NCBI RefSeq assembly: GCF_900114455.1 | Contig: NZ_FOTC01000002.1 | Span: 124,001-188,000 of the forward strand | Length of the DNA stretch: 64,000 bases | From: Halogranum rubrum | GTDB taxonomy: Archaea; Halobacteriota; Halobacteria; Halobacteriales; Haloferacaceae | Reading direction: 5' to 3' | Shown: one piece after another, positions 1-64,000 of the stretch | How the letters are laid out: each line of letters begins with the position of its first letter | Numbering within the stretch: position 1 is the first letter of the stretch | Notes under the pieces: model-generated | What the model saw: only the letters and a program-made list of their open reading frames with translations | Database searches by the model: none | Told to the model about the DNA's origin: nothing | Made by a program: the position numbers and the translations under genes

Positions 1-210
1 GACGTCGAACGCGACACGCTCGAACGCGCCGTCGACGGCGGCTACTTCCAGACGCCCCGAGACGCGACGCTCGGGACACTCGCCGACGAGTTCGGCGTCT
101 CGAAGACGGCCGCCTCGAAGAACTTGCGGCGGAGCGAACAGAAGGTGTTAGAGCGCGTCGTCGCCGCGATGTCAAGTCTCGACGAGACGGCGCGGTCCGA
201 GCGTGAGTGA
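1..210 (+). CDS. HTH-10 family transcriptional regulator, C-terminal end (partial)
   Basis: Frame 1 is open from the window edge to a TGA at 208-210, giving the last 69 residues. The segment reading GGYFQTPRDATLGTLADEFG followed by SKTAASKNLRRSEQK is the helix-turn-helix of the bacterio-opsin-activator (Bat) HTH-10 family, which lies at the C-terminus of haloarchaeal regulators whose N-terminal half usually carries PAS/GAF or unknown sensor domains. Here the sensor half lies outside the window, so the regulated function cannot be told. The stop is followed by AT-richer DNA, so this gene appears to end its transcription unit. Confidence 0.85.
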   Translation, partial: DVERDTLERAVDGGYFQTPRDATLGTLADEFGVSKTAASKNLRRSEQKVLERVVAAMSSLDETARSERE

Positions 211-244
211 CCGGCGGGTCTCTGGAACCTACACAGAGTTTGTC

Positions 245-280
245 AGAAACGGCGTGCTGAATATAGAGAGTCTATTCAGC
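245..280. repeat. Dispersed intergenic repeat, copy 1 (truncated)
   Basis: Contains CAGAAACGGCGTGCTGAATA followed by AGAGAG and a CTATTCAGCA segment. The core GGCGTGCTGAATA is the inverted complement of the TATTCAGCACGGC found at the left end of copies 2 and 3, so the element is an imperfect inverted repeat. This copy overlaps the stop codon of the 56-aa gene. Confidence 0.6.
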
Positions 281-442
281 AACTTCTCTCTCAGCTTCGG
301 AAGCAGTAATCGCGTAAATCATAAGACCAAGAACTGTGGTAATCGCAGCGCCAAACAGACCGCCCAAAAGCAAGCCAGTAATCAAACTCGCGAGTATAAC
401 GAAGAAAAATATGAGTGGATGCGTTGCGTCTATATTACCCAT
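272..442 (-). CDS. Small membrane protein (56 aa), unknown function
   Basis: ATG at 442 to TAG at 272, 56 codons. The protein begins MGNIDATHPL and is almost entirely one or two hydrophobic helices (IFFFVILASLITGLLLGGLF, then GAAITTVLGLMIYAI) with a short acidic tail EAEREVAE. The hydrophobic, coherent composition and the acidic haloarchaeal tail argue that this strand is coding rather than the opposite-strand frame at 203-451. The stop codon sits inside a copy of the dispersed repeat of this region. No family was recognised; the neighbouring two genes also encode tiny membrane proteins. Confidence 0.55.
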   Translation of the reverse strand: MGNIDATHPLIFFFVILASLITGLLLGGLFGAAITTVLGLMIYAITASEAEREVAE

Positions 443-500
443 AATTCCTAGTCCCTCTCTGTCGTATTAACACCTGAGGCAGAGCTTTTGCTGCAAGATA

Positions 501-570
501 TGCGCGCTGTATTCAGCACGGCCACAGAAACCTCCCCGGACGCTGTCAGAACCGGCGTGCAACACTCAGA
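501..570. repeat. Dispersed intergenic repeat, copy 2
   Basis: About 70 bp containing GCTGTATTCAGCACGGCC, then ACAGAAACCTCCCCGGACG, then CTGTCAGAACCGGCGTGC. It matches copy 3 closely over its first half and has arms (TTCAGCACGGC / CGGCGTGC) that could pair. It lies just downstream of the stop of the 76-aa minus-strand gene, where it could act as a 3' end or processing element. Confidence 0.65.
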
Positions 571-581
571 GAGTGAATCTC

Positions 582-812
582 TCAGGATTGAATCGCCTTC
601 TTCGCCGGACTGCGTCGATGGGCAAGCACAGCTAAACTGACCCCAAGAAGAACAGCAAGAACCCCAGGAATGAGATACACGATATTCGGAGCACATTCTC
701 CACCTCCAGAACACATCTGACGCTGAAATGCGTACCAGACTGCGATACAACCGAGAAAGAGACTGAGACCACCGAATCCCTGAAGAACGCGAGACCAATT
801 CATACTGTACAA
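582..812 (-). CDS. Small membrane protein (76 aa), unknown function
   Basis: Reads from an ATG at 812 (a second in-frame ATG, MNWSRV, at 803 is an equally good start) to TGA at 582. Two predicted membrane helices are visible, LSLFLGCIAVWYAF at about residues 16-29 and IVYLIPGVLAVLLGVSLAVL at about 45-64. They are separated by a short loop with two cysteines (CSGGGEC) that could form a disulfide or bind a metal. The C-terminus is basic (AHRRSPAKK). No family recognised. It is bracketed by dispersed repeat copies 2 and 3, like its neighbours. Confidence 0.55.
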   Translation of the reverse strand: MYSMNWSRVLQGFGGLSLFLGCIAVWYAFQRQMCSGGGECAPNIVYLIPGVLAVLLGVSLAVLAHRRSPAKKAIQS

Positions 813-867
813 TCACTCTAGGATTGGAAAATAGCTTCCGCAGAGACAAAGGGCAGTTTGACCGACT

Positions 868-940
868 TGCGCTCTGTATTCAGCACGGCACAGAAACCTC
901 TCCGAAATCTGCCGTAAACGGCGTGCTAAATAGAGAGAAT
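868..940. repeat. Dispersed intergenic repeat, copy 3
   Basis: Contains GCTCTGTATTCAGCACGGCA, CAGAAACCTCTCCGAAATC and GCCGTAAACGGCGTGCTAAA. It is the best preserved copy with both ends of the inverted arrangement (TATTCAGCACGGC ... GGCGTGCTAAATA), and it lies in the upstream region shared by the 76-aa and 81-aa genes. Confidence 0.65.
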
Positions 941-955
941 GTATGCAGCATGACT

Positions 956-997
956 GGCTGGTTCGTTTCAGCACTTATCTACTGAACCAGCCGTTAA
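956..997. terminator. 9-bp perfect hairpin followed by an A-rich run
   Basis: GGCTGGTTC (956-964) pairs perfectly with GAACCAGCC (984-992) around a 19-nt loop and is followed by GTTAAAAAG. The position, between repeat copy 3 and the TATA region of the 81-aa gene, fits a transcription boundary or an operator rather than coding sequence. Confidence 0.4.
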
Positions 998-1055
998 AAA
1001 GAGAGTAAAAACTAGACGCCAAAGACGTCTTATCCACAGTCTCTCTCGAGTAGAT

Positions 1056-1301
1056 ATGGCGAAATGGTTCCGACTACACACTAAGATCTACCACTATCAC
1101 TATGTGGTTCTCGGAATCGCTGGCATAGCAGCAACAGTCGTGTTCGCTACACCAGGAACCGACTTCGTCCATCTCGGCCCACTTCAGTTAGACCTATTCT
1201 ATATTTCCCTCGCTCTGTTCGCAGCACTACTCGCTCTGTCAGTAACTGACGAGTACGACTCAGAAGACTACGGACTCGACTCCTCGGACGCCGAGAAGTA
1301 G
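1056..1301 (+). CDS. Small membrane protein (81 aa), unknown function
   Basis: ATG at 1056 to TAG at 1299-1301. A basic, histidine-rich N-terminus (KWFRLHTKIYHYHY) leads into two hydrophobic helices (VVLGIAGIAATVVFATPG and LFYISLALFAALLALSV), and the tail is strongly acidic (DEYDSEDYGLDSSDAE), typical of haloarchaeal membrane proteins with a soluble end. No known family was recognised. It is the third tiny membrane protein in 1.1 kb. The sequence upstream (AGAGAGTAAAAAC near 1000-1013) is AT-rich enough for a promoter. Confidence 0.6.
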   Translation: MAKWFRLHTKIYHYHYVVLGIAGIAATVVFATPGTDFVHLGPLQLDLFYISLALFAALLALSVTDEYDSEDYGLDSSDAEK

Positions 1302-1631
1302 AACTCCAGAGACCACAGGTTCGATTCGTCGTCGGTTGGCAGATTCACGCTGGCCGATTCACACTGAGTTCGACACGACCGTAGACACCTCACCGAACGC
1401 TGTCAGAAGTAGTGCGTCGAACAGACGACGATATCCACCACCTGAGTTTTTCATACCCGGAGCAGCGTACAAAAGCCGCGGACGGTTCGTGTGTCGTCGT
1501 CGTGAATTTCGCTCTAGTTCCAAAGCAAGCGGGTGCGTGTGTCTCCCAAGGAACTATCAGCGGTGACCGAACTCGGCGTCCCCGAACCGCGGAAATGCTG
1601 ATGAGTTCATACGACGTTATACTGCCTGAGT
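1302..1631. other. Intergenic stretch with a degenerate repeat copy, no gene seen
   Basis: 330 bp with no convincing gene; open frames here are short, overlap each other and have arginine/serine-rich shadow composition. At 1384-1417 it holds ACACCTCACCGAACGCTGTC followed by AGAAGTAGTGCG, which resembles the middle of dispersed repeat copy 2. Confidence 0.5.
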
Positions 1632-2438
1632 ATGAGCGTAGCCAGCCCACTCTCGACCCAGCAAGTCTCCGAACTCGTGATGGCGAACCGGGCGATCAGA
1701 GCACCCTACTACCGGGCCGACCACGACGAGGGAGTTCGGTTCACAGACCTGGAGAAGGGACTTCAATGGGGCGCCGACGTCGTTCCGGCCCTGATAGACC
1801 TGTTCTGGGTCGCGGAGGACACTCGGGACGACCATCCCGACGGTTGGGTGGGCTTCGCCCGCCACTGGCGAGGAGCGACACTACGGGTGGAGTTCGACCT
1901 GTTCTCTGAACTCGATGACTCGGAGCCGATTCTGGTCGTGAACGCCATCTCGGGCCGAGAGGGACAGGAAGCCGTCGTCGACGAAGCGTTCGGAGAAATC
2001 GAACTGCCGGAGCAGGTTCCGACGCAGCAGGAGTGGGAAGAACGGCAAAAACGGTACCAGGCGGCGCGGAGGAACGATACTACCGATGGGTCGGCGGCGG
2101 TGAGAGCGTACATCGCGGCGCTGCCGGGTTGGAAACGCGAGGTTGCTGCACGATTCGACGATGTCGTTCAGCACGCCGTGCCGAACGTGCGCCGCGCCGT
2201 GAAGTACCACCAGCCGTTCTACGGCATCGAAGCGGAAGGATGGTTCGCGGCGTTCAGCGCGTTTTCGAAACACGTGAAACTGTCGTTCGTCTGTGAGACG
2301 TACCTCGAACCGGTTCCACCCAGCGGGACGGGTCCGGAGAGACAGGCCTTAGACCTGAAGGAGACAGACACGATGGACGAGGAGCAGGTCGCCTCCTGGA
2401 TACGGCAAGCCGCCACCGACCCGGGGATGGGCTGGTGA
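1632..2438 (+). CDS. DUF1801 (YdhG-like) domain protein with an unknown N-terminal half
   Basis: 268 aa. Residues from about 155 to the end match the DUF1801/YdhG fold (YIAALPGWKREVAARFDDVV, then NVRRAVKYHQPFYG, then WFAAFSAFSKHVKLSF), a small alpha/beta domain of unknown biochemical role often annotated as an iron-chaperone-like domain. The first roughly 140 residues (FTDLEKGLQWGADVVPALID and onward) form an acidic domain I do not recognise. A highly charged linker (EWEERQKRYQAARRNDTTDG) joins them. Two-domain DUF1801 proteins are unusual. The ATG at 1632 follows an AT-rich TTATACTGCC at 1618-1627, which is close for a TATA box; the true start could be slightly downstream. Confidence 0.75.
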   Translation: MSVASPLSTQQVSELVMANRAIRAPYYRADHDEGVRFTDLEKGLQWGADVVPALIDLFWVAEDTRDDHPDGWVGFARHWRGATLRVEFDLFSELDDSEPILVVNAISGREGQEAVVDEAFGEIELPEQVPTQQEWEERQKRYQAARRNDTTDGSAAVRAYIAALPGWKREVAARFDDVVQHAVPNVRRAVKYHQPFYGIEAEGWFAAFSAFSKHVKLSFVCETYLEPVPPSGTGPERQALDLKETDTMDEEQVASWIRQAATDPGMGW

Positions 2439-2542
2439 AGAGAGACGCACCCGTGTGGTGGCAGTAACCCGCAAATCGACCCGCTACCTACCGGGACAAG
2501 CCCAAAGCAACGACTCCCTGACAGTCGGCATCCCGAGAACCT

Positions 2543-2600
2543 CCCCTCCGGACCGAGAGCTGTCAGCCGCCGTACGCGCGGTGCTCAGCCCGACGAACGA
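2543..2600. repeat. Possible degenerate copy of the dispersed repeat
   Basis: ACCTCCCCTCCGGACCGAGA, then GCTGTCAGCCGCCGTACGCG and CGGTGCTCAGC follow the same order of blocks as repeat copies 2 and 3 (ACCTC-CCGG, GCTGTCAG, CGG-GTGC) but with many changes. It lies in the 203-bp gap before the next gene pair. Confidence 0.35.
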
Positions 2601-2641
2601 AAGTGACCGAAGTCGTCTTCTCAGCGACGCCGTACCGGAAG

Positions 2642-3088
2642 TCAGAACAACCGACGACGCGCAGCCACCGAACTATCGACGTGCGCCAACCGCTCGTCGG
2701 CCGCCAGCGACTCGACGACGTCGCGCTGGCTGTCGCCGTCGCTCGTGTTCGAGAGTTTCCACTCCTCTACTCCACCATCGTCTTCCCACGCTATCGTCAG
2801 CGACGCCCGTCGGAACCGGGACCCTTCGTCGAGGTCGATTCGACGAACGTCGGCCAGCGGGACGGCGAAGTTCTCCTCGTTCAGCGTGAGCAACTCGTCG
2901 GTCGCTCGGTTTTCGATTTCGCGTCGTCCTGTCTCGCCGACGTCGGCGCGGAGGAGGAGCGACGAGAACGACTCGCCCACGAAACACCAGACGAGTCGCT
3001 CGTCGGTGACGACCACCTCCCAGAACTCCAGGGAGGTCGGTCGCTGGCGGAACCACTGCGTGAAGTGAGCGAGTCGCGTTTCGGCCAT
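2642..3088 (-). CDS. Conserved haloarchaeal protein of unknown function (148 aa)
   Basis: The ATG at 3088 (MAETRLAHFTQWF) shares its A with the last base of the symporter stop (TGATG), so the gene is translationally coupled to the symporter; the TTG three bases upstream is a weaker start. The protein is soluble and acidic. It begins with a helix and continues as strand-rich sequence (WEVVVTDERLVWCFVGESF, then FAVPLADVRRIDLDEGSRF), a pattern that recalls PH-like or YdjM-type regulatory domains, but I cannot name a family. Last gene of the TIM-barrel/transporter operon, so a transport-associated role is likely. Confidence 0.7.
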   Translation of the reverse strand: MAETRLAHFTQWFRQRPTSLEFWEVVVTDERLVWCFVGESFSSLLLRADVGETGRREIENRATDELLTLNEENFAVPLADVRRIDLDEGSRFRRASLTIAWEDDGGVEEWKLSNTSDGDSQRDVVESLAADERLAHVDSSVAARRRLF

Positions 3089-4656
3089 CAACGTTCGAGG
3101 AGTATCGCGATATCTTTCGGCACGGTACTACCTTCCTGTGTCGCCAGCGAGACGCCGACGAAGAGGACGATGGTGACGAGCAGTGCGACCGTTCCGACCG
3201 GGAACCCGGAGGTGAACGGGTAGAGTCCGGTGACGGTTTCGGCGATACCCGTGAAGCCAGCGGCGTCGGCGATACGCGGGACAGCGCTGTAGAACAAGTT
3301 GATGGCGAGTCCGCCGACGATGGCGGCGATTGCACCCTCTGCGGTCGCTCCCTTCCAGTTGAGGCCGAGTGCCGCGATGGCGACGAAGGCGGCGGCGAAG
3401 AAGCCCCACCCGATGGTGCCGAGGATGCCGACGAGCGTCTCCGAGTAGAAGACGATGAGCGTCGACATGACGGTCAACCCAGCGAGTGCGCCCTGCGTCA
3501 CGCGGAGTTCGGTCTTGTCGTCCTCGATGGGACGGCCGAGGGCGCGCGGGATGTCGCGGGAGACGGCCGCCGCGCCGATGTTGAGGAAGGAGTCCGAGGT
3601 GCTCATGATGGCCGCGAGCAGAGCGGCGAGGATGAGACCCGCGACGACACCGGGGGTGTGTTCGAGGACGAACACTGGCCCGACGATAGAGGCAGTCCTC
3701 GGCGCGGCCGTCTGGCCCGCTTCGACCATCGCACGCATCGACAGGCCGGTCGAGAAGGCGAGGAGGCTGGAGATTGCGTAGGTCACTGCCGCAATCGGTG
3801 CGCCCCAGCGGAGTATCTTGAGGTTCTTCGACATGTAGAACTTCGTGATGAGGTGGGGTTGGCCCGCCGCGCCGAGCGAGAACAGAATCCACCACCCGAG
3901 GCCGACGAAGACGGCGGCGACCGGTTCGCCGAGTGCGCCGAACGGCGAGATGAGCGCTGGGTCGGCGGTGGCGAGGTTCCGCGAGATGTTCTCCATCCCG
4001 CCGCCGAACCCGAGCGCGAAGGCGAACACGAGGATGGACCCGACAATCATCGTGATGGCCTGCACGAAGTCGGTCCAGACGCCCGCAATCATCCCGCCGA
4101 GCATGCAGTAGAGCAACAGAATGGTCGCGCCGATGATGAGTCCCCAGAACACCGGGAGGCCGAAGATGGCCCGCATCACGTACTGCAAGGCCGCGAGATT
4201 CGTCGCGAGGTAGGCGACGACGCCGACGACGACGGCGACGCCCGTGAGTCCGCGCACCGCGTCGCTCTCGTACCGGACGTACATCCCGTCGGCGAGTGTC
4301 ATCACGTTGCGGATGTCCGCGAGGATGCGCATCCGCTTCGCGAGCAGGACCCACGTCACGACGAAGCCGAGCGGTGCGGTGAAGAAGATCCACAGCGCCG
4401 TCGTCCCGAACGAGTAGACGAGTTCGGGGCCGCCGACGAAGCCGAACCCGGACTGTACCACCGAGAACGCCGTGAGCGCCAGCACCCACGTCCCGATGCT
4501 CTTGCCCGTGATGAGGAAGTCGCTCGTACTCTCGGTCTGCATGTACCCCCAGACGCCGATGCCGAGGACGAGGAGCATGTACAGGCCACCGAAGAGGAGG
4601 ACGAACGGACTGTCGGCGATGGGAATCGCCTGCAGTGGCAGTGACAGTGGACTCAT
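3088..4656 (-). CDS. Sodium:solute symporter (SSS/PutP family)
   Basis: 522 aa with about 13 hydrophobic helices, the usual size and layout of the SSS family. Helix 1-2 reads LYMLLVLGIGVWGYMQTEST with the family's SDFLITGKSIGTW segment, and helix 8 carries the hallmark AALLAAIMSTSDSFLNIGAA with the Ser-Thr pair that binds Na+. It imports an organic solute (proline, pantothenate, acetate or sugar-like) with sodium; the substrate cannot be read from sequence. It overlaps the upstream 163-aa membrane gene by ATGA and the downstream 148-aa gene by one base, so the three form a tight operon. Confidence 0.9.
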   Translation of the reverse strand: MSPLSLPLQAIPIADSPFVLLFGGLYMLLVLGIGVWGYMQTESTSDFLITGKSIGTWVLALTAFSVVQSGFGFVGGPELVYSFGTTALWIFFTAPLGFVVTWVLLAKRMRILADIRNVMTLADGMYVRYESDAVRGLTGVAVVVGVVAYLATNLAALQYVMRAIFGLPVFWGLIIGATILLLYCMLGGMIAGVWTDFVQAITMIVGSILVFAFALGFGGGMENISRNLATADPALISPFGALGEPVAAVFVGLGWWILFSLGAAGQPHLITKFYMSKNLKILRWGAPIAAVTYAISSLLAFSTGLSMRAMVEAGQTAAPRTASIVGPVFVLEHTPGVVAGLILAALLAAIMSTSDSFLNIGAAAVSRDIPRALGRPIEDDKTELRVTQGALAGLTVMSTLIVFYSETLVGILGTIGWGFFAAAFVAIAALGLNWKGATAEGAIAAIVGGLAINLFYSAVPRIADAAGFTGIAETVTGLYPFTSGFPVGTVALLVTIVLFVGVSLATQEGSTVPKDIAILLER

Positions 4657-5144
4657 TCGTCTTCACCTCCGTCGGTGCCGACGCGAGGCGCGAGCGGCAG
4701 ATTCCGGTCACGTTGTGCCTCGCGCGCGTCGTCCATGATGTCGTCGACGACGTCGTCGTCACCGATTTCGGGGAAGACGAACGCGTAGTAGAACGCCCCG
4801 AGAATCGGGAGTAACCAGATACAGACGACGTAGACGAGCGTCGGCGTCGGCAGTCCCAACACGTAGCTGTAGGAGGTGACCGAAGGGCTCCACAGCAGCC
4901 AGATGCCGGTGAACCCGGCGACGAACACGGCCGCCCACCCGACGACCAGTCCGTTGTACGGTGCGACGCTCAGTTCGCTCCTGTTCCGTTCGATAGACGC
5001 GACGCCGATACTCCCGACGAGCAACCCAATCGCCAGATACGAGAAGACGCGGTACGCCCGTACCGCCGCGGCGACGAGCAGTGCCGCGGCGAGCAAGGCG
5101 AGGATGCCCATCAGTGTGTTCCGTCTGTCGTGTGTTTCCACCAT
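4653..5144 (-). CDS. Small membrane partner of the SSS symporter (163 aa)
   Basis: Four predicted membrane helices (GILALLAAALLVAAAVRA, FSYLAIGLLVGSIGVA, GLVVGWAAVFVAGFTGIWLL, YVVCIWLLPILGAFYYAFV), then an acidic tail DIMDDAREAQRDRN. The last helix ends FYYAFVFPEI, resembling the short companion proteins often encoded ahead of SSS transporters in haloarchaea. Its stop overlaps the symporter start (ATGA at 4653-4656), consistent with a two-component transporter. Family name not recognised. Confidence 0.7.
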   Translation of the reverse strand: MVETHDRRNTLMGILALLAAALLVAAAVRAYRVFSYLAIGLLVGSIGVASIERNRSELSVAPYNGLVVGWAAVFVAGFTGIWLLWSPSVTSYSYVLGLPTPTLVYVVCIWLLPILGAFYYAFVFPEIGDDDVVDDIMDDAREAQRDRNLPLAPRVGTDGGEDE

Positions 5145-5210
5145 GCCTACTGTGAACAGGGAACCTAGCGGCGAAAAACGGCGGGTTGATATGTAAACAG
5201 CAGACCCGAG

Positions 5211-5984
5211 TCAGTCGAACGTTGCTCCTCGAACGCACCGCTCGATGTCCCCCAGCGACTTCATCTCCAAGACGTTGTACTCGGCCCCTATTTCACTCGC
5301 GACTGCCCTGAACGACGGTAGCGGATCGTGGTCGTCGCCGGTGCCGTCGTTGTCGTGGAGGTGGGCGACGACGATTCGGTCGCCGAACCGGTCGACGAGT
5401 TCGCGGTAGTCGAACCCCGTCGCCTTCGCGTGGCCGACGTCGAGCGTGATACCGAAGTAGGGCGAGTCGACACCGACGTCGTCGACGAGGGCGGCGAGTC
5501 GGTCCGGGGTGGCCGTGTGCCGCCGTCGGGACGCGCGTTCGCGCTGATTCTCGAGACAGAGCGGGACGCCCACGTCGTCGGCGTGGTGCGCACACTCGCG
5601 AAGGGAGCGAACGGCCTGCTCGCGGGAGTGGACCTGTGCTCGGTCGGGGTAGCGTTTCGGGACGTCGCCGCCGTGGACGACGACGGCACCTGCACCCGCG
5701 AGAGCCGCGTCGTCCAGCGTCTCGACGACGGACGCGACAGTTCCTCTCCGAAGCGCCTCGTTGAGGTTCCCGAGGTTGCTGTCGACGTGGGGGGCGTGGA
5801 ACGTGTACGTCACGTCGTAGGACTCGGCGATATCGCGGAGGGTTGCTGGCGTGGGGGCGTCAGCGGCGACGTCGAGATAGCCACGTCGAATCTCGACGTG
5901 CGAGAGGCCTTGCGTGTCGAGAAACTCGACGAACTCCTCGACCGATTCGTCGAACCGGAGGTCCAGTGATGCGCCGTAGTGCAC
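5211..5984 (-). CDS. Sugar phosphate isomerase/epimerase-like TIM-barrel protein
   Basis: 257 aa, the normal length of the AP-endonuclease-2/xylose-isomerase-like TIM-barrel family. Typical strand ends are present: YTFHAPHVDSNLG, AVVVHGGDVP, VPLCLENQRE, FGITLDVGHAKATG, IVVAHLHDNDGTGDDHDPLP and YNVLEMKS. The Glu, Asp-His, His and final Glu supply the metal-binding set of the family. The likely reaction is isomerisation or epimerisation of a sugar or sugar acid. The start is GTG at 5984. It lies 66 bp upstream of the symporter pair in the same direction and may act on the imported solute. Confidence 0.8.
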   Translation of the reverse strand: MHYGASLDLRFDESVEEFVEFLDTQGLSHVEIRRGYLDVAADAPTPATLRDIAESYDVTYTFHAPHVDSNLGNLNEALRRGTVASVVETLDDAALAGAGAVVVHGGDVPKRYPDRAQVHSREQAVRSLRECAHHADDVGVPLCLENQRERASRRRHTATPDRLAALVDDVGVDSPYFGITLDVGHAKATGFDYRELVDRFGDRIVVAHLHDNDGTGDDHDPLPSFRAVASEIGAEYNVLEMKSLGDIERCVRGATFD

Positions 5985-5999
5985 TGTCGTTCACCGTTC

Positions 6000-7247
6000 T
6001 CACCGTTGGAGCGGCGAGGAGATAGCGCTGTCCGCCTCGTCGTCTTCGGCGGGTCGTCGCCGAGACTCGCCCGCGGTGGGTTGCGGTCGGTCCATCAGTT
6101 GCGTACTCGGGGTCGTCGTCCACGGAGCGGGAGCGACGCGTTGGAGAGTAAAGCCGACCGCGGCGCCTCCGTCGTCTTCCGCGCTGAAGGTGAGTTCCGA
6201 CCCGTAGCGTTGGGCGACGACGCTGGCGAGATACAGGCCGAGTCCCGTGTCGTCTGTCGTCTCGGGGACGCCGTCGACGTGACCGAACGTCTCTCGCACC
6301 GACTGCGGGATGCCCGGCCCGTCGTCGGTGACGGTCAAGCGAACGCGCGTGTCGTCGTCGTCGAGACGGACGGAGACGTGTGGATGGTCGCTCCCGTTGT
6401 GGACGAGGGCGTTCTGCACGAGGTTGGCGACGACGATATCGAGCAGGTCGTCGGCCCGGACGACGACGCCCGTGGGAACGTCGACGTCGAAGGTGGCCTG
6501 GGGGTGCGCCTGTCTCGCCGCACTTACTTCGGCGTGGAGGACGAGCGACAGGTCTCGAGTCACGAGCGACGCCGGCGTGCCGAGTGCGTCGACGAGTGCG
6601 TCCACGTTCGCCAGCAGGTCGACGGTTCGAGCGTTTCGCTCGCGGATGGGGGTGAGGTAGCGTCGCCCATCGTCGTCGATGTGTGGAGAGAGGAGGTCGG
6701 TGTAGCCGTCGACGACGGTGACGGTGTCGAGGACGTGGTGGCGCAGGTGGCGGTTGAGATGCGAGAGGACGCGCGTCTGTCGTTCCAGCAGTTCGGTCTG
6801 GGTCTCTCGACGCTCGCGGCGCTTGGCCGTCTCGATGGCGCGGACGCGTTGCCACCCGAGGGCGATGCCGACGCCAGCGCCGACGTTCGCGCCGAGCAAG
6901 AGCGTGAATCTCGGGTCGGGGAGCCACCCGCCACCGAGCGACACGTCGACGAGGATGTAGCCGACGAACGCGGTCATGAGCCCCATCGTCACGAGACACC
7001 AGGTGGCGATACGCCACAGTTGGTCGGGACGGAGTCCGCGCCGACTGAACCAGTAGCCCGCGATGACGATGGCCGACGCCCACCCGGTCAGCGAGACCAA
7101 CTCGACGAGCGACGTCTCGAACGTTCGAAACGGGTTCAGTGCGAACTGGTAGAGGTGGGCGACGCCGACGGTTCGCAAGAGGAGTCCGACCGAGACGATG
7201 ACTAACGCCCCGGTCATCTGCGACCGAATTCTCATCCACCTGGACAT
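6000..7247 (-). CDS. Membrane-bound sensor histidine kinase
   Basis: 415 aa from the ATG at 7247 (MSRWMRIRSQM). Four N-terminal membrane helices (to about residue 135) are followed by a coiled region (ETAKRRERRETQTELLERQT) and the kinase core. The core comprises an H-box-like HLNRHLRHHVLDTV, N-box NLVQNALVHN, G1 DDGPGIPQ and G2 TGLGLYLA. No separate PAS domain is visible, so sensing is probably by the membrane domain. The 19-residue N-terminal extension of the open frame is rejected because a TATA box (CAGTTATATCAC, minus strand, 7269-7280) lies about 27 nt upstream of 7247, giving a leaderless mRNA. The partner response regulator is not adjacent. Confidence 0.88.
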   Translation of the reverse strand: MSRWMRIRSQMTGALVIVSVGLLLRTVGVAHLYQFALNPFRTFETSLVELVSLTGWASAIVIAGYWFSRRGLRPDQLWRIATWCLVTMGLMTAFVGYILVDVSLGGGWLPDPRFTLLLGANVGAGVGIALGWQRVRAIETAKRRERRETQTELLERQTRVLSHLNRHLRHHVLDTVTVVDGYTDLLSPHIDDDGRRYLTPIRERNARTVDLLANVDALVDALGTPASLVTRDLSLVLHAEVSAARQAHPQATFDVDVPTGVVVRADDLLDIVVANLVQNALVHNGSDHPHVSVRLDDDDTRVRLTVTDDGPGIPQSVRETFGHVDGVPETTDDTGLGLYLASVVAQRYGSELTFSAEDDGGAAVGFTLQRVAPAPWTTTPSTQLMDRPQPTAGESRRRPAEDDEADSAISSPLQR

Positions 7248-7268
7248 TATGCAAAAGAAGGACGTCGA

Positions 7269-7280
7269 GTGATATAACTG
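7269..7280 (-). promoter_or_regulatory. TATA box of the histidine kinase gene
   Basis: CAGTTATATCAC on the minus strand, centred about 27 nt before the ATG at 7247; this spacing selects that ATG as the start of a leaderless transcript. Confidence 0.6.
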
Positions 7281-7442
7281 CTCTGTCGTGTCGTCGCACA
7301 ACACGTATCACTCGCGGTCGATGTGCGACCCGAACCCACAGACACGCGTCAGACAACGGCCCGAAGACACTTATCGACGTTTGCCGTCCATCCCACCGAC
7401 TGGTCGTTCCGACCGACAGTCAGTTCAGAGGCATCCCGATTT

Positions 7443-7967
7443 ATGACTTCGACTCGACGTACGTTTTTGACTCGTATCGGACTTGCAACAAGTGGCACCG
7501 TCGCTCTCGCGGGGTGTTCCGGACTCGCCGGTGACAGTTCTAGTGAGGAGGACAGTAACAGCGGTGGCGACAGCGCGACGAACAACAGTTCCTCGAACGC
7601 CGGTTCGAGCACTACCTCGACCGACGGCGACACCGCCGACCCGAGCGCGATAGAGGGCGAGGTGGAGAACACCCTCGACGGTGCGGCCACCGTCGACTCT
7701 CACCAGGCGTCCGTCGACGACGGAACGCTTCTCGTCCAAGCGTCTGTTACGGTAGCCGACGCTGCAGCCATCGACGGTAACCTACTCCTCCGCGGTGAGG
7801 TGTGGTACAGCAAGATAGCCGCTGGCAACGACATCGACGTTCTCCGGGAGTTCGAGTCTGACCAGAGTTACGACCTCACGACGCAGTTCCCGAACGTCGA
7901 CCCAGCGAAAGTCGAGAAGTACACGCTCACGCTCGAAGCCGTCACCGACAAGCAGCCACAGAACTGA
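7443..7967 (+). CDS. Tat-exported lipoprotein of unknown function
   Basis: 174 aa from ATG 7443. The N-terminus MTSTRRTFLTRIGLATS has the twin-arginine motif and is followed by a lipobox LAGC (Cys at about residue 23). A Ser/Asn/Gly/Asp-rich linker of about 45 residues, a typical haloarchaeal cell-surface tether, leads to a globular domain of about 100 residues (HQASVDDGTLLVQASVTVAD). That domain looks like a beta-sandwich similar to FxLYD-type domains, but I do not assign it. Upstream codons from 7323 are rejected because they would put 40 residues before the Tat signal. Confidence 0.8.
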   Translation: MTSTRRTFLTRIGLATSGTVALAGCSGLAGDSSSEEDSNSGGDSATNNSSSNAGSSTTSTDGDTADPSAIEGEVENTLDGAATVDSHQASVDDGTLLVQASVTVADAAAIDGNLLLRGEVWYSKIAAGNDIDVLREFESDQSYDLTTQFPNVDPAKVEKYTLTLEAVTDKQPQN

Positions 7968-8121
7968 GCGGTATCGTCTCACGTTCTGTTTCTCTCCCCC
8001 TGGCGCTCCGGATAGACACGAGCGACTGCTGTTCTCTCCGTTGGAACCTTCCTCACCGTCACTGACACAATCTCGCCTTCGTCTGCCCGTTTACAGCGCT
8101 CGGTAGCTGTCTCAGCAATTG

Positions 8122-8148
8122 TTAGAGGTATCTAATTTAGAAATTAGA
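8122..8148. promoter_or_regulatory. Two overlapping palindromes, probable metal-repressor operator
   Basis: TTAGAGGTATCTAA (8122-8135) has 5-bp arms TTAGA/TCTAA, and TCTAATTTAGAAATTAGA (8131-8148) has perfect 8-bp arms around a 2-bp centre; they share TCTAA. They lie just upstream of the AT-rich promoter (GCATTATTG, 8155-8163) of the metal ABC operon. DtxR/MntR-type regulators bind AT-rich palindromes of this size, and a DtxR-family gene closes the operon. Confidence 0.65.
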
Positions 8149-8190
8149 CCAACAGCATTATTGCTTTTGGGTAGAGACGGACTCACGAAC

Positions 8191-9276
8191 ATGAACGATG
8201 CGTCTCGTCCAGCAACCGACGACACTTTCTCGCGACGGCAGACACTCGTCACCGGTTCCGGACTCCTTACGGCCGGTCTGGCGGGTTGTCTCGCGAGCGG
8301 TGGCGAGAACGGAGCACAGCGAACCGGCGAACAGGGAGAGGAGTCCGGAGACGGCCTCGTCGCAGTCGCGTCGTTCTTCAGCTTCTTCGACTTCGCGCGG
8401 AAGATTGCCCGCGACACACCCGTCGAGATACGGAACCTCGTCCCGACCGGCCTCCACGGCCACGGGTGGGAACCGAACGCCAGCGTCACGAAAGACATCA
8501 TCGAAGCGGACGCGTTCATCCACGTCGGCGAGGATTTCCAGCCGTGGGCCGACCGTGCGATTCAGACGCTGAAGGACGACGATGCGGGGACGCAACTCAT
8601 CAACGTCCGTGAGGGCGTCGAACTCGTGAATCTCGCCGCCAGTCTCGACAGAGACGAGGAAGGTGTCGGCCAAGGACGCGGGAAAGACCCCCACTTCTGG
8701 TTGGACCCCCAGCGGGCGAAGACGTCAGTCGACAACATCACCGAGGGCCTCGTCGAACTGGCCCCCGACCACGAGTCGACGTTCCGCGAGAACGCCTCGA
8801 CCTACAAATCGGACGTCCTCGACCGAATCGATAGCGACTACCAGTCTATCTTCGACGAGGCGTCGAAGAGCGTCGTCCAACTGGCCGCACACAACGCCTT
8901 CCAGTACATCGGGACGCGGTACGGCGTCGAGATGCGGCCGCTGGTGTTCAACCTCGCGGCGAGCGGTGACATCAAGCCTTCCGACATCACGAAGGCGAAG
9001 GAGGTTATCGAGGAGAACGACATCCGCTACATCGGCGCAGGGGTGTTCGAGACCCGAAAACCGGCGAAACAACTCCTCGCGGAGACGTCCGTCGAGGGCT
9101 ACTTCCCGGTCACGCCCTACGCGGGTGTCCGGAAAGATTGGGTCGAGAACGACTGGGGGTACGAGGAGATCGCCTACAACATCAACATGCCTACCTTCGA
9201 AGTCGTCCTCGGCAACAAGCAACCCGACGAGGTCGGTCCCGACGGGTGGAACGAGCAGTGGAGGAACTTCGAATGA
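8191..9276 (+). CDS. Metal ABC transporter substrate-binding lipoprotein (ZnuA/TroA family)
   Basis: 361 aa from ATG 8191. It has a Tat signal (SRRQTLVTGSGLL) and lipobox LAGC, then the cluster-9 binding-protein fold: LVPTGLHGHGWEPNASV (metal His), DPHFWLDPQRAK (second His), LAAHNAFQYIGTRYG (third His) and an acidic fourth ligand region near FPVTPYAGVR. It captures Mn2+ or Zn2+ outside the cell and hands it to the permease encoded two genes on. There is no histidine-rich loop, which is more usual for manganese than zinc proteins. The ATPase start overlaps its stop by ATGA. The frame is open from 8119, but that would add 24 residues before the signal. Confidence 0.9.
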   Translation: MNDASRPATDDTFSRRQTLVTGSGLLTAGLAGCLASGGENGAQRTGEQGEESGDGLVAVASFFSFFDFARKIARDTPVEIRNLVPTGLHGHGWEPNASVTKDIIEADAFIHVGEDFQPWADRAIQTLKDDDAGTQLINVREGVELVNLAASLDRDEEGVGQGRGKDPHFWLDPQRAKTSVDNITEGLVELAPDHESTFRENASTYKSDVLDRIDSDYQSIFDEASKSVVQLAAHNAFQYIGTRYGVEMRPLVFNLAASGDIKPSDITKAKEVIEENDIRYIGAGVFETRKPAKQLLAETSVEGYFPVTPYAGVRKDWVENDWGYEEIAYNINMPTFEVVLGNKQPDEVGPDGWNEQWRNFE

Positions 9277-10055
9277 GCCTCGCAGAGGAGGAGGCGAGTG
9301 GTCACCACGCGACTGCGGCCACCCCGGTCGTCGACCTCTCGAACGTCGTGTTCGGCTACACCGCCACGCCAGTCGTCGAGGACATCTCACTGCGCATCGA
9401 CCCCGGCGAGTACGTCGCCATCGTCGGCCCGAACGGGTCGGGGAAGTCGACACTGATGAAACTCATGCTCGGCCTGCTCACGCCCGACGAGGGGACTGCT
9501 CGACTGTTCGGTGAGCCGTCTCATCGGTTCGACGACGGTGCTCGACTGGGTTACGTCGCCCAACACGCCAGCGCCTCGAAGGAGATGCCTATCACCGTCC
9601 GCGAAGTCGTGAAGATGGGTCGGTTCCCCCACGTCGGGTTCGGTCGTCTCACCGCCGAAGACAGAGAAATCGTCGACCGGGCGCTCGACACGGTGGGGAT
9701 GGCGGGGTTCGCGGACCGTCGCGTGACGCAACTCTCCGGCGGCCAGCGACAGCGGGCGTTCATCGCCCGAGCGCTCGCCGGTGAGGCGGACCTCCTCGTC
9801 CTCGACGAACCGACCGTCGGCGTCGACGCCGAGTCCGTCGAGGCGTTCTACGACTTGCTCGACACGCTCAACGAGGGCGGTATCACGATTCTCCTCATCG
9901 AACACGACTTGAGTGCCGTCACCGAACAGGCCGAACGCGTCGTCTGTCTCAATCGTGAAATCTACTTCGACGGCCCGACGGCCGAGTTCGTCGAGAGCGA
10001 CGCACTCGCTCGGGCCTTCGGGACGGCGGCGACGTTCGTCGGTGACCGCCAATGA
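9273..10055 (+). CDS. Metal ABC transporter ATPase (ZnuC/MntB family)
   Basis: 260 aa. The start ATG at 9273 overlaps the binding-protein stop. It has Walker A GPNGSGKST, Q-loop YVAQHASA, signature LSGGQRQRAFIARAL, Walker B LLVLDEPTVGVD and switch His LIEHDLSAV, so all ATPase motifs are intact. It energises uptake of Mn2+/Zn2+ through the adjacent permease. In Halobacterium salinarum a Mn uptake operon with the same composition is known next to the SirR repressor, which supports a manganese role here by analogy. Confidence 0.93.
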   Translation: MSLAEEEASGHHATAATPVVDLSNVVFGYTATPVVEDISLRIDPGEYVAIVGPNGSGKSTLMKLMLGLLTPDEGTARLFGEPSHRFDDGARLGYVAQHASASKEMPITVREVVKMGRFPHVGFGRLTAEDREIVDRALDTVGMAGFADRRVTQLSGGQRQRAFIARALAGEADLLVLDEPTVGVDAESVEAFYDLLDTLNEGGITILLIEHDLSAVTEQAERVVCLNREIYFDGPTAEFVESDALARAFGTAATFVGDRQ

Positions 10056-11062
10056 CACAGACGTTCGCTGTCGCGTTGCAGAGCAGTCCGCTCGACCCGG
10101 TCTTCGCGCCGCTGTACTGGCTGCTCGGTCTCTGGTCGGAGGTGATGTTCTGGCTCGCCGGGGCGACCGGACTCGAACTGCTCCAGTACCAGTTCATGCA
10201 CCGGGCTATCCTCGTCGGTCTCTGTATCGGCGTGATGGCCCCACTCATCGGGACGTTCCTCGTCCACCGGCAACTCGCACTCATCGGTGACGCACTGGCG
10301 CACACCGCCTTTGCAGGAGTCGCGGTCGGTCTGTTCGTCAACGCCGTCTTCGAGTTGAGCGTCTCGCCGTACCTGACGGCCGTCGTCGTCGCCATGATTG
10401 CGGCGTTGCTCATCGAGGTCATCTCCGAGGCGACCGACGCTTACAACGACGTCTCGATGGCCATCGTCCTCTCTACTGGGTTCGCGCTCGGGTCGACGCT
10501 CATCAGCATCAACGCCGGTGGACTCGCCGTCGGTATCAACCAGTTCTTGTTCGGCAACCTCTCGACCGTCTCGGCAGAGAACGCGGCCATCCTGCTCGTG
10601 TTGTTCGGTGTCATCGTCGGCACCGTCGCACTCACCCGGAACCAGTTACTCTACGTCACGTTCGACGAGACGGCGGCGGCCGTCTCCGGTCTCTCGGTGA
10701 GTTGGTACAACCGGGTCATGGTGATGTTGACCGCACTGGTCGTCGTCGGTGCGATGCAGATTATGGGCGTCATCCTCGTCGCCGCGATGCTGGTCGTCCC
10801 CGTCGCGGGCGCGACACAGGTGTCGCGCAGTTTCTCGGAATCGTTGCTCGTCTCCGTCGTCCTCGCCGAACTCGCGGTGCTGCTCGGTATCGGTGTGGCC
10901 TACTACGGTGAAGCGACTGCGGGCGGCGTCATCGTCCTCGTGGCAGTGGCCATCTACGTCGTCACCGTCGTGGCAGGGAAGACGGTCCGTGCAGTCGGCG
11001 ACGATACACCGACAGACGTGGGTAGTATCAGCACCAACGACGTCGAGACGCACTCTGACTGA
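10052..11062 (+). CDS. Metal ABC transporter permease (ZnuB/MntC family)
   Basis: 336 aa with about 8-9 hydrophobic helices. The family core is clear: FMHRAILVGLCIGVMAPLIG, TFLVHRQLALIGDALAHTAF, and AMQIMGVILVAAMLVVPVAG near the end. The N-terminal approximately 40 residues (PVFAPLYWLLGLWSEVMFWL) are a hydrophobic extension often seen in haloarchaeal members. The gene starts with an ATGA overlap to the ATPase, completing the importer, and ends one base before the regulator gene. Confidence 0.92.
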   Translation: MTQTFAVALQSSPLDPVFAPLYWLLGLWSEVMFWLAGATGLELLQYQFMHRAILVGLCIGVMAPLIGTFLVHRQLALIGDALAHTAFAGVAVGLFVNAVFELSVSPYLTAVVVAMIAALLIEVISEATDAYNDVSMAIVLSTGFALGSTLISINAGGLAVGINQFLFGNLSTVSAENAAILLVLFGVIVGTVALTRNQLLYVTFDETAAAVSGLSVSWYNRVMVMLTALVVVGAMQIMGVILVAAMLVVPVAGATQVSRSFSESLLVSVVLAELAVLLGIGVAYYGEATAGGVIVLVAVAIYVVTVVAGKTVRAVGDDTPTDVGSISTNDVETHSD

Positions 11063-11063
11063 G

Positions 11064-11777
11064 ATGTCTCCTTCGAAGGCGAACTCGCCGAAGTCGGCTG
11101 TGTCGACACTCACGTTGACTCCATCGATGGAAGACGCCCTGCGGCACATCTACCGATTGGCAGAGACGGGCGACGGGTGGGTGTCGAACACAGCGGTAGC
11201 GACCCAACTCGACGTCACCCGTGCGACAGTGTCGAGCACCTTCGACGCACTCGCCACACGTGGACTCGTCGAGCGCGAAGCGTATCGACCCGTTCGACTC
11301 ACGGAGGCGGGAGAGACTGCCGCCCTCGACGTCGTGCGGCGACATCGACTCGTCGAGACGTTACTCGTCGAGATGTTCGACTACGCGATGAGCGAAGTCG
11401 ACGTCGAGGCGGACCGACTCGAACACCACCTCAGCGACCGACTCTGTCGCGAAATCGAGCGGGCGTTGGGAATGCCCAGCGCGGACCCGCACGGCGATCC
11501 GATTCCGGACGCTGCGCTCGACGTCGAACACGGTGATCTGATTCCGCTCTTCGACGTCGACGAGGCAGCGGTAGTCGAGGTGGTCAGAATCCTCCTCCGA
11601 GACGACGAGACGCTCGACGAGCTCGTCTCGGTCGGTATCGAACCGTCGGCGGTTCTCACACTCACCGAGCGGACTCCGTTAGGAACGGTGGTCGTCACCG
11701 TCTCCGGGACGGACCAACAGACGACGCTTCCCGAGGCAGTGGCATCGGCGATTCTCGTCGAATCGGGTGGCGGATAG
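11064..11777 (+). CDS. DtxR/MntR-family metal-dependent transcriptional repressor (SirR-like)
   Basis: 237 aa. It has a winged HTH at about residues 22-75 (ALRHIYRLAE, then LDVTRATVSSTFDALATRGL), a dimerisation and metal-binding domain (VRRHRLVETLLVEMFDYAMS, HHLSDRLCREIERALG, DPHGDPIP), and a C-terminal FeoA/SH3-like domain (GIEPSAVLTLTERTPLGTVV). With Mn2+ or Fe2+ bound it should repress the upstream transporter; the palindromes at 8122-8148 are the obvious target. It begins one base after the permease stop, so it is co-transcribed and probably autoregulated. MEDALRHIYRL, 22 codons in, is a possible alternative start. Confidence 0.9.
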   Translation: MSPSKANSPKSAVSTLTLTPSMEDALRHIYRLAETGDGWVSNTAVATQLDVTRATVSSTFDALATRGLVEREAYRPVRLTEAGETAALDVVRRHRLVETLLVEMFDYAMSEVDVEADRLEHHLSDRLCREIERALGMPSADPHGDPIPDAALDVEHGDLIPLFDVDEAAVVEVVRILLRDDETLDELVSVGIEPSAVLTLTERTPLGTVVVTVSGTDQQTTLPEAVASAILVESGGG

Positions 11778-11786
11778 CTGCTCGTC

Positions 11787-12740
11787 TCAGGCCGCCTCGT
11801 TGGTCGGCAGATGTGCAGCCAGCGCCGTGTAGCGTCTCGTAACCATCTCGACGAGTGAGTCGCCACCGAGGACGGCGAACCCGGCGAAGATGGTCGCGAA
11901 GCCGACGAGCGTGAGCGTCGAGATGGACTCGCCGAGGAGGACGGACCCGCCGAGTGTCGCGACGATGGGAACCACGTAGAAGACGAGGTTCCCACGAATC
12001 GCGCCCACGTCGTCGAGCAGGCCGAAGTAGGCGATGTAGGCCACAGCGCCGGCGAAGATGCCGACGTAGCCGAGTGCGACGAGTGCCATCGGCGTCCAAG
12101 TGACCGCTGCCAGCGACTCACCGGTTCCGAGACTGAGCGCGTGAGTCAGGACTGCACTGACCGGGAGTGCCCACGCCGTCCGGGCGGTGCTCGACAACGA
12201 CGTGTCGGCCCACCGGACGAGGACGCTTCCGAGTGCACCACAGACCGCGCCGAGGAAGACGATAGCCTTCCCGACGGCCGCCCCACCGAGAAGCGTCGCC
12301 GGGTCGGGGTTGACGACGAATGCGACGCCGACGAGGGCGACGAGCATCCCGGCCGCCCCGCGCGCGGAGAGTCGTTCGTCCGAGAGGAGCAGTGCGGCGA
12401 ACACCGGCGTCAGAATGGGGTTGAGACTGAAGAGAATCGACCCGACACCGCTCGACACCTCCTGCTGGCCGACGAACAGGAAGGAGTTGGCGAGACCGAT
12501 GACGAACACACCCGTCGCCAGAATTCCGGCGACGTCGCGGGCCGTCCGCGGAACCAACTGGTCGCGAGACGTCGTCGCCACGGCGTACACGGCGAGGACG
12601 ACGGCGGCGATGTCGAACCGGAAGGCGACGAACAAGAGCGGGGGGAAGTACTCGAGTCCCGCTTTCGCCGCCACGAACGTTCCGCCGAAGAGGACGCTCG
12701 CCAGTACGAACAGGACGAGTCGCCGACGCGTTCCGGTCAC
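11787..12740 (-). CDS. EamA-family (DMT) transporter
   Basis: 317 aa with ten predicted membrane helices in two EamA repeats. The first repeat is seen in FVAAKAGLEYFPPLLFVAFR and SFLFVGQQEVSSGVGSILFS, the second in SVLVRWADTSLSSTARTAWA and VVPIVATLGGSVLLGESIST. Such proteins export or exchange metabolites, and the substrate cannot be inferred. It faces the DtxR gene tail-to-tail with a 9-bp gap, so it is not part of the metal operon. The start ATG at 12740 is followed by the usual basic N-terminus GTRRRLVLF. Confidence 0.88.
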   Translation of the reverse strand: MTGTRRRLVLFVLASVLFGGTFVAAKAGLEYFPPLLFVAFRFDIAAVVLAVYAVATTSRDQLVPRTARDVAGILATGVFVIGLANSFLFVGQQEVSSGVGSILFSLNPILTPVFAALLLSDERLSARGAAGMLVALVGVAFVVNPDPATLLGGAAVGKAIVFLGAVCGALGSVLVRWADTSLSSTARTAWALPVSAVLTHALSLGTGESLAAVTWTPMALVALGYVGIFAGAVAYIAYFGLLDDVGAIRGNLVFYVVPIVATLGGSVLLGESISTLTLVGFATIFAGFAVLGGDSLVEMVTRRYTALAAHLPTNEAA

Positions 12741-12935
12741 GGTGCTCCTCCACGGCAGGTGCCGTCGTCAACAGCGACGCCGATACCGGCGTCGACACCG
12801 ACGCCAGCACTCGGACCGTCGTCGATGTGTTCGAGTGTGCTCATTACCAGTCGATACGCACTCGCCACGTATACATTGGTTCAGAAATCCATTCGCGGCA
12901 AGAAACTGTGCCGACGGTCGTCGATGATTCATTGT

Positions 12936-12971
12936 GTGAAACTTTTTCACGATGCGAAAGCCGTATACGGG
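12936..12971 (+). promoter_or_regulatory. Palindrome plus TATA box before the HTH regulator
   Basis: GTGAAACTTTTTCAC (12936-12950, 6-bp arms) is followed by CCGTATACGG (12962-12971), which places a TATA box about 25 nt before ATG 12991. The palindrome lies directly upstream of the TATA region, where an autoregulatory operator would be expected. Confidence 0.4.
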
Positions 12972-12990
12972 AGTGTCGAGACTGCCCTGT

Positions 12991-13779
12991 ATGGAGTCCG
13001 CACTGGCGGAGGTCGAGTTTCTCGCACTCTCGCCGAATCGGGTCGACACGCTGCGGTTACTCGCCGACGGACCGTACACCCGTCGGGAACTGGTCGAAGA
13101 GACGGGCGCATCACAGCCAACGCTGGGACGTATCCTCGGCGACTTCGAGGAACGGTCGTGGGTCGTCCGCGAGGGAAGTACGTATCGTGCGACAGCGACT
13201 GGACGACTCGTCGCGAACGGGTTCGGCCACCTGCTCGACATCCTCGACACCGAGGCCAAACTGCGCCCGGTGGTTCGGTGGCTTCCGACCGACACCATGT
13301 CGTTCGACCTCGACCACCTCACGGCCGCGACGGTGACGACACCGAGTCAGGTCCGCCCGAACGCGCCGGTCAAGCGAGCGCTCGACCTCTTGGAAGACGC
13401 CGAGGAAGTTCGTATCGTCTCGTACGCCTTCAACGAACAGAGCTTGGACGTCGTCGTCGACCGGACGCAGGCCGGCGAACAGCGGTTCGAGGGAGTGTTC
13501 TCTTCCGCCGCCATCGACGCGCTCGCCGACGACTCGCGACTCCGCCACCAACTCCGCGAACTACTCGACTCCGACCGAGCGTCGGTGCGCATCACGGACG
13601 AGGATATTCCACTTGCCGCGACGGTTGCCGATTCGGTCGTCCACCTCTTCTTGCGCGACGACCGGGGTATCCTCCAGGCGTCACTCGACGTCGACGAACC
13701 TGCCGTCAGTGCGTGGGCCGACGACCTGTTCGCTCGCTACTGGGAGACGGCGACACCGCTCGACAGCGACCAGTTGTAG
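12991..13779 (+). CDS. HTH transcriptional regulator with FilR1/DUF1724-like C-terminal domain
   Basis: 262 aa from ATG 12991 (MESALAEVEFLALSPNR). The N-terminal winged HTH (ADGPYTRRELVEETGASQPT, then LGRILGDFEERSWVVREG) is followed by a C-terminal domain with segments VRIVSYAFNEQSLDVVVDRT, FSSAAIDALADD and VHLFLRDDRGILQASLDVDE. This layout is that of the large haloarchaeal/methanogen family of HTH proteins with a FilR1-type sensor domain. The 13-residue upstream extension from 12952 is rejected because of the TATA spacing. The target is unknown; it is divergent from the EamA transporter and could control it. Confidence 0.82.
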   Translation: MESALAEVEFLALSPNRVDTLRLLADGPYTRRELVEETGASQPTLGRILGDFEERSWVVREGSTYRATATGRLVANGFGHLLDILDTEAKLRPVVRWLPTDTMSFDLDHLTAATVTTPSQVRPNAPVKRALDLLEDAEEVRIVSYAFNEQSLDVVVDRTQAGEQRFEGVFSSAAIDALADDSRLRHQLRELLDSDRASVRITDEDIPLAATVADSVVHLFLRDDRGILQASLDVDEPAVSAWADDLFARYWETATPLDSDQL

Positions 13780-14310
13780 GCCGATTGCGTGTTCGACCGT
13801 TCTCCGGCGACGCCGCTTGGTTGCGACCAGTCTCTCGGCGATACTTCGACAGGCTTCAAAATGTCCAAACAACTCCAACAAAAAAGGTTCTAACTCGTAT
13901 GAATACCTTCGAGAGACTATGTAGGAACCGATGTAAAACGTGTCTATAGCAGTAGTAGCGCGTATATGTGGTGGATTGGTCTGTAGTCCATCTAAAGATG
14001 GAAAGAAGAGCTGAACTCGCATATGTTTCAGTCAAGCCAGAAAAATGCGCGAATAGTTGATAGATTCCAATAGATAAGCAGAAAAGCATTCGAGAATCGA
14101 CTTTACTCCTCTCTAATTCTCCAATCGATAGTAAGATCATTAGAACATATTTTATTGGATAAATTCGCGGTGTTATTCACCAGGCGATTCGTGACGATTC
14201 GGGTTCCTCAGGGGAACCCGTTACAGTTGTAGGTGTGTAATCTCCGAGACACCAGTGAGCGACCTAATGTGACAAGTATAGAACTGTAACGTCTGTGGCT
14301 ACGTATGGGC
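13780..14310. other. AT-rich gene-poor DNA left of the catabolic cluster
   Basis: From about 13,840 the base composition falls sharply compared with the genes on both sides, with many in-frame stops in all frames. I see no convincing gene. An 8-bp perfect stem (CGGGTTCC/GGAACCCG, 14201-14221, 5-nt loop) and a leftward TATA-like CTATACTT (14275-14283) are the only organised signals. The composition suggests a remnant of inserted DNA or a long regulatory spacer. Confidence 0.5.
14201..14221. terminator. 8-bp perfect hairpin
   Basis: CGGGTTCC pairs with GGAACCCG around the loop TCAGG. It lies downstream of the leftward promoter-like signal at 14275-14283, where it could end or attenuate a short leftward transcript. 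Confidence 0.35.
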
Positions 14311-14327
14311 GTTCATCACTGCTAAAC
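14311..14327 (-). promoter_or_regulatory. 17-bp palindromic operator candidate, site C
   Basis: On the minus strand it reads GTTTAGCAGTGATGAAC, matching the pattern GTTTAGC-NNTGNTN-AAC shared with sites A and B. It sits 28 bp from a leftward TATA-like CTATACTT (14275-14283), the same spacing as site A to the SDR TATA box. Confidence 0.5.
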
Positions 14328-14644
14328 GACAACGAACCTCTCGCAGACAACTCACTACGATTGTGGTATTTCGTCACAGAAACGAGTTAGCTAGCCAACG
14401 CATAGCGCGGACAACACGTCGCTCGACGAGATGAGTAATTATCGGGTCGGATAGTGGTACACGAAACCGCTCACACGCGAGAGATGACCCACGTAATCGG
14501 GGGCTTTCGACCGGTAGTTGGAACGAGTTGCCGTCGCCGATATATTCCACTTCCCTCACCGACGAAAACCGCATGGTGAGGCGGCCTCGAACTGATTCTC
14601 ACCGAGAATGACGGGTTGAGTAGTACGTCTACGTCGGCTGTGTC

Positions 14645-14661
14645 GTTTAGCTCTCCTAAAT
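14645..14661 (+). promoter_or_regulatory. 17-bp operator candidate, site D
   Basis: GTTTAGCTCTCCTAAAT agrees with site A at 13 of 17 positions, including the complete left half-site GTTTAGC. It lies 111 bp upstream of site A. Confidence 0.4.
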
Positions 14662-14755
14662 CGTGTGCTGTGACTGTCTCTGTACGACACTGGGCATTCA
14701 GTCGGCGTGGGATAGACGCTGTCTCTGCTCACACCCTCCTCGGTAGTTCTCGAGG

Positions 14756-14772
14756 GTTTAGCAGTGCTAAAC
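14756..14772 (+). promoter_or_regulatory. 17-bp perfect palindrome, operator site A
   Basis: GTTTAGCAGTGCTAAAC has perfect 8-bp arms around a single central G. It lies 26 bp upstream of the SDR TATA box, the usual place for an archaeal activator or repressor site. It is the best-formed member of the site family seen across the catabolic cluster. Confidence 0.65.
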
Positions 14773-14836
14773 ACCGACTGACGATGTCTCGGCACGAAAC
14801 TTTATACACTCTGTCGAGAGAATCCAGCCTGTATTC

Positions 14837-15628
14837 ATGGAGTTAGACCTAACTGGAAACAGTGCTCTCGTGACGGCGTCGAGTAGCGGACTCGGTAAGG
14901 CGTCGGCGACGGCACTCGTACGCGAAGGAGCGAACGTCGTAATCAATGGGCGTGACGAAGACGCACTCGCGGCCGCCAAAGCAGAAATCGAAGAGGTAGC
15001 GGAGGGAACCGTCGTCGCGCAACCGGGCGACCTGACGGAGAAAGACGATATCGAAGCGCTCGTTCAGAGGGCTGTCGACGAGTTCGGTGGACTGGACCAC
15101 CTCGTCACCTCCGCTGGTGGACCGCCGAGCGGTCCGTTCATGGAGACGACGGACGACGACTGGTACCAGGCGTTCGACCTCCTCGTGATGAGCGTCGTCC
15201 GACTCGTCCGTGAGGCCGCCGACCCCTTGGCGGCCGACGGCGGCGGGACAATCGTCAACATCACCTCTCGGAGCGTGAAGGAAGCAATCGACGGCCTCGT
15301 CCTCTCGAACTCGGTTCGCATGAGCGTCATCGGACTGGAGAAGACGCTGTCGCGCGAACTCGCGCCCGAGGTCCGAGTCAACGCGGTGTTGCCCGGTCCA
15401 CACGAGACGTCTCGCATCGAGGAGTTGGTCGAACAGGGTGTCGAACACGGCCAGTACGAGTCCTACGAACAGGGACTCGAAGAGCGGAGTAGCAGCATCC
15501 CGGTGGGTCGACTCGGCGACCCGATGGAACTCGGCGACACCGTCGCGTACCTCTCCTCGGACCGCTCCGGCTACATCAACGGTATCTCCGTCCCCATCGA
15601 CGGCGGAAACGGGAAGTCGAACCTGTAA
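14837..15628 (+). CDS. Atypical short-chain dehydrogenase (SDR) lacking the Tyr-Lys pair
   Basis: 263 aa. The Rossmann nucleotide-binding loop is present as TASSSGLGKASATAL (residues about 9-23), with INGRDEDALAAAKAEIEEVA after it, and the LVTSAGG motif (residues about 90-96). The catalytic YxxxK is absent: the aligned segment is SNSVRMSVIGLEKTL, so Tyr and Lys are Ser and Arg. This divergent SDR subfamily is known by sequence but its chemistry is less clear. In context it is a candidate for oxidising a 2-keto-3-deoxy sugar acid. The FAH gene follows after one base. Promoter: TATA CTTTATACAC preceded by site A. Confidence 0.85.
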   Translation: MELDLTGNSALVTASSSGLGKASATALVREGANVVINGRDEDALAAAKAEIEEVAEGTVVAQPGDLTEKDDIEALVQRAVDEFGGLDHLVTSAGGPPSGPFMETTDDDWYQAFDLLVMSVVRLVREAADPLAADGGGTIVNITSRSVKEAIDGLVLSNSVRMSVIGLEKTLSRELAPEVRVNAVLPGPHETSRIEELVEQGVEHGQYESYEQGLEERSSSIPVGRLGDPMELGDTVAYLSSDRSGYINGISVPIDGGNGKSNL

Positions 15629-15629
15629 C

Positions 15630-16457
15630 ATGACCAGACTCGCACGCACGACAGACGGTGCGGCACTACTCGGCGACGACAGCGGGTTCGTCCCCCTTCG
15701 GTCGGCGCTGCCGGCCTGCTCGACGACGGCCGACGCGCTGGCGCTCGCCGCGAGCGGTGACCTCCCCTCGGTCGACGAGACGCCCTCGACGCCGATAGTG
15801 GAAGACGACGTGCGGTTTTCGACCCCGCTCGACGCGTTCGGCAAACTCTGGGGTATCGGCCTCAACTACGCCGACCACGCCGCCGACCTGAACGAAGAAC
15901 GACCGACGCAACCGGCGAGTTTCATGAAACCGTCGACGGCGGTGACCGGTCCGGTTGGACCCATCCGACTCCCACCGCGGGAGCTGACCGACCGCGTCAC
16001 GGCCGAGGCCGAACTCGGCGTCGTCATCGGTCGTGAGTGTCGGAACGTGTCGGTCGACGACGCCGACGACGTCGTCGCCGGCTACGTCCCCATCATCGAC
16101 ATGACGGCCGAGGACATCCTCGAACAGAACCCGCGGTATCTGACCCGGTCGAAGAGTTTCGACTCGTTCATCGTCGTCGGCCCGTGGCTTCGGACGACCG
16201 ACGAAGTCGACTCGCTGGACGACGTGACCGTCAAGACCGTCGTCAACGACGACGTCGTCGCCGAGAACACGGTGGCGAACATGATGACCCGGCCCAACGA
16301 ACTCGTCTCCTTCCACTCGGAGGTCATGACGCTCCAACCCGGCGACGTTATCTCGACGGGAACACCGGGTGCGCACGTCATCGCGCCGGGCGACTCGGTG
16401 CGCGCAGAAGTCGACCACGTCGGCACCCTCTCGGCAGACGTCGTTCAGGGTCGCTAA
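15630..16457 (+). CDS. Fumarylacetoacetate hydrolase (FAH) family enzyme
   Basis: 275 aa from ATG 15630, one base after the SDR stop, so the two are co-transcribed. The catalytic domain shows LWGIGLNYADHAADLNEE, FMKPSTAVTGPVGPI, AEAELGVVIGRECRNV (two metal-binding Glu), VPIIDMTAEDI (Asp ligand) and PGDVISTGTPGAHVIAPGD. FAH-family proteins in sugar-acid pathways act either as 2-keto-3-deoxypentonate dehydratases (known in Haloferax xylose degradation) or as 2,4-diketo-3-deoxy-acid hydrolases (known in L-rhamnose degradation, where they work with an SDR). The SDR partner favours the hydrolase role, but either is possible. Confidence 0.85.
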   Translation: MTRLARTTDGAALLGDDSGFVPLRSALPACSTTADALALAASGDLPSVDETPSTPIVEDDVRFSTPLDAFGKLWGIGLNYADHAADLNEERPTQPASFMKPSTAVTGPVGPIRLPPRELTDRVTAEAELGVVIGRECRNVSVDDADDVVAGYVPIIDMTAEDILEQNPRYLTRSKSFDSFIVVGPWLRTTDEVDSLDDVTVKTVVNDDVVAENTVANMMTRPNELVSFHSEVMTLQPGDVISTGTPGAHVIAPGDSVRAEVDHVGTLSADVVQGR

Positions 16458-16459
16458 AC
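16443..16459 (-). promoter_or_regulatory. 17-bp operator candidate, site F
   Basis: On the minus strand GTTTAGCGACCCTGAAC: the full left half-site GTTTAGC and the right-half TGAAC of sites B and C are kept. It overlaps the end of the FAH gene and lies 39 bp before the TATA box of the dehydratase gene. Confidence 0.45.
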
Positions 16460-16472
16460 ACGCGCGTCCCGG

Positions 16473-16506
16473 GTCAACAGTTGACTCGGGGACAATCGTT
16501 ATATAC
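16473..16506 (+). promoter_or_regulatory. Promoter of the dehydratase gene with a short palindrome
   Basis: TATA box TTATATAC at 16499-16506 is about 29 nt before ATG 16532. A second palindrome GTCAACAGTTGAC (16473-16485, 6-bp arms) sits directly upstream. Confidence 0.55.
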
Positions 16507-16531
16507 TCGCAGTAGGTCGGTGAGGGTGCGC

Positions 16532-17665
16532 ATGAAAATCGTAGAAGTCGAGAGCTTCGCGGTATCGATTCCGCTCGACGACCCTGTCGCGTTCGCGACG
16601 CGTGTCGTCGAAGAGCGAGACCACACAATCGTCTACGTCCGCACCGACGACGGTACCGAAGGACTCGGATACACGCTCGGATACGGCGGCGCAGACGTCA
16701 TCGCCGCCGCCGTCGACTCTGTCTTAGCACCGATGGTGCTCGGCGAGGACCCGCGTGACACCGAACGCCTCTGGCGTGAGATGTTCGAGGGGACGGTCCA
16801 AATCGGCCGAAAGGGCGTGCTGCTCCGGGCAATCTCCTGTATCGACACCGCACTCTGGGACATCAAAGCCAAAGACGCCGACCAACCGCTCTACAAACTG
16901 CTCGGCGCGTACTCCGACGAAGTCGCCGCGTACGCCAGCGGTGGCTACTACCGCGAGGGCAAGGGACTGGAGGGACTCCGCGACGAGATGCAGCGCTACG
17001 TCGACCGCGGCCACGACACGATGAAGATCAAGGTCGGACGTCTCTCCGTCGAAGAAGAAGTCGAACGCGTCCGAGTCGCTCGCGAGACCATCGGTCCAGA
17101 GCGCACGCTCCTCTTGGACGCGAACGGGAAGTGGCGAAACAAACAGGAGGCCGTCCGGGCCTGCCGCCGGTTCGCCGAGTACGACCCCTACTTCATCGAG
17201 GAACCGGTCATCGCCGACAGCGTCGAACTGATGGGCGAGGTCAACGAGGCGCTCGACTACGCCGTCGCCTCCGGCGAGTTGGAGTTCTCGCGATACGGCT
17301 TCTCCGAACTGCTCCGAGAGGACGCCGTCGAGATTATCCAACCCGACGTGACCGTCGTCGGCGGCGTCACCGAGTGGATGCGCGTCGCCAACACGGCCGC
17401 CGTCAGCGACATCCCGGTCGCGCCGCACTACAACTGGGACCTGCACGCGCAGTTGCTCGCCGCCGTCGAGAACGGTCTCTGGGTCGAATACTTCCACCGC
17501 GACTCCGACGTGAAGGTGTTCGACGACATCATCGAGAACCCCCTCACCCCCGAGGAGGGTGTCATCGAACTGCCCGACCGACCGGGCCACGGCGTCACGC
17601 TCGACGACGAGATGCTCGACGAGTTCCGCATCGGCGAAGAGAAACGCGTCACACGGCTCGACTGA
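16532..17665 (+). CDS. Mandelate racemase/enolase-superfamily sugar-acid dehydratase
   Basis: 377 aa, the family's usual length. The catalytic set is complete: K165-I-K167 in TMKIKVG, metal ligands D196 (LLLDANG), E223 (FIEEPV) and E249 (ASGE), then QPD (about residue 272) and H299 (VAPHYNWDLH). The KxK base plus His matches sugar-acid dehydratases (galactonate, rhamnonate, xylonate type) that turn an aldonate into a 2-keto-3-deoxy acid. The precise substrate cannot be read; ribonate or another pentonate fits the neighbouring nucleoside genes. It has its own promoter and operator candidate F. The start ATG 16532 matches the canonical MKIVEVESF beginning. Confidence 0.88.
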   Translation: MKIVEVESFAVSIPLDDPVAFATRVVEERDHTIVYVRTDDGTEGLGYTLGYGGADVIAAAVDSVLAPMVLGEDPRDTERLWREMFEGTVQIGRKGVLLRAISCIDTALWDIKAKDADQPLYKLLGAYSDEVAAYASGGYYREGKGLEGLRDEMQRYVDRGHDTMKIKVGRLSVEEEVERVRVARETIGPERTLLLDANGKWRNKQEAVRACRRFAEYDPYFIEEPVIADSVELMGEVNEALDYAVASGELEFSRYGFSELLREDAVEIIQPDVTVVGGVTEWMRVANTAAVSDIPVAPHYNWDLHAQLLAAVENGLWVEYFHRDSDVKVFDDIIENPLTPEEGVIELPDRPGHGVTLDDEMLDEFRIGEEKRVTRLD

Positions 17666-17813
17666 AGAATCAACCCTAGATGACGGCCGACACGACGAGT
17701 CCTGCGCCACCAGCTCGACGTGTCGTCCCGATGGGAGTCAGGGCACCCCATCAGGTGGGTCGCCGTCGACACCACCTGAACGCTTTTGTAGTGGTACCAT
17801 GAACCGGAGTACC

Positions 17814-18650
17814 ATGCAGGTGTTACTCACCGGTGCATACGGTCGCGTCGGAACCGCCATCATCGACCACCTCGCGGACCGAGACGAGTACGATTTCACG
17901 TATCTCAACCGGTCCGACCGCCCGAACCACGAGACGTTCGTCGCGGACGTCTCCGACTACGAGGCGATGCGTCCCGCCTTCGACGACAAGGACGCGGTCA
18001 TCCACCTCGCGGGCTACCCCGAGACGGACGGGACGTGGGACGAAGTTCACGAGAACAACATCGTCGGGATGCAGAACGTGCTCAAAGCGACCCGTGAGGC
18101 GGGCGTCGAGACGTTCGTGTTCGGGTCGACGAACCACGTCGTCGGCATGCACGAAGTCGACAACGCGCCCGACATCTACTATCCGGACTTCGGACTGCGC
18201 GTCCCGCACGACGCGCCGCACCGACCCGACTCCTATTACGGCACCTCGAAGGCGTTCGGCGAGGACCTGGGCCGCTACTACGTCGAGAACTTCGACGCCC
18301 CGACGCAGTTCTACGCGCTCCGAATCTGCAGCGTCCGCCACGAGGAGTACGACCACCCCTACGGCGACGCCGAACACGGCGTCGACGACGGCGAGTGGGA
18401 ACGCGGCAGCGACCAGTACGACGAGATGGTCGCACGCATGAAGGCGATGTGGCAGTCGCGCCGTGACCTCGCCCACCAAGTCGACTGCTGTCTGCAGGAC
18501 GAAGACGTCGAGTTCGGCGTGTTCAACGGTGTCAGTGACAACGACCGTCGCTGGTTCGACATCGAGAACGCCCGCGAGGTCATCGGCTACGACCCGCAGG
18601 ACAACGCCGAGGAGTGGGACGCGCCGCCGGAACGAAGCGGCGAGAGGTAG
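17814..18650 (+). CDS. Extended SDR, uronate-dehydrogenase/azf-like NAD-dependent sugar dehydrogenase
   Basis: 278 aa starting MQVLLTGAYGRVGTAI, with the NAD-binding glycine motif TGAYGRVG, the acidic segment FVADVSDYEAMRPAF, VIHLAGYPETDGTW, the Ser-containing FVFGSTNHVVGMHE and the catalytic Tyr-Lys in SYYGTSKAFGEDLG. The STNHVVG segment is characteristic of uronate dehydrogenases and of the haloarchaeal azf-type glucose-6-phosphate dehydrogenase. It probably oxidises C1 of a sugar to a lactone. An ATG at 17799 (MNRST) is in frame, but starting at the second ATG places the Rossmann strand at the N-terminus. A TATA-like CTTTTGTA (17783-17790) is close upstream. Confidence 0.85.
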   Translation: MQVLLTGAYGRVGTAIIDHLADRDEYDFTYLNRSDRPNHETFVADVSDYEAMRPAFDDKDAVIHLAGYPETDGTWDEVHENNIVGMQNVLKATREAGVETFVFGSTNHVVGMHEVDNAPDIYYPDFGLRVPHDAPHRPDSYYGTSKAFGEDLGRYYVENFDAPTQFYALRICSVRHEEYDHPYGDAEHGVDDGEWERGSDQYDEMVARMKAMWQSRRDLAHQVDCCLQDEDVEFGVFNGVSDNDRRWFDIENAREVIGYDPQDNAEEWDAPPERSGER

Positions 18651-18654
18651 GGAG

Positions 18655-19602
18655 ATGGCCGAAAAACTCCTCCTCGACGTCGACCCCGGTCTGGACGACT
18701 CCATCGCGCTGCTCATGGCGTTCGGCAGCGACGCCGTCGACGTCGTCGGCGTCACGTCGGTGATGGGCAACACCGAACTGGAACATACGACCGAGAACGC
18801 CCGGTCGCTCGTCGGGTTCGCGAGAGCGTCCGACGTCCCCGTCGCGGCGGGCGCGGCACGGCCGTTCTGCGACACGCTCGTCGACGCCGAGTACGTCCAC
18901 GGCCCGAGCGGCATCCCGGACGTCGCACGGCAGCATCTCCCCGACCGAAAGGCCGAACTGAGCGACTCGGGTGCCGCGGAGTTCATCGTCGAACAGGCGC
19001 GCGAGCACGGTGATGACCTGACCATCGCCGCACTCGGCCCGCAGACGAATCTCGCACTCGCACTCGCCGTCGAACCGCGCGTCGCCGACTGGGTGGGCGA
19101 CATCTACCAGATGGGCGGTGCCCTCACGGCGACAGGGAACATCACGCCCGCGGCGTCGTTCAACTTCTACGCCGACCCGGCGGCGGCGGCCCGCGTCGTC
19201 CAAGACGCCTCGCCGCGGATGGTCGGTCTCGACGTGACCGAACAGGCGTACGTCCCTCGGTCGGACTTCGACCGGTTCGACGAGGGGACGGCCGTCGGCG
19301 CGTTCGTCGGTGCCGCACTCGAATACAAGTCCAAAGACCCCGACAGCGGCTACGACATCGACGGCGCGTTCACGAGTGACGCCGTCGTCGTCGCCGACAT
19401 CGTCGACGACGTCCTCGACTACGAGGACGCCTACGTCGACATCGACACCTCTGGTGGCCCGTCACACGGTGCGAGCGTCTACGACGAACACGGCGTCCTC
19501 GAACGAGAACCGAACTGTTCGGTCGCCGTCGACATCGACGTCGACCGGTGTCGGCAGGTCGTCTACGACTCGCTCGACGCCGCCGAGCGTCTCGCGGAGT
19601 AG
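18655..19602 (+). CDS. Nucleoside hydrolase-like protein, paralogue 1 (divergent active site)
   Basis: 315 aa, 4 bp after the SDR. The calcium-binding N-terminal motif is intact (LLLDVDPGLDDS, residues 5-16), as are GVTSVMGNTELEHTTENA and TIAALGPQTNLALAL. Two features differ from classical inosine-uridine hydrolases when aligned by eye. The segment normally reading AEFN is ASFN (Glu to Ser at the ribose-binding Glu), and the normally HD-containing C-terminal motif is TSDAVVVA (His to Ser), with the metal Asp kept. It should cleave an N-glycosidic bond, but leaving-group or sugar specificity is probably altered. Shares all of these features with the next paralogue. Confidence 0.87.
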   Translation: MAEKLLLDVDPGLDDSIALLMAFGSDAVDVVGVTSVMGNTELEHTTENARSLVGFARASDVPVAAGAARPFCDTLVDAEYVHGPSGIPDVARQHLPDRKAELSDSGAAEFIVEQAREHGDDLTIAALGPQTNLALALAVEPRVADWVGDIYQMGGALTATGNITPAASFNFYADPAAAARVVQDASPRMVGLDVTEQAYVPRSDFDRFDEGTAVGAFVGAALEYKSKDPDSGYDIDGAFTSDAVVVADIVDDVLDYEDAYVDIDTSGGPSHGASVYDEHGVLEREPNCSVAVDIDVDRCRQVVYDSLDAAERLAE

Positions 19603-19677
19603 GGGAGTCGGTCCGGTCGGACGACACCTTCGGGAAAACGCTTATCGTGGCCCTCCGAAAACTGACGGTCGAACCCG

Positions 19678-20616
19678 ATGGCCCAGAAGCTACTGATAGA
19701 CACAGATCCCGGTAACGACGACGCAATCGCACTGTACGTCGCACTCGCCGACCCGTCCGTCGACGTCGTCGGCGTGACGACGGTGATGGGCAACACGACG
19801 CTCGACAACGCGACGCGGAACGCACTGGCACTCCTCGAACACGTCGACAGAACCGACGTCCCGGTGATTCCGGGTGCGGCGCGACCCTTCTCGGACGAAC
19901 TCGTGACCGCCGAAGAGGTCCACGGCCCCGGTGGCCTGCCGGAACACGTCCGCGAGGCACTCCCCGAACCGACGCAGGAACCTGTAGACGGTAACGCGGT
20001 CGAGTTCATCGTCGAGCAGGCGCGCGAACACCGCGACGACCTGACCATCGCCGCCCTCGGCCCACAGACAAACCTCGCGCTGGCACTCGCCGTCGAACCA
20101 CGTATCGCGGAGTGGGTCGACGACATCTATCTCATGGGCGGCGCGCTGACGGTGACGGGAAACGTCACGCCGATGGCCTCGTTCAACTTCTACGTCGACG
20201 CGGCCGCCGCCTCGCGCGTCGTCCAGGAGGCGACCCCCAAACTCGTCGGTCTCGACGTCACCGAGCGTGTATACGTCTCGACCGCCGAAATCGAACGCCT
20301 TCAGGGCGAACCCGAACCGCTGTCGACCATCGGCGACATCCTCGCGTTCAGCATCGACGAGGTTCGCGACAAGTTCGGCAACGACGGTGGTCTCGCGAGC
20401 GACGCGGTGCTCGTCGCCGACATCGTCGCCGGCCTCCTCGACTACGAGGACGCCTACGTCGAAGTCGACACCACGGGCGGCCCGTCGAATGGCGCGACCA
20501 TCTACGACGAACACGGTGTCTACGGTCACGAACCGAACTGCGAGGGTGCGCTCGGCATCCGTGAGGACGCCTCTTACGAGGACATCGTCGTCGGCCGACT
20601 GGAGGAACTCGCCTGA
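19678..20616 (+). CDS. Nucleoside hydrolase-like protein, paralogue 2 (divergent active site)
   Basis: 312 aa. LLIDTDPGNDDAIAL is the family hallmark, followed by TTVMGNTTLDNATRNALAL and IAALGPQTNLALALAVEPRI, which is nearly identical to paralogue 1. As in paralogue 1, the sugar-site Glu is Ser (MASFNFYVDAAAA) and the catalytic-acid His is Ser (ASDAVLVADIV). A TATA-like CGCTTATCG at 19639-19647 suggests its own promoter although the gap is only 75 bp. The pair looks like a tandem duplication followed by divergence, possibly one for ribo- and one for another glycoside. Confidence 0.87.
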   Translation: MAQKLLIDTDPGNDDAIALYVALADPSVDVVGVTTVMGNTTLDNATRNALALLEHVDRTDVPVIPGAARPFSDELVTAEEVHGPGGLPEHVREALPEPTQEPVDGNAVEFIVEQAREHRDDLTIAALGPQTNLALALAVEPRIAEWVDDIYLMGGALTVTGNVTPMASFNFYVDAAAASRVVQEATPKLVGLDVTERVYVSTAEIERLQGEPEPLSTIGDILAFSIDEVRDKFGNDGGLASDAVLVADIVAGLLDYEDAYVEVDTTGGPSNGATIYDEHGVYGHEPNCEGALGIREDASYEDIVVGRLEELA

Positions 20617-20619
20617 ACC

Positions 20620-21336
20620 ATGACGGAACCAGTGCTCGAATACTACGGTCTGTCGTCGTTCGGCATCGAGTGGCGAGGGATGCAGATACTCGTCGACCCG
20701 TGGTTCACCGAACCCTCCTGGGAGACACCCTCGCTCGACGCGTTCGACGACGTGGACTACATCCTCGTCACCCACGGTGCGTACGACCATCTCGGCGACA
20801 CGTTTCCCATCGCTAAACGATCCGGCGCACACGTCTTTACCGAACCCGCCGTCGCCGACCATCTCCTCGACGAAGGGTTACCGGCGGAACAGGTGACGCG
20901 CGTCATCTGGGGTAACCCGTTCGACGTCGGCGGCGTCGTCTGTCGCGCACTGGAGACGCGGCACCTCTCGTACTTCGAGTCCGGCGACCGGCGTCTCTCG
21001 GGGATGCCGCTCGGCTTCCATCTGGACTTCGACGGCTTCGGCGTCTACTATCTGGGCGACACGTCCATCTTCAGTGACCTCGAACTGTTCGCCGACCTGT
21101 ACGACCCAGACGTGGCACTCGTTCCGATTGGGGCCGCACCCGGCGCGCGTGCGCCGCTGCCGCCACGAGAGGCCGCCGTCGTCACCGGGTGGTTAGACGT
21201 CGAGACGGTCGTTCCCGTCCACTACGTCCCCGGCAGCGACGAAGTCGAGGCGTTCCGTTCGCACCTCGACGACGCCGACGGAACGACCGAACTCGCCCGA
21301 CTGACGCCGTTCGACCGACGAGCACTCGGCGAGTAG
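20620..21336 (+). CDS. UlaG-like metallo-beta-lactamase-fold hydrolase, possible lactonase
   Basis: 238 aa, 3 bp after the nucleoside hydrolase. The fold's metal motif HGAYDHLGD (H52, D56, H57) replaces HxHxDH, as in the UlaG/YycJ-like branch. Other expected pieces are GMQILVDPWFTEPSW, ALETRHLSYFESGDRRLSGM, YYLGDTSIFSDLELF (Asp ligand) and VPVHYVPGSDE (His ligand). UlaG is a lactonase of sugar-acid lactones, so in this operon the protein is a good candidate for hydrolysing the lactone made by the upstream sugar dehydrogenase. That role is inference from family and context only. Confidence 0.8.
   Translation: MTEPVLEYYGLSSFGIEWRGMQILVDPWFTEPSWETPSLDAFDDVDYILVTHGAYDHLGDTFPIAKRSGAHVFTEPAVADHLLDEGLPAEQVTRVIWGNPFDVGGVVCRALETRHLSYFESGDRRLSGMPLGFHLDFDGFGVYYLGDTSIFSDLELFADLYDPDVALVPIGAAPGARAPLPPREAAVVTGWLDVETVVPVHYVPGSDEVEAFRSHLDDADGTTELARLTPFDRRALGE
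20802..20818 (-). promoter_or_regulatory. Intragenic 17-bp match to the operator family, site E
   Basis: Minus strand GTTTAGCGATGGGAAAC keeps the left half-site and the terminal AAC. It is inside the UlaG-like gene; it may be coincidental or an intragenic binding site. Confidence 0.25.
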
Positions 21337-21367
21337 TTCGAATTCGTGTCAGCGCTCTCTGCAGAAT

Positions 21368-21377
21368 GATTATATAG
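21368..21377 (+). promoter_or_regulatory. TATA box of the UxuA-like gene
   Basis: GATTATATAG, centred 27 nt upstream of ATG 21400, giving a leaderless transcript and a clear start for the gene. Confidence 0.7.
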
Positions 21378-21399
21378 CACACCTCACAACTGTGGGTCG

Positions 21400-22455
21400 A
21401 TGTCTGCCCAGACTTCACAGAGCGAAGCAGAGCGTCGGGAGCAGTTCGAACAGCTTCCGATGCGAGTGGCGATGGGCTCGTACCAGCCGCTGACCGACGA
21501 ACTACTCAGTCTCATGAAGCAACTCGGCGTCGACGACGTGCTGTTGACGCCACACCGTCACCCCGGATTCGACTCCGCGATGCCGATGGGTCGTGCGTGG
21601 ACCGTCGACGAGATTCAGGAGGTACAGGCGAAGATAGAGTCGCACGGACTCCGACTGTTCGCCTTCGAGAAGATGCCGATTCCGCTCTACGAGATTCTCC
21701 TCGGCGACGGCGACAGAGAAGAGAAGACGGAGGCCATCAAGACCACGATTCGGAACATGGGAGAAGCGGGCGTCCCGGTGCTCGGATACAGTGGTCACCC
21801 GCCAGACGGTGCGGTCCGAACCTCGCGGACCGTCGAGATTCGCGGCGGTGCCGAAGCCTCCGCGTTCTCGATGGACGACATCGACAGCGAGACGCTGCTC
21901 TACGACCGCGAGTACAGCGAAGACGAGATTTGGACCGCCTACGAAGAGTACCTCGAAGCGGTCATCCCCGTCGCCGAAGAGGCCGGTGTGCAACTCGGTG
22001 TCCACCCGAGCGACCCACCCGTCGAGAGTCTCGGCGGCGTTCCCCTCCTCTTCCGTAACTTCGAGAACTTCAAGCGCGCGCTCGACCTCGTCCCGAGCGA
22101 CAACCACGGCCTGAAGTTCTGTCTCGGCTGCTGGTCGGAGATGGGCGAGGACATCCCGGAGGTCCTCCGATACTTCGGCGGCGAGAACGTCATCTACGTC
22201 CACTTCCGCGACGTCATCGGGACGGTGCCGAGTTTCCACGAGACGTTCCTCGACGACGAGACGAGCAACTTCGACGAGTACGAGGTGATGAAGACGCTCC
22301 ACGAGATTGGGTTCTCCGGTGCGATGACGCCCGACCACGTCCCCTCGATGCAGGGTGACACCGAGTGGGAGTTCGGGAGCATCACCGGCCGCACGTACAC
22401 CGTCGGTTACCTCAAAGGGCTCCTCAAGGGCGTCCGCTCGGAAGCGAGTGACTGA
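21400..22455 (+). CDS. UxuA-like mannonate dehydratase family TIM-barrel protein
   Basis: 351 aa. Matches to the UxuA family include AGVQLGVHPSDPPVESLGG with the VPLLFRN that follows, HGLKFCLGCWSEMGEDIPEV, NVIYVHFRDVIGTVPSFHET and GAMTPDHVPSMQGD, giving the His, Cys, His and Asp-His metal ligands of that family in order. UxuA removes water from D-mannonate to give 2-keto-3-deoxygluconate; here the actual substrate may be another aldonate. It has its own strong leaderless promoter (GATTATATAG). Its presence gives the cluster two structurally unrelated sugar-acid dehydratases, suggesting that two sugar acids or two branches are handled. Confidence 0.82.
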   Translation: MSAQTSQSEAERREQFEQLPMRVAMGSYQPLTDELLSLMKQLGVDDVLLTPHRHPGFDSAMPMGRAWTVDEIQEVQAKIESHGLRLFAFEKMPIPLYEILLGDGDREEKTEAIKTTIRNMGEAGVPVLGYSGHPPDGAVRTSRTVEIRGGAEASAFSMDDIDSETLLYDREYSEDEIWTAYEEYLEAVIPVAEEAGVQLGVHPSDPPVESLGGVPLLFRNFENFKRALDLVPSDNHGLKFCLGCWSEMGEDIPEVLRYFGGENVIYVHFRDVIGTVPSFHETFLDDETSNFDEYEVMKTLHEIGFSGAMTPDHVPSMQGDTEWEFGSITGRTYTVGYLKGLLKGVRSEASD

Positions 22456-22586
22456 CACCGTCCGCGACCAGCGCTGACGACACTACGACCGACCCGGTTC
22501 ATCGACCGTCCAGTGAGTACCCTCTCGCGTACCGCGTTTGGCCGTCCCCCGAATACTTATTATGGCCCTCTCGAATGGTTCAGGCG

Positions 22587-23021
22587 ATGACGCTGAGCAT
22601 CTACTACGCAGCACCCCTGTTCACACAGGCAGAGCTAGACTTCAACGAGCGTGTCGTCGAGATGCTGGAGGCGGAAGGCTACGACGTCTTCCTGCCCCAG
22701 CGCGACGGCCTCGAGAGCGACACCCTCTCCGAGGAGAAGGGTGCGGAGGAGGCGATGCAGGAGATCTTCGAACTCGACCGGAAGAACGTCCTCGACGCCG
22801 ACCTCGTGACGGCGACGCTCGACGGCCGCGTCCCCTCCGAAGGCGTCTGCGTCGAGATGGCGTTCGCCTACGACCACGACATCCCCGTCGTCGCCTTCAA
22901 GACCGACCGCCGAACGTTCGGCTTCCGCGAGGAGTACAACGCGATGCTCTACGGCTTGTTCGAGGAGAAGGTCGAGACACCCGAGGCACTCGTCGAAGCA
23001 GTCGGGAAGTACGACAACTGA
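22587..23021 (+). CDS. Nucleoside 2-deoxyribosyltransferase-like protein, paralogue 1
   Basis: 144 aa from ATG 22587 (MTLSIYYAAPLFTQAELDFN). The flavodoxin-like fold of this family is recognisable: YYAAPLF at the N-terminus, the Asp in VTATLDGRVPSEGV and the nucleophile Glu in VCVEMAFAYDHDIPVVAFKT. Such enzymes move or hydrolyse 2-deoxyribose on nucleosides. An in-frame ATG four codons earlier (22575) is possible, but the TATA-like AATACTTATTA (22551-22561) sits about 27-30 nt before 22587. The 121 bp to the preceding gene contain nothing else recognisable. Confidence 0.82.
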   Translation: MTLSIYYAAPLFTQAELDFNERVVEMLEAEGYDVFLPQRDGLESDTLSEEKGAEEAMQEIFELDRKNVLDADLVTATLDGRVPSEGVCVEMAFAYDHDIPVVAFKTDRRTFGFREEYNAMLYGLFEEKVETPEALVEAVGKYDN

Positions 23022-23107
23022 GCCACTGATTCGGCCCCATCTGTCCCGCTCGATTCGGAACGACCGGACGCGAATCTTTATGTGTGTGATATGCATTGTC
23101 GAGAGCG

Positions 23108-23569
23108 ATGCAAGTCTACTTTGCAGCGCCGCTGTTCAATCAGGCGGAGCGTGAGTTCAACGCACGGGCCACCGAGGCACTCGAATCGGCCGGGTACGAC
23201 GTCTTCCTGCCGCAGCGTGACGTCGGCGACATCGGCGAACTCGAAGTGATGGACCAAGAGGGTGTCTCCGACGAGGACGTGATGCAGGAGATATTCGAGA
23301 TAGACCGGCAGGGCGTCCTCGACGCCGACATCGTGACGGCGACGCTCGACGGCCGCGTTCCCTCCGAAGGAACCGTCATCGAGGCGGCCATCGCCCACGA
23401 ACACGGTATCCCGGTCGTCGGTCTCAAGACGGACCGTCGGGTGTTCGCGATGGACGAACCCTACAACGCGATGGTCTTCGGCGTCCTCGACGACATCGTC
23501 GACACGCCCGACGAACTCGTCGACGCCGTCGACGACCAAGCCGACCGACTCACAGCAGACTCCGAATAA
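23108..23569 (+). CDS. Nucleoside 2-deoxyribosyltransferase-like protein, paralogue 2
   Basis: 153 aa starting MQVYFAAPLFNQAEREFNAR, clearly paralogous to the preceding gene (YDVFLPQRD, QEIFEIDRQGVLDADIVTAT, LDGRVPSEGTVIEAAIAHEH are shared almost block for block). It carries an eight-residue insertion (GELEVMDQEGVS region) relative to paralogue 1. The nucleophile Glu is in TVIEAAIAHEHGIPVVG. The TATA box TCTTTATG (23074-23081) lies about 30 nt before ATG 23108, so it is transcribed separately. Tandem paralogues may form hetero-oligomers or divide purine and pyrimidine substrates. Confidence 0.82.
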   Translation: MQVYFAAPLFNQAEREFNARATEALESAGYDVFLPQRDVGDIGELEVMDQEGVSDEDVMQEIFEIDRQGVLDADIVTATLDGRVPSEGTVIEAAIAHEHGIPVVGLKTDRRVFAMDEPYNAMVFGVLDDIVDTPDELVDAVDDQADRLTADSE

Positions 23570-23634
23570 CTGGTCGAGTATGGTCGTCACAGTGAGCGTG
23601 CGTCTCTCTACCGGGTCGCTTCCGAGTCTCGCCG

Positions 23635-24531
23635 ATGCCGTTTGACGTCGTGAGCGTCGGTAGTAGCTACGCACTGGCCGCCGCTGCCGTATGGGGGGTG
23701 TTCCTCTTCTACTTCAAGCGGAACCTCGGTGACTATCCACCGACCGTCGCACTCGTCCTGACCAGTGTGTTCGGCGTGGCGTGGTACCTGCCAGTCACGG
23801 GCTACGCGCTCTGGGGCGGTGCGTCGGTCGTTCCGTCCTCGTTCGGCGTGACACAGTTCGCGTTCGCGGCACTCACCGTCGTCCTGTTCGCGTTGGCGCT
23901 TCTCACCTTCTACGCCGCCATCGGTCGCGGAACCGTCTCGCTCGTGACGCCCATCAGCAAGATTCATCCGGTGTTCGTCGTGCCCATGGAGGTGCTCGTC
24001 CTCGGTGCGCACGTCGCGCCGTTGCAGGTGGTCGGTATCGTGTTGGCGACTGTCGCCGTCTACCTCGCGAACTACTCGGGCGACGGGCTGTTGCTTCCCC
24101 TCCGGAGACTCGTCTCGTCGCGTCCGGCGCAACTCGGTTTACTCAGTGCCGTGTTGATGGCGCTCGTCAACGTCTCGCAACGAGCGCTGTTGTACGATTT
24201 CGCGATGACGCCGCAGGTGTGGGTCGTCGTCAAGAACGGCGGTGTCGCACTCCTCCTCGCACCGTTGGCGGCGCGACGCTGGTCGGTCGACGTGCGAGGA
24301 AATCTTCCGACGCTCGCCGTGGCTGGTCTGTTCGTCGCGACCGGTGAACATCTCGTCGCACTCGCTTACGCGGGCATCCCGGCGAGTGTTGCGGCACCGC
24401 TCATCAGTCTGCAAGCTATCGTCGCTGTCGTGCTCGCCGGGGTCCTCCTCGACGAGGACGACTTCCTGATTCGGTTGGTCGCCGCCCTCGTCGCCATCCT
24501 CGGTATCGCGTTTGTCACGTTGCCGCAGTAG
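23635..24531 (+). CDS. EamA-family (DMT) transporter
   Basis: 298 aa, ten hydrophobic helices in two repeats. The first helix pair reads YALAAAAVWGVFLFYFKRNL, and TPISKIHPVFVVPMEVLVLG and the closing PASVAAPLISLQAIVAVVLA, with LDEDDFLIRLVAALV after it, are typical EamA signatures. Placement between the deoxyribosyltransferase pair and the regulator suggests movement of a pathway compound, for example efflux of unused nucleobases or exchange of sugar acids; this is inference. Confidence 0.87.
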   Translation: MPFDVVSVGSSYALAAAAVWGVFLFYFKRNLGDYPPTVALVLTSVFGVAWYLPVTGYALWGGASVVPSSFGVTQFAFAALTVVLFALALLTFYAAIGRGTVSLVTPISKIHPVFVVPMEVLVLGAHVAPLQVVGIVLATVAVYLANYSGDGLLLPLRRLVSSRPAQLGLLSAVLMALVNVSQRALLYDFAMTPQVWVVVKNGGVALLLAPLAARRWSVDVRGNLPTLAVAGLFVATGEHLVALAYAGIPASVAAPLISLQAIVAVVLAGVLLDEDDFLIRLVAALVAILGIAFVTLPQ

Positions 24532-24642
24532 CATCTCTCTCACGCCGCTTTTCCGTCCGAGACCCGTCCCGAGGAACGCCGTCGTGGCGGTCACTTTCGA
24601 ATCGGAGGCTGGGTAACGGGACGGACATGACGCCACAGTCAT

Positions 24643-24659
24643 GTTTAGCCATGGTGAAC
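24643..24659 (+). promoter_or_regulatory. 17-bp operator candidate, site B, at the IclR promoter
   Basis: GTTTAGCCATGGTGAAC agrees with site A at 13 of 17 positions and keeps both half-sites. It ends 2 bp before the TATA-like AGACTTTTGC, so a bound protein would block the promoter: a classic autoregulation layout. Confidence 0.6.
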
Positions 24660-24694
24660 AAGACTTTTGCAGACGTGTGTGTCACTGTCCACCA

Positions 24695-25495
24695 ATGAAG
24701 CCAGCAAAGAACCCCGTCGGCGCGGTCGAGACGACCATCGAACTCATCGAGGCGCTCGAATCCCTCGACGGTGCCACGGTGACCGAACTGGCGGACGCTC
24801 TCGGCGTCACCAAGGGGACGGCCCACAACCATCTCGCGACGCTCCAACAACACCACTACGTCGTCAAACAGGGCAACACGTACACGCTGAGTCTCAAGTT
24901 TCTCGTCATCGGTGAGTACCTCCGAAACAGTAGCGTCCTGTACGAGAACGCGAAAGCCGAAGTCGAGCAGTTGGCCGCCGACACGGGCGAGTACGCTCAC
25001 CTCTCGACGGAACAACACGGACTGAGTCAGAAACTCCACAAGGTCCGCGGCGAGTACGCCGTCGGCACCGAGTACCAGCGAGCGAAACTCCAGAAGCCCG
25101 ACTGTCTCCACTACACGGCCACCGGCAAGGCGATTTTGGCGTACCTTCCGAGAAGTCGCGTCGAAGAGATCATCGACTACTACGGGCTACCGGAGCGAAC
25201 GAAACAGACGATAACCGACCGCGACGAACTCTACGAGACGCTCGCCGAAATCCGCGAGCGAGGGTACGCACTCAACGACGAGGAAGAGGTCGAACGGATG
25301 CGCGCCGTCGGTGCGCCGATTCGAAACAAGGATGGGGCGGTCCTCGGTGCAGTGAGCGTCTCTGGTCCGGTGAGTCGGATGAAAGACGAGCAGTTCACCG
25401 ACGTGATGCCAGAAAAGGTGACGGATGCGGCGACGGTCATCGAGATGAACATCAACATGGCAGAACGGCGCGGAAACTTGCCTCGATACGTCTAG
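24695..25495 (+). CDS. IclR-family transcriptional regulator
   Basis: 266 aa from ATG 24695 (MKPAKNPVGAVETTIELIEA). N-terminal winged HTH: LDGATVTELADALGVTKGTA followed by HNHLATLQQHHYVVKQG. C-terminal IclR effector domain: EYAHLSTEQHGLSQKLHKV, LHYTATGKAILAYLPRSRVE, ERGYALNDEEEVERMRAVGA and GAVLGAVSVSGPVSRM. It very likely senses a sugar or sugar-acid intermediate and controls the surrounding genes. The operator candidate B overlaps its own promoter. The 18-codon upstream extension is rejected because the promoter lies inside it. Its stop codon directly abuts the stop of the convergent ABC ATPase gene. Confidence 0.9.
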   Translation: MKPAKNPVGAVETTIELIEALESLDGATVTELADALGVTKGTAHNHLATLQQHHYVVKQGNTYTLSLKFLVIGEYLRNSSVLYENAKAEVEQLAADTGEYAHLSTEQHGLSQKLHKVRGEYAVGTEYQRAKLQKPDCLHYTATGKAILAYLPRSRVEEIIDYYGLPERTKQTITDRDELYETLAEIRERGYALNDEEEVERMRAVGAPIRNKDGAVLGAVSVSGPVSRMKDEQFTDVMPEKVTDAATVIEMNINMAERRGNLPRYV

Positions 25496-26635
25496 TCACC
25501 GGAGACGCTGGCCTTCGTGGTCGAACAACCACACGTTCTCGGGAGCGACGCGCACACTGAGTGTCTCCGATTCGTCCGTAATCGTTCCCTGTTCGGTGAT
25601 TGCGGTGAACTCCGTGTCGCCCGAGGCGAGATACACTGCGTCGTCTTTGCCGTGCGGTTCGATGACGGTCACGTCGAGTTCGAACTGGCCGTCGGCGACG
25701 TCGAGTTCGAGGTACTCGGGCCGGAAGCCGACGGTGACCGTTTCGCCGCCGGTGAGCGACGGGTCGTCCCCAGTGAGAGGGAGAGAGAACCACTCGTTCT
25801 CGACGACGAGACCACTGTCCGTCTCGACGACTGTCGCCTCGACCATGTTGGCAGAGGGCGACCCGATGAACTCGGCGACGAACTGGTTCGTCGGTTCGTT
25901 GTAGATCTCGTACGCCGACCCGACCTGCTGAATGTGGCCGCCGTCCATGATGACGATCTTGTCGCCGAGCGTCATCGCCTCCTCTTGGTCGTGCGTGACG
26001 AAGATCATCGCTGTGTCGAGTTCACGCTGCAGTTTCTTCACCTCGACGCGCATCTGGTCTCGAAGTTTCGCGTCGAGTGCGGAGAACGGTTCGTCGAGGA
26101 GGAACGCATCAGGCTCCATCACCATCGCACGACCGAGACTGACACGCTGTTGTTGACCACCGGAGAGCGCCTTCGGCTTTCGGTCGAGGAGTTCGGAGAG
26201 GCCGAGTAATCCGGCGGCGTGTTCGACGCGTTCTCGCTTCTCGTCGGCCGAGAGGTCGGTCTTCATATCGAGTCCGAACCGGATGTTCTTCCGGACGGTC
26301 ATGTGGGGGTAGAGTGTGATGTTCTGGAAGACGTAGGCGAGGTTTCGGTCTCGCGGTTTCAGTCCCGTCACGTCCTCGCCGTCGATGGTGATAGAGCCGG
26401 AATCCGGCGTTTCGAGTCCGGCAATCATCCGGAGTGTCGTAGTCTTCCCACATCCGGAGGGACCGAGGAGGACGACGAAATCTGACTGGCCGATGTCGAG
26501 GTTGACGTCGTCGCATGCGAGCACTCTCCCCTTAGAGAACGTCTTCCGGATGTCACTGAGCTGTACGTAGTCGTCCGTCTCGTCGCCCCCCGCCGATGCG
26601 GCGTGGCGAGTCTGAACTGGCTGGTCTGGAGTCAT
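25496..26635 (-). CDS. Sugar-type ABC transporter ATPase (UgpC/MalK family)
   Basis: 379 aa, the length of ATPases with a C-terminal OB-type regulatory domain. Walker A GPSGCGKTT, Q-loop YVFQNITLYPHMTVRKN, signature LSGGQQQRVSLGRAM, Walker B FLLDEPFSALD and switch His FVTHDQEEAM are intact, with the MalK-type C-terminal domain (GFRPEYLELDVADGQFELDV) following. It powers the importer encoded divergently from 26806. Its separate, divergent transcription from the other subunits is less common and may allow it to serve more than one importer. Confidence 0.93.
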   Translation of the reverse strand: MTPDQPVQTRHAASAGGDETDDYVQLSDIRKTFSKGRVLACDDVNLDIGQSDFVVLLGPSGCGKTTTLRMIAGLETPDSGSITIDGEDVTGLKPRDRNLAYVFQNITLYPHMTVRKNIRFGLDMKTDLSADEKRERVEHAAGLLGLSELLDRKPKALSGGQQQRVSLGRAMVMEPDAFLLDEPFSALDAKLRDQMRVEVKKLQRELDTAMIFVTHDQEEAMTLGDKIVIMDGGHIQQVGSAYEIYNEPTNQFVAEFIGSPSANMVEATVVETDSGLVVENEWFSLPLTGDDPSLTGGETVTVGFRPEYLELDVADGQFELDVTVIEPHGKDDAVYLASGDTEFTAITEQGTITDESETLSVRVAPENVWLFDHEGQRLR

Positions 26636-26805
26636 CGGTTTCGCTAATCGAGAGTACTTCCACGTCGGTTGTTAACTGTTGTGGTGATGGTGGTTCTCAA
26701 TCGTCACGACCGACTGAACTTTCACTAAGAGTTACCAAAATACTTGCCGGAGAGCACACGTTTATAAGCTGCGCTGGTTAGTTGTGTGCAACGAGTTAGC
26801 AAACT

Positions 26806-28269
26806 ATGTCCGACAAGAGTCACTCTACTCAGACGCGTAGCACCCGCCGTTCGCTGCTGAAGGCGACGGCCGGAATTACTGTTGCTTCGGTTGCAGGTTG
26901 TACTGGCGCTCTGGGTGGTGGGGGGAGCACGAGCAACAACTCCAGTGGCGGCGGCGGCAGTTCCGCATCGTTCGAGTTCTGGGACATCCTCAACACGCAG
27001 TCCCGTGCGGCGAAGCAGATGGTCAAGACGTCGGTGAACGACTACAGCAGTAGTTCGGGAGCCAACGCGGAGGTCAACTACAGCGGCTACCAGCAACTCA
27101 CCGGGTCGAACTGGTACTCGAACTTCGAGCGAGGAAACGGGCCCCACATCATCTCGGCGGACACCATCTTCACCGGGCGCTTCTCCGAGGAGGAGTGGCT
27201 CATGCCGTTCGAGGAGTGGAAGCATCTCCTCGACGACGACGTCGTCGAGAACATCCAGTGGCTCGTCGAACCGTTCAAGGAGGCGAACTCGTGGAAGGGG
27301 AAACTCGGGATGGAACAGGTCATCCACGCGCTCCCCGTGATGGCCGCACCGCAAGAACCGTTCCAAGTCCGTGTCGACCACCTCGAAGCGGCCGGACTCG
27401 ACCCGAAGAAGGACTTCCCGCCGAAGGACTTCGAGGACTTACTCCGAGTCGCCACCGCCCTACAGGAAAACGGGCCGGGCGACATCGGCTTCCAACTCCA
27501 CGGCGACCTGTTCGACTGGTACACGCTCCTCACGCCGATGGTGTACGCGAACGGCGGCGAGGGCGGTTACTTCGCCGACGACTTCACGAAGTGTCCGCTC
27601 GACTCGGACATCTGGATCGACGCGATGGAGAAGACCGTCTCGCTGTACCGCGAACACGAGGTGTCGGGGCCGCAGACGCCGAACATCTCGACCGAACAGA
27701 CGCTCGCGCTGATGATCAACGGGCAAGTCAGCATGAGTATCTGTGAACCGATGGACATGCCGCAGTTCGCCGAGAAAGGACCGGACCTGTTCACCAGCGG
27801 TGACCTCCAGTGGGGGTCGTTCTGGGAAGGCTCCGGCGGACTCGGGTCGACGCTTCTCCCGTTCGGAATGGCGTTAGCGAGCAAACCAGACGGCGTCGAC
27901 GAGGCGAAGTGGCAGAGACAACACGAGGCCGCCGCGGGTCTCCTGAACAAGTGGCTCTCGAAGGACTTCCAGAAGCAGGTCTTCAAGAACACTGGCTTCT
28001 ACCCGGTCCGCGAAGACGTGTGGAGCGAAGTCGCAGGCACCATCGACGGCGCGGAGAAGAACCGCGCCCCGCAGGTCGTCAAGTCGATGATCGACCGAAC
28101 GGAGCACTTCAACACGACGCACCCGCTCTACGGGTCGTTCAGCGGGTCGACCATCGGCCCGAAGGTGCAGTCGGCACTGAAAGGCGAGATGTCGCCCGCA
28201 GAGGCGTGTAAGCAGGCGGCTGCCGAGGGCGACAAGCAATTGTCGGAGTACTGGTCGAGCAGACAGTAA
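26806..28269 (+). CDS. Sugar-type ABC transporter substrate-binding lipoprotein
   Basis: 487 aa with a Tat signal (STRRSLLKATAGITVASVAG, lipobox VAGC) and a short Gly/Ser/Asn tether. The family-1 extracellular binding protein fold is indicated by FEFWDILNTQSRAAKQMVK, NGPHIISADTIFTGRFSEEE, a central FLLRVAT-like hinge (DFEDLLRVATALQENGPGDI) and LLNKWLSKDFQKQVFKNTGF near the end. Binding proteins of this class usually take sugars or oligosaccharides. The neighbouring cytidine deaminase and nucleoside hydrolases suggest a nucleoside or ribosyl compound. TATA box TTTATAAG at 26761-26768. Confidence 0.88.
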   Translation: MSDKSHSTQTRSTRRSLLKATAGITVASVAGCTGALGGGGSTSNNSSGGGGSSASFEFWDILNTQSRAAKQMVKTSVNDYSSSSGANAEVNYSGYQQLTGSNWYSNFERGNGPHIISADTIFTGRFSEEEWLMPFEEWKHLLDDDVVENIQWLVEPFKEANSWKGKLGMEQVIHALPVMAAPQEPFQVRVDHLEAAGLDPKKDFPPKDFEDLLRVATALQENGPGDIGFQLHGDLFDWYTLLTPMVYANGGEGGYFADDFTKCPLDSDIWIDAMEKTVSLYREHEVSGPQTPNISTEQTLALMINGQVSMSICEPMDMPQFAEKGPDLFTSGDLQWGSFWEGSGGLGSTLLPFGMALASKPDGVDEAKWQRQHEAAAGLLNKWLSKDFQKQVFKNTGFYPVREDVWSEVAGTIDGAEKNRAPQVVKSMIDRTEHFNTTHPLYGSFSGSTIGPKVQSALKGEMSPAEACKQAAAEGDKQLSEYWSSRQ

Positions 28270-28279
28270 TCGAGGAACT

Positions 28280-28339
28280 ATGAGTAAGAGTCACACAGAC
28301 CCATCGCGTACCAACAGTGCGCCCAACGGAGGACGATGA
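28280..28339 (+). CDS. Possible 19-codon leader ORF coupled to the permease
   Basis: ATG 28280 opens a frame MSKSHTDPSRTNSAPNGGR whose TGA overlaps the ATG of the permease (ATGA at 28336-28339). It could keep ribosomes moving from the binding-protein gene to the permease. The first residues resemble the start of the binding protein, so it may also be a duplicated 5' end. Coding status is uncertain. Confidence 0.25.
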   Translation: MSKSHTDPSRTNSAPNGGR

Positions 28340-29262
28340 GCGTCATTGAGCGACCCGGTTTCAAGGCGCGGTACGACACGGTAAAGTCGAGTCTCAACGA
28401 GCACTGGTTCTCGTACCTGCTCTTGGCACCCACCGTGTTGTTCTTGCTCTTGCTCGTCTGGGTGCCATTCCTGAACGGGGTGTGGATGAGTCTCCACCAG
28501 TGGCCGTTCGGCAGCGGCGACCCGACGTTCGTCGGTCTCGGGAACTACGAGTACCTGCTCACGTGGGGACCGTTCTACACCTCGCTGAAGGCGACGTTCG
28601 TCTTCGCGTTGACGACCGTGCTCCAGTTAGGTGCGGCGCTGTTGGCCGCGCTCCTCGTGGTCAACATCGGGAAGTTCAAGAACGTCGTCAGCGCGTCGTT
28701 TCTCATCCCGTACACGATGCCACCGGTCGCGACGGGGACTATCTGGCTCTACCTGCTAGACCCCAGTCTCGGTCCAGTGTTCAAGTTCCTGACGCAGAAC
28801 GGTATCCTTCAAGAACCCATCTACTGGGCGTCGGAGGGGAACCTCGCACTCGCCGTCGTCACGCTCGTGACGGCGTGGACGTTCTGGCCGTTCATGTTCA
28901 TCATCATCCTCGCGACGCTGGAGTCGATTCCGACCGAGTACTACGAGAGTGCTCGGATGTACGGTGCCAGTCGGTGGGACACGTTTCGTCACATCACGCT
29001 TCCGCATCTCCGGAGTGCCATCCTCGTCGCCGTCAGTATCCGTCTCGCGTGGAACATGACGAAGGTCTCACAGACCATCCAGATGACGGGTGGCGGTCCG
29101 GGGTACGACACCTCCCTACTCGCGGTGTTCCTCTACCGGTTCGCCTACGAACAGGGACAGATGGGGATGGCGTTCGCTGTGGGTGTCATCTTGCTCATCA
29201 TCATGCTGGTGTTCATCGCGCTGTTCATCCGTGAGTTCGAGTTAGAGGAGGCCCACGCATGA
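28336..29262 (+). CDS. ABC transporter permease, MalF/UgpA type
   Basis: 308 aa with six main membrane helices. The EAA loop that contacts the ATPase reads EYYESARMYGASRWDTFRHI with TLPHLR after it (residues about 195-220). The N-terminal helix (WFSYLLLAPTVLFLLLLVWV) and the WMSLHQWPFGSGDPTFVGLG loop are characteristic of CUT1 permeases. It forms the channel with the next permease, and its stop overlaps that gene's start. Confidence 0.92.
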   Translation: MSVIERPGFKARYDTVKSSLNEHWFSYLLLAPTVLFLLLLVWVPFLNGVWMSLHQWPFGSGDPTFVGLGNYEYLLTWGPFYTSLKATFVFALTTVLQLGAALLAALLVVNIGKFKNVVSASFLIPYTMPPVATGTIWLYLLDPSLGPVFKFLTQNGILQEPIYWASEGNLALAVVTLVTAWTFWPFMFIIILATLESIPTEYYESARMYGASRWDTFRHITLPHLRSAILVAVSIRLAWNMTKVSQTIQMTGGGPGYDTSLLAVFLYRFAYEQGQMGMAFAVGVILLIIMLVFIALFIREFELEEAHA

Positions 29263-30098
29263 GCGTCAGAGACCGCGTCGGCTTCGAGTCCGACGGCTTC
29301 TACAAGTTCGTCACGGGCGTGCTCACGCTCTTTCTCGTGTCGATTTCGGTGTTCCCAATCCTGTACACGTTCCTGATGACGTTCAGGCCCGCCAACGAGT
29401 TCTACTCGAACGACGTCCAACTGTTTCCGACGAATCCGACGCTGGACAACTGGACGTTCGCCTTTGCCGAGTTGGGCGACGCACTCGTCAACAGTTTCCT
29501 CATCGCGACGGGGACGACGCTGCTGTCGCTACTCATCATCGTACCGGGTGCGTACGTCTTCGGACGGAAGCAGTTCCCGGGGAAGAAGTACTTCTTCTAC
29601 ATCATCATCGTCGCGCTGATGTTCCCGTACATCCTGCTCATCGTCCCCATCTCGGACTTCTGGTTCACCCTCGGCCTGTACGACACCATCCCCGGCCTGT
29701 GGATTTCGTACCAGTTGTTCGTCGCGCCGTTCGCCATCTGGATTCTTCGCGACTACTTCGCGAAGCTTCCCCGGAACATCGAGGAGTCCGCCCAGATTTA
29801 CGGCTGTACGCAGTTTACGGCCTTCATCCGGGTCATCCTCCCGATGGCCGGGCCCGCAATCGTCGCCATCGCGTTCCTGTCGTTCCTGACCGCGTGGAAC
29901 GACTTCCTGATGTCGAGCATCCTGACGACGGGGACGGGGCCGCGACCCGCCGTCGTCGAGTTGTTCATCACCGTCGCCGGCGGCGACACCAGCGACTGGG
30001 GACTCATCACCGCCGAGACGCTCATCATCGGGATTCCGCCGACGGTACTGTACCTCTGGGCGAGGCAGTATCTCTCGGAGTCCTTCGAGATGAGCTGA
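29259..30098 (+). CDS. ABC transporter permease, MalG/UgpE type
   Basis: 279 aa starting with an ATGA overlap. Six helices; the EAA loop reads NIEESAQIYGCTQFTAFIRV followed by ILPMAGPA. The helix TVLYLWARQYLSES closes the protein as is usual for MalG-type subunits. With the upstream permease, binding protein and divergent ATPase it completes a CUT1-type importer. Confidence 0.92.
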   Translation: MSVRDRVGFESDGFYKFVTGVLTLFLVSISVFPILYTFLMTFRPANEFYSNDVQLFPTNPTLDNWTFAFAELGDALVNSFLIATGTTLLSLLIIVPGAYVFGRKQFPGKKYFFYIIIVALMFPYILLIVPISDFWFTLGLYDTIPGLWISYQLFVAPFAIWILRDYFAKLPRNIEESAQIYGCTQFTAFIRVILPMAGPAIVAIAFLSFLTAWNDFLMSSILTTGTGPRPAVVELFITVAGGDTSDWGLITAETLIIGIPPTVLYLWARQYLSESFEMS

Positions 30099-30144
30099 GA
30101 CTCCCTTCGATTTCACAGACAACTATACAACTACTTCCATCAAA

Positions 30145-30585
30145 ATGTCACAGAATACACTCACCGAAGACGACGAAGCGCTCGTCGAAGAAGCGAGACG
30201 TGTCGTTACAGAGAATTATGTCCACAGTCGCCACTACGTCGGTTCCGCTGTCAGAACGAAATCGGGCGACGTCTACAGCGCCGTCCACATCGAAGCCAAC
30301 GTCGGTCGCGCCTCCGTCTGCGCCGAACCGATTGCACTCGGGACGGCCGTCTCCGACGGCGCACACGACATCGACGTGATTGCGTCCGTCCGACACCCTG
30401 GTCCCGACGAAGGCGACGAGATACCCGTCGTCTCCCCGTGCGGCGTCTGCCGGGAACTCATCTCGGACCTCGACGAGGACATCACCGTCATCTACGACCA
30501 CGACGGTGAGGTGAAAAAGACGCGTGCTGTAGACCTGCTCCCCGGTAAATACGTCAAGAGCTACCGGAAGACCCACTTGGAGTAA
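30145..30585 (+). CDS. Cytidine deaminase family protein
   Basis: 146 aa, the size of tetrameric cytidine deaminases. The zinc site is complete: first ligand and catalytic Glu in SVCAEPIALGTA (C-A-E), then PCGVCRELISDL (PCxxC). The substrate strand near YVGSAVRTKSGDVYSAVHIE matches the family (F/Y-x-x-G-A-A-...-N). It should convert cytidine or deoxycytidine to uridine, feeding the nucleoside hydrolases. It begins 46 bp after the permease, in the same direction, so probably in the transporter operon. It is one of the best indications that this transporter imports nucleosides. Confidence 0.88.
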   Translation: MSQNTLTEDDEALVEEARRVVTENYVHSRHYVGSAVRTKSGDVYSAVHIEANVGRASVCAEPIALGTAVSDGAHDIDVIASVRHPGPDEGDEIPVVSPCGVCRELISDLDEDITVIYDHDGEVKKTRAVDLLPGKYVKSYRKTHLE

Positions 30586-30849
30586 CGCGTTCCGTCGCGT
30601 CGCTGTTCGTCTCTCCTTTCACAGTTCTCTCACCCCACTCGTTTCGAGCATCGGCTCGAACTCGTCGGCTGAGGGGCATCTTTGACAGAGGTAATCAGAT
30701 ATTTTTGCGTCTGGTTGTCGTCTTTCTCGGCTCGCACAGACACCGCCAGCGCACTCAACAATCGGCCGATACTGAGAGTCGTCGTTGGGGGGACTCCTCA
30801 ATACGCTGGCAATAAGACCTTTCACGGATGAGTCGTGTACCCGAATAGC

Positions 30850-32454
30850 ATGGCGTCAGACTTCGGCGTTTTATCGTTGGTACCACCACTGTTAGCAATC
30901 GTTCTCGCGATTGCGACACGTCGCGCGATGCTATCACTCTTCATCGGCATCTGGGTGGGTGGCATCATCTACGGTGGTGGAACCGGCGTCGCACAGTTGT
31001 ACGACTGGGTCATCACGTCCATCGGTGAGAGCACGTTCAACGCGAAGATTCTGATCTTCACGCTCCAAATCGGGGCTGGAATCGCACTCATCTGGCGGTT
31101 GGGTGGTGCACTCGCTATCACGAACTTCGCGACGAAACGAGTCGACTCACATCGGAAGATCGGACTCGCGACGTGGCTACTCGGCATTCTCTGGAACTTC
31201 GACGACTACGCGAACAACGCCATCGTCGGCAGTTCGATGAAGAACCTCGCCGACGAGATGAAGATGTCTCGCGAGAAGTTGGCGTACCTGCTCGATTCGA
31301 CTGCCGCACCGGTGGCGACAATCGGCATCTCGAGTTGGGTCGCCTTCGAGATCGGTCTCATCGCGAACCAGTACCAGGAACTCGGCATCGCCGACCAGAC
31401 GCCGTCTGCGGCGGCGACGTTCATCCAGAGCATCCCGTTCAACGTCTACTCGATTCTCGCGATAGCGATGGTCGGCATCATCGTCATCACACAACGCGAC
31501 TTCGGCGAGATGCTCGACGCCGAATCCCGCGCCCAGCGGACGGGCAACGTCATCCGTGAGGACGCCCAACCGCTTCAGAACATCAAGAACGAACTCGGTG
31601 AACCGATCACCGACGACGCACCGTTGCGCGTGTTCTTCCTCCCCGTCACAGTGCTCGTCGCCGTCGTCGTCGGCGGTGCGGTGACGATGGGGTACGCGCC
31701 CGACCGGACGCTCGTCGAGATGGTCAACAACACCGATATTGCGACGGCACTCGTCTGGGGGTCGTTCGCGATGGTGGCGACGGCCGTCGTGCTCGGTCTG
31801 ACCGAGGGTCTCTTGTCGCTCGAACAGTCGATGGAGACGATTCTCGACGGGTTCGGGACGATGCTCCCGGCGCTCAGCATCCTCGTCCTCGCGTGGTCTA
31901 TCGGGGCCGTCGCGACGGCACTCGGAACCGGCGCGTACGTCACGCAGTTCGCGACCGGTGTGGTCTCGCCGATGATGGTTCCCGTCGTCGTGTTCGTCAC
32001 CTCGGCGTTCATCGCCTTCGCTATCGGCACCTCGTGGGGGACGATGTCCATCATGACGCCCATCGTCATCCCGCTGGCGTGGGAGATCGGCGGCAACGAA
32101 CCGCAGTTCCTCGCCGTCGCCATCGGTGCGATGTTCAGTGGTGCCATCTTCGGTGACAACTGCTCGCCCATCTCCGACACCACCGTCCTCGCCTCGACGT
32201 TCGCGGGGTCCGACCACATCGACCACGTCCGGACACAGATGTACTACGCGTTCACCGTCCTCCTCGCGACCATCGTGGTGTACCTGCTGTACGGTGCGAC
32301 GAACCTCAGTCCGCTCGTCTTGCTCCCGGTCGGGATTCTGACACTGATCGGTCTCGTCTACGGGTTCTCTGAGTTGGACGCGCGGCGCAAGGACCTCTCG
32401 GCGAAACCGGCCTCGACGAGGGCGGCGACGCAGCGTGTGACCAGCGACGACTAA
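30850..32454 (+). CDS. Na+/H+ antiporter, NhaC family
   Basis: 534 aa from ATG 30850 with about 12 hydrophobic helices. The family signatures are visible in NFDDYANNAIVGSSMKNLAD (with the DDYANN acidic pair), LAWSIGAVATALGTGAYVTQ and AFAIGTSWGTMSIMTPIVIP followed by GAMFSGAIFGDNCSPISDTT. It exchanges Na+ for H+ (or an amino acid/malate-lactate exchange as in some NhaC members). A GTG at 30835 is in frame but weaker. The last 4 bp overlap the stop of the convergent pilin-like gene. The 264 bp upstream hold only a TATA-like AATAAGACC (30811-30819). Confidence 0.9.
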   Translation: MASDFGVLSLVPPLLAIVLAIATRRAMLSLFIGIWVGGIIYGGGTGVAQLYDWVITSIGESTFNAKILIFTLQIGAGIALIWRLGGALAITNFATKRVDSHRKIGLATWLLGILWNFDDYANNAIVGSSMKNLADEMKMSREKLAYLLDSTAAPVATIGISSWVAFEIGLIANQYQELGIADQTPSAAATFIQSIPFNVYSILAIAMVGIIVITQRDFGEMLDAESRAQRTGNVIREDAQPLQNIKNELGEPITDDAPLRVFFLPVTVLVAVVVGGAVTMGYAPDRTLVEMVNNTDIATALVWGSFAMVATAVVLGLTEGLLSLEQSMETILDGFGTMLPALSILVLAWSIGAVATALGTGAYVTQFATGVVSPMMVPVVVFVTSAFIAFAIGTSWGTMSIMTPIVIPLAWEIGGNEPQFLAVAIGAMFSGAIFGDNCSPISDTTVLASTFAGSDHIDHVRTQMYYAFTVLLATIVVYLLYGATNLSPLVLLPVGILTLIGLVYGFSELDARRKDLSAKPASTRAATQRVTSDD

Positions 32455-32990
32455 CGACCACCCACGCCGCGGAACACGAACGTCACGTCCGTCGTTCCGT
32501 CTTCGGTCGTCACTCGAACGTCGTAGACGACGGCGAGCGCGTGTGTCTCACCCGCTCGCTCTTGGACGACGACACCACCGACCGCCTCGCAGTCGCCGAA
32601 CTCGCGGTTCGGGCCACTCGGACAGTGCTGAACGGCCCATCTCCCCGCGGCCGACCCGTTCTGCGTCACCTCGTAGACGACGCCAGTGTCCAGTCGTGAC
32701 TGCTCGACTCGCGTCCGATAAGGGTCGAGTGTCCGGTTGACACCGTCGGCGGCGAGTGTTCGTTGCGACCAGTCGTAGTCGCCACGGACGCTCACTGTCG
32801 CGTTGTGGACGGCCCGTTCGAGGACGCGCTCTGCGTTCGAGACTGGCTGGCGGTACTCGGCGCTCGCATCGACGTCGGCGTGATAGCCCAACTGGAGGTA
32901 CGCGGCGACCATCGGCACGAGGGCAATCGCGACGACACCGGCGGCGACGAGGACGAGTTGCCCGCGACGTTCGGTCTCTCCGCTTCTCAT
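32451..32990 (-). CDS. Pilin-like membrane protein 5 of the pilus operon
   Basis: 179 aa from ATG 32990, which overlaps the previous stop by ATGA. A short basic N-terminus (MRSGETERRGQ) is followed by one hydrophobic helix (LVLVAAGVVAIALVPMVAAY) and an extracellular domain. That domain contains two cysteines (QHCPSGPNREFGDCEA), a likely disulfide. This is the class-III-like/pseudopilin layout typical of haloarchaeal DUF726x families. It is the last gene of the operon and meets the NhaC gene tail-to-tail. Confidence 0.78.
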   Translation of the reverse strand: MRSGETERRGQLVLVAAGVVAIALVPMVAAYLQLGYHADVDASAEYRQPVSNAERVLERAVHNATVSVRGDYDWSQRTLAADGVNRTLDPYRTRVEQSRLDTGVVYEVTQNGSAAGRWAVQHCPSGPNREFGDCEAVGGVVVQERAGETHALAVVYDVRVTTEDGTTDVTFVFRGVGGR

Positions 32991-33403
32991 GTGTACCACA
33001 CCCAGATAGTGACGTCGCCGTGCAAGGTCGTCACCGTCGACTGACCGACGGGGACGCCGGTCGGTCGCCGGTAGCCGACGCTCCCGTGTGGCGTCTGCAG
33101 GCGGAACATGAGGTTCGCCGGGAGAATCCGGTCGACACGTCGCTCTAGTGCGTCTCGCTCACGAGTGAAACTCGTCTCCGACCGAGTGACTTCCGAGAGA
33201 CGCGTCGCTCCCCCGTGTCGGGGCGCTTCTCTCGACAGCACGGTGGTCGCGTCGGTGGCGTACGCGTCGAGTTGCGCCGCTTGCGTCTCCGGTTGTGGCA
33301 GCCCGAGACCGAAGCCGGCGGCGACGGCGAGCACCAACACGACGCCGACACTCGCTTCGATGGCCGACAGTGAGAGTTGCGCTCGGTCGCTCCGCCTACG
33401 CAT
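32987..33403 (-). CDS. Pilin-like membrane protein 4 of the pilus operon
   Basis: 138 aa. The N-terminal RRRSDRAQLSLSAIEASVGV continues with a single hydrophobic helix (VVLVLAVAAGFGLGL), then a small extracellular domain ending DVTIWVWYT. The N-terminal arrangement of basic residues, a polar stretch and a helix resembles archaeal prepilins. Overlaps the upstream gene by 8 bp and the downstream gene by 4 bp. Confidence 0.75.
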   Translation of the reverse strand: MRRRSDRAQLSLSAIEASVGVVLVLAVAAGFGLGLPQPETQAAQLDAYATDATTVLSREAPRHGGATRLSEVTRSETSFTRERDALERRVDRILPANLMFRLQTPHGSVGYRRPTGVPVGQSTVTTLHGDVTIWVWYT

Positions 33404-34142
33404 CGGCCGTCACCGCCAATACCGCCTTCGTCGTCTCGGCGGGGTAGTACGTCACCGTCACCGTTCCAGTCCTCTCACCGCTCGTCTCGAACGATAGCGT
33501 CGTCGTCTCGTACCGTGACGCTCGCACCTCCATCACCCCGCCGTCGCTCAGACCGGCGTCGTCGTGGAGGACGACCCGGTCGTTGGCACGGACGGTCGAG
33601 ACGGTCGTGTCGGTGCCTGTCTGGACGTCGAGACGGACGCGGGCCGTTCGCCGCGGTAGCGTCACCGACGTCGCCGTCGAGAGGTCGAGCGTCCGCGTCT
33701 CGCTCGTCCGGTTCGAGACGAGGACGACCCGCCGAATCGTCACCCCATCTGTGGGAGTTCCGTGTTCGACGAGCGTCTGCCCGGCGAGTCGAACTCGAAC
33801 GCTGGCCGCCCGAGCAGTCGGGACCGACTGGCGGAGCTCAGTCGCGTTCAGTGACTCGACCGCCGTCTCGTTCAGGACGTTCGCCCGTGTCGTAACCGAC
33901 GCATCGGCAGCGGTGAGTCGTGTCGCGACTGTGTTCGCGATACGTCTGTCTGCAGCGTCGCGGTCCGCAGAGACGAGCGCACCGTCTGCCAGTGCGACGC
34001 TCACGGCCGTCACCGTCGTCAGGAGAATCAACGCGACGGCGAGGACCGGGAGGTTCGCTTGTCCACGGTTTTCGCGGTTTTCGCGGGATTCGCGGGATTC
34101 GCGGTTTTCGCGGGGTTCGCGAGTTCGCCCACTCCGGTTCAC
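33396..34142 (-). CDS. Pilin-like membrane protein 3, with a repeat-encoded polar N-terminus
   Basis: 248 aa from a GTG at 34142 that overlaps the previous TGA (GTGA). The cytoplasmic N-terminus is built of RE-N/S repeats (TREPRENRESRESRENREN) encoded by a 9-bp tandem repeat, then GQANLPVLAVALILLTTVTA is the membrane helix. The remaining approximately 200 residues are Thr/Val/Ala/Arg-rich strands, typical of secreted haloarchaeal surface proteins. The frame is open much further upstream, but that would cover the preceding gene. Confidence 0.75.
   Translation of the reverse strand: MNRSGRTREPRENRESRESRENRENRGQANLPVLAVALILLTTVTAVSVALADGALVSADRDAADRRIANTVATRLTAADASVTTRANVLNETAVESLNATELRQSVPTARAASVRVRLAGQTLVEHGTPTDGVTIRRVVLVSNRTSETRTLDLSTATSVTLPRRTARVRLDVQTGTDTTVSTVRANDRVVLHDDAGLSDGGVMEVRASRYETTTLSFETSGERTGTVTVTYYPAETTKAVLAVTADA
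34071..34115. repeat. 9-bp tandem repeat, five units, inside a pilin-like gene
   Basis: Units TTCGCGGTT, TTCGCGGGA, TTCGCGGGA, TTCGCGGTT and TTCGCGGGG, followed by a partial sixth. On the minus strand each unit encodes Arg-Glu plus Asn or Ser (one Pro). Being a multiple of 3 it can expand or contract without frameshift. Confidence 0.85.
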
Positions 34143-34600
34143 GTTGACCCCTCCAGTTCGACGGTCAGACCGCGCGGCGTTCCATCGACGACGACGAGTA
34201 GGTCGTCGCCGCTTCGCCACGTTCCCGAGATATCGACCACTGCGTCGGGGAGCGCCAGCGGCGTCCGACCACCAATCTCGGCGAGCGGATGGTCGAGAAC
34301 GAGCGTCCCGTTCGTCGTGTGGAGTTCGTACTGTTCGCCACGGATGGTCCGTGGCAGGTCGATTCGCGTCTCGCCGTGAACCGCCGTCGCGTTCGGTGGA
34401 ATCGACGTCTCGATGCGCTCTGCGGCGGTGACGAGCGTTCGGTCGCCGACTTCCGCACCGGCACTCGTCCGGTAGTCCGGGACGATGCCACCGTAGAGCG
34501 TCGTCGTCATCAGACCGACGAACAGCACGACGATACCGAGTTCGAGCGTCTTGCCGACGACGGGCGAGACAGCCCGGTCGTCTCGCCACCGCTCACCCAT
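34139..34600 (-). CDS. Pilin-like protein 2 with archaeal type IV pilin N-terminus
   Basis: 153 aa. Begins MGERWRDDRAVSPVVGKTLE followed by a hydrophobic helix (LGIVVLFVGLMTTTLYGGIV). The RAVSPVVG motif is the hallmark of the archaeal pilin N-terminal domain, cleaved after the basic/polar leader by the prepilin peptidase PibD. The extracellular part (TAAERIETSIPPNATAVHGE and later strands) is small. Likely a major or minor subunit of the fibre assembled by the PilB/PilC pair encoded upstream. Confidence 0.8.
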   Translation of the reverse strand: MGERWRDDRAVSPVVGKTLELGIVVLFVGLMTTTLYGGIVPDYRTSAGAEVGDRTLVTAAERIETSIPPNATAVHGETRIDLPRTIRGEQYELHTTNGTLVLDHPLAEIGGRTPLALPDAVVDISGTWRSGDDLLVVVDGTPRGLTVELEGST

Positions 34601-35318
34601 GGCGAATCACCAACCGTACGTCGTGGACGACGAGATACGTCGTCCGGTCACCTGGATACTGCCCGACGACACTCGTCACGCCGTCGCCGTCGAAGTCTCG
34701 TCTGGTCGTCGTCGCGTTCTGCCGTGCGAAGTATCGTTCCCACGCGGCGGGTGTCGCCGTCTCGACGGCGACGCGATAGGAGTCGTTCCCGAGCGACTGT
34801 CGTCGGTGGCTGACGTTCGTCTCCAGTCGCACTCGTTGATTCGTCCCATCGACGGTGTCCGGACCCGACGCGTTCAGTCGTGCGACGCCGACGAGGAGCA
34901 CGTTCTCGGACGTCGCCAGCGGCGGGTCGGCCGTGAACCGCGCGTTCTCGCCCGTCCCGCGGACGACTGCGCCCGACGAGAAGGCGACGCGGTGGTGTTC
35001 GTTGCTGTAGACCAGGCCGTCGACGGACTCGTTTCTGACCACTCCCGAGTCGTTCAGGAGGCGGACGCTCCGGTCGACGCGGCGGAGTTTTCCGTCGGTG
35101 AACGAGACGTGACCGCTGTCGGGACCGGTCGCCGAGACGGGGTCGAGTGCCGCGTCGAGGTCGGTGGCGACGCGGCCCGCGTCGGCGGCGTCGGCGTTAC
35201 TCTGGACGACGGTGCCGATACTCGCCGTGAGCACACCGAGACTGAGCATCGTCACCCCGAGGAGGAGAGCGACGCCGACGACGGCGGATTGTGCACGTCC
35301 AGTGGGGTGGGCGTTCAC
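34593..35318 (-). CDS. Pilin-like membrane protein 1 of the pilus operon
   Basis: 241 aa from a GTG at 35318 overlapping the PilC-like stop (GTGA at 35315-35318). After a short leader (NAHPTGRAQSAVVGVALLLG) a hydrophobic helix continues to about residue 35, followed by a soluble domain with strands such as FTDGKLRRVDRSVRLLNDSG and TYLVVHDVRLVIRHG. The leader ending RAQSAVVG resembles pilin cleavage regions. The 34-residue extension to 35420 is rejected because it would overlap the PilC gene extensively. Confidence 0.77.
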   Translation of the reverse strand: MNAHPTGRAQSAVVGVALLLGVTMLSLGVLTASIGTVVQSNADAADAGRVATDLDAALDPVSATGPDSGHVSFTDGKLRRVDRSVRLLNDSGVVRNESVDGLVYSNEHHRVAFSSGAVVRGTGENARFTADPPLATSENVLLVGVARLNASGPDTVDGTNQRVRLETNVSHRRQSLGNDSYRVAVETATPAAWERYFARQNATTTRRDFDGDGVTSVVGQYPGDRTTYLVVHDVRLVIRHG

Positions 35319-37291
35319 ACCAATCCCGCCCCCGCGAAGACGACGTAACACACCACGACCAGTGCTCCCGAGTGCAACAGCGCCTCGTACCGACCTCGAC
35401 TCGCCGTTCCCGCGAACCATCCCGAAGCGAGCATCGTCGCCTGCGTGACGACGTAGAAGCGGAACCGGTCGCGGGCCGGGTCGACGGCGTTCGGGTCGAA
35501 GGCGAACCCCGACCCACCGGAGAGCGACGAGAGTTGAGCGAACCCGTCGAGGACGTAGCTGTTGACGGCGACGGTGATGCCGACGACGAGGAGCGCCGTC
35601 GTCCAGCCGACGGCGACGTAGACGAGGAGATTCGACCGGAGCGCTTGTTTCTCGTGGTACAGTCGTCCGATTTCGGTCTGGAGGGTGTCGAAGACGGCTT
35701 CGGTGTCGCTCCCGGCGTCGAGTGCCCCGGTGACGAGACCCATCGACTGCGCGGCGAGTGGCGTCCCCACTCGGTCGACGAAGCGACCGAGTGCGGCCGA
35801 ACGAAGACCGTTCTCACCCTCGCCGTCACCGACTGACCCGTCGTCGACCTGGCCGCTCGTCGTCAACCGCAGGTTGAACGCGAGGTCAGAGACGTCAGGG
35901 TTCAGCGCACCGAGGTCGACGTCGCGGGCGACGACTTCGACCGCCTCGGGAAACGGTCGGCCGAGACTGACGTGCCCGGAGACGGCGTGGACGAAGTCCT
36001 CTATCTCCCGGTCTTTGGCATCGTCGAGACGGGCACGTCGGACGGAGACGACGCCGACGGGGAGCGCGTAGGCGACGTAGGTGAGGAGGGCGACGTTGAC
36101 CGGGTGGTAGCCGGTGTTCCAGAGGAACGCAGCGACGAGACATGTCGGAACCGCCACGACGACGGCCGCACTCGCTGGATTCGTCCCTGCCGTCCGGAGG
36201 GTGTCGAGGACACTCGCCGGTCGGGCGTACGCCGTCGACTGGTCCGCCGGGCGGAGCGTCCCGACGAGCGTGCTCGCGACGACGCCGACGAGGAGGACGA
36301 ACGCGGCGCTCCCGTAGACGATAGCTGCGCGTACGGATAGCGACCCGAGCGGAGTGTGTATCGGCGCAGAGAGACCGGGTGCCAGCACGCTCATCACCGT
36401 GAGGACGATGACCAAGAGCGACGGCATCACGAGGAGGACGATGAACAACTCCGCGAGGAGTTCGAGAAAGCCTTCCGCGCGCTCTCTCGCTCGCGCCTGT
36501 CGGTGGCCGAGCATCCGACTCTCCATCTGGAGGTAGTTCGCGAGTTCTTCGGAGCCTTGGTCGGCGTGTTCGCGGAACTTAAGGAGGAACGGGGCGAGTG
36601 CGTCTCGCGAGGGAGTGTCGCGAGCGACGCGCCGGAGTCCCTCGTTGACACTTCCCGTCAGTGCGGCCGTGTTCAGCGCCTTCCGAAGCGACACGGCCGT
36701 CTCGCCGTAGGCGTCGCTGTCGGCGACCTTCCGCAGCATCGCTCGCTGGTCGTCGCTCCCCGAGGAGAGCGCGTGCAGATAGCGCACTGCACCGGGAAGC
36801 GTGCGCTCGATGTCCGAGCGTCGGGCGGTGGCCCGCCAGCGGAGATGGAGTCCGCCGAGGCGAACGGTGGTCCACTTGCCGAGGGCGGCGACGACGAACG
36901 AGACACCGACGGCGGCGTACACGCGCGGCATCGCCGGAACGCCGAGTTGGTCGACGACCGGAACGCCCGATTCGAGAAACGTCGCGACGGCAGCGAGCGT
37001 CGACGCTGGCAACGCGACGGCGAGGAGGAACGTCGGGACGACGAGCGCGGCGAACGCGAGCCACGAGACGCCGTACACTCGTGCGAGGTAGACGTCGAAA
37101 CTCGTCCGGAGGTCGGTCCCACGGTAGTGTCGGCGGTCACTGGTGTGTCGGTCCGTGTCGGCGTGGCGCGCGAAGAGAGCGTACAGTGCTCGGTCGGGGA
37201 CAGAGAGCGACGTCGCGTTCGGGTCCGTAGAGCCAGACGACGCGGACGCTGACGAGGACGAAGACGAAGACGTGGTCGTCCCGAGCGTCAT
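35315..37291 (-). CDS. PilC/GspF-type membrane assembly protein (type II secretion F domain)
   Basis: 658 aa from ATG 37291 (ATGA overlap with the ATPase gene). Two T2SSF domains are visible: one around AVRYLHALSSGSDDQRAMLR, with TPSRDALAPFLLKFREHADQ later, the second around VHAVSGHVSLGRPFPEAVEV with LVTGALDAGSDTEAVFDTLQ. Each is flanked by pairs of membrane helices (VSWLAFAALVVPTFLLAVAL; VYVAVGWTTALLVVGITVAV). The protein anchors the ATPase at the membrane and helps extrude pilins. The serine-rich N-terminus (TTTSSSSSSSASASSGS) is low-complexity. Confidence 0.88.
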   Translation of the reverse strand: MTLGTTTSSSSSSSASASSGSTDPNATSLSVPDRALYALFARHADTDRHTSDRRHYRGTDLRTSFDVYLARVYGVSWLAFAALVVPTFLLAVALPASTLAAVATFLESGVPVVDQLGVPAMPRVYAAVGVSFVVAALGKWTTVRLGGLHLRWRATARRSDIERTLPGAVRYLHALSSGSDDQRAMLRKVADSDAYGETAVSLRKALNTAALTGSVNEGLRRVARDTPSRDALAPFLLKFREHADQGSEELANYLQMESRMLGHRQARARERAEGFLELLAELFIVLLVMPSLLVIVLTVMSVLAPGLSAPIHTPLGSLSVRAAIVYGSAAFVLLVGVVASTLVGTLRPADQSTAYARPASVLDTLRTAGTNPASAAVVVAVPTCLVAAFLWNTGYHPVNVALLTYVAYALPVGVVSVRRARLDDAKDREIEDFVHAVSGHVSLGRPFPEAVEVVARDVDLGALNPDVSDLAFNLRLTTSGQVDDGSVGDGEGENGLRSAALGRFVDRVGTPLAAQSMGLVTGALDAGSDTEAVFDTLQTEIGRLYHEKQALRSNLLVYVAVGWTTALLVVGITVAVNSYVLDGFAQLSSLSGGSGFAFDPNAVDPARDRFRFYVVTQATMLASGWFAGTASRGRYEALLHSGALVVVCYVVFAGAGLV

Positions 37292-39579
37292 CCCTCTCCT
37301 CCGTCGGTCGCCACGGTAGCGTCCCACTCGTCTTGCTCGTCTCGTCCGTCGCGTTCGCTTCGCTCCGCGCGTTCGAGTTGCCGACTGGCGCGCTCGACGG
37401 TCGCTGCCTCGTCCGTCCGGAGGTCAGCGAGGAAGTCGAACAACGTCTCGACGTCTTCGACACCCTCTCGGACCAGATACTGGACGTATCGATGTTTGCG
37501 GTGGAACTCGGCTTCGACGGCCTCGACGTCGCGGTCGGTTCGCGCGGCCAGTCGGTCGAACGTCGTCAGTCCGACGCGACGACTGTCGTCGCCGAGTTGC
37601 GGATGGGCGTAGTCGAGGTGGAACTCGCCGCTCGTATCGCGCCACGCGACGGTGTTCCAGTGTATCTCGGTGTCATCTTTCTCGACGACGCCGCAGCGGC
37701 CGGAGACGTCCTCGTAGTCGTCGGCCGAGACGAGTTCGACGACTTCGCCGACGTAGCGCTCACCGTCGACGTGCCGGGGGAACACGACGAGGTCGATTTC
37801 GCGCAGGAGGTACGGCGGTAGTCCCTGCTCGACGACGCGGTTGACGAGTGTCTCGACGTCTTCGGCGTGGGTCGTCCCGATGACGCCGTGGCCGGTGTTG
37901 AGCGTCTCGGCGAACGTCTCGAAACTCGCGGGCGTGTTTATCTCGGCGATGACCTCGACGTCGGGGTTCAGGTAGTTCGTCTCGGTCATCAGGTCTGCCA
38001 TCGTGATGCGCTTGTACTCGTTTTCGTGGTCGCGGGTGGTGAGCGAGACGCCCGTCTCGTGCGGGAGTCTGACCTCTCGTGAGCCTTCGTCGATGCTGAT
38101 GGGCCGGTCGTCGTACGGGATGAAGGGCATGTGGGCGTTCATCAGCGTCGTCTTCCCGACACCCGTCGGCCCGGAGAACAGCGCGATACCGTGGTACTCG
38201 TAGAGCAACCAGAGTAGTGTCACGACCTCCGTCGAGAGCGCGCCGTTCTGCACGAGGTCGATGGGGGTGAGCGCGTCGGCGGATTGCTTGCGGATAGAGA
38301 CGTGCGGGCCGTCCTCGCTGATGACCGGCAACGCGACGGCACACCGGATGGTCTCGTCGACCGACGGCGGCGAGAGGTTCACCTTCGCGCTCGGTGTGCT
38401 CGCGTTCAACTCCGTCCCGTCGCTGGCGGCGAGTTGCGTGACGACGTTGACGAACGTCGTCTCCTCGTCGAACGTGAGGTTCGTCGGCACACGGCCGTCT
38501 CTACCGGTTCCGACGCCGTCGCCACCAGCACCGACGATATCTGTCCGAGGGACTACCTTCACCCGCTCACCGACCCGGTTGGCCTCGATGTCTTCGAGAT
38601 GCGGGTCGCGAATCGGGACGGTGAGGATGTGTTCACCGACGTAGTCGCGGAGGACGTAGTAGACGAGATCGTCGAGGCGGTCCTCGGCGAACCGACTGTC
38701 GACCGGCGGGACGGCGAGGTCGTACTCGGCGAGTGCGCGTTTCATCCGATACGTCGCCGCGTCGACCCACGCGCGAGTGTTTCGCGCCGTGAGTCGCCGC
38801 GAGAGGAACTGTCGGGCACGGTTGCCGACGAAGGTTCGCGGGTCGTCGACGACGCGTTCGACGTTCGCCTCCCAGATACGGGACTTGCACTCGTCGATGA
38901 GTGCTTCGTCGCCGGGTAGGAGGTCCGGTTCGAGGACGGCGTACTTCGTCGTGAATCGGTCGCTTCCGAGGAGATGCTCGCGGTAGACGACCACTTCCAC
39001 ACCGAACCCACAGAACGGGACGGTGTATCGCGTCAGTCGCTCGCCCGCGATGCGGCCCACGAAGTCGGTGTCGGCCGCGAACTCGGTCGTCGCTGGCGCG
39101 AAGTTCTCCGTGTGGACGACGAGATGTGGTCCCTCACCGGCCTCGTCGACAGTGTCGTCGCCCGTGTCGACGATTTCGATACGGTCGTCGAGAGCGAGTG
39201 GTGTCACCGCTTCGAGGACGCGGAGTTCACACAGCGCGTGGTAGTTCACTCGCCGTCGCGTCGCCGTCGAGGCGTCGAGCAGTCGGTCGAGAACGCGTTC
39301 GTACTTCGGTTCGAACCCGTGTTCGGCACGTTCGACGGCACCCTCGCGTGTGAGTGGCCGCCGCCGGCCGGCCGTACTGAAGTGGTCGCGAATCTGTTCC
39401 ATCCCCACCTCACCGTCCGCGCCGAGCACTGGTTCTCGCACGTCGTAGTCGAAGCCAGCCTCCGTCTCGCGTATCGTCGCGACGACGCCGGGGTGCGGTT
39501 CGTACTGTGCCTGAACGTCCGGGGCGTACCACGCATCGGCATCGTCTGGTGGAAGTGGTGACGGGACGTCGACCGTCAT
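37288..39579 (-). CDS. PilB/GspE-type secretion ATPase of an archaeal type IV pilus system
   Basis: 763 aa from ATG 39579 (MTVDVPSPLPPDD); a GTG at 39597 is an alternative start. The C-terminal half has Walker A LFSGPTGVGKTTLMNAHMPF, the Asp box ISIDEGSREVRLP, Walker B-like VEVIAEINTPASFETFAETL and the His box TGHGVIGTTHAEDVETLVNR. The long N-terminal region resembles the FlaI/GspE N-domain. It hydrolyses ATP to drive assembly of pilins encoded downstream. It is the first gene of the seven-gene operon; an AT-rich promoter (AAAATTTAAAACG, minus strand, about 39638-39650) lies upstream. Confidence 0.9.
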   Translation of the reverse strand: MTVDVPSPLPPDDADAWYAPDVQAQYEPHPGVVATIRETEAGFDYDVREPVLGADGEVGMEQIRDHFSTAGRRRPLTREGAVERAEHGFEPKYERVLDRLLDASTATRRRVNYHALCELRVLEAVTPLALDDRIEIVDTGDDTVDEAGEGPHLVVHTENFAPATTEFAADTDFVGRIAGERLTRYTVPFCGFGVEVVVYREHLLGSDRFTTKYAVLEPDLLPGDEALIDECKSRIWEANVERVVDDPRTFVGNRARQFLSRRLTARNTRAWVDAATYRMKRALAEYDLAVPPVDSRFAEDRLDDLVYYVLRDYVGEHILTVPIRDPHLEDIEANRVGERVKVVPRTDIVGAGGDGVGTGRDGRVPTNLTFDEETTFVNVVTQLAASDGTELNASTPSAKVNLSPPSVDETIRCAVALPVISEDGPHVSIRKQSADALTPIDLVQNGALSTEVVTLLWLLYEYHGIALFSGPTGVGKTTLMNAHMPFIPYDDRPISIDEGSREVRLPHETGVSLTTRDHENEYKRITMADLMTETNYLNPDVEVIAEINTPASFETFAETLNTGHGVIGTTHAEDVETLVNRVVEQGLPPYLLREIDLVVFPRHVDGERYVGEVVELVSADDYEDVSGRCGVVEKDDTEIHWNTVAWRDTSGEFHLDYAHPQLGDDSRRVGLTTFDRLAARTDRDVEAVEAEFHRKHRYVQYLVREGVEDVETLFDFLADLRTDEAATVERASRQLERAERSERDGRDEQDEWDATVATDGGEG

Positions 39580-39818
39580 CGACCGGAGTCCTCCCACAGT
39601 CCGTCGATTGACATGGCTGGGAATGGTGACAGTTTACGTTTTAAATTTTCGGAGACTGTCTTGATTTCTTACCTTTATCCGCTCTCCGAATATCCTATCA
39701 AATATTGGACACCGACTCGGGACGAAGGAACTCAGACTTCTATCGGTGTCTCTCGTTCGCGTGTCATCGACGCGACGTTCTCGAAACGCCTTTACCTGAT
39801 TTCATGCTAACTTGTGGC

Positions 39819-40790
39819 GTGAATCGCAACACGGCCCTGACAGTGGTCTTCGCTCTCCTCGCCGTCGTCGCCCTCTCCATCTCCGCCGCGACGTTAGATA
39901 CGGCGACGACTGCCGAAGGCGGCAGTCGTCTCGGTGCGGGCCCCGGTGCAGAGTCCGGAGTCAGCGATAGTGACACCGGTGGCGGTGTCGGCAACGAGGG
40001 GCCTCTCTTCGGCGGACAAGTGAGCTCTAACTTCCCGTGTTACCCCGTGTTGAGTGCGCCGTCGACAGTCGCACTCCTCCTCGCCGGGATGGCATTGCTC
40101 GTCGGCGTCGTCTACTGGCGGACTCGGTCGGCTATCCTCTCGGGAGCGACGCTGTTCGGTGTCGGAATCCCTGTGGTACTCGTTCAGTCGCTGCTGACGG
40201 CGTGTGTCGTCTCGGACGAAGGCGAGTCGTCGCTCATCCCAACCCCCAACAACGGGTCGAGCATCCTCCCGGAAGCAGGTGGGGCGACCGGGTTGAACCA
40301 AGCCGGAGAGGTGCTCTCCGCGCCGTCGGCACTCTTGGGACTCGTCCTCGTCGTCGCCGTCGTCGGGAGCGTACTCATGCTGTTCCTCTCGACCGGTGAC
40401 TCGACGGAGGAGGTGCCCGAACCGGAGGTCGAACCGGACGACACGGCGCCCGACGTCGCGGCTATCGGCCGTGCGGCGGGCGACGCCGCCGACCGAATCG
40501 AAGCCGACGCCGACGTCGACAACGAAGTGTACCGCGCGTGGGGCGAGATGACGCGACTGCTCGACGTTCCCCGACCGCAGTCCAGTACCGCTGGCGAGTT
40601 CGCGGCGGCCGCCGTCGACGCCGGGATGGCCCGCGAGGACGTCGACGAACTCACTGGCCTCTTCGAGGACGTCCGGTACGGCGGGGCCGACGTCACGGAC
40701 GAACGTGAAGCGCGGGCCGTGGACGCGCTTCGGCGCATCGAGTCCACGTACGCCGACGGCGACGACCCCGAGACGGGAGGCGACAGATGA
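39819..40790 (+). CDS. DUF4129-domain membrane protein
   Basis: 323 aa from GTG 39819 (NRNTALTVVFALLAVVALSI follows). The GTG lies about 27 nt after the TATA-like CCTTTACC (39789-39796), so a leaderless start is likely; ATG 39804 is an alternative. Three to four membrane helices are followed by a cytosolic acidic DUF4129 domain (YRAWGEMTRLLDVPRPQSST with AGEFAAAAVDAGMAREDVDEL). DUF4129 is usually found fused to or next to transglutaminase-like and DUF58 proteins, as here. No transglutaminase gene is present in this cluster. Start of a four-gene overlapping operon. Confidence 0.8.
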   Translation: MNRNTALTVVFALLAVVALSISAATLDTATTAEGGSRLGAGPGAESGVSDSDTGGGVGNEGPLFGGQVSSNFPCYPVLSAPSTVALLLAGMALLVGVVYWRTRSAILSGATLFGVGIPVVLVQSLLTACVVSDEGESSLIPTPNNGSSILPEAGGATGLNQAGEVLSAPSALLGLVLVVAVVGSVLMLFLSTGDSTEEVPEPEVEPDDTAPDVAAIGRAAGDAADRIEADADVDNEVYRAWGEMTRLLDVPRPQSSTAGEFAAAAVDAGMAREDVDELTGLFEDVRYGGADVTDEREARAVDALRRIESTYADGDDPETGGDR

Positions 40791-41350
40791 GCCTCACGGG
40801 GCGACTCCTCTCACTCTTGGCGCTCGTCGCGGTCGGCGTCGGTCTCGTGAGCGTCGTCCTCCGACAGACGTTCGGCTTCTCGTTGACGTACACGTTCGTC
40901 ACGCTCGTCGGTGCTCTCGCCATCGTCCAGGGACTGCGGTACGTGAGTCGCCGGCGACAGTCCGAGTACGCCGAGACGGAGACCGGCGACCCCGAACAAC
41001 GGTTTCGCGTGCCGACGCCCGGCGACGAGTTCGACAGACAGGTGTCGAGTGCGCTCGGCTGGTCGCTCCGAAACGTCTCCGAGCAACGCGACGTCCGCAG
41101 TCGACTGCACCGAACGGCCGTCGACGTCCTCGTGATTCACGAGCACTGTTCGCCCGACGAAGCAGAGGCGCACATCCGTGCGGGAACGTGGACCGACGAC
41201 GTCATCGCCGCCGGGTTCCTCTCCGAAGAGGTTCCGACGCCACCGCTCCGCACACGCCTTCGACTCCTCTTTCGGCGAGAGTCGCGGTTCCTCGTGCAGG
41301 TCCGTCACACCGTCGACGCCATCGTGTCGCTCCGAGAGGTGGGTCGATGA
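40787..41350 (+). CDS. Membrane protein of the DUF58/MoxR cluster (187 aa)
   Basis: Starts with an ATGA overlap. Two N-terminal helices (LLSLLALVAVGVGLVSVVL and LTYTFVTLVGALAIVQGL) are followed by a cytosolic domain of about 130 residues (RRRQSEYAETETGDPEQRFR; EHCSPDEAEAHIRAGTWTDD). It is conserved in haloarchaeal DUF58 clusters as far as I can judge by layout, and probably an assembly or regulatory partner; no function is established. Confidence 0.72.
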   Translation: MSLTGRLLSLLALVAVGVGLVSVVLRQTFGFSLTYTFVTLVGALAIVQGLRYVSRRRQSEYAETETGDPEQRFRVPTPGDEFDRQVSSALGWSLRNVSEQRDVRSRLHRTAVDVLVIHEHCSPDEAEAHIRAGTWTDDVIAAGFLSEEVPTPPLRTRLRLLFRRESRFLVQVRHTVDAIVSLREVGR

Positions 41351-42621
41351 CCGGCACGGCGTTCGACACGAATCGATGGGTCGGTGTCGGCGTCGTCGCC
41401 TCGCTCGCTGTCGGCGTGGCGATCGTCTTCGGTCGGCAACCGGGGCTCCTCCTCACCGCCGTCGTCGGCGTCGCCTACGCGGCCTACGCTCGGAGCGGTG
41501 AGGCACCCGTTCCCGACCTCCGTATCGAGCGCGAGTTGAGTACGGACACGCCTGCCGTCGACGACGAGGTTCGCGTGACCGTCCGGGTGACGAACGCCGG
41601 CGAGGCGACACTTCCCGACCTCCGACTCGTCGACGGTGTCCCTCCTGCGCTGTCTGTCACCGATGGGTCGCCGCGACACGGGACGGCGCTCAGACCGGGG
41701 AAGCAGGCGACGTTCGAGTACGTCGTCACGGCCGTCCGCGGCGACCACGCGTGGCAACCCACGGTGGCGATCACCCGCGACGCGAGCGGGTCCAGAGAGC
41801 GACGCTCGGAAGTCGAGTGTGAGACGTCGATGCGGTGTTTCCCGACGCTCGATGCGACGGCCGACCTCCCGCTCCGCGGGTTGACGACGCAGTACACGGG
41901 CCGTATCGCCACCGACGTCGGCGGGACGGGACTGGAGTTCCACTCGACGCGCGAGTACAAACACGGCGACCCGCTGAAGCGCATCGACTGGAACCGATAC
42001 GCGCGGAGCGGTGACCTCGCGACGCTGGAGTTCCGCGAAGAACGCGCGGCGACGGTCGTTCTCCTCGTCGACGTCCGGAAGGACGCGTATCTCGGTGGCG
42101 GTGAAGACGGCGAAAACGCCGTCGAACGCAGTGTCGACGCGGCGAGTCAGGCGTTCTCGTCGCTTCTCACCAGTGGTGACCGTGTCGGCATCGCCGCCCT
42201 CGGACCAGAAGAGTGCTGGCTGGCACCCGGTTCGGGCAACGACCACCGCGCCAGAGCACGGCAGTTGCTGGCGACGCATCCGGCGTTGTCGTCGACGCCC
42301 GACGGCGGGAAGTTCTTCCCGTCGATTCGACTCCGTCGACTCCTCCGACGACTGCCGTCGGACGCACAGATACTCCTGTTCTCGCCGGTGACCGACGACT
42401 ACATGGTGTCTGTCGCCCGTCGACTCGACGCCATCGGCCACCTCGTCACGGTGGTCAGCCCCGACCCGACTGTCGACGACACGCCGGGACATCGACTCGC
42501 TCGTCTCGAACGGCAGAACCGGCTGAGCCGGCTCAGACAGAGCGGAATCAGGGTCGTCGACTGGGGAGACGGGCCGCTGGCGACAGAGCTCGCACGGGCC
42601 TCCGTGCGGTGGTCGGCATGA
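41347..42621 (+). CDS. DUF58 domain-containing membrane protein
   Basis: 424 aa from ATG 41347 (ATGA overlap). One or two N-terminal helices (WVGVGVVASLAVGVAIVFG, GLLLTAVVGVAYAAYA) precede a beta-sandwich domain (RIERELSTDTPAVDDEVRVT). The DUF58 core follows: LEFHSTREYKHGDPLKRIDW with NRYARSGDLATLEFREER, then VVLLVDVRKDAYLGG, which resembles a von Willebrand A-like fold. DUF58 proteins work with MoxR AAA ATPases, encoded convergently here, and are proposed to act in cell-envelope or complex assembly. Confidence 0.85.
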   Translation: MTGTAFDTNRWVGVGVVASLAVGVAIVFGRQPGLLLTAVVGVAYAAYARSGEAPVPDLRIERELSTDTPAVDDEVRVTVRVTNAGEATLPDLRLVDGVPPALSVTDGSPRHGTALRPGKQATFEYVVTAVRGDHAWQPTVAITRDASGSRERRSEVECETSMRCFPTLDATADLPLRGLTTQYTGRIATDVGGTGLEFHSTREYKHGDPLKRIDWNRYARSGDLATLEFREERAATVVLLVDVRKDAYLGGGEDGENAVERSVDAASQAFSSLLTSGDRVGIAALGPEECWLAPGSGNDHRARARQLLATHPALSSTPDGGKFFPSIRLRRLLRRLPSDAQILLFSPVTDDYMVSVARRLDAIGHLVTVVSPDPTVDDTPGHRLARLERQNRLSRLRQSGIRVVDWGDGPLATELARASVRWSA

Positions 42622-43160
42622 GCGGCATTCGTGGCATGCGCGACACGAGCGACACGACCGGTGTCGACGAAATCGACCGGTCGCCCGCCATCGTGAGCAC
42701 GACGCTCGCCGTCGGCGCAGGCGTGGTGAGTCTGCTCGGGTCGGCCCTCGGGTCGCTCGCCGGTGTCGCTCCTGCGGCAGTCGGAGTACTCGTCCTCGGT
42801 GTCGGGTTGGTGCGTGGCTCACGGCGGATACTGACCGCAGGGGCCGGGTTGTTGTTCGTCGGTGTGTTGCTCGCGGGTGCGTCGGGGGCGGGCCCCGAAC
42901 CGCTCGTCGTCGGCACGTTGGGAGCGGTACTCGCGTGGGACGTGGGTGAGAACGGTATCGGCGTCGGTGCGCAGTTGGGTCGTGAAGCCGACACCCGCCG
43001 TGTCGAACTCGTCCACGCGGCGTCGAGTCTCGCCGTCGGCGCGGTCACCGCGGCACTCGGCTACGGCGTCTACCTCGCTGCGGCGAGTGGCCAGCCACTG
43101 ACAGCGTTGGTGTTTCTCCTCTTCGGAGCCATTCTCCTCGTCTCGGTACTCGACCGCTGA
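42618..43160 (+). CDS. Membrane protein of the DUF58/MoxR cluster (180 aa)
   Basis: ATG 42618 overlaps the DUF58 stop. After a polar N-terminus with MRDTSDTTGVDEIDRSP there are five or six hydrophobic helices (TLAVGAGVVSLLGSALGSLA; PAAVGVLVLGVGLVRGS; LTAGAGLLFVGVLLAGASG; SLAVGAVTAALGYGVYLAAA; LTALVFLLFGAILLVSVL). No catalytic motif is visible. By position it is the last member of the DUF4129-DUF58 operon. Confidence 0.72.
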   Translation: MSGIRGMRDTSDTTGVDEIDRSPAIVSTTLAVGAGVVSLLGSALGSLAGVAPAAVGVLVLGVGLVRGSRRILTAGAGLLFVGVLLAGASGAGPEPLVVGTLGAVLAWDVGENGIGVGAQLGREADTRRVELVHAASSLAVGAVTAALGYGVYLAAASGQPLTALVFLLFGAILLVSVLDR

Positions 43161-43238
43161 CTCACCTTCTCGTCACGTCATGTTTGGCAAGATATTCGCT
43201 ATGCTGGCAAATAGTTTTATCCGCCATAGGTCAGAACG
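43161..43238 (+). promoter_or_regulatory. Upstream region with direct repeats and a TATA box
   Basis: TTTGGCAAGATA and CTGGCAAATAG repeat TGGCAA 20 bp apart (about 43184-43213), followed by a TATA box AGTTTTATCC (43213-43222). This drives a rightward transcript starting close to ATG 43239. Confidence 0.45.
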
Positions 43239-43421
43239 ATGAACAGAGGAACACTACAACCTCCCCATCGTTCCATGTGCAACTATAACCCAAACTGCTC
43301 GGAGACGCCCGGTGTCGTCGTCACCATCGGCCCTACCGAGTCGATATTCGACTGCTGTGGCGTCGTCGTCAACCTGTCACACTCGCCGAGTGATACGGAG
43401 AACGAGACAGCGTCGCCGTAG
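43239..43421 (+). CDS. Possible small cysteine-containing protein (60 aa)
   Basis: The ATG at 43239 lies about 22 nt after a TATA box (AGTTTTATCC), as expected for a leaderless gene. The peptide contains CNYNPNC and DCC, four cysteines that could form a metal site or disulfides, in an otherwise polar chain ending DTENETASP. A second in-frame ATG (43275, just before CNYNPNC) is possible. No family was recognised; only the promoter position and cysteine pattern support coding. Confidence 0.4.
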   Translation: MNRGTLQPPHRSMCNYNPNCSETPGVVVTIGPTESIFDCCGVVVNLSHSPSDTENETASP

Positions 43422-43465
43422 AGTTAGCCGAGCGACCGCTCACCACGCTCGTTACTCGCTACTCG

Positions 43466-44416
43466 CTATTCGACCGTCGGTACGGTTACGTCGCCGAGAA
43501 CGTCGTCGACGACGTCGGCTTTCGAGACGTCGTTCACCTTCGCGTCCGGCGTCAAGACGAGTCGGTGGGCGAGCACTGGCTGGCAGATGCGTTTGACGTC
43601 GTCCGGCGTGACGAACTCACGACCCCGGAGCACCGCCTGTGAGCGGACGGCCTCGAGGAGTCGCTGCGTCCCGCGGGGGGAGACGCCGATTGCGACCCGG
43701 CGGTCACGGCGCGTCGCTTGTGCGATTTCGGCCATGTAGGTCAGCAGGTCCTCGTCGACGCGAACCGTCTCGGGCGCGCGCCGGATGTCCAAGACGGCTT
43801 CTTCCGAGAGCACGCGTTCGACGGAGGGACTGCGGGCTTCACGGCTCACACGGCGGCGAAGGAGTTCGACTTCGCCGTCGAGGTCCGGATAGCCGATGGC
43901 CGTCTTGACGATGAAGCGGTCGACCTGTGCCTCGGGGAGCGGGAACGTCCCCTCCTGTTCGACGGGGTTCTGCGTCGCGATGACGAAGAACGGTTTCGGC
44001 AACTGGTAGGTGTCGCCGTCGACGGTAACCTGTGCCTCTTCCATCGCCTCGAGGAGGGCGGCCTGCGTCTTCGGCGGTGCGCGGTTTATCTCGTCGGCGA
44101 GGACGACGTTCGCGAAGATGGGGCCTTGCGAGAACTCGAAACTGCTCTCCTGTTCGTTGAAGATGTTCGTGCCGGTGACGTCGGAGGGGAGGAGGTCCGG
44201 GGTGAACTGGATGCGGGAGAAGGACAGTCCGAGGGCTTTGGCGATGCTGCGTGCCGTGAGCGTCTTTCCCGTTCCGGGGACGTCTTCGAGGAGGACGTGA
44301 CCGCGAGAGAGGACGCCGAGCATGACGCGTTCGAGGAACTCGTCTTCGGCGATGACCGCGCCGCGGACGGTGTCGAACACGTCGTCGCAGGCTTCGCTTG
44401 CTGCTGCGATATCCAT
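43466..44416 (-). CDS. MoxR-family AAA+ ATPase
   Basis: 316 aa, complete. It has Walker A EDVPGTGKTLTARSIAKALG, Walker B VVLADEINRAPPKTQAALLE, sensor 1 FVIATQNPVEQEGTFPLPEA and the Arg finger in QVDRFIVKTAIGYP. The C-terminal lid contains VSPRGTQRLLEAVRSQAVL. MoxR ATPases are chaperone-like and act together with DUF58 proteins, matching the convergent operon. A TATA-like CATAAGTG (minus strand, 44436-44443) about 25 nt upstream of ATG 44416 points to a leaderless mRNA. An inverted repeat AACCGA/TCGGTT (44445-44467) lies just behind it. Confidence 0.92.
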   Translation of the reverse strand: MDIAAASEACDDVFDTVRGAVIAEDEFLERVMLGVLSRGHVLLEDVPGTGKTLTARSIAKALGLSFSRIQFTPDLLPSDVTGTNIFNEQESSFEFSQGPIFANVVLADEINRAPPKTQAALLEAMEEAQVTVDGDTYQLPKPFFVIATQNPVEQEGTFPLPEAQVDRFIVKTAIGYPDLDGEVELLRRRVSREARSPSVERVLSEEAVLDIRRAPETVRVDEDLLTYMAEIAQATRRDRRVAIGVSPRGTQRLLEAVRSQAVLRGREFVTPDDVKRICQPVLAHRLVLTPDAKVNDVSKADVVDDVLGDVTVPTVE

Positions 44417-44536
44417 GCGCGGAGGGAGATGACCCCCGCACTTATGCTAACCGATTACACGTTACTCGGTTGTCATCCACACGGTCCGAAGAAATCGAAA
44501 CCGATTAAACGTATCACGGCACAGTTGTGAGTGGAA

Positions 44537-44621
44537 GCCGAGATAGCCTAGCCCGGCCAAGGCGGTAGATTCGAAATCTACTGTCCATTCGGACACGTGA
44601 GTTCAAATCTCACTCTCGGCG
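44537..44621 (+). tRNA. tRNA-Ser (anticodon CGA)
   Basis: 85 nt. Acceptor GCCGAGA (44537-44543) pairs with TCTCGGC (44614-44620), discriminator G at 44621. Anticodon arm GTAGA-TTCGAAA-TCTAC gives anticodon CGA, reading UCG. The long variable arm (TGTCC ATTC GGACA) is diagnostic of serine tRNA. T arm GTGAG TTCAAAT CTCAC. The 3' CCA is not encoded, as usual in archaea, and no intron is present. It is followed by CTTTTC, a weak termination signal. Confidence 0.96.
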
Positions 44622-44742
44622 CTTTTCGACACGACTCACACGGTGAGCACCTCGTGTGCTCGCCACTGCTGTGAGTGTCGTACACGCTACTGTGAGTTTG
44701 AACCAGAGAACGAAACGAGCGATAGCGAGTGGAGTGACCGTG

Positions 44743-44763
44743 GTTCAACTCTCACTCTCGGCG
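44743..44763 (+). repeat. Duplicated 3' end of the tRNA-Ser gene
   Basis: 21 bp identical to tRNA positions 44601-44621 at 20 of 21 bases (single A to C change), covering half of the T arm and the acceptor 3' strand. The rest of the tRNA is absent. Duplicated tRNA 3' ends are the usual footprint of tyrosine-integrase elements. Confidence 0.8.
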
Positions 44764-44830
44764 TTTCTCAGCGAACCCAGTCCACGAGAGACCACTGTGT
44801 CTTCGAGCGGCCAGCGTTCTCCCGAGAACG

Positions 44831-45238
44831 TCAACGACCCACGACGAGGCCGACGAGCACGAGCAACGAAGCGACAGCAGCGCCGTACAGCACGAGGATG
44901 GCGTCTTCCGGTAGCAGTGCTGCGAGTTGGAGTCCGGCCGCGAGACAGTAGAGGGCGACGACGACAGTCGCGGTGACAGTCTCGACACGGCGTGGCCGTG
45001 TGAGCGTCGACCACAGACGGCCGACGACGGCGTGGCCCACGACGGCGAGCGGGAAGAGTGCGGCGACGACGAGAGCGAGGTGAACCGACACCACACCGAC
45101 CGCGTCGAGAGTGGGTAACACGTTGCTACTCACCGCTCCGAGCACGTAGACGCCGAGGAGCGTCAGCAACGAGAGACCGAGGAACCGCTCGACACCGGAC
45201 GCCGTCGGACGCAACGACGAGTTGACAACTTTCGACAT
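44831..45238 (-). CDS. Four-helix membrane protein of unknown function (135 aa)
   Basis: Starts at ATG 45238 (MSKVVNSSLRPTASGVERFL). A TATA-like CATTTATG (minus strand, about 45261-45268) lies about 27 nt upstream, which favours this start over the one six codons earlier. Four hydrophobic helices: LSLLTLLGVYVLGAVSSNVL, VVSVHLALVVAALFPLAVVG, TVTATVVVALYCLAAGLQLA, and LVLYGAAVASLLVLVGLVVG. Length and layout are of a heme- or quinone-region-like small membrane protein family common in haloarchaea, but no ligand motif allows assignment. Confidence 0.75.
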   Translation of the reverse strand: MSKVVNSSLRPTASGVERFLGLSLLTLLGVYVLGAVSSNVLPTLDAVGVVSVHLALVVAALFPLAVVGHAVVGRLWSTLTRPRRVETVTATVVVALYCLAAGLQLAALLPEDAILVLYGAAVASLLVLVGLVVGR

Positions 45239-45443
45239 AGTTTCTCTTTCGTTCATTCGAACATAAATGATAGGTCGTCCAAGCCCCGAACTGCTCGCTC
45301 GGATGTGGTAGTGACACGATGTACTGTTCGTGTCTTCCCCAGCACTAGAGAGACTGAGTGAACGAACAGTTCGCTGCCGTCGTGCAGTTTCACTTTCGCT
45401 CCGCTAGGATGAGTTACAAGTCACTTCCTGTGCATCTTCGTGT

Positions 45444-45626
45444 ATGGACGTACTGCACATCACTAGTCCACAGACGACCGGAACGACGGGTAATCGACGC
45501 ATCGACGTCACGGAGATGGACGTCGCGACACTGACCGACTACGTCGACACCGAACTACACGGGGCATCGGTTCGACTCGAACGCCGCGCGAACCGGACGT
45601 ATCTGGTCGCCGACGGCGTCAACTGA
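45444..45626 (+). CDS. Small acidic protein (60 aa), unknown function
   Basis: ATG 45444 to TGA 45624-45626. The peptide MDVLHITSPQTTGTTGNRRI, then TEMDVATLTDYVDTELHGAS and VRLERRANRTYLVADG, is amphipathic and codon-typical for the organism, and reads like a tiny alpha/beta domain. It nearly touches the end of the convergent next gene (1-bp gap). No family recognised. Confidence 0.55.
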   Translation: MDVLHITSPQTTGTTGNRRIDVTEMDVATLTDYVDTELHGASVRLERRANRTYLVADGVN

Positions 45627-45627
45627 C

Positions 45628-45945
45628 TCACTCCAGTTCGTACTCGGTGAGTCCGGCCTGTTCCACCGACGGCGTGTAGAGTCGACGCCGGCGCTTATCG
45701 TACGCGCCGTCGAGTCGCGGTTGTCGGTAACGACCGACGAGATAGGCGTCGGCAGGAGAGTCGTCGTCGGGGTCCGCACGCCGAACCCAGACGTGGCCGT
45801 CACCCCGCGTCGAGAGGTCGTCGGCCCACGCGTCGGCGGCCGGTCGGTCGTCGAACTCCCAGCGCGTCCCGTCGCGACAGACGGCCGCCCCGACAGCGCC
45901 GTTCGTTCGGCGGGCCGAGCGTTTCACGTCGACGACGTAGGTCAC
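45628..45945 (-). CDS. Small conserved-looking protein (105 aa), unknown function
   Basis: The likely start is GTG 45945 (TYVVDVKRSARRTNGAVGAA follows); the longer frame to 46020 adds a cysteine-rich shadow-like stretch. The interior DGTRWEFDDRPAADAWADDL and VWVRRADPDDDSPADAYLVG is soluble, acidic and strand-rich, with regular codon use. A TATA-like GTATAC (45951-45956) is very close to the start, so the exact start is uncertain. Function unknown. Confidence 0.55.
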   Translation of the reverse strand: MTYVVDVKRSARRTNGAVGAAVCRDGTRWEFDDRPAADAWADDLSTRGDGHVWVRRADPDDDSPADAYLVGRYRQPRLDGAYDKRRRRLYTPSVEQAGLTEYELE

Positions 45946-46055
45946 ACCCCGTATACTTGGTCGAGACACATGAACCGGTCGACACGGGTGGACCGTGTGA
46001 CAGACACACAGTGACAACACAACAGTTAATTTAACATATAGTCATAAAAGACAGT

Positions 46056-47279
46056 ATGCAAAAGAAGTTTGTTCGGCGCGAGGTCCTCCGCCTCGTCGCT
46101 GGTGGCGGTGCAGTTGCACTCGCCGGTTGTCTCGGCGGGTCAGACGAGGGAACCACCGACGACGTGGTGACGCAGTCGCCGGCGTCGACTGGAGACGACG
46201 CGACGGAGACGGCGACAGCCACGCCGACGGCGACTACCGAGACGGCGACACCCGAACCGAGCCCGTCGGCCACTGCGTGGGCACAGGCCTACGGCGACGC
46301 CGCGAACACTGGGTTCGCGGCCGAAGGCAACGCGACGACGGGGGTTGTTCGGTGGACCGCAAAACTGGACGGTCGGCTACAGGCACCGCCAGTCGTCTTC
46401 GGTGACCGACTGTTCGCGGTCTCTGGGAAGACGCTCGCTGCTCACACCCGTCGAGATGGGAGCGAGCAGTGGACGCGTACGTTCGGAGCGACACTCGAAC
46501 ACGCAGCAGCCTGCACGGACGAGACGCTGCTCGTCGCCGCCGACAGACTCTATGCACTCGAACCTGCGACGGGGAAGACGCGCTGGGAGTCAGTTGTCGG
46601 TGACGGCCCGCGAACCGACCTGACTGTCCACGACGGTGTCGTCTACTTCGGTGCGGCGGACTCGAAAGTCTACGGCCTCCGCGTCGCCGACGGTGAGCAG
46701 GTCGCTCGTTCGGCGCTGTTCCCGCACGGCGGCGTCCAGACGCCCGCCGTCGACGACTCGGGCGTCGTCGTCACGGCATCCGACGAAGTCACTGGCCTCA
46801 ACAAGCGCGGCGCACAGCAGTGGGACCACGAGACGGAGTCGACTGTCAACGCCCCACCGACCATCGCTGGTGACGTCGTCTACGCGGGCACGTCCGACGG
46901 AGACCTCCGCTGTCTCGACCGGTCGACCGGGTCGAAACGGTGGTCGGTCTCGTTCGAGAGCAGTATCCTCACGCCACCGAGCGTCAGCGACGAGGGCGTG
47001 TTCGTCGTCGCTGGACAGACGCTCCACTGCGTCGACCCCGAGTCCGGCGACGTCCGGTGGAGCCAGCGCGTCGACGATGCGACACTCACGGGTCCGAGTC
47101 ACGCGCCCGGCGTCGTCTACGTCGGTTCGGCCGGTCATCGCGTCTTCGCATTCGATACCGAGGACGGAGCAAAGCTCTGGGCGAAGAAGACGGGTCACCC
47201 CGTCGTCGTCGCTCCGACGCTCGTCGGCGACAGCCTCTATGCAGGGACGAGCGACGGCACGCTCTACGCGTTCGAGTGA
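46056..47279 (+). CDS. Tat-exported PQQ-like beta-propeller lipoprotein
   Basis: 407 aa. MQKKFVRREVLRLVAGGGAV with lipobox LAGC marks a Tat lipoprotein; a Thr/Glu/Ala-rich tether of about 50 residues follows. The body consists of PQQ/WD-like repeats (GVVRWTAKLDGRLQAPPVVF; RLYALEPATGKTRWESVVGD; KVYGLRVADGEQVARSALFP; LRCLDRSTGSKRWSVSFESS; HRVFAFDTEDGAKLWAKKTG; SLYAGTSDGTLYAFE), about seven blades. BamB-like propellers serve as scaffolds; no PQQ-dehydrogenase active-site motif is evident. TATA-like TTTAACATATA at 46030-46040 gives a near-leaderless mRNA. Confidence 0.88.
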   Translation: MQKKFVRREVLRLVAGGGAVALAGCLGGSDEGTTDDVVTQSPASTGDDATETATATPTATTETATPEPSPSATAWAQAYGDAANTGFAAEGNATTGVVRWTAKLDGRLQAPPVVFGDRLFAVSGKTLAAHTRRDGSEQWTRTFGATLEHAAACTDETLLVAADRLYALEPATGKTRWESVVGDGPRTDLTVHDGVVYFGAADSKVYGLRVADGEQVARSALFPHGGVQTPAVDDSGVVVTASDEVTGLNKRGAQQWDHETESTVNAPPTIAGDVVYAGTSDGDLRCLDRSTGSKRWSVSFESSILTPPSVSDEGVFVVAGQTLHCVDPESGDVRWSQRVDDATLTGPSHAPGVVYVGSAGHRVFAFDTEDGAKLWAKKTGHPVVVAPTLVGDSLYAGTSDGTLYAFE

Positions 47280-47531
47280 GCGAGAGATACTGAACTCCGA
47301 TACGTTTATGCACATCATCGTTCCGACTTCTAGTGTTCCGTCCAGTACGCAGGCACTGCGTTAGGCCAACTCTGCACGGTCGGAACCGCACCGCACGCGG
47401 CCACGATTTTCTCGCACACCACGGCCGCGTGCAGGTTCGTGCGAGCGTTGGTTCTGGAGACGCCGCCGAGCGACGCGACTCTCGTGTATCCACGTACGAA
47501 GTAAAACCGGGACGCACGGCCGTCTCTGGCG

Positions 47532-49103
47532 TCAGTCGTCCGCCGGGGTCGGGGCCGGGTCCGAGGCGAGCAGTCGGTCGAGGGCGTCGACCATCGCGAC
47601 GACGCTCGCGCGGGTGATGTCCGAGTCGGAGGCGGCGACGGTGACCGTCCGGTCGTTTCGGGACATCTGGACTTCGACGGTGACCATCGCGTCCGTCCCG
47701 CCGGTGATGGCGTCGACGTGATAGGAGTCCAACTGGGCGTTCGCGCTCGCGCCGAGTGCCGAGCGGACAGCTTCGACGGCGGCGTCGACCGGCCCACTGC
47801 CGGTACCGGAAGCGACGCGCTCCTCGCCGTCGACGAGAAGGCGAACGCTGGCCGTCGGCGTCCCGCCACCGCTCGCGGCGGTGAGGTCTTTCAGTTCGAC
47901 GCGACGCTCACGCTCGCGACCCTGCACCTCCTCGGCGATGGTGAGCAGGTCGGCGTCGGTGACGCGCTTGCCCCGGTCGCCGAGCGTCTTGACGCGTTCG
48001 ACGACAGTCGAGAGTTCGTCGTCGTCGACGTCGACGTCGTGTTCTTCTAACGCGGCGCGGACACCCGCACGTCCGGCGTGCTTGCCGAGTACGAGACGGC
48101 GTTCACGACCGACCGTCTCGGGCGCGTACGGTTCGTACATCGAGTCGTCTTTGAGCGTGCCGTCGGTGTGGATGCCGCTCTCGTGGGTGAACGCGTTCTG
48201 ACCGACGACGGCTTTGTTGGGTGCGAGGTCGACACCCGTCGAGTGGGCGACGAGTTGGGCGAGGTCGTACAGTTCGTCGAGTTTCGCCGTCTCCACGCCG
48301 TAGCAGTGGTGGAGCGCGATGGCAACCTCTTCGAGTGCGACGTTGCCCGCGCGTTCGCCGATGCCGTTGACCGTCGCGTGAACCATGTCTGCTCCGGCGG
48401 CGAGGCTGGCGTAGACGTTCGTCATCGCCAACCCGAGGTCGTCGTGCGTGTGCGTACTCGTCGGCCCGAGGGCGGCGAGTCGGGAGACGGCCTCGTAGGT
48501 GTGTTCGGGACTCGTGTGGCCGACCGTGTCGGCGAAACACGAGCGGTCGGCACCGGCGTCGAGACCCGCCTTCGCGAGTCGTTCGAGGAAGTCGAGGTCG
48601 GCCCGCGAACCGTCTTCGCCGAGAATCTCGACCCAGAGTCCGTGGTCTTTCGCGTAGGCCACGAGGTCTTCGGTCTTCGAGACGACGTCGTCTCGCGTCG
48701 TCCCGACTTTCGTCTCGACGTGGCGGTCGCTGGCGGGGACGACGAGTGTGACGCCGTCGACGTCGCAGTCGAGTGCGAGGTCGATGTCGTTCTGGACGCC
48801 GCGGGCGAAACTCGTCACCTTCGCGTCGAGACCGAGGTCCGTCACGCGACGGATGGTCTCGCGCTCGCCCGCGCCGGTGCAGGCGCTCCCCGCTTCGATG
48901 ACGGAGACGTTCGCCCGGTCGAGCGCGCGTGCGATGTCGGCTTTCTCCGCGGGTGTTAGCGAGACACCTGGTGCCTGCTCGCCGTCGCGGAGTGTAGTGT
49001 CGAGAAGCTGTACATGTCTGTCAGAAGTGAGGGGAACTTCGGGAGAGCCCCGGAATAACTCGGTCACGGTATGTGGGTCGTCAGTTGACTCGGAGAATTT
49101 CAC
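47532..49103 (-). CDS. 2-isopropylmalate synthase / (R)-citramalate synthase family protein
   Basis: 523 aa as drawn from GTG 49103; homologues would fit better a GTG at 49067 (TELFRGSPEVPLTSDRHVQL follows). HMGL-like catalytic barrel: LLDTTLRDGEQAPGVSLTPA, HTHDDLGLAMTNVYASLAAG, VNGIGERAGNVALEEVAIAL and FTHESGIHTDGTLKDDSMYE. The C-terminal LeuA-type allosteric domain starts near KDLTAASGGGTPTASVRLLV. It condenses acetyl-CoA with 2-oxoisovalerate (leucine) or pyruvate (isoleucine via citramalate). The catalytic core alone does not settle the substrate. It is isolated from other leu/ilv genes here. Confidence 0.9.
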   Translation of the reverse strand: MKFSESTDDPHTVTELFRGSPEVPLTSDRHVQLLDTTLRDGEQAPGVSLTPAEKADIARALDRANVSVIEAGSACTGAGERETIRRVTDLGLDAKVTSFARGVQNDIDLALDCDVDGVTLVVPASDRHVETKVGTTRDDVVSKTEDLVAYAKDHGLWVEILGEDGSRADLDFLERLAKAGLDAGADRSCFADTVGHTSPEHTYEAVSRLAALGPTSTHTHDDLGLAMTNVYASLAAGADMVHATVNGIGERAGNVALEEVAIALHHCYGVETAKLDELYDLAQLVAHSTGVDLAPNKAVVGQNAFTHESGIHTDGTLKDDSMYEPYAPETVGRERRLVLGKHAGRAGVRAALEEHDVDVDDDELSTVVERVKTLGDRGKRVTDADLLTIAEEVQGRERERRVELKDLTAASGGGTPTASVRLLVDGEERVASGTGSGPVDAAVEAVRSALGASANAQLDSYHVDAITGGTDAMVTVEVQMSRNDRTVTVAASDSDITRASVVAMVDALDRLLASDPAPTPADD

Positions 49104-49161
49104 AGCCAGCCGCCTCGCGGCGACTTACTCTATCCTCGTCTGTCGGGGTGTGTTCCGACAT
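49081..49161 (-). CDS. Possible 26-residue leader peptide upstream of the LeuA/CimA gene
   Basis: ATG 49161 lies about 30 nt after a TATA-like CTTTATGA (minus strand, 49188-49195), so it would be the leaderless first ORF of the mRNA. It reads MSEHTPTDEDRVSRREAAG and ends EILRVN at TGA 49081, overlapping GTG 49103 and ending 13 nt before GTG 49067. It may couple translation to the synthase. It contains a single Leu and a single Ile codon, so classical attenuation is unlikely. Confidence 0.35.
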   Translation of the reverse strand: MSEHTPTDEDRVSRREAAGCEILRVN

Positions 49162-49245
49162 TGTACTCGGTACCATGCCTCCAGGTGTCATAAAGGAGCG
49201 GGTTCGGACAGCATTTGGTGTCAACTTGGCCGCTCGGCACCTCTC

Positions 49246-49611
49246 TCACACCGCTCCGTCGTCGCCGTCGAGAACGACGGTGTCGCCGACGTCGACGCCG
49301 TCTGCGGCACCGGCGGGGAGTTCGTAGACGACGTCTGCGGTGTTCCACCCCAGCCCGGTCCACGCCGAGAGTCGCTTCGTTCCCACGACTTCGTCGTCGA
49401 CGACCCAGAGCGCGTCGATGGCGAAGGGGACGAACAGCATGTGGAGACTCCGCGTTCCCACCTCGTCGAACGGGAACGCCAGTGCGTAGTCGTCCGGAAT
49501 CGACCGACGGAACATCAATCCACGGGCCTGCGAGAGCACCCCGTCTGCGACGTCGACGTGACTAGCGAGCACACGAGGATTGCCTCCATTCGGGTCGTGG
49601 ATGAGTTGCAC
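49246..49611 (-). CDS. DUF192 family protein
   Basis: 121 aa from GTG 49611 (QLIHDPNGGNPRVLASHVDV follows); the longer frame from 49668 adds 19 residues that do not fit the family. The DUF192 core is clear: LSQARGLMFRRSIPDDYALA, the MLFVPFAIDALWVVDDEVVG strand pair and TGLGWNTADVVYELPAG near the end. The family is widespread, of unknown biochemical role, and forms a small beta-barrel. It shares an upstream region with the metalloprotease gene, which is transcribed in the opposite direction. Confidence 0.85.
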   Translation of the reverse strand: MQLIHDPNGGNPRVLASHVDVADGVLSQARGLMFRRSIPDDYALAFPFDEVGTRSLHMLFVPFAIDALWVVDDEVVGTKRLSAWTGLGWNTADVVYELPAGAADGVDVGDTVVLDGDDGAV

Positions 49612-49746
49612 GAGTGCCCCTACGGCCTCTCTCACAAAAACTGTCTGGGCAAACAGACCGAGTTGCACCCGGTACGGTCAGAGGAAAATATTACCTATTT
49701 AAAAAATGAAAATTGTTAAGTACTGACTCTGGGGCTAGTCGGTCGG

Positions 49747-51912
49747 ATGCAACTACGAACCATACTAACGGCACTCATGGTTGTGACTGCCAGTTCGGTC
49801 GTGCTGACCGGCGGCGCGCTCGCAACCACAGCAGCGAGCGGGACGAGCGCGCAACTCGACGCCTCGGCCGCTGGCGACTTTCACAAACCGAAGGACGTCG
49901 TGAACGACTCCACGACGAAGTATCGCAAGGGCGAACCCGCTGCGGACTACTTCGAACACCCCGACGACCCCTCCTCGATAACCGTCGACTCCGCGACGAG
50001 TGCGGCCGGTGGCTCCGGTGGCAGTGCTGACGCGCAGTCTATCGAGATGGACCCGAGCGACGACACCGAAGACGCCGAACTCGTCGGTGAGACGAAACTG
50101 TTCTACACCTCCGGTCCCGACGGCTACGCGTTCAAGCAGTTTACCGCCGTCTCGGTCGGTGACAACGTCGAGGTGTGGGTTGCACGCAACATGTCGTTCC
50201 CCGCTGCGGACGACCCGCGACAGGACCCCGTCATCTCCGAGGAACAGGCCGAGGCACTGACCGAGCAGTTCGACGAGCGGATGTACGACCCCGAAGTCGA
50301 AGTGTTCGGCAAGCCGAAGGCGCGCGACGGCATCAACTCGACGCTCTCGCAACTCGGCCTCTTCCCCGAAGACTACTACAACACCGGCGAGGGAAGCGGT
50401 GACCGCACCATCCTCCTCGTCGACAACATCCGCGACGAGAACTACTACGACTCGGACTACCCGGTCTACATCGCGGGCTACTACTCCTCGACGGTGCAGG
50501 ACTACTCGAACCGCAACATCGTCAACGTCGACTCCTACGGGTGGGACGACGTGAACGAGACGGACAGAACGGTCGGCTACGAGGGTACGCTCGCCCACGA
50601 GTTCCAACATCTCATCCACAACGACCTCGACGCCGACGAGACGACGTGGGTGAACGAAGGGATGTCCGACTACGCAGAGGTCGTGACGGGCTACGGCGTC
50701 TCCGAGGGCCACGTCACCGCCTACGAAGAGATTCCGTACAACTCGCTGACCAACTGGGAGGACCAAGGCGCCATCAACGTGCTCGCGGACTACGGTATCG
50801 CGTTCGCCTTCCAGATGTACCTCGACGACCAGTACGGCCAGGAGTTCATCAGTAACCTCGCACAAGAGGACGCGAACGGCATCGCGGGCGTCGAGAAGAC
50901 TCTCGACGAAGTCGGCGCGAAGCGTGACTTCTACGAACTGTACCAAGACTTCTCGACGGCCGTCGTCCTCGACGACGTCGACAAGCCGAACAAAGACGAG
51001 TACGACATCGACGGTATCGACCTCGAGGTCAACACCTCCGAAGACGTCGGCACGGCCGGCGCGTGGGGGACCAACTACCAGGAGATAGACGTCGCCGACA
51101 AAGGTCCCGTCAAGAGCGTCTCCGTCACCGGGACGGAGTTCATCGGCACGAAGTGGCAGACGGCGACCGACCCCGTCACCGGCGAGGGCGACGTGCTCTA
51201 CTCCGGGTCCGGCAATCTGCTGGACCGCCACGCCATCGTCGAAGCGGACCTCTCGGAGGGCGACTCGACGCTGACCTACGAGACCTACTACGACATCGAG
51301 TCGACGTGGGACTACGGCTTCGTCCAAGTCTCGACCGACGGCGGCGAGACGTGGGAGAGTGTCGAAACCGACGAGATGAGCAGTGAACTCGCCGACGGTG
51401 CACACCCGACGGTCGAGGCGAACGTCCCCGGATACACCGGCACGTCCGACGGATGGGTCGAGCAATCGGTCGACCTCTCCGAGTACGAAGGCGAAGGTGA
51501 CGTGCTCGTCTCCTTCCGCTACGCCACCGACTGGGCGTTCATCCAACCCGGCATGTACGTGAAGAACGTGCAGGTCGCCGGCGAGGACGTCGCCACCGAC
51601 AGCACCGAACCTTACATGAGTCTCCGTGAGGCCACCGGCGACAACGTCGAGTACCAGTTCACGTTCATCGGCATCAAGCAGAACGGGAACTACAAGGTCA
51701 AACAACTCGACATGCGCACTTTCGACGAGAACGGAGAACAGGACCTCAAGCAGTTCCTCCACAACGGGAACTTCGAGACGGTCATCGTCGCGTCGACGTG
51801 GGCCGCAGGTGAGGACGAGAGCGGCCGCGTCCCGGTCGGCGCGGAGTTCACGTTCGCCGGTGAGAACGAAGAGAAAGGTAACGACGGCAAGCAGAAGGGT
51901 CACGAGAAGTAG
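49747..51912 (+). CDS. Secreted metalloprotease (HExxH, M6/immune-inhibitor-A-like)
   Basis: 721 aa with a Sec-type signal peptide (RTILTALMVVTASSVVLTGG, cleavage near ALATTA). The catalytic zinc motif is EGTLAHEFQHLIHNDLDADE (HEFQH, about residue 290), with a downstream Glu in TTWVNEGMSDYAEVV as third ligand region. The second half (WDYGFVQVSTDGGETWESVE; DVLVSFRYATDWAFIQPGMY) is the MAM-like domain typical of immune-inhibitor-A proteases. The extremely acidic composition and the Lys/Glu-rich tail (ENEEKGNDGKQKGHEK) suit a free extracellular halophilic enzyme. An AT-rich promoter (TATTTAAAAAATG, 49693-49705) is far upstream of ATG 49747. Confidence 0.85.
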   Translation: MQLRTILTALMVVTASSVVLTGGALATTAASGTSAQLDASAAGDFHKPKDVVNDSTTKYRKGEPAADYFEHPDDPSSITVDSATSAAGGSGGSADAQSIEMDPSDDTEDAELVGETKLFYTSGPDGYAFKQFTAVSVGDNVEVWVARNMSFPAADDPRQDPVISEEQAEALTEQFDERMYDPEVEVFGKPKARDGINSTLSQLGLFPEDYYNTGEGSGDRTILLVDNIRDENYYDSDYPVYIAGYYSSTVQDYSNRNIVNVDSYGWDDVNETDRTVGYEGTLAHEFQHLIHNDLDADETTWVNEGMSDYAEVVTGYGVSEGHVTAYEEIPYNSLTNWEDQGAINVLADYGIAFAFQMYLDDQYGQEFISNLAQEDANGIAGVEKTLDEVGAKRDFYELYQDFSTAVVLDDVDKPNKDEYDIDGIDLEVNTSEDVGTAGAWGTNYQEIDVADKGPVKSVSVTGTEFIGTKWQTATDPVTGEGDVLYSGSGNLLDRHAIVEADLSEGDSTLTYETYYDIESTWDYGFVQVSTDGGETWESVETDEMSSELADGAHPTVEANVPGYTGTSDGWVEQSVDLSEYEGEGDVLVSFRYATDWAFIQPGMYVKNVQVAGEDVATDSTEPYMSLREATGDNVEYQFTFIGIKQNGNYKVKQLDMRTFDENGEQDLKQFLHNGNFETVIVASTWAAGEDESGRVPVGAEFTFAGENEEKGNDGKQKGHEK

Positions 51913-51997
51913 CGGTCCCTCTCACACCGACTCACCGCGATTACGATTTTTCCCGTCGCCCCGACGGATTCAACTGTCTGCCGCCGTAGCGACAGCC

Positions 51998-52534
51998 ATG
52001 GAGAAGACGCCCACCGGTACCCCGGTCGGCGTAGACGACCCCTACGACGTCGCCGGTCGCTGTGACCACCTCACGAACGACGGCCGGTGTCGCTACGCCC
52101 TCCAGTACGCCGGAAACGACCCGGAGTTCGCCGCCGCCCGCCGCGCCGACGACTACGCCTGTCTCGCGGGCGACGAAGACTGCGAATGGCGTGACTGCCC
52201 GCACTACCGCTCGACCACCGACGGGACGGAGTGCGTACGCTGTGGTCTCGAAGAGGTCCGGATGGCCCACGAGTCGGCCCGGCCTCTGTTAGAGGAACAC
52301 CACCTCTCGTACGGAAACGGCGGTTCGGAGACCGGTGACGACGACGAAGTGAGCCACGAGATTACCGTCGCGCTCTGTCGGTGGTGTCACGCGAAGGTCC
52401 ACGACTCGTTCGCTCGCATCGACGACGACGCCAGTCCCGACCCGGAGGCTATCGCCGCCCGCGAGGAACGCCGAGGGAAGGAGATGCAGGAGTTCGGGTT
52501 TCAGTCGGCACGCGAGCGGTTCGGTGACGAGTGA
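51998..52534 (+). CDS. HNH-like zinc-binding protein, unknown function
   Basis: 178 aa from ATG 51998. Two cysteine clusters are present: CDHLTNDGRCRYAL, then CEWRDCPHY in the N-terminal third, and CVRCGLEEVRMAHES with CRWCHAKVHDS in the rest. The order CxxC, LEEHHLSYG, CxxCHxxVH is that of an HNH/zinc-finger endonuclease-like domain, with the HH pair as candidate catalytic His. Haloarchaeal members are common but uncharacterised. Upstream codons are rejected as arginine/serine-rich shadow of the protease gene. Confidence 0.78.
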   Translation: MEKTPTGTPVGVDDPYDVAGRCDHLTNDGRCRYALQYAGNDPEFAAARRADDYACLAGDEDCEWRDCPHYRSTTDGTECVRCGLEEVRMAHESARPLLEEHHLSYGNGGSETGDDDEVSHEITVALCRWCHAKVHDSFARIDDDASPDPEAIAAREERRGKEMQEFGFQSARERFGDE

Positions 52535-52611
52535 CGGCCAGATGATGCACAGGGATGCGCAAAACGACGCCAGTTCGATTGACTTTTAGGCGCATCTATC
52601 CAACCCGGTGT

Positions 52612-53163
52612 ATGACCAGAATCGTCGTCATCGACAACCACGGACAGTTTACGCACCTGGAGGGGCGCGCGCTGCGTGACCTCGGTGTGGACACGGACAT
52701 CGTCGACAACACCACGCCGCCGGAAGAGATCGACGCCGACGGACTTGTCCTCTCCGGCGGGCCAGACATGGACCGTATCGGCCGCTGTGCGGAGTATCTG
52801 AAGATGGACGTTCCGGTGCTCGGCATCTGTCTCGGTCTGCAGGTCATCGCCACGGAACTCGGCGGCAGCGTCGGCGAGGGCGACTACGGTGGCTACGCCG
52901 ACGTGACGGTCGAAGTGCTCGACGAGGACGACCCGCTTATCGGCTCTCTCGCCCCCGAGACGCGCGTCTGGGCCAGCCACGCCGACGAGGTCAAGGAACT
53001 CCCCGACGGGTTCACCCACACCGCGACGAGCGACGTCTGTGGCATCGAAGCGATGAGCAACGCCGACGAAGGTCTCTACGGCGTCCAGTGGCACCCCGAG
53101 GTTGCGCATACAGCAGAGGGTGAGGAAGTGTTCGAGAACTTCATCGACATCTGCTCGCAGTAG
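52612..53163 (+). CDS. guaAa: GMP synthase subunit A (glutamine amidotransferase)
   Basis: 183 aa, the length of the stand-alone archaeal GMP synthase amidotransferase. Class-I triad: Cys in VLGICLGLQVIATELGG, His in GVQWHPEVAHT and the nearby Glu. The oxyanion region VLSGGPDMDRIGRC is typical of GuaAa. It releases ammonia from glutamine for the synthetase subunit, which is encoded elsewhere. The start ATG 52612 follows a TATA-like GACTTTTAGG (52581-52590) at the right spacing, so the 19-codon extension is rejected. Confidence 0.93.
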   Translation: MTRIVVIDNHGQFTHLEGRALRDLGVDTDIVDNTTPPEEIDADGLVLSGGPDMDRIGRCAEYLKMDVPVLGICLGLQVIATELGGSVGEGDYGGYADVTVEVLDEDDPLIGSLAPETRVWASHADEVKELPDGFTHTATSDVCGIEAMSNADEGLYGVQWHPEVAHTAEGEEVFENFIDICSQ

Positions 53164-53249
53164 CTTCGGTCGCCTCGGTAGTCCCACCGTATTCGTCGGA
53201 GTACACGAAAGTGCGAGAGTTTTAGACGACGGCGAGAAAAGACGCGGCA

Positions 53250-55238
53250 ATGACAGCGACGCAAAGCAACCTCGCTGGGCTGTCGCGGTTCATCTTCCGC
53301 GCGCCGCGGTGGTACTCCAGTCTCGCGTTCGCGCTCCTCATCGCGGCGATGGCCGGCGTCGCCGCCTTCGAGACGGGTCTCCCCGAGCGTACGTGGTCCG
53401 GTCTCTTCTTGTTCGGCCGCGACGCGTGGGAGGGAATCTTCTTCATCGGTATTCCGACTATCATCGCCGCTTTCGGCACGACTGGCGTCGACCGATTCGT
53501 CGGCGGGAGACTCACGCCGAATCGTTCCTCGCTGCTCGCGTTGGCGTGTGAAGTCATCATCGTCGCCGTCGTCACCGTCGCAGCCATCGCCTCGGTGTTT
53601 CTCCCGCTCGACCAGGGGTTCGTATTCAACGCCCTCGTCGTCGCACTCGCGTCGGTGTTCGCGCTTCGCCTCCTCGTCATCATGGCCGTCTCACGGTCGT
53701 CGATGCTCGTCGCGTCCGTTCCGGCGAGCATCCAAACCGTCGCTTCGGCCGTGTTGTTGTTCATCTACAGCGGAACCCTCCGATTTCTCGAATTCGGTGG
53801 CCCGATTCTCGACGCGTACCTCATCCCCTACGTCGGGCAGTACCTCGCCCGCTCCGACCAGGGGCCGGCAGCGCTCTCGGCAGTTCAACCGAGTCACTTC
53901 GGTCTCCTCGGCGTGATGTGCATCATCTACGCCACCGCCGTCTACGTCTTTCTCTACGTCGTCGACCGCCCGTGGCGAAACAGCCTCGGTGTCTCCGTCC
54001 TCGATTTCATCCGTGGGTTCATCGGTCACATCGCCGAAGGCTCTCGTGAGTTAGAAGACTTCTTCGAGCAACTCGGACAGGATGCTATCGTCCCGGTGAC
54101 TGTCCTCTCGTTCCGTCGAAGTACCGAGGGCGACGGCGACGGCGAAGAGAAAGCCCGGTTCGTCCTCCCGATGATTCACCCCGGCCCGATGGGCGAAATC
54201 GGCGGCGGCAACTTCCCCGAACGGGCCGCCCGCCGCTCGGAGGGGATGGCCTTCCCGCCACACGCGACTGCTGGCCACGACTTCAACCTCGTCACCGAGC
54301 GTGAAGTCGACACCATCCTCGACGCCGTCGACGACGCTACCGAGCGCATCGAGTACGCGAACGAGGCGACGACGAGCATCCGAACCGAGTCGGGTGAGGC
54401 GAACATGCTCGGCCAAGGGTTCGGCGACGACGCGATGCTCGTCTCCAGTTACGCGCCAGCGTTCGCCGACGACGTCGAGTACGCGGTCGGACTCGCCGCC
54501 GCGACGGAGGCGCGGACACACGGCCTCGACGACGTGCTTCTCGTCGACGCCCACAACTCGAACAACGGTCTCGACGGGCCGGACCTCGGTCACATCACGC
54601 CCGGTAGTCAGCGCTCCTTCGATATGATTCGCGCCGCCGGGTTGGCTGGAGAGACACTCGCAGACGCCGAACGCGGACCGCTCTCACTCGGGACGGCCTG
54701 GGACCGAACCGACTGGACGCCGCGCGAGGGTATCGGACCGCTCGGCATTCGCGTCGCCGTCACGGAAGTCGCCGAACAGACGACGGCGTACGTGCTCGTC
54801 GACGGCAACAACATGGAACCGGGACTCCGCGACCGTATCGTGACGGCACTCACCGACGAGACGGTCACGCGCCCGGCCGAAGCACAACCGGTCGCCGCCG
54901 ACGGAGCGAGACGACAGACCGTCGACGTGGTCGAAGTGATGACGACGGACACGCACATCGTCAACACCGTCGAGGCGGACAATCAGGTCGGGGCCGCTCT
55001 CGACCAAGACGAACTCCTCGACCGTATCTCTGCACTCGTCGCCGAGGCGCGCGCAGACTGCGAACCGGTGAGCGCAGGGATGGCCGTCGAAGAGGTCACC
55101 GTCACCGTCTTCGGTAACGACCGAACCGAGACGCTCGCCAGTCACGCCAACGTCGCCGTCTCGATGGGTGGGGCGTTCGCCGCCGCGATTATCCTCTCGG
55201 CGATGGTAGTCAGCGTGCTCATCTTCTTTCTCACGTAA
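53250..55238 (+). CDS. DUF2070 family membrane protein
   Basis: 662 aa. About six to seven N-terminal helices (YSSLAFALLIAAMAGVAAFE; WEGIFFIGIPTIIAAFGTTG; ALACEVIIVAVVTVAAIASV and more) are followed by a soluble domain of about 370 residues. That domain carries FVLPMIHPGPMGEIGGGNFP, HATAGHDFNLVTEREVD, LVDAHNSNNGLDGPDLGHIT and a final helix GAFAAAIILSAMVVSVLIFF. The HPGP-GEIGGGN and DAHNS motifs with conserved His/Asp suggest a metal-dependent hydrolase-like domain. The family is archaea-specific and uncharacterised. TATA-like GTTTTAGA (53218-53225) fits a leaderless start. Confidence 0.88.
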   Translation: MTATQSNLAGLSRFIFRAPRWYSSLAFALLIAAMAGVAAFETGLPERTWSGLFLFGRDAWEGIFFIGIPTIIAAFGTTGVDRFVGGRLTPNRSSLLALACEVIIVAVVTVAAIASVFLPLDQGFVFNALVVALASVFALRLLVIMAVSRSSMLVASVPASIQTVASAVLLFIYSGTLRFLEFGGPILDAYLIPYVGQYLARSDQGPAALSAVQPSHFGLLGVMCIIYATAVYVFLYVVDRPWRNSLGVSVLDFIRGFIGHIAEGSRELEDFFEQLGQDAIVPVTVLSFRRSTEGDGDGEEKARFVLPMIHPGPMGEIGGGNFPERAARRSEGMAFPPHATAGHDFNLVTEREVDTILDAVDDATERIEYANEATTSIRTESGEANMLGQGFGDDAMLVSSYAPAFADDVEYAVGLAAATEARTHGLDDVLLVDAHNSNNGLDGPDLGHITPGSQRSFDMIRAAGLAGETLADAERGPLSLGTAWDRTDWTPREGIGPLGIRVAVTEVAEQTTAYVLVDGNNMEPGLRDRIVTALTDETVTRPAEAQPVAADGARRQTVDVVEVMTTDTHIVNTVEADNQVGAALDQDELLDRISALVAEARADCEPVSAGMAVEEVTVTVFGNDRTETLASHANVAVSMGGAFAAAIILSAMVVSVLIFFLT

Positions 55239-55293
55239 CGGCGTCTCCACTCGCGGTATCTGTTTCGACCGCAAGTATCCGAGTTGCACGCGC

Positions 55294-55506
55294 TCACTCG
55301 GTCGAATCGAGTCGAATCGTCCGCCGCCGGATTGCGCCGCAACTCGGACAGAGATGCTGATAGTCGACTCTGCTCCCGTTCATCTCGCTGCGCCACTTGC
55401 CGTCGGTGTCTTCGTATCCACACTTCGGGCAGACCATGTCGACGCTGTCGTAGTGGGTTCGGAGTCGGTCGAGTGCGGTCGTACCCGCTCGCCTATCGGC
55501 TGCCAT
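55294..55506 (-). CDS. Small zinc-ribbon protein (70 aa)
   Basis: ATG 55506. Two CxxC knuckles, VCPKCGYEDTDGKWRSEM and HLCPSCGAIRRRTIRLD, form a rubredoxin-type zinc ribbon. The ends are charged and there is no other domain. Such small zinc proteins are abundant in haloarchaea and mostly of unknown function. The upstream minus-strand sequence ATGGTAATTGATACC (55507-55525) is AT-rich and suits a promoter. Confidence 0.8.
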   Translation of the reverse strand: MAADRRAGTTALDRLRTHYDSVDMVCPKCGYEDTDGKWRSEMNGSRVDYQHLCPSCGAIRRRTIRLDSTE

Positions 55507-55581
55507 GTGGTATCAATTACCATCCTAGGTGATTAATCCTCGCCTCAGAACGAGAAGAGGCGAGACGGAAAAAGTCGAGCG

Positions 55582-55830
55582 CTACTCCGCCTCGGCAAAG
55601 AGGTCGTCGACAGCGTCCTGTGCCGTCCGTGCGGCCTCGTCGGCCACCGCGTCGGGGTCGACCTCGTCCCCCGGCGCGTTCAGATAGACGTCGACCTCGA
55701 GGACGCCGTCGTCGAACGTGACGGTGACGTCGAAGTCTTTGACCGCAGACTGTTTGTAGTGTTTGAAGATGACGCCCTCCGCGGCTTCGGCCGCGGTCTG
55801 GACGACCTCTTCGTCTGTTGGCTCGGTCAT
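55582..55830 (-). CDS. DUF3194 family protein
   Basis: 82 aa from ATG 55830 (MTEPTDEEVVQTAAEAAEGV). The VIFKHYKQSAVKDFDVTVTF segment and the DGVLEVDVYLNAPGDEVDPD segment define this archaeal family, which is regularly found beside prefoldin beta. Here too it follows the prefoldin gene after 13 bp, in the same operon. Function unknown, presumably linked to protein folding. Confidence 0.85.
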   Translation of the reverse strand: MTEPTDEEVVQTAAEAAEGVIFKHYKQSAVKDFDVTVTFDDGVLEVDVYLNAPGDEVDPDAVADEAARTAQDAVDDLFAEAE

Positions 55831-55843
55831 CGAGCGGGTGCGC

Positions 55844-56233
55844 TTACGCGCCGCCTGCGCCGCCGGGGCCCATCGGGCCGCCGCCTGCGCCGCCCTGCAG
55901 CATCTGCTGAAGCTCCTGCTGGAGCTCCTCGAACTGGCTCTGGATGCGCTCTTCCTGTTTGTCGAGCTGCTCGACACGAATCTCGAGGCTGTCGACCTTG
56001 TCTTCGAGAGAGTCGTGTGCCTCGTCGTAGTTCGTCTCGACGAAGAGTTCGCCGACTTCGCGGTACATCGTGGCGTCCTCGTCGACGTCGTCGAGTGCTT
56101 CGAGGGCGCTCTTGGACTCCGAGAGCGTCGTCTCGGCCTGCTGCTTCTGGGCGGACAGCTGCTGTGCTGTCTCCTGAAGGTCCTGCAGTTCCTCGATTTT
56201 CTCTTGTGCGTCCGGCGGTAGGTTACCCTGCAT
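55844..56233 (-). CDS. pfdB: Prefoldin subunit beta
   Basis: 129 aa. The two long coiled-coil helices ([40 protein letters not shown]) and the connecting strands [18 protein letters not shown] are those of prefoldin beta, which forms a hexamer with the alpha subunit to hold unfolded proteins. The Gly-rich tail [16 protein letters not shown] is an unusual low-complexity end. Its start ATG 56233 is preceded by AT-richer DNA. Confidence 0.92.
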
Positions 56234-56299
56234 GGTCGGAGGAATGTGTCCCGGATTGAAAAAGCCCCGTATTCCGTCTCGTCAGCGATACGTCGGTTG

Positions 56300-56707
56300 T
56301 CAGGTCTCTGCCCCGTCTGACCGGCGACGACCGAGGAGGTAGCCGAAGACGATACCGACGCCGAGCGCGCCGAACAGGCGCTCTCGGCTTCCAACACGGA
56401 CGAACCGTGTCCCGTTCGGGGTAAGTTCGACGACGCCGACGGGTGATGCGACGACACCGACACCGAAGCCACCGCCCGTCGCGTTCTCGTCACTCTCGTC
56501 GGCGTCCGTCGCCTTCGCTTCCATCTCGTCGGACTCGGTAGGTGTCGTCCCGTAGCCACCGCCGAAACCGTACCGAATACGGGCGACGGGGACGACGGTT
56601 CGCCCTTCGCCCACGATGGGGTCGCCGAAGACGGTCTGGACGTTCGCGTGCTCGCGGAGGTGAGTGACGATGTCGGTCAGTTCACGCAGGTCGCCCGGTG
56701 GGTTCAT
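56300..56707 (-). CDS. YtfJ/GerW-family protein
   Basis: 135 aa. The family core is NVQTVFGDPIVGEGRTVVPV followed by ARIRYGFGGGYG, then GGGFGVGVVASPVGVVELTP; an acidic insert (ESDEMEAKATDADESDENAT) separates the parts. A C-terminal hydrophobic segment (RLFGALGVGIVFGYLLGRRR) probably anchors it to the membrane. In Bacillus the family is called a sporulation protein, but in archaea its role is unknown. Confidence 0.85.
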   Translation of the reverse strand: MNPPGDLRELTDIVTHLREHANVQTVFGDPIVGEGRTVVPVARIRYGFGGGYGTTPTESDEMEAKATDADESDENATGGGFGVGVVASPVGVVELTPNGTRFVRVGSRERLFGALGVGIVFGYLLGRRRSDGAET

Positions 56708-56758
56708 GCCACAGAGAGACGCTCGCCAGTGCGATAGCGATACCGCTCGTCGATAGCC

Positions 56759-57223
56759 CTACTCGACGACGCGGACCGCGCCCTTCATCCCCATTGCGAT
56801 GTGGGGCTGACAGTAGTAGGTGTACGTGCCCGTCTCCTCGAACGTGTGTTCGAAGGTGTAGCCCTTCTTGCTGGCGTACTGGCTCTCGAACGCGCCGCCC
56901 TCGGCGACGACGTTGTGCGTCCCGCCGCTGCCGGTCCACGTCCAGACGACGGTGGTTCCCGTCGACACCTCGACGGCGGCCGGTCCGAACCCGTTGCCGC
57001 CGCCGTTGGCCCGCGTGCCGACTTTGACCGTCACGCGCTCCTGACCGGTCCTGTCGACGGTACCGTCGTAGTTCGAGACGTCGTCGAACCAACCGTCGTA
57101 CTCGCCACTGCTCGTCGAGTCTCCAGTGCCGGACCCACCGGACGACTGTGCGCCGCTTCCGAGACAGCCAGCGACGGCGACGGCTCCGGTCGAGAGGGCC
57201 GCGAGGAAGGCACGTCGTTGCAT
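56759..57223 (-). CDS. Halocyanin-type blue copper lipoprotein
   Basis: 154 aa from ATG 57223 (MQRRAFLAALSTGAVAVAGC: Tat motif plus lipobox). After a Gly/Ser linker the plastocyanin-like domain contains NGFGPAAVEVSTGTTVVWTW and the copper ligands His in GTHNVV, then Cys, His and Met in YYCQPHIAMGM (C-x2-H-x4-M). It is a membrane-tethered one-electron carrier outside the cell. The 40-residue upstream frame is a shadow of the Pcc1 gene. Confidence 0.93.
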   Translation of the reverse strand: MQRRAFLAALSTGAVAVAGCLGSGAQSSGGSGTGDSTSSGEYDGWFDDVSNYDGTVDRTGQERVTVKVGTRANGGGNGFGPAAVEVSTGTTVVWTWTGSGGTHNVVAEGGAFESQYASKKGYTFEHTFEETGTYTYYCQPHIAMGMKGAVRVVE

Positions 57224-57230
57224 ACGTCGA

Positions 57231-57548
57231 CTACCGGGGCGACCGAGACGTGCCTTTCGATTCGGCGGCGACGGCGACGTCTTCGGCGACGCCGACCATG
57301 CGCGTCCACGAGTTGATGCCCGCCCGGAGGGCGACGAGGTCACTCGCGTGAACCGTCACCTCGACGGTGTCTGTGTCGCGGGCGACGGTCGCTCCCGACC
57401 GAGCGTCGTCGATGTCGCCGACTTCGACGGCGACGCTCCGTTCGACGACACGGGCGCGTCGCTCGTCGGGATACGTGAAAGAGAGAGAAGCGGTGTGGGC
57501 GCGTGGTGAACCTGAATCACGGCCCGACTGTGCGTCGTGGTGCTCCAC
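57231..57548 (-). CDS. pcc1: KEOPS complex subunit Pcc1
   Basis: 105 aa. The Pcc1 fold is recognisable in ASLSFTYPDERRARVVERSV, RSGATVARDTDTVEVTVHAS and the ending LVALRAGINSWTRMVGVAED. KEOPS makes the t6A modification on ANN-reading tRNAs, and Pcc1 bridges dimers of the complex. It follows rpoP directly (4-bp gap), part of the eL43-rpoP-pcc1 operon common in haloarchaea. Confidence 0.9.
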   Translation of the reverse strand: MEHHDAQSGRDSGSPRAHTASLSFTYPDERRARVVERSVAVEVGDIDDARSGATVARDTDTVEVTVHASDLVALRAGINSWTRMVGVAEDVAVAAESKGTSRSPR

Positions 57549-57552
57549 GCGG

Positions 57553-57687
57553 CTACTTAACGTCGACTTCCTTGATGCCGCCGCCGCGTTCCTTCAGGAG
57601 GACGCGGTGACCGCAGTACGGACAGCGAACGCCGCCGTACTCGTCAAGTTCTACGTCGCGCTTGCACCGGGAGCACTTGTAGCTCAT
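57553..57687 (-). CDS. rpoP: DNA-directed RNA polymerase subunit P
   Basis: 44 aa: [19 protein letters not shown] followed by [18 protein letters not shown]. The zinc ribbon with CxxC (residues 5 and 8) and CxxC (residues 22 and 25) is the Rpb12-like subunit P. The start ATG 57687 shares one base with the stop of the eL43 gene (TAATG), so the two are translationally coupled. Confidence 0.97.
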
Positions 57688-57959
57688 TATTCCTCGTCGG
57701 ACGAGAGCGCTGCGCGGATGGACCGCTTGACGGTGCGACCACCGGGGGTCTCGGGACGGTAGGCCCCACCGGTGAACTTCTCGCCGGTCTTCTTGTTCAT
57801 CCAGATGCCGGAACCGAGGCGCTTGACCTCGTCGCCGTCGAGTTCTGCGTTGCGCATGTCACTCTCGATGTCGGAGACGCGTTTCCGCGCGACACGCCCG
57901 TAGCGGGCGCCGAACCGGCCGGCGCTCCCGGTCTTTCGTGCCTTCTTTTTGTCGGCCAT
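57687..57959 (-). CDS. rpl37ae: 50S ribosomal protein L37Ae (eL43), zinc-finger-less
   Basis: 90 aa from [20 protein letters not shown]. The family is clear from [24 protein letters not shown]-type [20 protein letters not shown] and [20 protein letters not shown]. The four zinc-finger cysteines normally flanking the GTGIW segment are all missing: where CPxCG and QCxxC are expected the sequence reads NAELDGDE and MNKKTGEK. The protein therefore cannot bind zinc. The protein still sits in the usual eL43-rpoP-pcc1 operon, so it is probably the only or main copy. Confidence 0.92.
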
Positions 57960-58067
57960 AGTACTGTCAGTTACCGCCAGTGGACACAAAAAGGCTACGA
58001 GTCGCTCTCGGTCCTGTCTCCCGTTCGCACGCTTCCGTCCCGACCGCTACTGGGCGTCGCTCCATCG

Positions 58068-58835
58068 TCACGACTCTTGTAACTCCGCTTCCCTGAGCGC
58101 CTCGTTCAGGTCGTCACGGACCCACTCGCCCGTTTCGCGGTCCATCGCCGTCGTGACGATGCGGTTCTCTTGGACGCTCGACCCGTCGCGGAGCAAGAGA
58201 CGGACATTCCCGTTGTCGTCGGCGCGCGTCACCTTCGCTCGAAGGCTGGTTCGAGACCCCGTGCCGCCGGCGTCGATGGGGCCGGGAATAATTTTCTTCA
58301 CGTGCGGGTGGTCGGCGACGAGTGCGATGGCCTTCCGTCCCTTTCGTCCACCGATGAGCGTGCTATGGGTGCCGCCAATCTTCTCTCGTGGCGGTGTCTC
58401 GACCACCTCCAGCGACCGCTCGCCGCGCCGGTCGAGGACGCTCTGGACGATGTCGTCGCCAGTCACGCGGTAGAACTCGTAGTGGACCTGCGCCTTCGTC
58501 TCGCGGAGGGCGTCGCGAGCGTCGTACGGCGTTCCCTGTGTCCCACCGCTCTCGTCGCGCCGGGCGGCGGCGTACACCGTCTCGGGGCGTTTGCGCTGAA
58601 TCTCGTCGGCGACACGTCCGGCGAAGTTTCGGAGTTCGACGCCGCCGCGTTCCTCGTCGGGTTCTGGAAGCGTCGTCACGATTGTCTCGCCGACTATCTC
58701 GTCTTCGTCGAGCATCGTCAGCGTCGCCCGGTCACGGCGGAACTCGACGACGACGGCGTCGCAGTTGGCGGTGTTGCAGGTGAGACAGTAGTCTCCGGGC
58801 TTCTGCAGTGGCGACTCACACCGCCGACAGTTCAT
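58068..58835 (-). CDS. DUF2103 predicted metal-binding protein
   Basis: 255 aa. It begins with a zinc ribbon MNCRRCESPLQKPGDYCLTC with NTANCDAVV after it, and the DUF2103 core follows (FAGRVADEIQRKRPETVYAA; GGTHSTLIGGRKGRKAIALV; HPHVKKIIPGPIDAGGTGSR). The family is archaeal and uncharacterised; the association with ribosomal and polymerase genes hints at a nucleic-acid role. Divergent from the large membrane protein gene at 59027. Confidence 0.85.
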   Translation of the reverse strand: MNCRRCESPLQKPGDYCLTCNTANCDAVVVEFRRDRATLTMLDEDEIVGETIVTTLPEPDEERGGVELRNFAGRVADEIQRKRPETVYAAARRDESGGTQGTPYDARDALRETKAQVHYEFYRVTGDDIVQSVLDRRGERSLEVVETPPREKIGGTHSTLIGGRKGRKAIALVADHPHVKKIIPGPIDAGGTGSRTSLRAKVTRADDNGNVRLLLRDGSSVQENRIVTTAMDRETGEWVRDDLNEALREAELQES

Positions 58836-59026
58836 AATTCGACCTTGCCGTCAGCGTGGATAAGTCCGTTTATTCCGAGCGAAGGAGCCACTGGAAGGCG
58901 TCGAGGAAGGCCGCTCTCCCCCGAGTTCGTCGAGCGTCGCTTTCCGCTGAGCCTGAGTTCGGCGGGCATGTCGTGGTCGAACCTGTCCACACGAAGATAT
59001 TTCTCCGCCGTCCGAGAGTGTCGAGT

Positions 59027-60388
59027 ATGGGCCCTCCAACCTGCCGCCGGCACTACGTGTTCGTCGGCCTCGCTCTCCTCTGTACTCTCCTCGTGGGTAG
59101 CGTCGCACCCGCCGTCGCCGCCCCACCACCCGAACCGTTCTGTCAGTGTGGGGACGCAATCGAAGGCGGTGCGGCAGCGCACGCTCTCGACTTGACGGTC
59201 ACGACCAGCACGGCGACCGTTCAGGTCCACGAGAACGGAAGTGCGACGTGGGTCGTCCGTGCGACTACTGACGCCGACGCGGCGACGATGACTCGACTAC
59301 GAGAGAACGCGACACTTCGTGACTCGGTCGTCGACGGCGCGGCACCGGGCACGCTGGTCTCGTCGGCAGTCGACAGCGATACTGTCGTCGCTCGCTTCCG
59401 GGACGGCCAGTTCGCCGAGCGCTCGGTCGGCGTTCTCCGCTCTGCGGCGTTCACGAACCACCCCGAGCGACACCTCCGACTCGCCAGTCTTGGCCCGGAC
59501 GAACTCACCGTCGTCGCACCCGAGGGGATGGTCGTCGGGCGAACAGTGCCGGGTTCGACAGTCTCGGACGACCGCAGTCGGATGACCCTCACCAGCCTCG
59601 ACGAACGCGACGTCGGCCACGTCGTCACGTTCGAACCGCGCACTGCCGCATTCGGGCCCGTCAAGAGCCTCGTCGCCGTCGCCGGGTTCCACGCACCGAC
59701 CGTCGCGGGGCACGTCGGAACGTTCGTCGTTCCGTCCGCACTCGTATTCGCTTTCGCCGTCGGTGTCGTCGGCAGCGGCGTCTCGTGGGTTCTCGCGCGC
59801 ACCTCACTCGGCGGCGAGTTCGTCCCATCGCTACTGACGGCGCTCGGTGCCGTCACGACGGTGGTGACCGTCGTCGGCGCGGTCGGTGGAAACCTCTTCG
59901 GCAACACGGACGGCGTCGCTATCGGGTTCTCACTCGGGTTCGCGGCGCTCGGGGTCTGTTCTGCGCGACTGGGGCGAAGCTATCGCGCGCTGACCGCCGC
60001 GACGGCGACTGCAGCGCTCGTCGGTGTCGTCGGCGCAGTCGTCGCGGCCCTCGTCGTCGACGGAGCGTCGCTCCGTGCCGTGTCGATACCGATGACTGTG
60101 GGGCTCTCGCTGGCCGTGTTCACGCTCGTTCCTGCAGGGTACGCTTTCGCACGAGGCCGACGATGGGTCGGTGTCGTGACTGCCACCGTCGGATTCGTCT
60201 GCTTCGCTTGCGCGCTTCTTCCGCTGACTGCGCCGACGGTTGGACTCGGCGGGTTCTTCGTCTTCGCGTTCGCCGCCGGCTATCCGCTCGTCGCTAGCCC
60301 GTTGCTCCTGGCCGGTGCGCTTCTCGCGCAGAACGAGTCAAAACGCGACGGCCACCACGACACCGAACGTGTCGCGGCCGCCGACTGA
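59027..60388 (+). CDS. Large membrane protein, haloarchaeal, unknown function
   Basis: 453 aa from ATG 59027, placed about 27 nt after the TATA-like GATATTTCT (58996-59004), so the 57-codon upstream frame is rejected. A signal-like helix (YVFVGLALLCTLLVGSVAPA) precedes an extracellular domain (EPFCQCGD; VTTSTATVQVHENGSATWVV; TSLDERDVGHVVTFEPRTA). Seven to eight membrane helices follow from about residue 220. The outside domain resembles the intracellular-facing-unknown DUF7345-type domains of haloarchaea, but the identification is weak. Convergent with truD. Confidence 0.75.
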   Translation: MGPPTCRRHYVFVGLALLCTLLVGSVAPAVAAPPPEPFCQCGDAIEGGAAAHALDLTVTTSTATVQVHENGSATWVVRATTDADAATMTRLRENATLRDSVVDGAAPGTLVSSAVDSDTVVARFRDGQFAERSVGVLRSAAFTNHPERHLRLASLGPDELTVVAPEGMVVGRTVPGSTVSDDRSRMTLTSLDERDVGHVVTFEPRTAAFGPVKSLVAVAGFHAPTVAGHVGTFVVPSALVFAFAVGVVGSGVSWVLARTSLGGEFVPSLLTALGAVTTVVTVVGAVGGNLFGNTDGVAIGFSLGFAALGVCSARLGRSYRALTAATATAALVGVVGAVVAALVVDGASLRAVSIPMTVGLSLAVFTLVPAGYAFARGRRWVGVVTATVGFVCFACALLPLTAPTVGLGGFFVFAFAAGYPLVASPLLLAGALLAQNESKRDGHHDTERVAAAD

Positions 60389-60389
60389 C

Positions 60390-61730
60390 TCACAGGTCCA
60401 GCGGTCCGGATTTCAGATACTCGCGCATCATCACCGTCGCGTAAGAGCCAGAAGGAAGCGCGAAGGTGAACGAGAGCGGGTCGTCGTCGACGGCCATCTC
60501 GGTCCGCAGGAGAATCGCTCGGCGTGTCCCCGAGGAGTCGAAGTTCCCCGGCAACTCGAAGTCCGCCGGTTCGAGGTCGAGTTCGTCCAGTACCTCGCGT
60601 TCGATGTCGCCCTGTTCGCCACTCGCGAGTTCCGTCTCCGTGCCGACGAGCGGCGCGGTGACGAACGCTCGGCCACGCTCGCAGTGGCGCGCCATCACGT
60701 CGACGCGGCGGCCCGTCGCCTCCTGCAGGCGGTCGACGTCCGGCATGACGAGACCTTCGGGTGCGTCTCGGTCGGCGAAGCAGACAACGTCGCCTTCGAC
60801 GGGTTTGTCGAAGGGAAGTCCGCGGTCGAGGCGCTCGCTCAGGATGCGGTTGAAGATGTAGGACTGCGCGGCATTTACGAACAGTCGCTGGAGGTTCGAC
60901 GGGACGGCTTCGAGTGCGTGTCGCCAGTCGTCGTCGCTCTCGTCGCCGTCTTGGTTCAGTCGATGCAGCATCGACCGCTCGTAGCGCAGGCGGTTCGGCA
61001 TCTGCTCTAAGGCCTCCTGCCAGTCCGGGTCGTCACTCGCGGCCTGTTCGTCGACGAACGCGCGAGCGTCTTGCGTCCCCTCGGGTTCGCTCTCGGCCGG
61101 GTGGCCGACGTAGGCGAGGACGGCCTCGCGCCACTCGCCGCGGACGACGTGGAGGCCGACCGTGTGCGTCACGGGTCGGTGGCTACCGAACCGCTGTTGA
61201 CCGAAGTAGTTCGGCACGCCCACGTGCGCGTCGGACCCGGCGAACGCGTGGAGGTTGTCTGTGATGTCGTCGACGGTTTCCGGTCGGTCTGGGTCGTGGA
61301 CGCGGATGGTGAACGCGTTGCCCGCGAGGTCACCGAACTGGAGGCCGCGGCCCGAGCGTCCGAGCACCTCGATGTCGGCGTTGTTGACCTCGGGTATCTC
61401 CTCGGAGTCGGCCTGCTTGACCGTGAACAACTGCGTCGTCACGGCGTGTTTGTCCTTCGTCCCGGCCCACGAGACGCGTTCGCGGCTGATGCCCATCTGG
61501 TTCGTCAACTGGCGGACGAAGTCGTTCGTGTCCCAGCCACGCAGGGTGACGCGGAGAACGAGATGTCCGAAGTCGCCCGGGTCGGCGTCCAGTGGTTGCG
61601 TGTCGAATCGCTCTAACTCGGTGACCTGGAAGTCCTCGGGGTCGACGCGGAGCGTCCCGCCGACGCCGTCGGCGTCGCTGACGTAGTAGGCCATACCGAC
61701 TTCGCGTTCGATAGGGTGTGCCTCACGCAT
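60390..61730 (-). CDS. truD: tRNA pseudouridine synthase D
   Basis: 446 aa, normal for archaeal TruD. The catalytic Asp is in [20 protein letters not shown], and further family blocks are FEVTELERF-like [38 protein letters not shown] and [20 protein letters not shown]. It makes pseudouridine 13 in tRNA. The start ATG 61730 overlaps the end of a short upstream ORF (see separate entry), so its translation may be coupled. Confidence 0.95.
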
Positions 61731-61764
61731 CCTCGGGGACCTCCGTCGTCTCGGCGCTCGTCAT
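61723..61764 (-). CDS. Possible 13-residue leaderless ORF upstream of truD
   Basis: [16 protein letters not shown] 61764 to TGA 61723, overlapping the truD ATG (61730). The TATA box GTTTATCC (minus strand, 61788-61795) is centred 27-28 nt before ATG 61764, so the mRNA should begin at this mini-ORF and not at truD. Confidence 0.4.
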
Positions 61765-61813
61765 TGTCCGACCTTGCGTCAGCAGGCGGATAAACGCACC
61801 ACTCTTCGCCGGA

Positions 61814-61853
61814 CTGGCCTGTACCGACCCGCACTAGCCTGTACCGACTCGCA
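61814..61853. repeat. Two tandem 20-bp units in the truD upstream region
   Basis: CTGGCCTGTACCGACCCGCA and CTAGCCTGTACCGACTCGCA are directly adjacent and identical at 18 of 20 positions. They lie between the divergent truD and 61911 promoters and could be a double binding site. Confidence 0.6.
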
Positions 61854-61910
61854 TCGATTCGCCGGCCACAGCCCTGAAACCGCTCGCAGTCGTCTGTCGA
61901 GACGAGAACT

Positions 61911-62330
61911 ATGTCCGACGACACTACAGCCAGCGACTCCAGCGACGCCAGCGACACCGTTCGTACGACGCCGTTCGACGAGCGCGTCGTCGAGGAAACC
62001 GCAGAGAACGCCGGCGTCGACGTCGACGACCTGACCGACGCCCTCTCCATCCTCGACGCGTCGCTCCGCGGACATCACTCGGACCTGGAGTCCGACGAGT
62101 CGAGTGAGTACGTGACGGTCGACGACCGCCGGGCCTACGCCGTTCCACAACACCTCTGGGACGACGTGGTCCCGACTAGCGACGTGGGCGGTGACCTTGC
62201 GACTGCCGCGAAGGAAGCCCACACCCGACAGGCGAAACTGCTGTTCGACTCTGCCGTCGAGAGTGTGCAGTTCGACGACGAGACGGTCGGCGTCGTCATC
62301 GGCGTCGACACTGCAGAAGAGATGGTGTGA
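61911..62330 (+). CDS. Haloarchaeal acidic protein of unknown function (139 aa)
   Basis: Starts MSDDTTASDSSDASDTVRTT, then a soluble acidic domain: DERVVEETAENAGVDVDDLT, LSILDASLRGHHSDLESDES, DRRAYAVPQHLWDDVV and AAKEAHTRQAKLLFDSAVES. The helical N-terminal half (a UBA/HTH-like hairpin) and the regular codon use support a real gene conserved beside pth2 in haloarchaea. Function unknown. Ends 7 bp before the convergent pth2 stop. Confidence 0.75.
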   Translation: MSDDTTASDSSDASDTVRTTPFDERVVEETAENAGVDVDDLTDALSILDASLRGHHSDLESDESSEYVTVDDRRAYAVPQHLWDDVVPTSDVGGDLATAAKEAHTRQAKLLFDSAVESVQFDDETVGVVIGVDTAEEMV

Positions 62331-62337
62331 GAGAGAC

Positions 62338-62676
62338 CTAGTACAGAGACAGGTCGCCAGTCACCTTGTCGACGAGGTTGTCCGGTCCGGGGCCGACGGC
62401 CAACGCCGTCACCGTGCCGGGTTCTAGCTGTGTGTGCCCCGCATCGCGGATGATGGCGTTCGGGAGGCCTTCGCGGTCGGCGAGGTCGGCTAGCTCGAAC
62501 AGTTCCTTCTCTCCGCGGGCTTTCAAGACGATTTTCTTCTGTCCCTCGCCTTTCCACTTCTTTCGCGTCCGGTCGTCGGCGTCTTCGTAGGCCGACAGCG
62601 ACGCGTGTGCGACCTGCGCGGCGAGTTTCCCGCGACCCATCCCGATGTCCGTCCGAGCGACGATGGCCTGCTTCAT
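62338..62676 (-). CDS. pth2: Peptidyl-tRNA hydrolase, Pth2 type
   Basis: 112 aa, complete Pth2: [20 protein letters not shown] followed by [13 protein letters not shown], with [20 protein letters not shown] and [20 protein letters not shown] near the C-terminus. It recycles peptidyl-tRNAs that fall off the ribosome. The catalytic Lys/Gln/His/Asp region is intact. Confidence 0.95.
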
Positions 62677-63053
62677 ACCGTTGCTCGCCCGTCCGGCGGT
62701 AAATCTCCTGTCATCGCTCTCCGTATCGAGCAGACGCTTGCGGGGGTCTCGTTGGGCGTCGTGGTCGAAGAGAACGGAAAGGGAACGTCACGTGTGGGGA
62801 ACAGACGTGACGGGGAGTGTAGAACTACACGTCGACCGACCGCGTGCCAGTATCGGTCGACGTGGGTGTGTAGAGGCACACCGGCTTGCTGCGGGTGATC
62901 TGTCACCCAACGCCTCGTATGCTGTTATTTCAGATAATCTCTATCCATTATCAGTCATGGCTTCTGAAATACCCCTTTCTGCGGGTCGTCCTCGTCCTCG
63001 TCGAAGAGGCACTGACCGGGAGTTTTTACCTCTTCCGTCGCGCTGTCCCGCAC
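62677..63053. other. 377-bp intergenic region between pth2 and dcd
   Basis: No credible gene; the in-frame extension of dcd through here is rejected on promoter grounds. It contains a dense run of perfect hairpins (62786-62908, listed separately), then an AT-rich segment (TGCTGTTATTTCAGATAATC near 62921-62940) and the dcd TATA box AGTTTTTACC (63021-63030). Confidence 0.6.
62786..62908. ncRNA. Candidate structured RNA: five consecutive perfect hairpins
   Basis: Stem 1 CGTCACGT/ACGTGACG (62786-62793, 62805-62812). Stem 2 GTGTA/TACAC with a GAAC loop (62817-62830). Stem 3 CGTCGACCGA/TCGGTCGACG (62830-62839, 62853-62862), 10 bp. Stem 4 GGTGTG/CACACC (62865-62870, 62877-62882). Stem 5 GGGTGA/TCACCC with loop TCTG (62893-62908). 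Five perfect stems in 123 nt without coding sequence is far more than GC content alone would give. The strand is undecided, because hairpins read alike both ways. No known RNA family is recognised. Confidence 0.5.
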
Positions 63054-63644
63054 ATGATACTCTCGGACACGGATCTACTGAAGCGTCTGGAGGAGGGTGA
63101 CCTCGTCATCGACCCGCTCGACGACATCGACATGCAGGTCCAACCGGCCAGTATCGACCTGCGTCTCGGCGCGGAGTTTCTGGAGTTCCAGCGGACGAAC
63201 ATCTCGTGTATCCATCCGAACCGCGAGGACGAAGTCTCGAAGTACATCCGCGAGACGGTGGTCGAAGAGGGTGACGAGTTCATCCTCCACCCCGGCGACT
63301 TCGTCCTCGGGACGACGGCAGAGCGCGTCGAGATTCCGCCAGACCTCGTCGCCCACGTCGAAGGCCGGTCGTCGCTCGGCCGACTCGCCGTCGTCGTCCA
63401 CGCGACTGCCGGTCTCTGCGACCCGGGCTATCAGGGACAGATCACGCTCGAACTCTCGAATCTCGGCTCGGCCCCCGTCGCGCTGACGCCCGGCATGCGT
63501 ATCTCGCAGTTGACGTTCACCGAACTCACGTCGCCCGCGGCGCGCCCTTACGGCGAGGAGCGAGGGTCGAAGTACCAGAACCAGAAGGGTCCGCAAGCGT
63601 CTAAAATCGGGAACGACCCCGAGTTCTCGAAGACAGAGCGATGA
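63054..63644 (+). CDS. dcd: dCTP deaminase
   Basis: 196 aa from ATG 63054 ([20 protein letters not shown]), 27 nt after TATA TTTTTACC. The dUTPase/Dcd trimer motifs are present: [40 protein letters not shown] (with Ser and the catalytic Glu region), [20 protein letters not shown] and [15 protein letters not shown]. It deaminates dCTP to dUTP (some archaeal members also hydrolyse it), supplying dUMP for thymidylate. The stop overlaps the next gene (ATGA). Confidence 0.95.
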
Positions 63645-64000
63645 AGTTCATCGAAGAAGTCGTCGTCGAGGAGTTCTTGCCGACGTTTCGGTCGATGCTG
63701 GCCGGAGAACTCCGTCAACGAGGACTCACGCAGCACGAAGTCGCCGAGGCACTCGGCATCAGTCAGAGCGCCGTCTCGAAGTACGCTCACGGCAGCATCA
63801 GCCGTCGACAGGAGGTGCTCGACGACGAACGCGTCCAAGAACTCGTCGAACGCGTCGCCGACGGCCTCGCCGCAGGCGACATGTCGAGCGTGCAGGCGCT
63901 CGTCGAAGCCGAGGTACTCGTTCGACAACTGGAGGACGGCGACCTCTTGGCGACGCTCCACGAGGAGGCGATGCCCGAACTTGCCGAGTACGACGCCGAC
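63641..64000 (+). CDS. HTH regulator of the ThiN/ThiR type, N-terminal part (partial)
   Basis: ATG 63641 overlaps the dcd stop; 120 codons are present and the frame runs off the window. It starts [20 protein letters not shown], then a cro/XRE-like [23 protein letters not shown] followed by AVSKYAHGS. Further downstream are helices [20 protein letters not shown]. Archaeal proteins with this start usually carry a C-terminal ThiN (thiamine-phosphate synthase-like) domain and regulate thiamine genes; the domain itself is not in the window. Confidence 0.8.

Follow-up and report, generated by a model that had tools for sequence, protein, structure and literature searches.

Clustered 17-bp palindromes as predicted operators of an IclR-family regulator in a nucleoside and sugar-acid catabolic region of Halogranum rubrum

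A catabolic region of Halogranum rubrum, lying within the 64-kb stretch of DNA analysed here (the window), contains a family of 17-bp palindromic sites, raising the question of which regulator reads them and with what outcome. The genes concerned, all on the plus strand, encode an SDR dehydrogenase (14837-15628; Pfam adh_short_C2), an FAH-family hydrolase similar to 2,4-diketo-3-deoxy acid hydrolases (15630-16457; PF01557; its match to the 2,4-didehydro-3-deoxy-L-rhamnonate hydrolase model was well below cut-off), an enolase-superfamily sugar-acid dehydratase (16532-17665; Pfam MR_MLE), an Azf-like NAD-dependent dehydrogenase (17814-18650; NCBIfam Azf, below cut-off, and Pfam Epimerase), two nucleoside hydrolases (18655-19602 and 19678-20616; both PF01156), a metallo-beta-lactamase-fold hydrolase (20620-21336), a UxuA-like TIM-barrel protein (21400-22455; PF03786) and, from two genes, nucleoside 2-deoxyribosyltransferase-like proteins (22575-23569; PF05014). 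They are followed by an IclR-family regulator (24695-25495) with scores of 43.3 bits for PF09339 (HTH_IclR; cut-off 22) and 115.3 bits for PF01614 (IclR_C; cut-off 24), in which helix comparison identified the recognition helix TKGTAHNH. A gene for a FilR1/HVO_A0261-type regulator (12952-13779) is located directly upstream of the cluster, and the ABC transporter genes are without a motif site. From sequence comparisons it is highly likely that the palindromes are operators of the local IclR protein, which would repress its own gene and activate the catabolic cluster; very probably, this single regulator governs the breakdown of nucleosides and sugar acids through the clustered sites.

The original prediction listed five 17-bp sites, the coordinates and letters of which were all verified in the sequence. 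Their consensus is GTTTAGCN3GCTAAAC, with two full GTTTAGC halves present only in the site at 14756. The more permissive pattern GTTTAGCNNNNNTRAAC (GTTTAGCN5TRAAC) has exactly four matches in the 4.57-Mb genome (14311, 14756, 16443 and 24643), all of them within the 10.3 kb between 14311 and 24659, and none when the pattern is read backwards; one-mismatch matches outside the cluster were near background across the whole genome. Within the window, allowing up to two mismatches gave 13 matches where 2.15 were expected, a number reached by none of 100 shuffles. Because the pattern was derived from the sites of this genome, a matrix was built from 22 sites of relatives only, with its own sites left out; genome-wide statements refer to pattern searches and the matrix scan to the 64-kb window. 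The six top-scoring positions in the window were 14756, 14311, 24643, 20802, 14645 and 16443, the first with 28.4 bits and the other five with 18.5 to 21.6 bits, against a null maximum over 40 simulated windows that averaged 9.1 bits and was at most 14.7. Shuffles, reversed control and relatives-only matrix all bear out the proposal that the clustering exceeds chance, and the pattern search of the genome did not reveal an equal density elsewhere, which had been named in advance as evidence to the contrary.

Placement of sites ahead of the SDR, dehydratase and iclR promoters was likewise confirmed. The predicted operator of the SDR operon (14756-14772) is centred 73 bp 5' of the ATG and lies 28 bp upstream of the TATA box TTTATA (14801-14806, plus strand), while the candidate operator of the dehydratase promoter, GTTTAGCGACCCTGAAC (16443-16459, minus strand), is an exact motif match that falls partly within the 3' end of the FAH gene and lies 39 bp upstream of the TATA box TTATATAC (16499-16506, plus strand), both boxes being read from the sequence. 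The predicted autoregulatory operator GTTTAGCCATGGTGAAC (24643-24659, plus strand) ends 4 bp 5' of the TATA-like CTTTTGCA, and the roles of the sites likely differ between iclR, where the site is next to TATA, and the catabolic promoters, where it is 28-39 bp upstream. Two distal candidates are found further upstream, namely GTTTAGCAGTGATGAAC (14311-14327, minus strand), an exact match with 21.6 bits in the relatives-only matrix, and GTTTAGCTCTCCTAAAT (14645-14661, plus strand), with one mismatch and 18.6 bits. Helical phasing of the distal sites (spacings of 111, 157, 189 and 315 bp) was considered and set aside, being suggestive at some loci but not at all of them. It had also been stated that GCTAAAC recurs in the window only near 628; a second occurrence at 20812-20818 corrects this, and it lies inside a sixth candidate site that had been overlooked, GTTTAGCGATGGGAAAC (GTTTCCCATCGCTAAAC; 20802-20818, minus strand; 18.6 bits). 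This site is inside the metallo-hydrolase gene and has no counterpart at the same place in relatives, and, since one-mismatch matches elsewhere are near background, its presence in coding DNA may be a chance occurrence.

Conservation in relatives was observed to vary between the sites. The iclR-promoter site occupies one constant position abutting TATA in nine species, the IclR proteins of the other eight being 46-81% identical to the local one, and the half-site itself differs among orthologues (GTTCACC before iclR of Haladaptatus pallidirubidus). The SDR-promoter site has an identical 28-bp spacing to TTTATA in Haladaptatus caseinilyticus, and none was recognisable in Halocatena; the dehydratase-promoter site was not conserved in the relatives examined (Haladaptatus and Halocatena). 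In two genomes (G018 and G027) an SDR-FAH-dehydratase-Azf-nucleoside hydrolase cluster is divergent from a 46% identical IclR gene, and sites are present in the common intergenic region. A chance cluster of GC-poor words in AT-rich intergenic DNA might be suspected, given that 13850-14300 is AT-rich (36-51% GC) and that the 16443 and 20802 sites are not conserved. The shuffles, the reversed control, the relatives-only matrix and the positional conservation nevertheless rule out such an origin for 14756 and 24643, and leave it extremely improbable for the family.

Association of the motif with IclR genes was observed in other genomes, with an IclR gene within 1.5 kb of an exact motif at 14 of 26 loci, as compared with none of 16 reversed-pattern loci (p = 0.0002); the remaining 12 exact sites had no nearby IclR gene. 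The motif accompanies IclR genes in unrelated gene neighbourhoods, and this, together with its constant place before iclR in nine species, makes it very unlikely that the palindromes serve another type of regulator, be it TrmB, GfcR or the FilR1-like protein encoded nearby, despite the position of the FilR1/HVO_A0261-type gene directly upstream. It is harder to dismiss, although still unlikely, that they are read by one of the IclR paralogues, or by several with a common specificity, and not by the local IclR alone: the genome has 22 IclR-type genes, and in relatives the motif also goes with IclR proteins just 34-46% identical to the local one. However, all four exact sites are within the local cluster, and the recognition helix KGT, found in 11 of 12 motif-associated regulators, occurs in none of the 21 paralogues of this genome (one has KGS), while paralogues at about 50% identity show a different half-site, GTTCT. 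Assignment of the sites to the local IclR, as originally predicted, is thus supported by the fixed iclR placement, the adjacency to IclR genes, the common recognition helix and the frame of a known operator class.

That class comprises the bacterial IclR group-1 sites of the GTT-11-AAC subgroup, GTTYCRYW3RYGRAAC in a 17-bp frame (PMC8222616). The sites described here resemble them in length, in the outer GTT/AAC, in Y4, R6 and Y7, in a centre at -20 to -80 from the gene start, and in the combination of autoregulation with adjacent operons; 14756 is an exact GTT/AAC palindrome, and 14311, 16443 and 24643 keep the frame. In contrast, GTTTAGC fits six of the seven positions of the half-site GTTYCRY, having A instead of C at position 5, the promoters are of the archaeal TATA/BRE type, and distal sites extend to about 0.5 kb upstream. 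Judged by its letters, the family is a variant of the bacterial group-1 operator rather than its consensus. Among haloarchaeal IclR proteins, XacR, RhcR, GacR and MscR activate the catabolism of sugars or sugar alcohols (PMC11519228). They share with the present system a gene located within or next to a sugar-catabolic cluster that has a CUT1 ABC transporter, and an activator-type promoter position, whereas the cluster here is a different one that includes nucleoside hydrolases and deoxyribosyltransferases.

With respect to binding, sign of regulation and ligand, we infer that an IclR dimer would read each 17-bp palindrome. Since the 24643 operator abuts the BRE/TATA region, IclR bound there should block TBP/TFB and lead to autorepression, and since the SDR and dehydratase operators precede TATA by 28 and 39 bp, where an activator would be expected to sit, IclR should activate at these promoters. 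A sugar or sugar-acid ligand, which we guess to be a pentose or pentonate derived from nucleosides, would together with IclR turn on the SDR-FAH hydrolase-dehydratase-nucleoside hydrolase cluster, and the two distal candidates (14311 and 14645) would probably aid a tetramer in holding the long control region. The operator letters supply a haloarchaeal IclR clade, whose relatives regulate carbon use, with a binding code that can be tested.

A second palindrome, TTACAGTTGTAGGTGTGTAA (TTACAN4TAN4TGTAA; 14221-14240), which the original prediction did not include, is present in the same control region as an exact copy, with a one-mismatch copy, TGACAAGTATAGAACTGTAA, at 14270-14289; a literature search for this motif returned nothing relevant. 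It occurs at 27 places in the genome, often beside IclR genes (reversed control 0-1). The element may itself be an alternative IclR site, but it differs from the 17-bp family in length and core, and the IclR sub-clades that it accompanies have differing half-sites. The best candidate for its binder appears to be RdfA, which is known for rod shape and motility from the Haloferax volcanii RdfA-Sph3 module (PMC10869688) and is the partner of an SMC-like protein of the ASRP/coalescin family (PMC9389158). As in that module, the single RdfA gene of this genome is followed by an ASRP gene, with a TTACA element 171 bp upstream; no DNA-binding site for RdfA is reported in these papers. It is possible, although somewhat less likely than not, that the control region is composite, with IclR operators beside RdfA-bound TWACAN4TAN4TGTWA elements, and that RdfA brings ASRP (Sph, of the Sulfolobus coalescin family) to some two dozen places in the genome, including many catabolic operons on secondary replicons that are under IclR control. 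If so, an unexplained cell-shape factor would be a sequence-specific DNA-binding protein, and an SMC-like ATPase would be tied to carbon-source gene control in archaea; the element allows a direct test of site-specific action on DNA by RdfA and by the SMC-like ASRP proteins of haloarchaea. The predicted structure of RdfA is confident and mostly helical with a C-terminal cysteine motif, and a comparison with PDB folds gave no hit at E <= 0.001. Exact TTACA or TAACA-variant elements precede 35 of 130 rdfA genes (25 and 10, respectively; reversed control 0), and the variants cluster on the RdfA tree, with none of 500 shuffles as low. Either form was present in 93 of 100 RdfA-bearing and in none of 19 RdfA-less genomes, a comparison that is not fully independent, as most RdfA-less genomes are also without IclR matches. 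In one genome with no IclR match at E <= 1e-40 (G038), the sole TTACA copy stands before rdfA.

The original prediction had assigned five 17-bp palindromic sites, at 14311 and 16443 on the minus strand and at 14645, 14756 and 24643, to the IclR protein encoded at 24695-25495. All five proved real, and the family can be regarded with high confidence as a true regulon of this local regulator, with binding predicted. Exact GTTTAGCN5TRAAC matches occur at four places in the haloarchaeal source genome (4.57 Mb in 17 contigs, the window being contig C8, 124001-188000), every one in this region, and the reversed pattern has no match in that genome. A matrix built from 22 sites of relatives only, chosen against circularity, ranked these five sites and one at 20802 as the top six in the 64 kb, with scores that none of 40 simulated windows reached. 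The sixth site, overlooked in the original prediction, lies inside coding DNA and is not conserved. A weak additional match, GTTTTCCGTCGGTGAAC at 35087-35103 (13.8 bits), is close to the upper edge of the null.

Genes at 14837, 15630, 16532 and 17814 encode, respectively, an SDR, an FAH-family hydrolase, an enolase-superfamily dehydratase and an Azf-like dehydrogenase. The region also codes for two nucleoside hydrolases, a metallo-hydrolase, a UxuA-like protein, two nucleoside deoxyribosyltransferase-like proteins, an EamA transporter and a sugar-type ABC transporter. This gene set suggests a pathway of nucleoside hydrolysis, sugar oxidation, dehydration and diketo-deoxy acid cleavage. The control region (13780-14836), flanked by a FilR1-like regulator gene and the SDR gene, is unusually long (about 1 kb), AT-rich and gene-poor.

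The nearest IclR orthologues are those of Halocatena marina (81%) and of Haladaptatus caseinilyticus and H. pallidirubidus (77%). In these species, the window's own and five further relatives (nine in all), the palindrome before iclR lies a few bases ahead of a TATA-like stretch, centred about 44 bp before the start codon. H. caseinilyticus carries UxuA, both deoxyribosyltransferases, IclR, SDR, FAH, dehydratase, hydrolase, Azf-like enzyme and nucleoside hydrolase in a single cluster, and its SDR promoter has a site-to-TTTATA gap of 28 bp, identical to the window's. In two further genomes (G018, G027) the motif lies between an SDR-FAH-dehydratase cluster and the gene, facing it, of an IclR that is less closely related (46%). 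Among 119 family genomes, an IclR gene lies near exact sites at 14 of 26 loci outside the source genome (ten genomes), as opposed to 0 of 16 reversed-pattern loci. The recognition-helix residues KGT occur in 11 of 12 motif-carrying regulators (34-81% identical to the window's IclR) and in none of 21 IclR paralogues in the source genome; the sole exception, KAT in H. pallidirubidus, has its gene preceded by an altered palindrome, GTTCACCAATAGTGAAC. The operator differs at position 5 from the frame of bacterial IclR group-1 sites, GTTYCRYW3RYGRAAC (PMC8222616). Other IclR sub-clades of the source genome (loci L147, L148, L167, L112) apparently have different 17-bp palindromes, GTTCTCTAAACCAGAAC, GTTCTCACGCTCAGAAC and GTCCAATATTATTGGAC, with a TTACA element some 43-47 bp away from several of them.

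At iclR, predicted IclR binding would block TBP/TFB, consistent with an operator ending 4 bp ahead of the TATA-like CTTTTGCA, and at the SDR and dehydratase promoters IclR would activate, as fits operators ending 28 and 39 bp before TATA, respectively. The haloarchaeal IclR regulators XacR, RhcR, GacR and MscR are activators (PMC11519228); for the IclR of the window, both the ligand and the sign of regulation are inferred.

The IclR regulon is a variant on an already known kind of system; the more surprising part is its partner element, TTACAN4TAN4TGTAA, found exactly at 14221-14240 and with one mismatch at 14270-14289, 90 and 41 bp before the distal operator. The source genome holds 27 copies, all with the central TA, and the reversed control matches once if the middle is left free and not at all if TA is required; a gap of 10 is almost the sole spacing at the loci examined. 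In Haladaptatus and Halocatena, too, the element has a distal IclR-type site 38-87 bp away, and at several further loci with GTTTAGC-type sites (G062, G083, G027, G015, G074) the distance is 44-59 bp, start to start. Proteins called beside it in the source genome include 14 IclR regulators among 60, and sugar-acid and sugar enzymes are also among them. Within 100 bp of the element, IclR-type 17-bp palindromes with several different half-sites reach about 1.8 times the density found at greater distances, an upper figure as some loci were chosen by motif. Halocatena and Haladaptatus each have a pair of distal IclR-type sites exactly 157 bp apart, a long way upstream of any following gene (L071, 4934/5091; L109, 15150/15307).

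Across the family, the element is tied to both IclR loci and rdfA promoters. In genomes with few copies it precedes the genes of RdfA (PF21811) and of ASRP, the SMC-like partner of RdfA, and in two (G038, G088) the single TTACA copy is in an rdfA promoter. Among 130 rdfA upstream regions from all relatives searched, 25 carry the exact element, most commonly 67-90 bp before the domain start, 10 carry TAACAN4TAN4TGTTA, and none carries the reversed control. Both forms cluster on the RdfA tree, the TTACA form with 7 changes against a shuffled mean of 23 (0 of 500 shuffles). Either form is present in 93 of 100 RdfA-bearing genomes and in 0 of 19 RdfA-less ones, with the caveat that most of the latter also have no IclR match; the contrast holds within genera too (g5, 5 of 5 RdfA-bearing versus 0 of 6 RdfA-less genomes). 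RdfA is the leading candidate for binding the element. Its structure is confidently predicted (pLDDT 93.5), and a PDB fold search with the model gave no match, so that DNA binding is unsupported by fold; possibly, some other regulator that also controls rdfA is the binder. RdfA, described as of unknown function, is required along with Sph3 for rod shape and motility in Haloferax volcanii (PMC10869688). Sulfolobus coalescin belongs among the ASRPs (PMC9389158). The source genome has only one rdfA gene, which is preceded by the TTACA element at a distance of 171 bp and followed immediately by an ASRP gene (loci L299, contig C5, 47535-48595, and L302).

Follow-up and report, generated by a model that had tools for sequence, protein, structure and literature searches.

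What might two neighbouring homologues of nucleoside hydrolases act upon, when two recognised catalytic/binding residues of the family have been replaced in both? This question is raised by a locus of Halogranum rubrum found in a 64,000-nucleotide stretch of contig NZ_FOTC01000002.1 (positions 124,001 to 188,000; hereafter the window), in which NH_A (18655-19602, + strand) is followed by its paralogue NH_B (19678-20616, + strand). Both open reading frames are intact, from an ATG start to a terminal stop codon, and encode proteins of 315 and 312 residues, respectively, that reach the metal motif within ten residues of their N-terminus. In a profile search, NH_A and NH_B match PF01156 with 257.4 and 263.4 bits (cut-off 34.2), over positions 2-296 and 1-294 of a profile of 297. 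Both score below the NCBIfam equivalog cut-offs for RihA, RihC, UriH and ribosylpyrimidine nucleosidase, the best scores being 197 of 382 for NH_A (RihC) and 218 of 433 for NH_B (RihA). The predicted structure of NH_A (pLDDT 91.9) adopts the nucleoside-hydrolase fold, with Z scores of 42.6 to 2mas (rmsd 2.1 over 306 residues) and 42.1 to 3g5i.

The initial annotation of the locus had described an N-terminal calcium site and a C-terminal metal Asp kept in both paralogues, together with Ser in place of the Glu of an AEFN motif and of the His of an HD motif, and these descriptions are all borne out. The landmarks kept in NH_A and NH_B are D8, D10, D14, D15, N39, H82 (in the beta3-alpha3 loop), N162, N170 and D242. 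Among these, D8, D10, D14, D15, H82 and D242, that is, the group I DxDxxxDD calcium motif, the third Asp and the beta3-alpha3 His, are invariant in 14 sequences with both replacements (hereafter Ser/Ser, the usual state being Glu/His), as is N170. Ser168 (codons 19156-19158 in NH_A and 20179-20181 in NH_B) lies opposite RihA E164, and Ser241 (codons 19375-19377 and 20398-20400) opposite RihA H240, in HMMER alignments of both proteins to RihA. Multiple alignments give the same placement, and an alignment of NH_A with the Leishmania major nucleoside hydrolase agrees on both Ser, although near Ser241 it has a gap of one residue and its posterior values are middling. Two features of group I, the His before the last metal Asp and a RihA-type Glu ligand of the 5'-OH, are replaced by Ser241 and Ser168, respectively, in 14/14 sequences. 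In an alignment whose rows we chose by hand (A2, with four Glu-to-Cys rows outside it), column 168 is Ser in 12/12 clade rows and Glu in 25/25 others, and column 241 is Ser in 12/12 clade rows and His (22) or Pro (3) in the 25 others. The initial annotation had also named what would speak against it, a conserved Glu and His elsewhere in the pocket, and for the Glu there is a candidate, since residue 196 is Glu in 27/27 Ser/Ser rows vs 2/64 other rows.

The Ser/Ser state is not peculiar to the window. Homologues at E 1e-10 or better occur in at least 154 of the 392 genomes of the order, residue states having been read for the fetched loci, and among the matches listed the 14 top-scoring proteins (E <= 2.3e-103, the next being at 1.3e-88), from seven genomes, are all Ser/Ser. 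Nine genomes – the window's own (G000), Halegenticoccus soli, Halogranum amylolyticum, Haladaptatus pallidirubidus (G194), H. halobius (G190), H. litoreus (G171), Halocatena marina (G283) and two that carry the same genus label as the Haladaptatus genomes (G108 and G031) – encode 18 distinct proteins, one A and one B copy each, all Ser/Ser. The 91 different sequences that were compared comprise 27 Ser/Ser rows (near-copies included), 53 Glu/His, six Glu/Pro, one Glu/Ser and four Cys/His. In a 75-row tree, built after dropping near-copies (98% or more), the 18 proteins form one clade (100/100), within which the nine A (99/94) and the nine B copies (100/97) group separately; a quicker tree without both trait columns retains the clade of 18 (SH-aLRT 100) and gives no strong support for placing the window's A copy among those of the other genomes. 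dN/dS is 0.04-0.10 for computable pairs among the seven closest genomes, and 0.06-0.41 in comparisons with the window or Halegenticoccus, many of which have a high dS; no value was obtained for three NH_B pairs. Outside the clade, Glu persists in every other haloarchaeal homologue examined, including (i) a Glu/His homologue of 55% identity in G230 (L022), (ii) the Haloarcula-type homologues (L060-L065), which at about 48-52% identity are among the nearest, and (iii) the third PF01156 protein of the window genome (C8:943117; L001 1450-2526), with a DTDTAGDD metal motif and Pro at the His column. Separately, a Paenibacillus contig (L076 8003-11905) has four nucleoside-hydrolase homologues in a row, one of which has Ser for His with Glu kept.

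That we are dealing with a conserved subfamily rather than with decay, as first proposed, is therefore supported by one clade, conservation in nine genomes and low dN/dS. The argument originally given, that the same changes occur in two copies, does not itself stand, since both changes were inherited from one ancestor and the copies are not independent witnesses. It might be argued that the subfamily has kept its fold and lost catalysis, giving binding or regulatory proteins, since two recognised residues are gone from both copies and inactive proteins of the nucleoside-hydrolase fold do exist (PMC8910321). We consider this improbable, because the calcium motif, N170 and H82 are invariant, both copies lie within a conserved sugar-degrading gene set in 9/9 cases (see below) and the His-less Sulfolobus enzymes are active (PMC8910321). 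Effector-type inactive proteins are described as having an N-terminal addition of about 80 residues (PMC8910321), which is absent from NH_A and NH_B.

What would the two losses mean for an active enzyme? In an inhibitor complex of RihA, calcium binds O2' and O3', and Asn158 and Glu164 bond O5' (PMC2898832), so that the lost residue would be a ligand of the 5'-OH. This contact matters in the enzymes discussed in PMC12648331, where 5'-deoxyinosine is reported not to be a substrate of the Crithidia enzyme, the contribution of the 5'-OH is put at 5.4 kcal/mol for the T. vivax enzyme, and a hydrogen bond to the sugar 5' side chain, held to help catalysis, is found in 19/19 surveyed nucleoside-hydrolase ligand complexes. 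As the Crithidia enzyme does not accept 5'-deoxyinosine, loss of the 5' ligand may change the rule at C5', and since the lost Glu contacts O5' in RihA, a change at that position is the natural reading. The His is less telling. Both Sulfolobus enzymes lack the His of the HD motif yet are active, the likely donor in one of them being the beta3-alpha3 His (PMC8910321). We set the His change aside as the main clue, because Pro or Ser occupies its column in 7/91 rows that keep Glu, and the tree calls for four changes there vs two in the Glu column; H82, moreover, is invariant in the clade. Glu to Ser is the unusual change, while His loss has precedent in the Sulfolobus enzymes and in the third homologue of the window genome. 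A different sugar or leaving group, as once suggested for the pair, is a plausible proposal.

Our preferred reading, held tentatively and rated a little short of even, is that NH_A and NH_B are catalytically active and hydrolyse nucleosides with an altered C5', of the 5'-deoxy type. Its main rival is that they hydrolyse ordinary ribonucleosides and are probably of the pyrimidine type, with the 5'-OH still held by Ser168, Asn162 and perhaps Glu196, the surrounding genes then serving ribonucleoside catabolism to pyruvate and glycolate by the non-phosphorylative Route III. This is a serious possibility, although we would not bet on it. Asn162 is kept, the best score of NH_B is to the pyrimidine-specific RihA, and E196, as a relocated ligand, may replace the lost Glu, which is the main alternative to a change of substrate. 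However, E196 occurs alongside an intact Glu in L047 and L051, and the other haloarchaeal homologues examined retain that Glu even beside the same family of ECF transporter components.

The gene set around the pair bears on both readings. Upstream of NH_A, and on the same + strand, lie genes for (i) an SDR oxidoreductase (14837-15628), a candidate 2-keto-3-deoxyaldonate 4-dehydrogenase by comparison with PMC6336799, (ii) a FAH-family hydrolase (15633-16457), a candidate 2,4-diketo-3-deoxyaldonate hydrolase, (iii) an enolase-superfamily (MR_MLE) sugar-acid dehydratase (16535-17665), present at 78% or more in 9/9 sets, and (iv) an NAD-dependent epimerase/dehydratase-type protein (17823-18650), a candidate sugar dehydrogenase nearest to Azf and uronate dehydrogenase. 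NH_B is followed by a metallo-beta-lactamase-fold (MBL) hydrolase (20620-21336, + strand), which may be a sugar lactonase. In tblastn searches, these five proteins are matched in 9/9 Ser/Ser sets, at 61-82% identity outside the window. The dehydrogenase-like protein, together with the loss of a carboxylate at C5', which would tolerate a negative group, could also suit hydrolases of another altered N-glycoside, such as a 5'-acid, a 5'-phosphate or a cationic riboside (e.g. nicotinamide riboside) needing no acid. This strikes us as unlikely, because the likeness to Azf holds at family level only (207 bits vs a cut-off of 400) and, apart from His279, the clade gains no conserved Arg or Lys in alignment A2. 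The latter was also our argument, a weak one, for discarding nucleotides as substrates.

Further downstream on the + strand come a UxuA (mannonate dehydratase) homologue (21400-22455) and two paralogous proteins of PF05014, the nucleoside 2-deoxyribosyltransferase family (22575-23021 and 23096-23569). A close UxuA orthologue (83% or more) and the two PF05014 proteins occur together in 4/9 sets, window included (on another contig in G194), counts for which Halegenticoccus and Halogranum are covered by their fetched flanks; G171, G190 and G031, searched genome-wide, have no PF05014 match. Both PF05014 proteins (22575-23569) read DGRVPSEG, and in an alignment of the first with 7m5h the Ser lies opposite the Asp of IDAG, which we take to be a functional residue of such proteins. 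2'-Deoxynucleosides, which these neighbours might bring to mind, were rejected as substrates on chemical grounds, since an enolase-type dehydratase needs hydroxyls at C2 and C3 and the calcium site needs the 2'-OH. Next are an EamA-family transporter (23635-24531, +; orthologue also in Halocatena, 70%) and an IclR-family regulator (24695-25495, +), an IclR protein being found in 9/9 sets at 46-81% identity outside the window. They are followed by an ABC transporter ATPase on the - strand (25496-26635; an ORF named from its sequence, with a 78% orthologue in L035) and, on the + strand, an extracellular solute-binding protein (26806-28269; orthologue in Halocatena), two ABC permeases (28336-30098, identified by family scan for 28336-29262, and by orthology and sequence for 29259-30098) and a cytidine-deaminase-family protein (30145-30585; NF005314, 165 bits over a cut-off of 131). 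The last has His opposite the Asn of the NIE motif of 1jtk, which presumably contacts ribose.

The ABC transporter and the cytidine-deaminase-like gene are found in two of the nine sets (window and Halocatena), and in the other seven the transporter is of the ECF type, with an S component loosely assigned to CD3073 (129.5 of 180 bits, below a cut-off that is exceeded in 0/392 genomes). There are 15 strong matches to this S component in 14 genomes (L135-L148 and L151; wider regions L048, L053 and L152-L158). Eleven are near nucleoside hydrolases (five Ser/Ser and six Glu/His, this state having been read from the residues in L152-L155), one is beside the PF05014 pair and three are near neither in the fetched stretches. 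Presence near hydrolases in 11/15 places suggests a nucleoside transporter. As a clue to the substrate itself, the S component was discarded, since the CD3073 name carries none and the protein falls under the family cut-off. That the same S family accompanies Glu/His and Ser/Ser hydrolases alike suggests similar substrates, which counts for ordinary ribonucleosides and against alteration at C5'; the cytidine-deaminase-like gene in two clusters likewise points to pyrimidines, whereas common natural 5'-deoxynucleosides are adenosine derivatives.

Route III ends with oxidation at C4 and cleavage to pyruvate and a two-carbon acid (PMC6336799). By homology, its dehydratase, SDR and FAH-type hydrolase families are all found in the window cluster, with orthologues in 9/9 Ser/Ser sets, and the gene set fits breakdown of an aldonate by lactone formation, opening, dehydration, C4 oxidation and cleavage. 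The chemistry of Route III requires hydroxyls at C2, C3 and C4 while allowing C5 to vary, and, as the calcium site needs a 2',3'-cis diol, the one sugar position that is free to differ is the very position whose ligand was lost. Against this, Route III also serves ordinary pentoses (PMC6336799).

A control was provided by 14 hand-chosen Glu/His loci, to which the same probes were applied. The window's SDR, dehydrogenase-like and MBL proteins are found in 0/14 and a FAH match of 33-35% in 3/14, whereas 11/14 (six of these eleven being Haloarcula) hold an enolase-family protein at least 72% identical to a Haloarcula one that Ser/Ser sets match at 24-25% only. In Haloarcula, this gene is accompanied by a GFO-type dehydrogenase, an MBL protein and an ALDH, a grouping that fits the conversion of ribose to alpha-ketoglutarate set out in PMC8551123, the enolase-family gene then being a probable ribonate dehydratase. 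Such a gene is found at 0/9 Ser/Ser loci. The 5-OH is required on the way from ribose to alpha-ketoglutarate but not in Route III. The link is not general, since eight further non-Ser/Ser loci (L040, L044, L045, L047 and L049-L052) have neither gene set, with weak single matches, so that the ribonate link holds for 11/22 non-Ser/Ser loci, which counts against our preferred reading (for L042, L043 and L046, the probes were window proteins only). Elsewhere in the genome, a ribonate-dehydratase-like gene (80-82%) occurs in 5/7 of the Ser/Ser genomes searched. Ribose may thus already be served in these five, which favours a second sugar for the Ser/Ser set and weighs against ordinary ribonucleosides. 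Conversely, genome searches found no such match in the window genome (G000) or in G031, which disfavours a second sugar, and in these two the Route III genes may themselves be how ribose is degraded. At 60-80% identity, MR_MLE orthologues occur in 71/392 genomes, the window's own included, and 14 regions around orthologues of the MR_MLE or dehydrogenase-like protein, probed by BLAST (five of them also for other genes), do not name the sugar that Route III serves elsewhere.

Taken together, we propose that NH_A and NH_B would be calcium-dependent N-ribosyl hydrolases with a remodelled 5' pocket, every activity and the 5' modification itself being our reading of the clade, the residue changes, the intact calcium motif and the conserved gene set. 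The calcium site would still position the attacking water together with the hydroxyls at 2' and 3'. With the Glu ligand of the 5'-OH lost, the base would leave without the usual His, H82 perhaps assisting. What the cell imports would be a ribonucleoside with an altered C5', in the simplest case a 5'-deoxy compound, and its freed sugar would be oxidised to a lactone, opened, dehydrated and oxidised at C4. The FAH hydrolase would then yield pyruvate and a two-carbon acid, which would be acetate if the sugar is 5-deoxyribose and glycolate if it is ribose. That this amounts to a dedicated archaeal route for 5'-deoxy or otherwise 5'-modified nucleosides, coupling hydrolases without a 5'-OH ligand to a Route III taking 5-deoxyribose to pyruvate and acetate, is a more speculative proposal, about which doubt outweighs confidence.

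Our search found no literature on nucleoside hydrolases of halophilic archaea, most subscription papers lying outside its reach, and a published haloarchaeal nucleoside pathway is phosphorylase-based, the main text of PMC9700705 being without the term nucleoside hydrolase. The present clade might be informative in several respects, as (i) a natural lineage without the Glu ligand tests how the rule of the 5' hydrogen bond can be relaxed, (ii) it may reveal haloarchaeal use of the 5'-deoxynucleosides left from radical-SAM and polyamine metabolism and (iii) two kinds of haloarchaeal nucleoside-to-sugar cluster can be told apart despite one family name for their first enzyme.

How does the pair compare with known systems? 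With E. coli RihA and RihB (pyrimidine-specific, structural group I), NH_A and NH_B share PF01156, the fold, the calcium motif, the Asn ligands and the beta3-alpha3 His, but RihA Glu164 and His240 are both Ser. The Haloarcula-type homologues are also found beside sugar-acid genes, but they keep Glu and His and are accompanied by the ribonate-dehydratase-like (Route II) gene set, in which Ser/Ser loci differ. If the 5'-deoxy reading is right, the pair would do the same job as MTAN, the 5'-methylthioadenosine/5'-deoxyadenosine nucleosidases, a likeness in proposed function only. The MTAN fold is unrelated to that of nucleoside hydrolases. In alphaproteobacterial MAGs, there are neighbouring nucleoside-hydrolase homologues, one copy of which has Cys in place of Glu (TACIN/TACVN) with His kept (L070 8817-9974, L073 890-1858, L075 1020-2030 and L079 8527-9495), an independent loss of the 5'-OH ligand. 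The Sulfolobus solfataricus enzymes (3t8i and 3t8j), compared by description, resemble NH_A and NH_B in having a group I fold, here archaeal too, without a His preceding the last metal Asp, and are active, but loss of the Glu that binds the 5'-OH is not among the features that PMC8910321 reports for them. Finally, all three families of the Route III pathway for pentoses and deoxyhexoses described in PMC6336799 (dehydratase, SDR and FAH) are encoded here, where the putative set would, unlike that pathway, be fed by nucleoside-hydrolase homologues.
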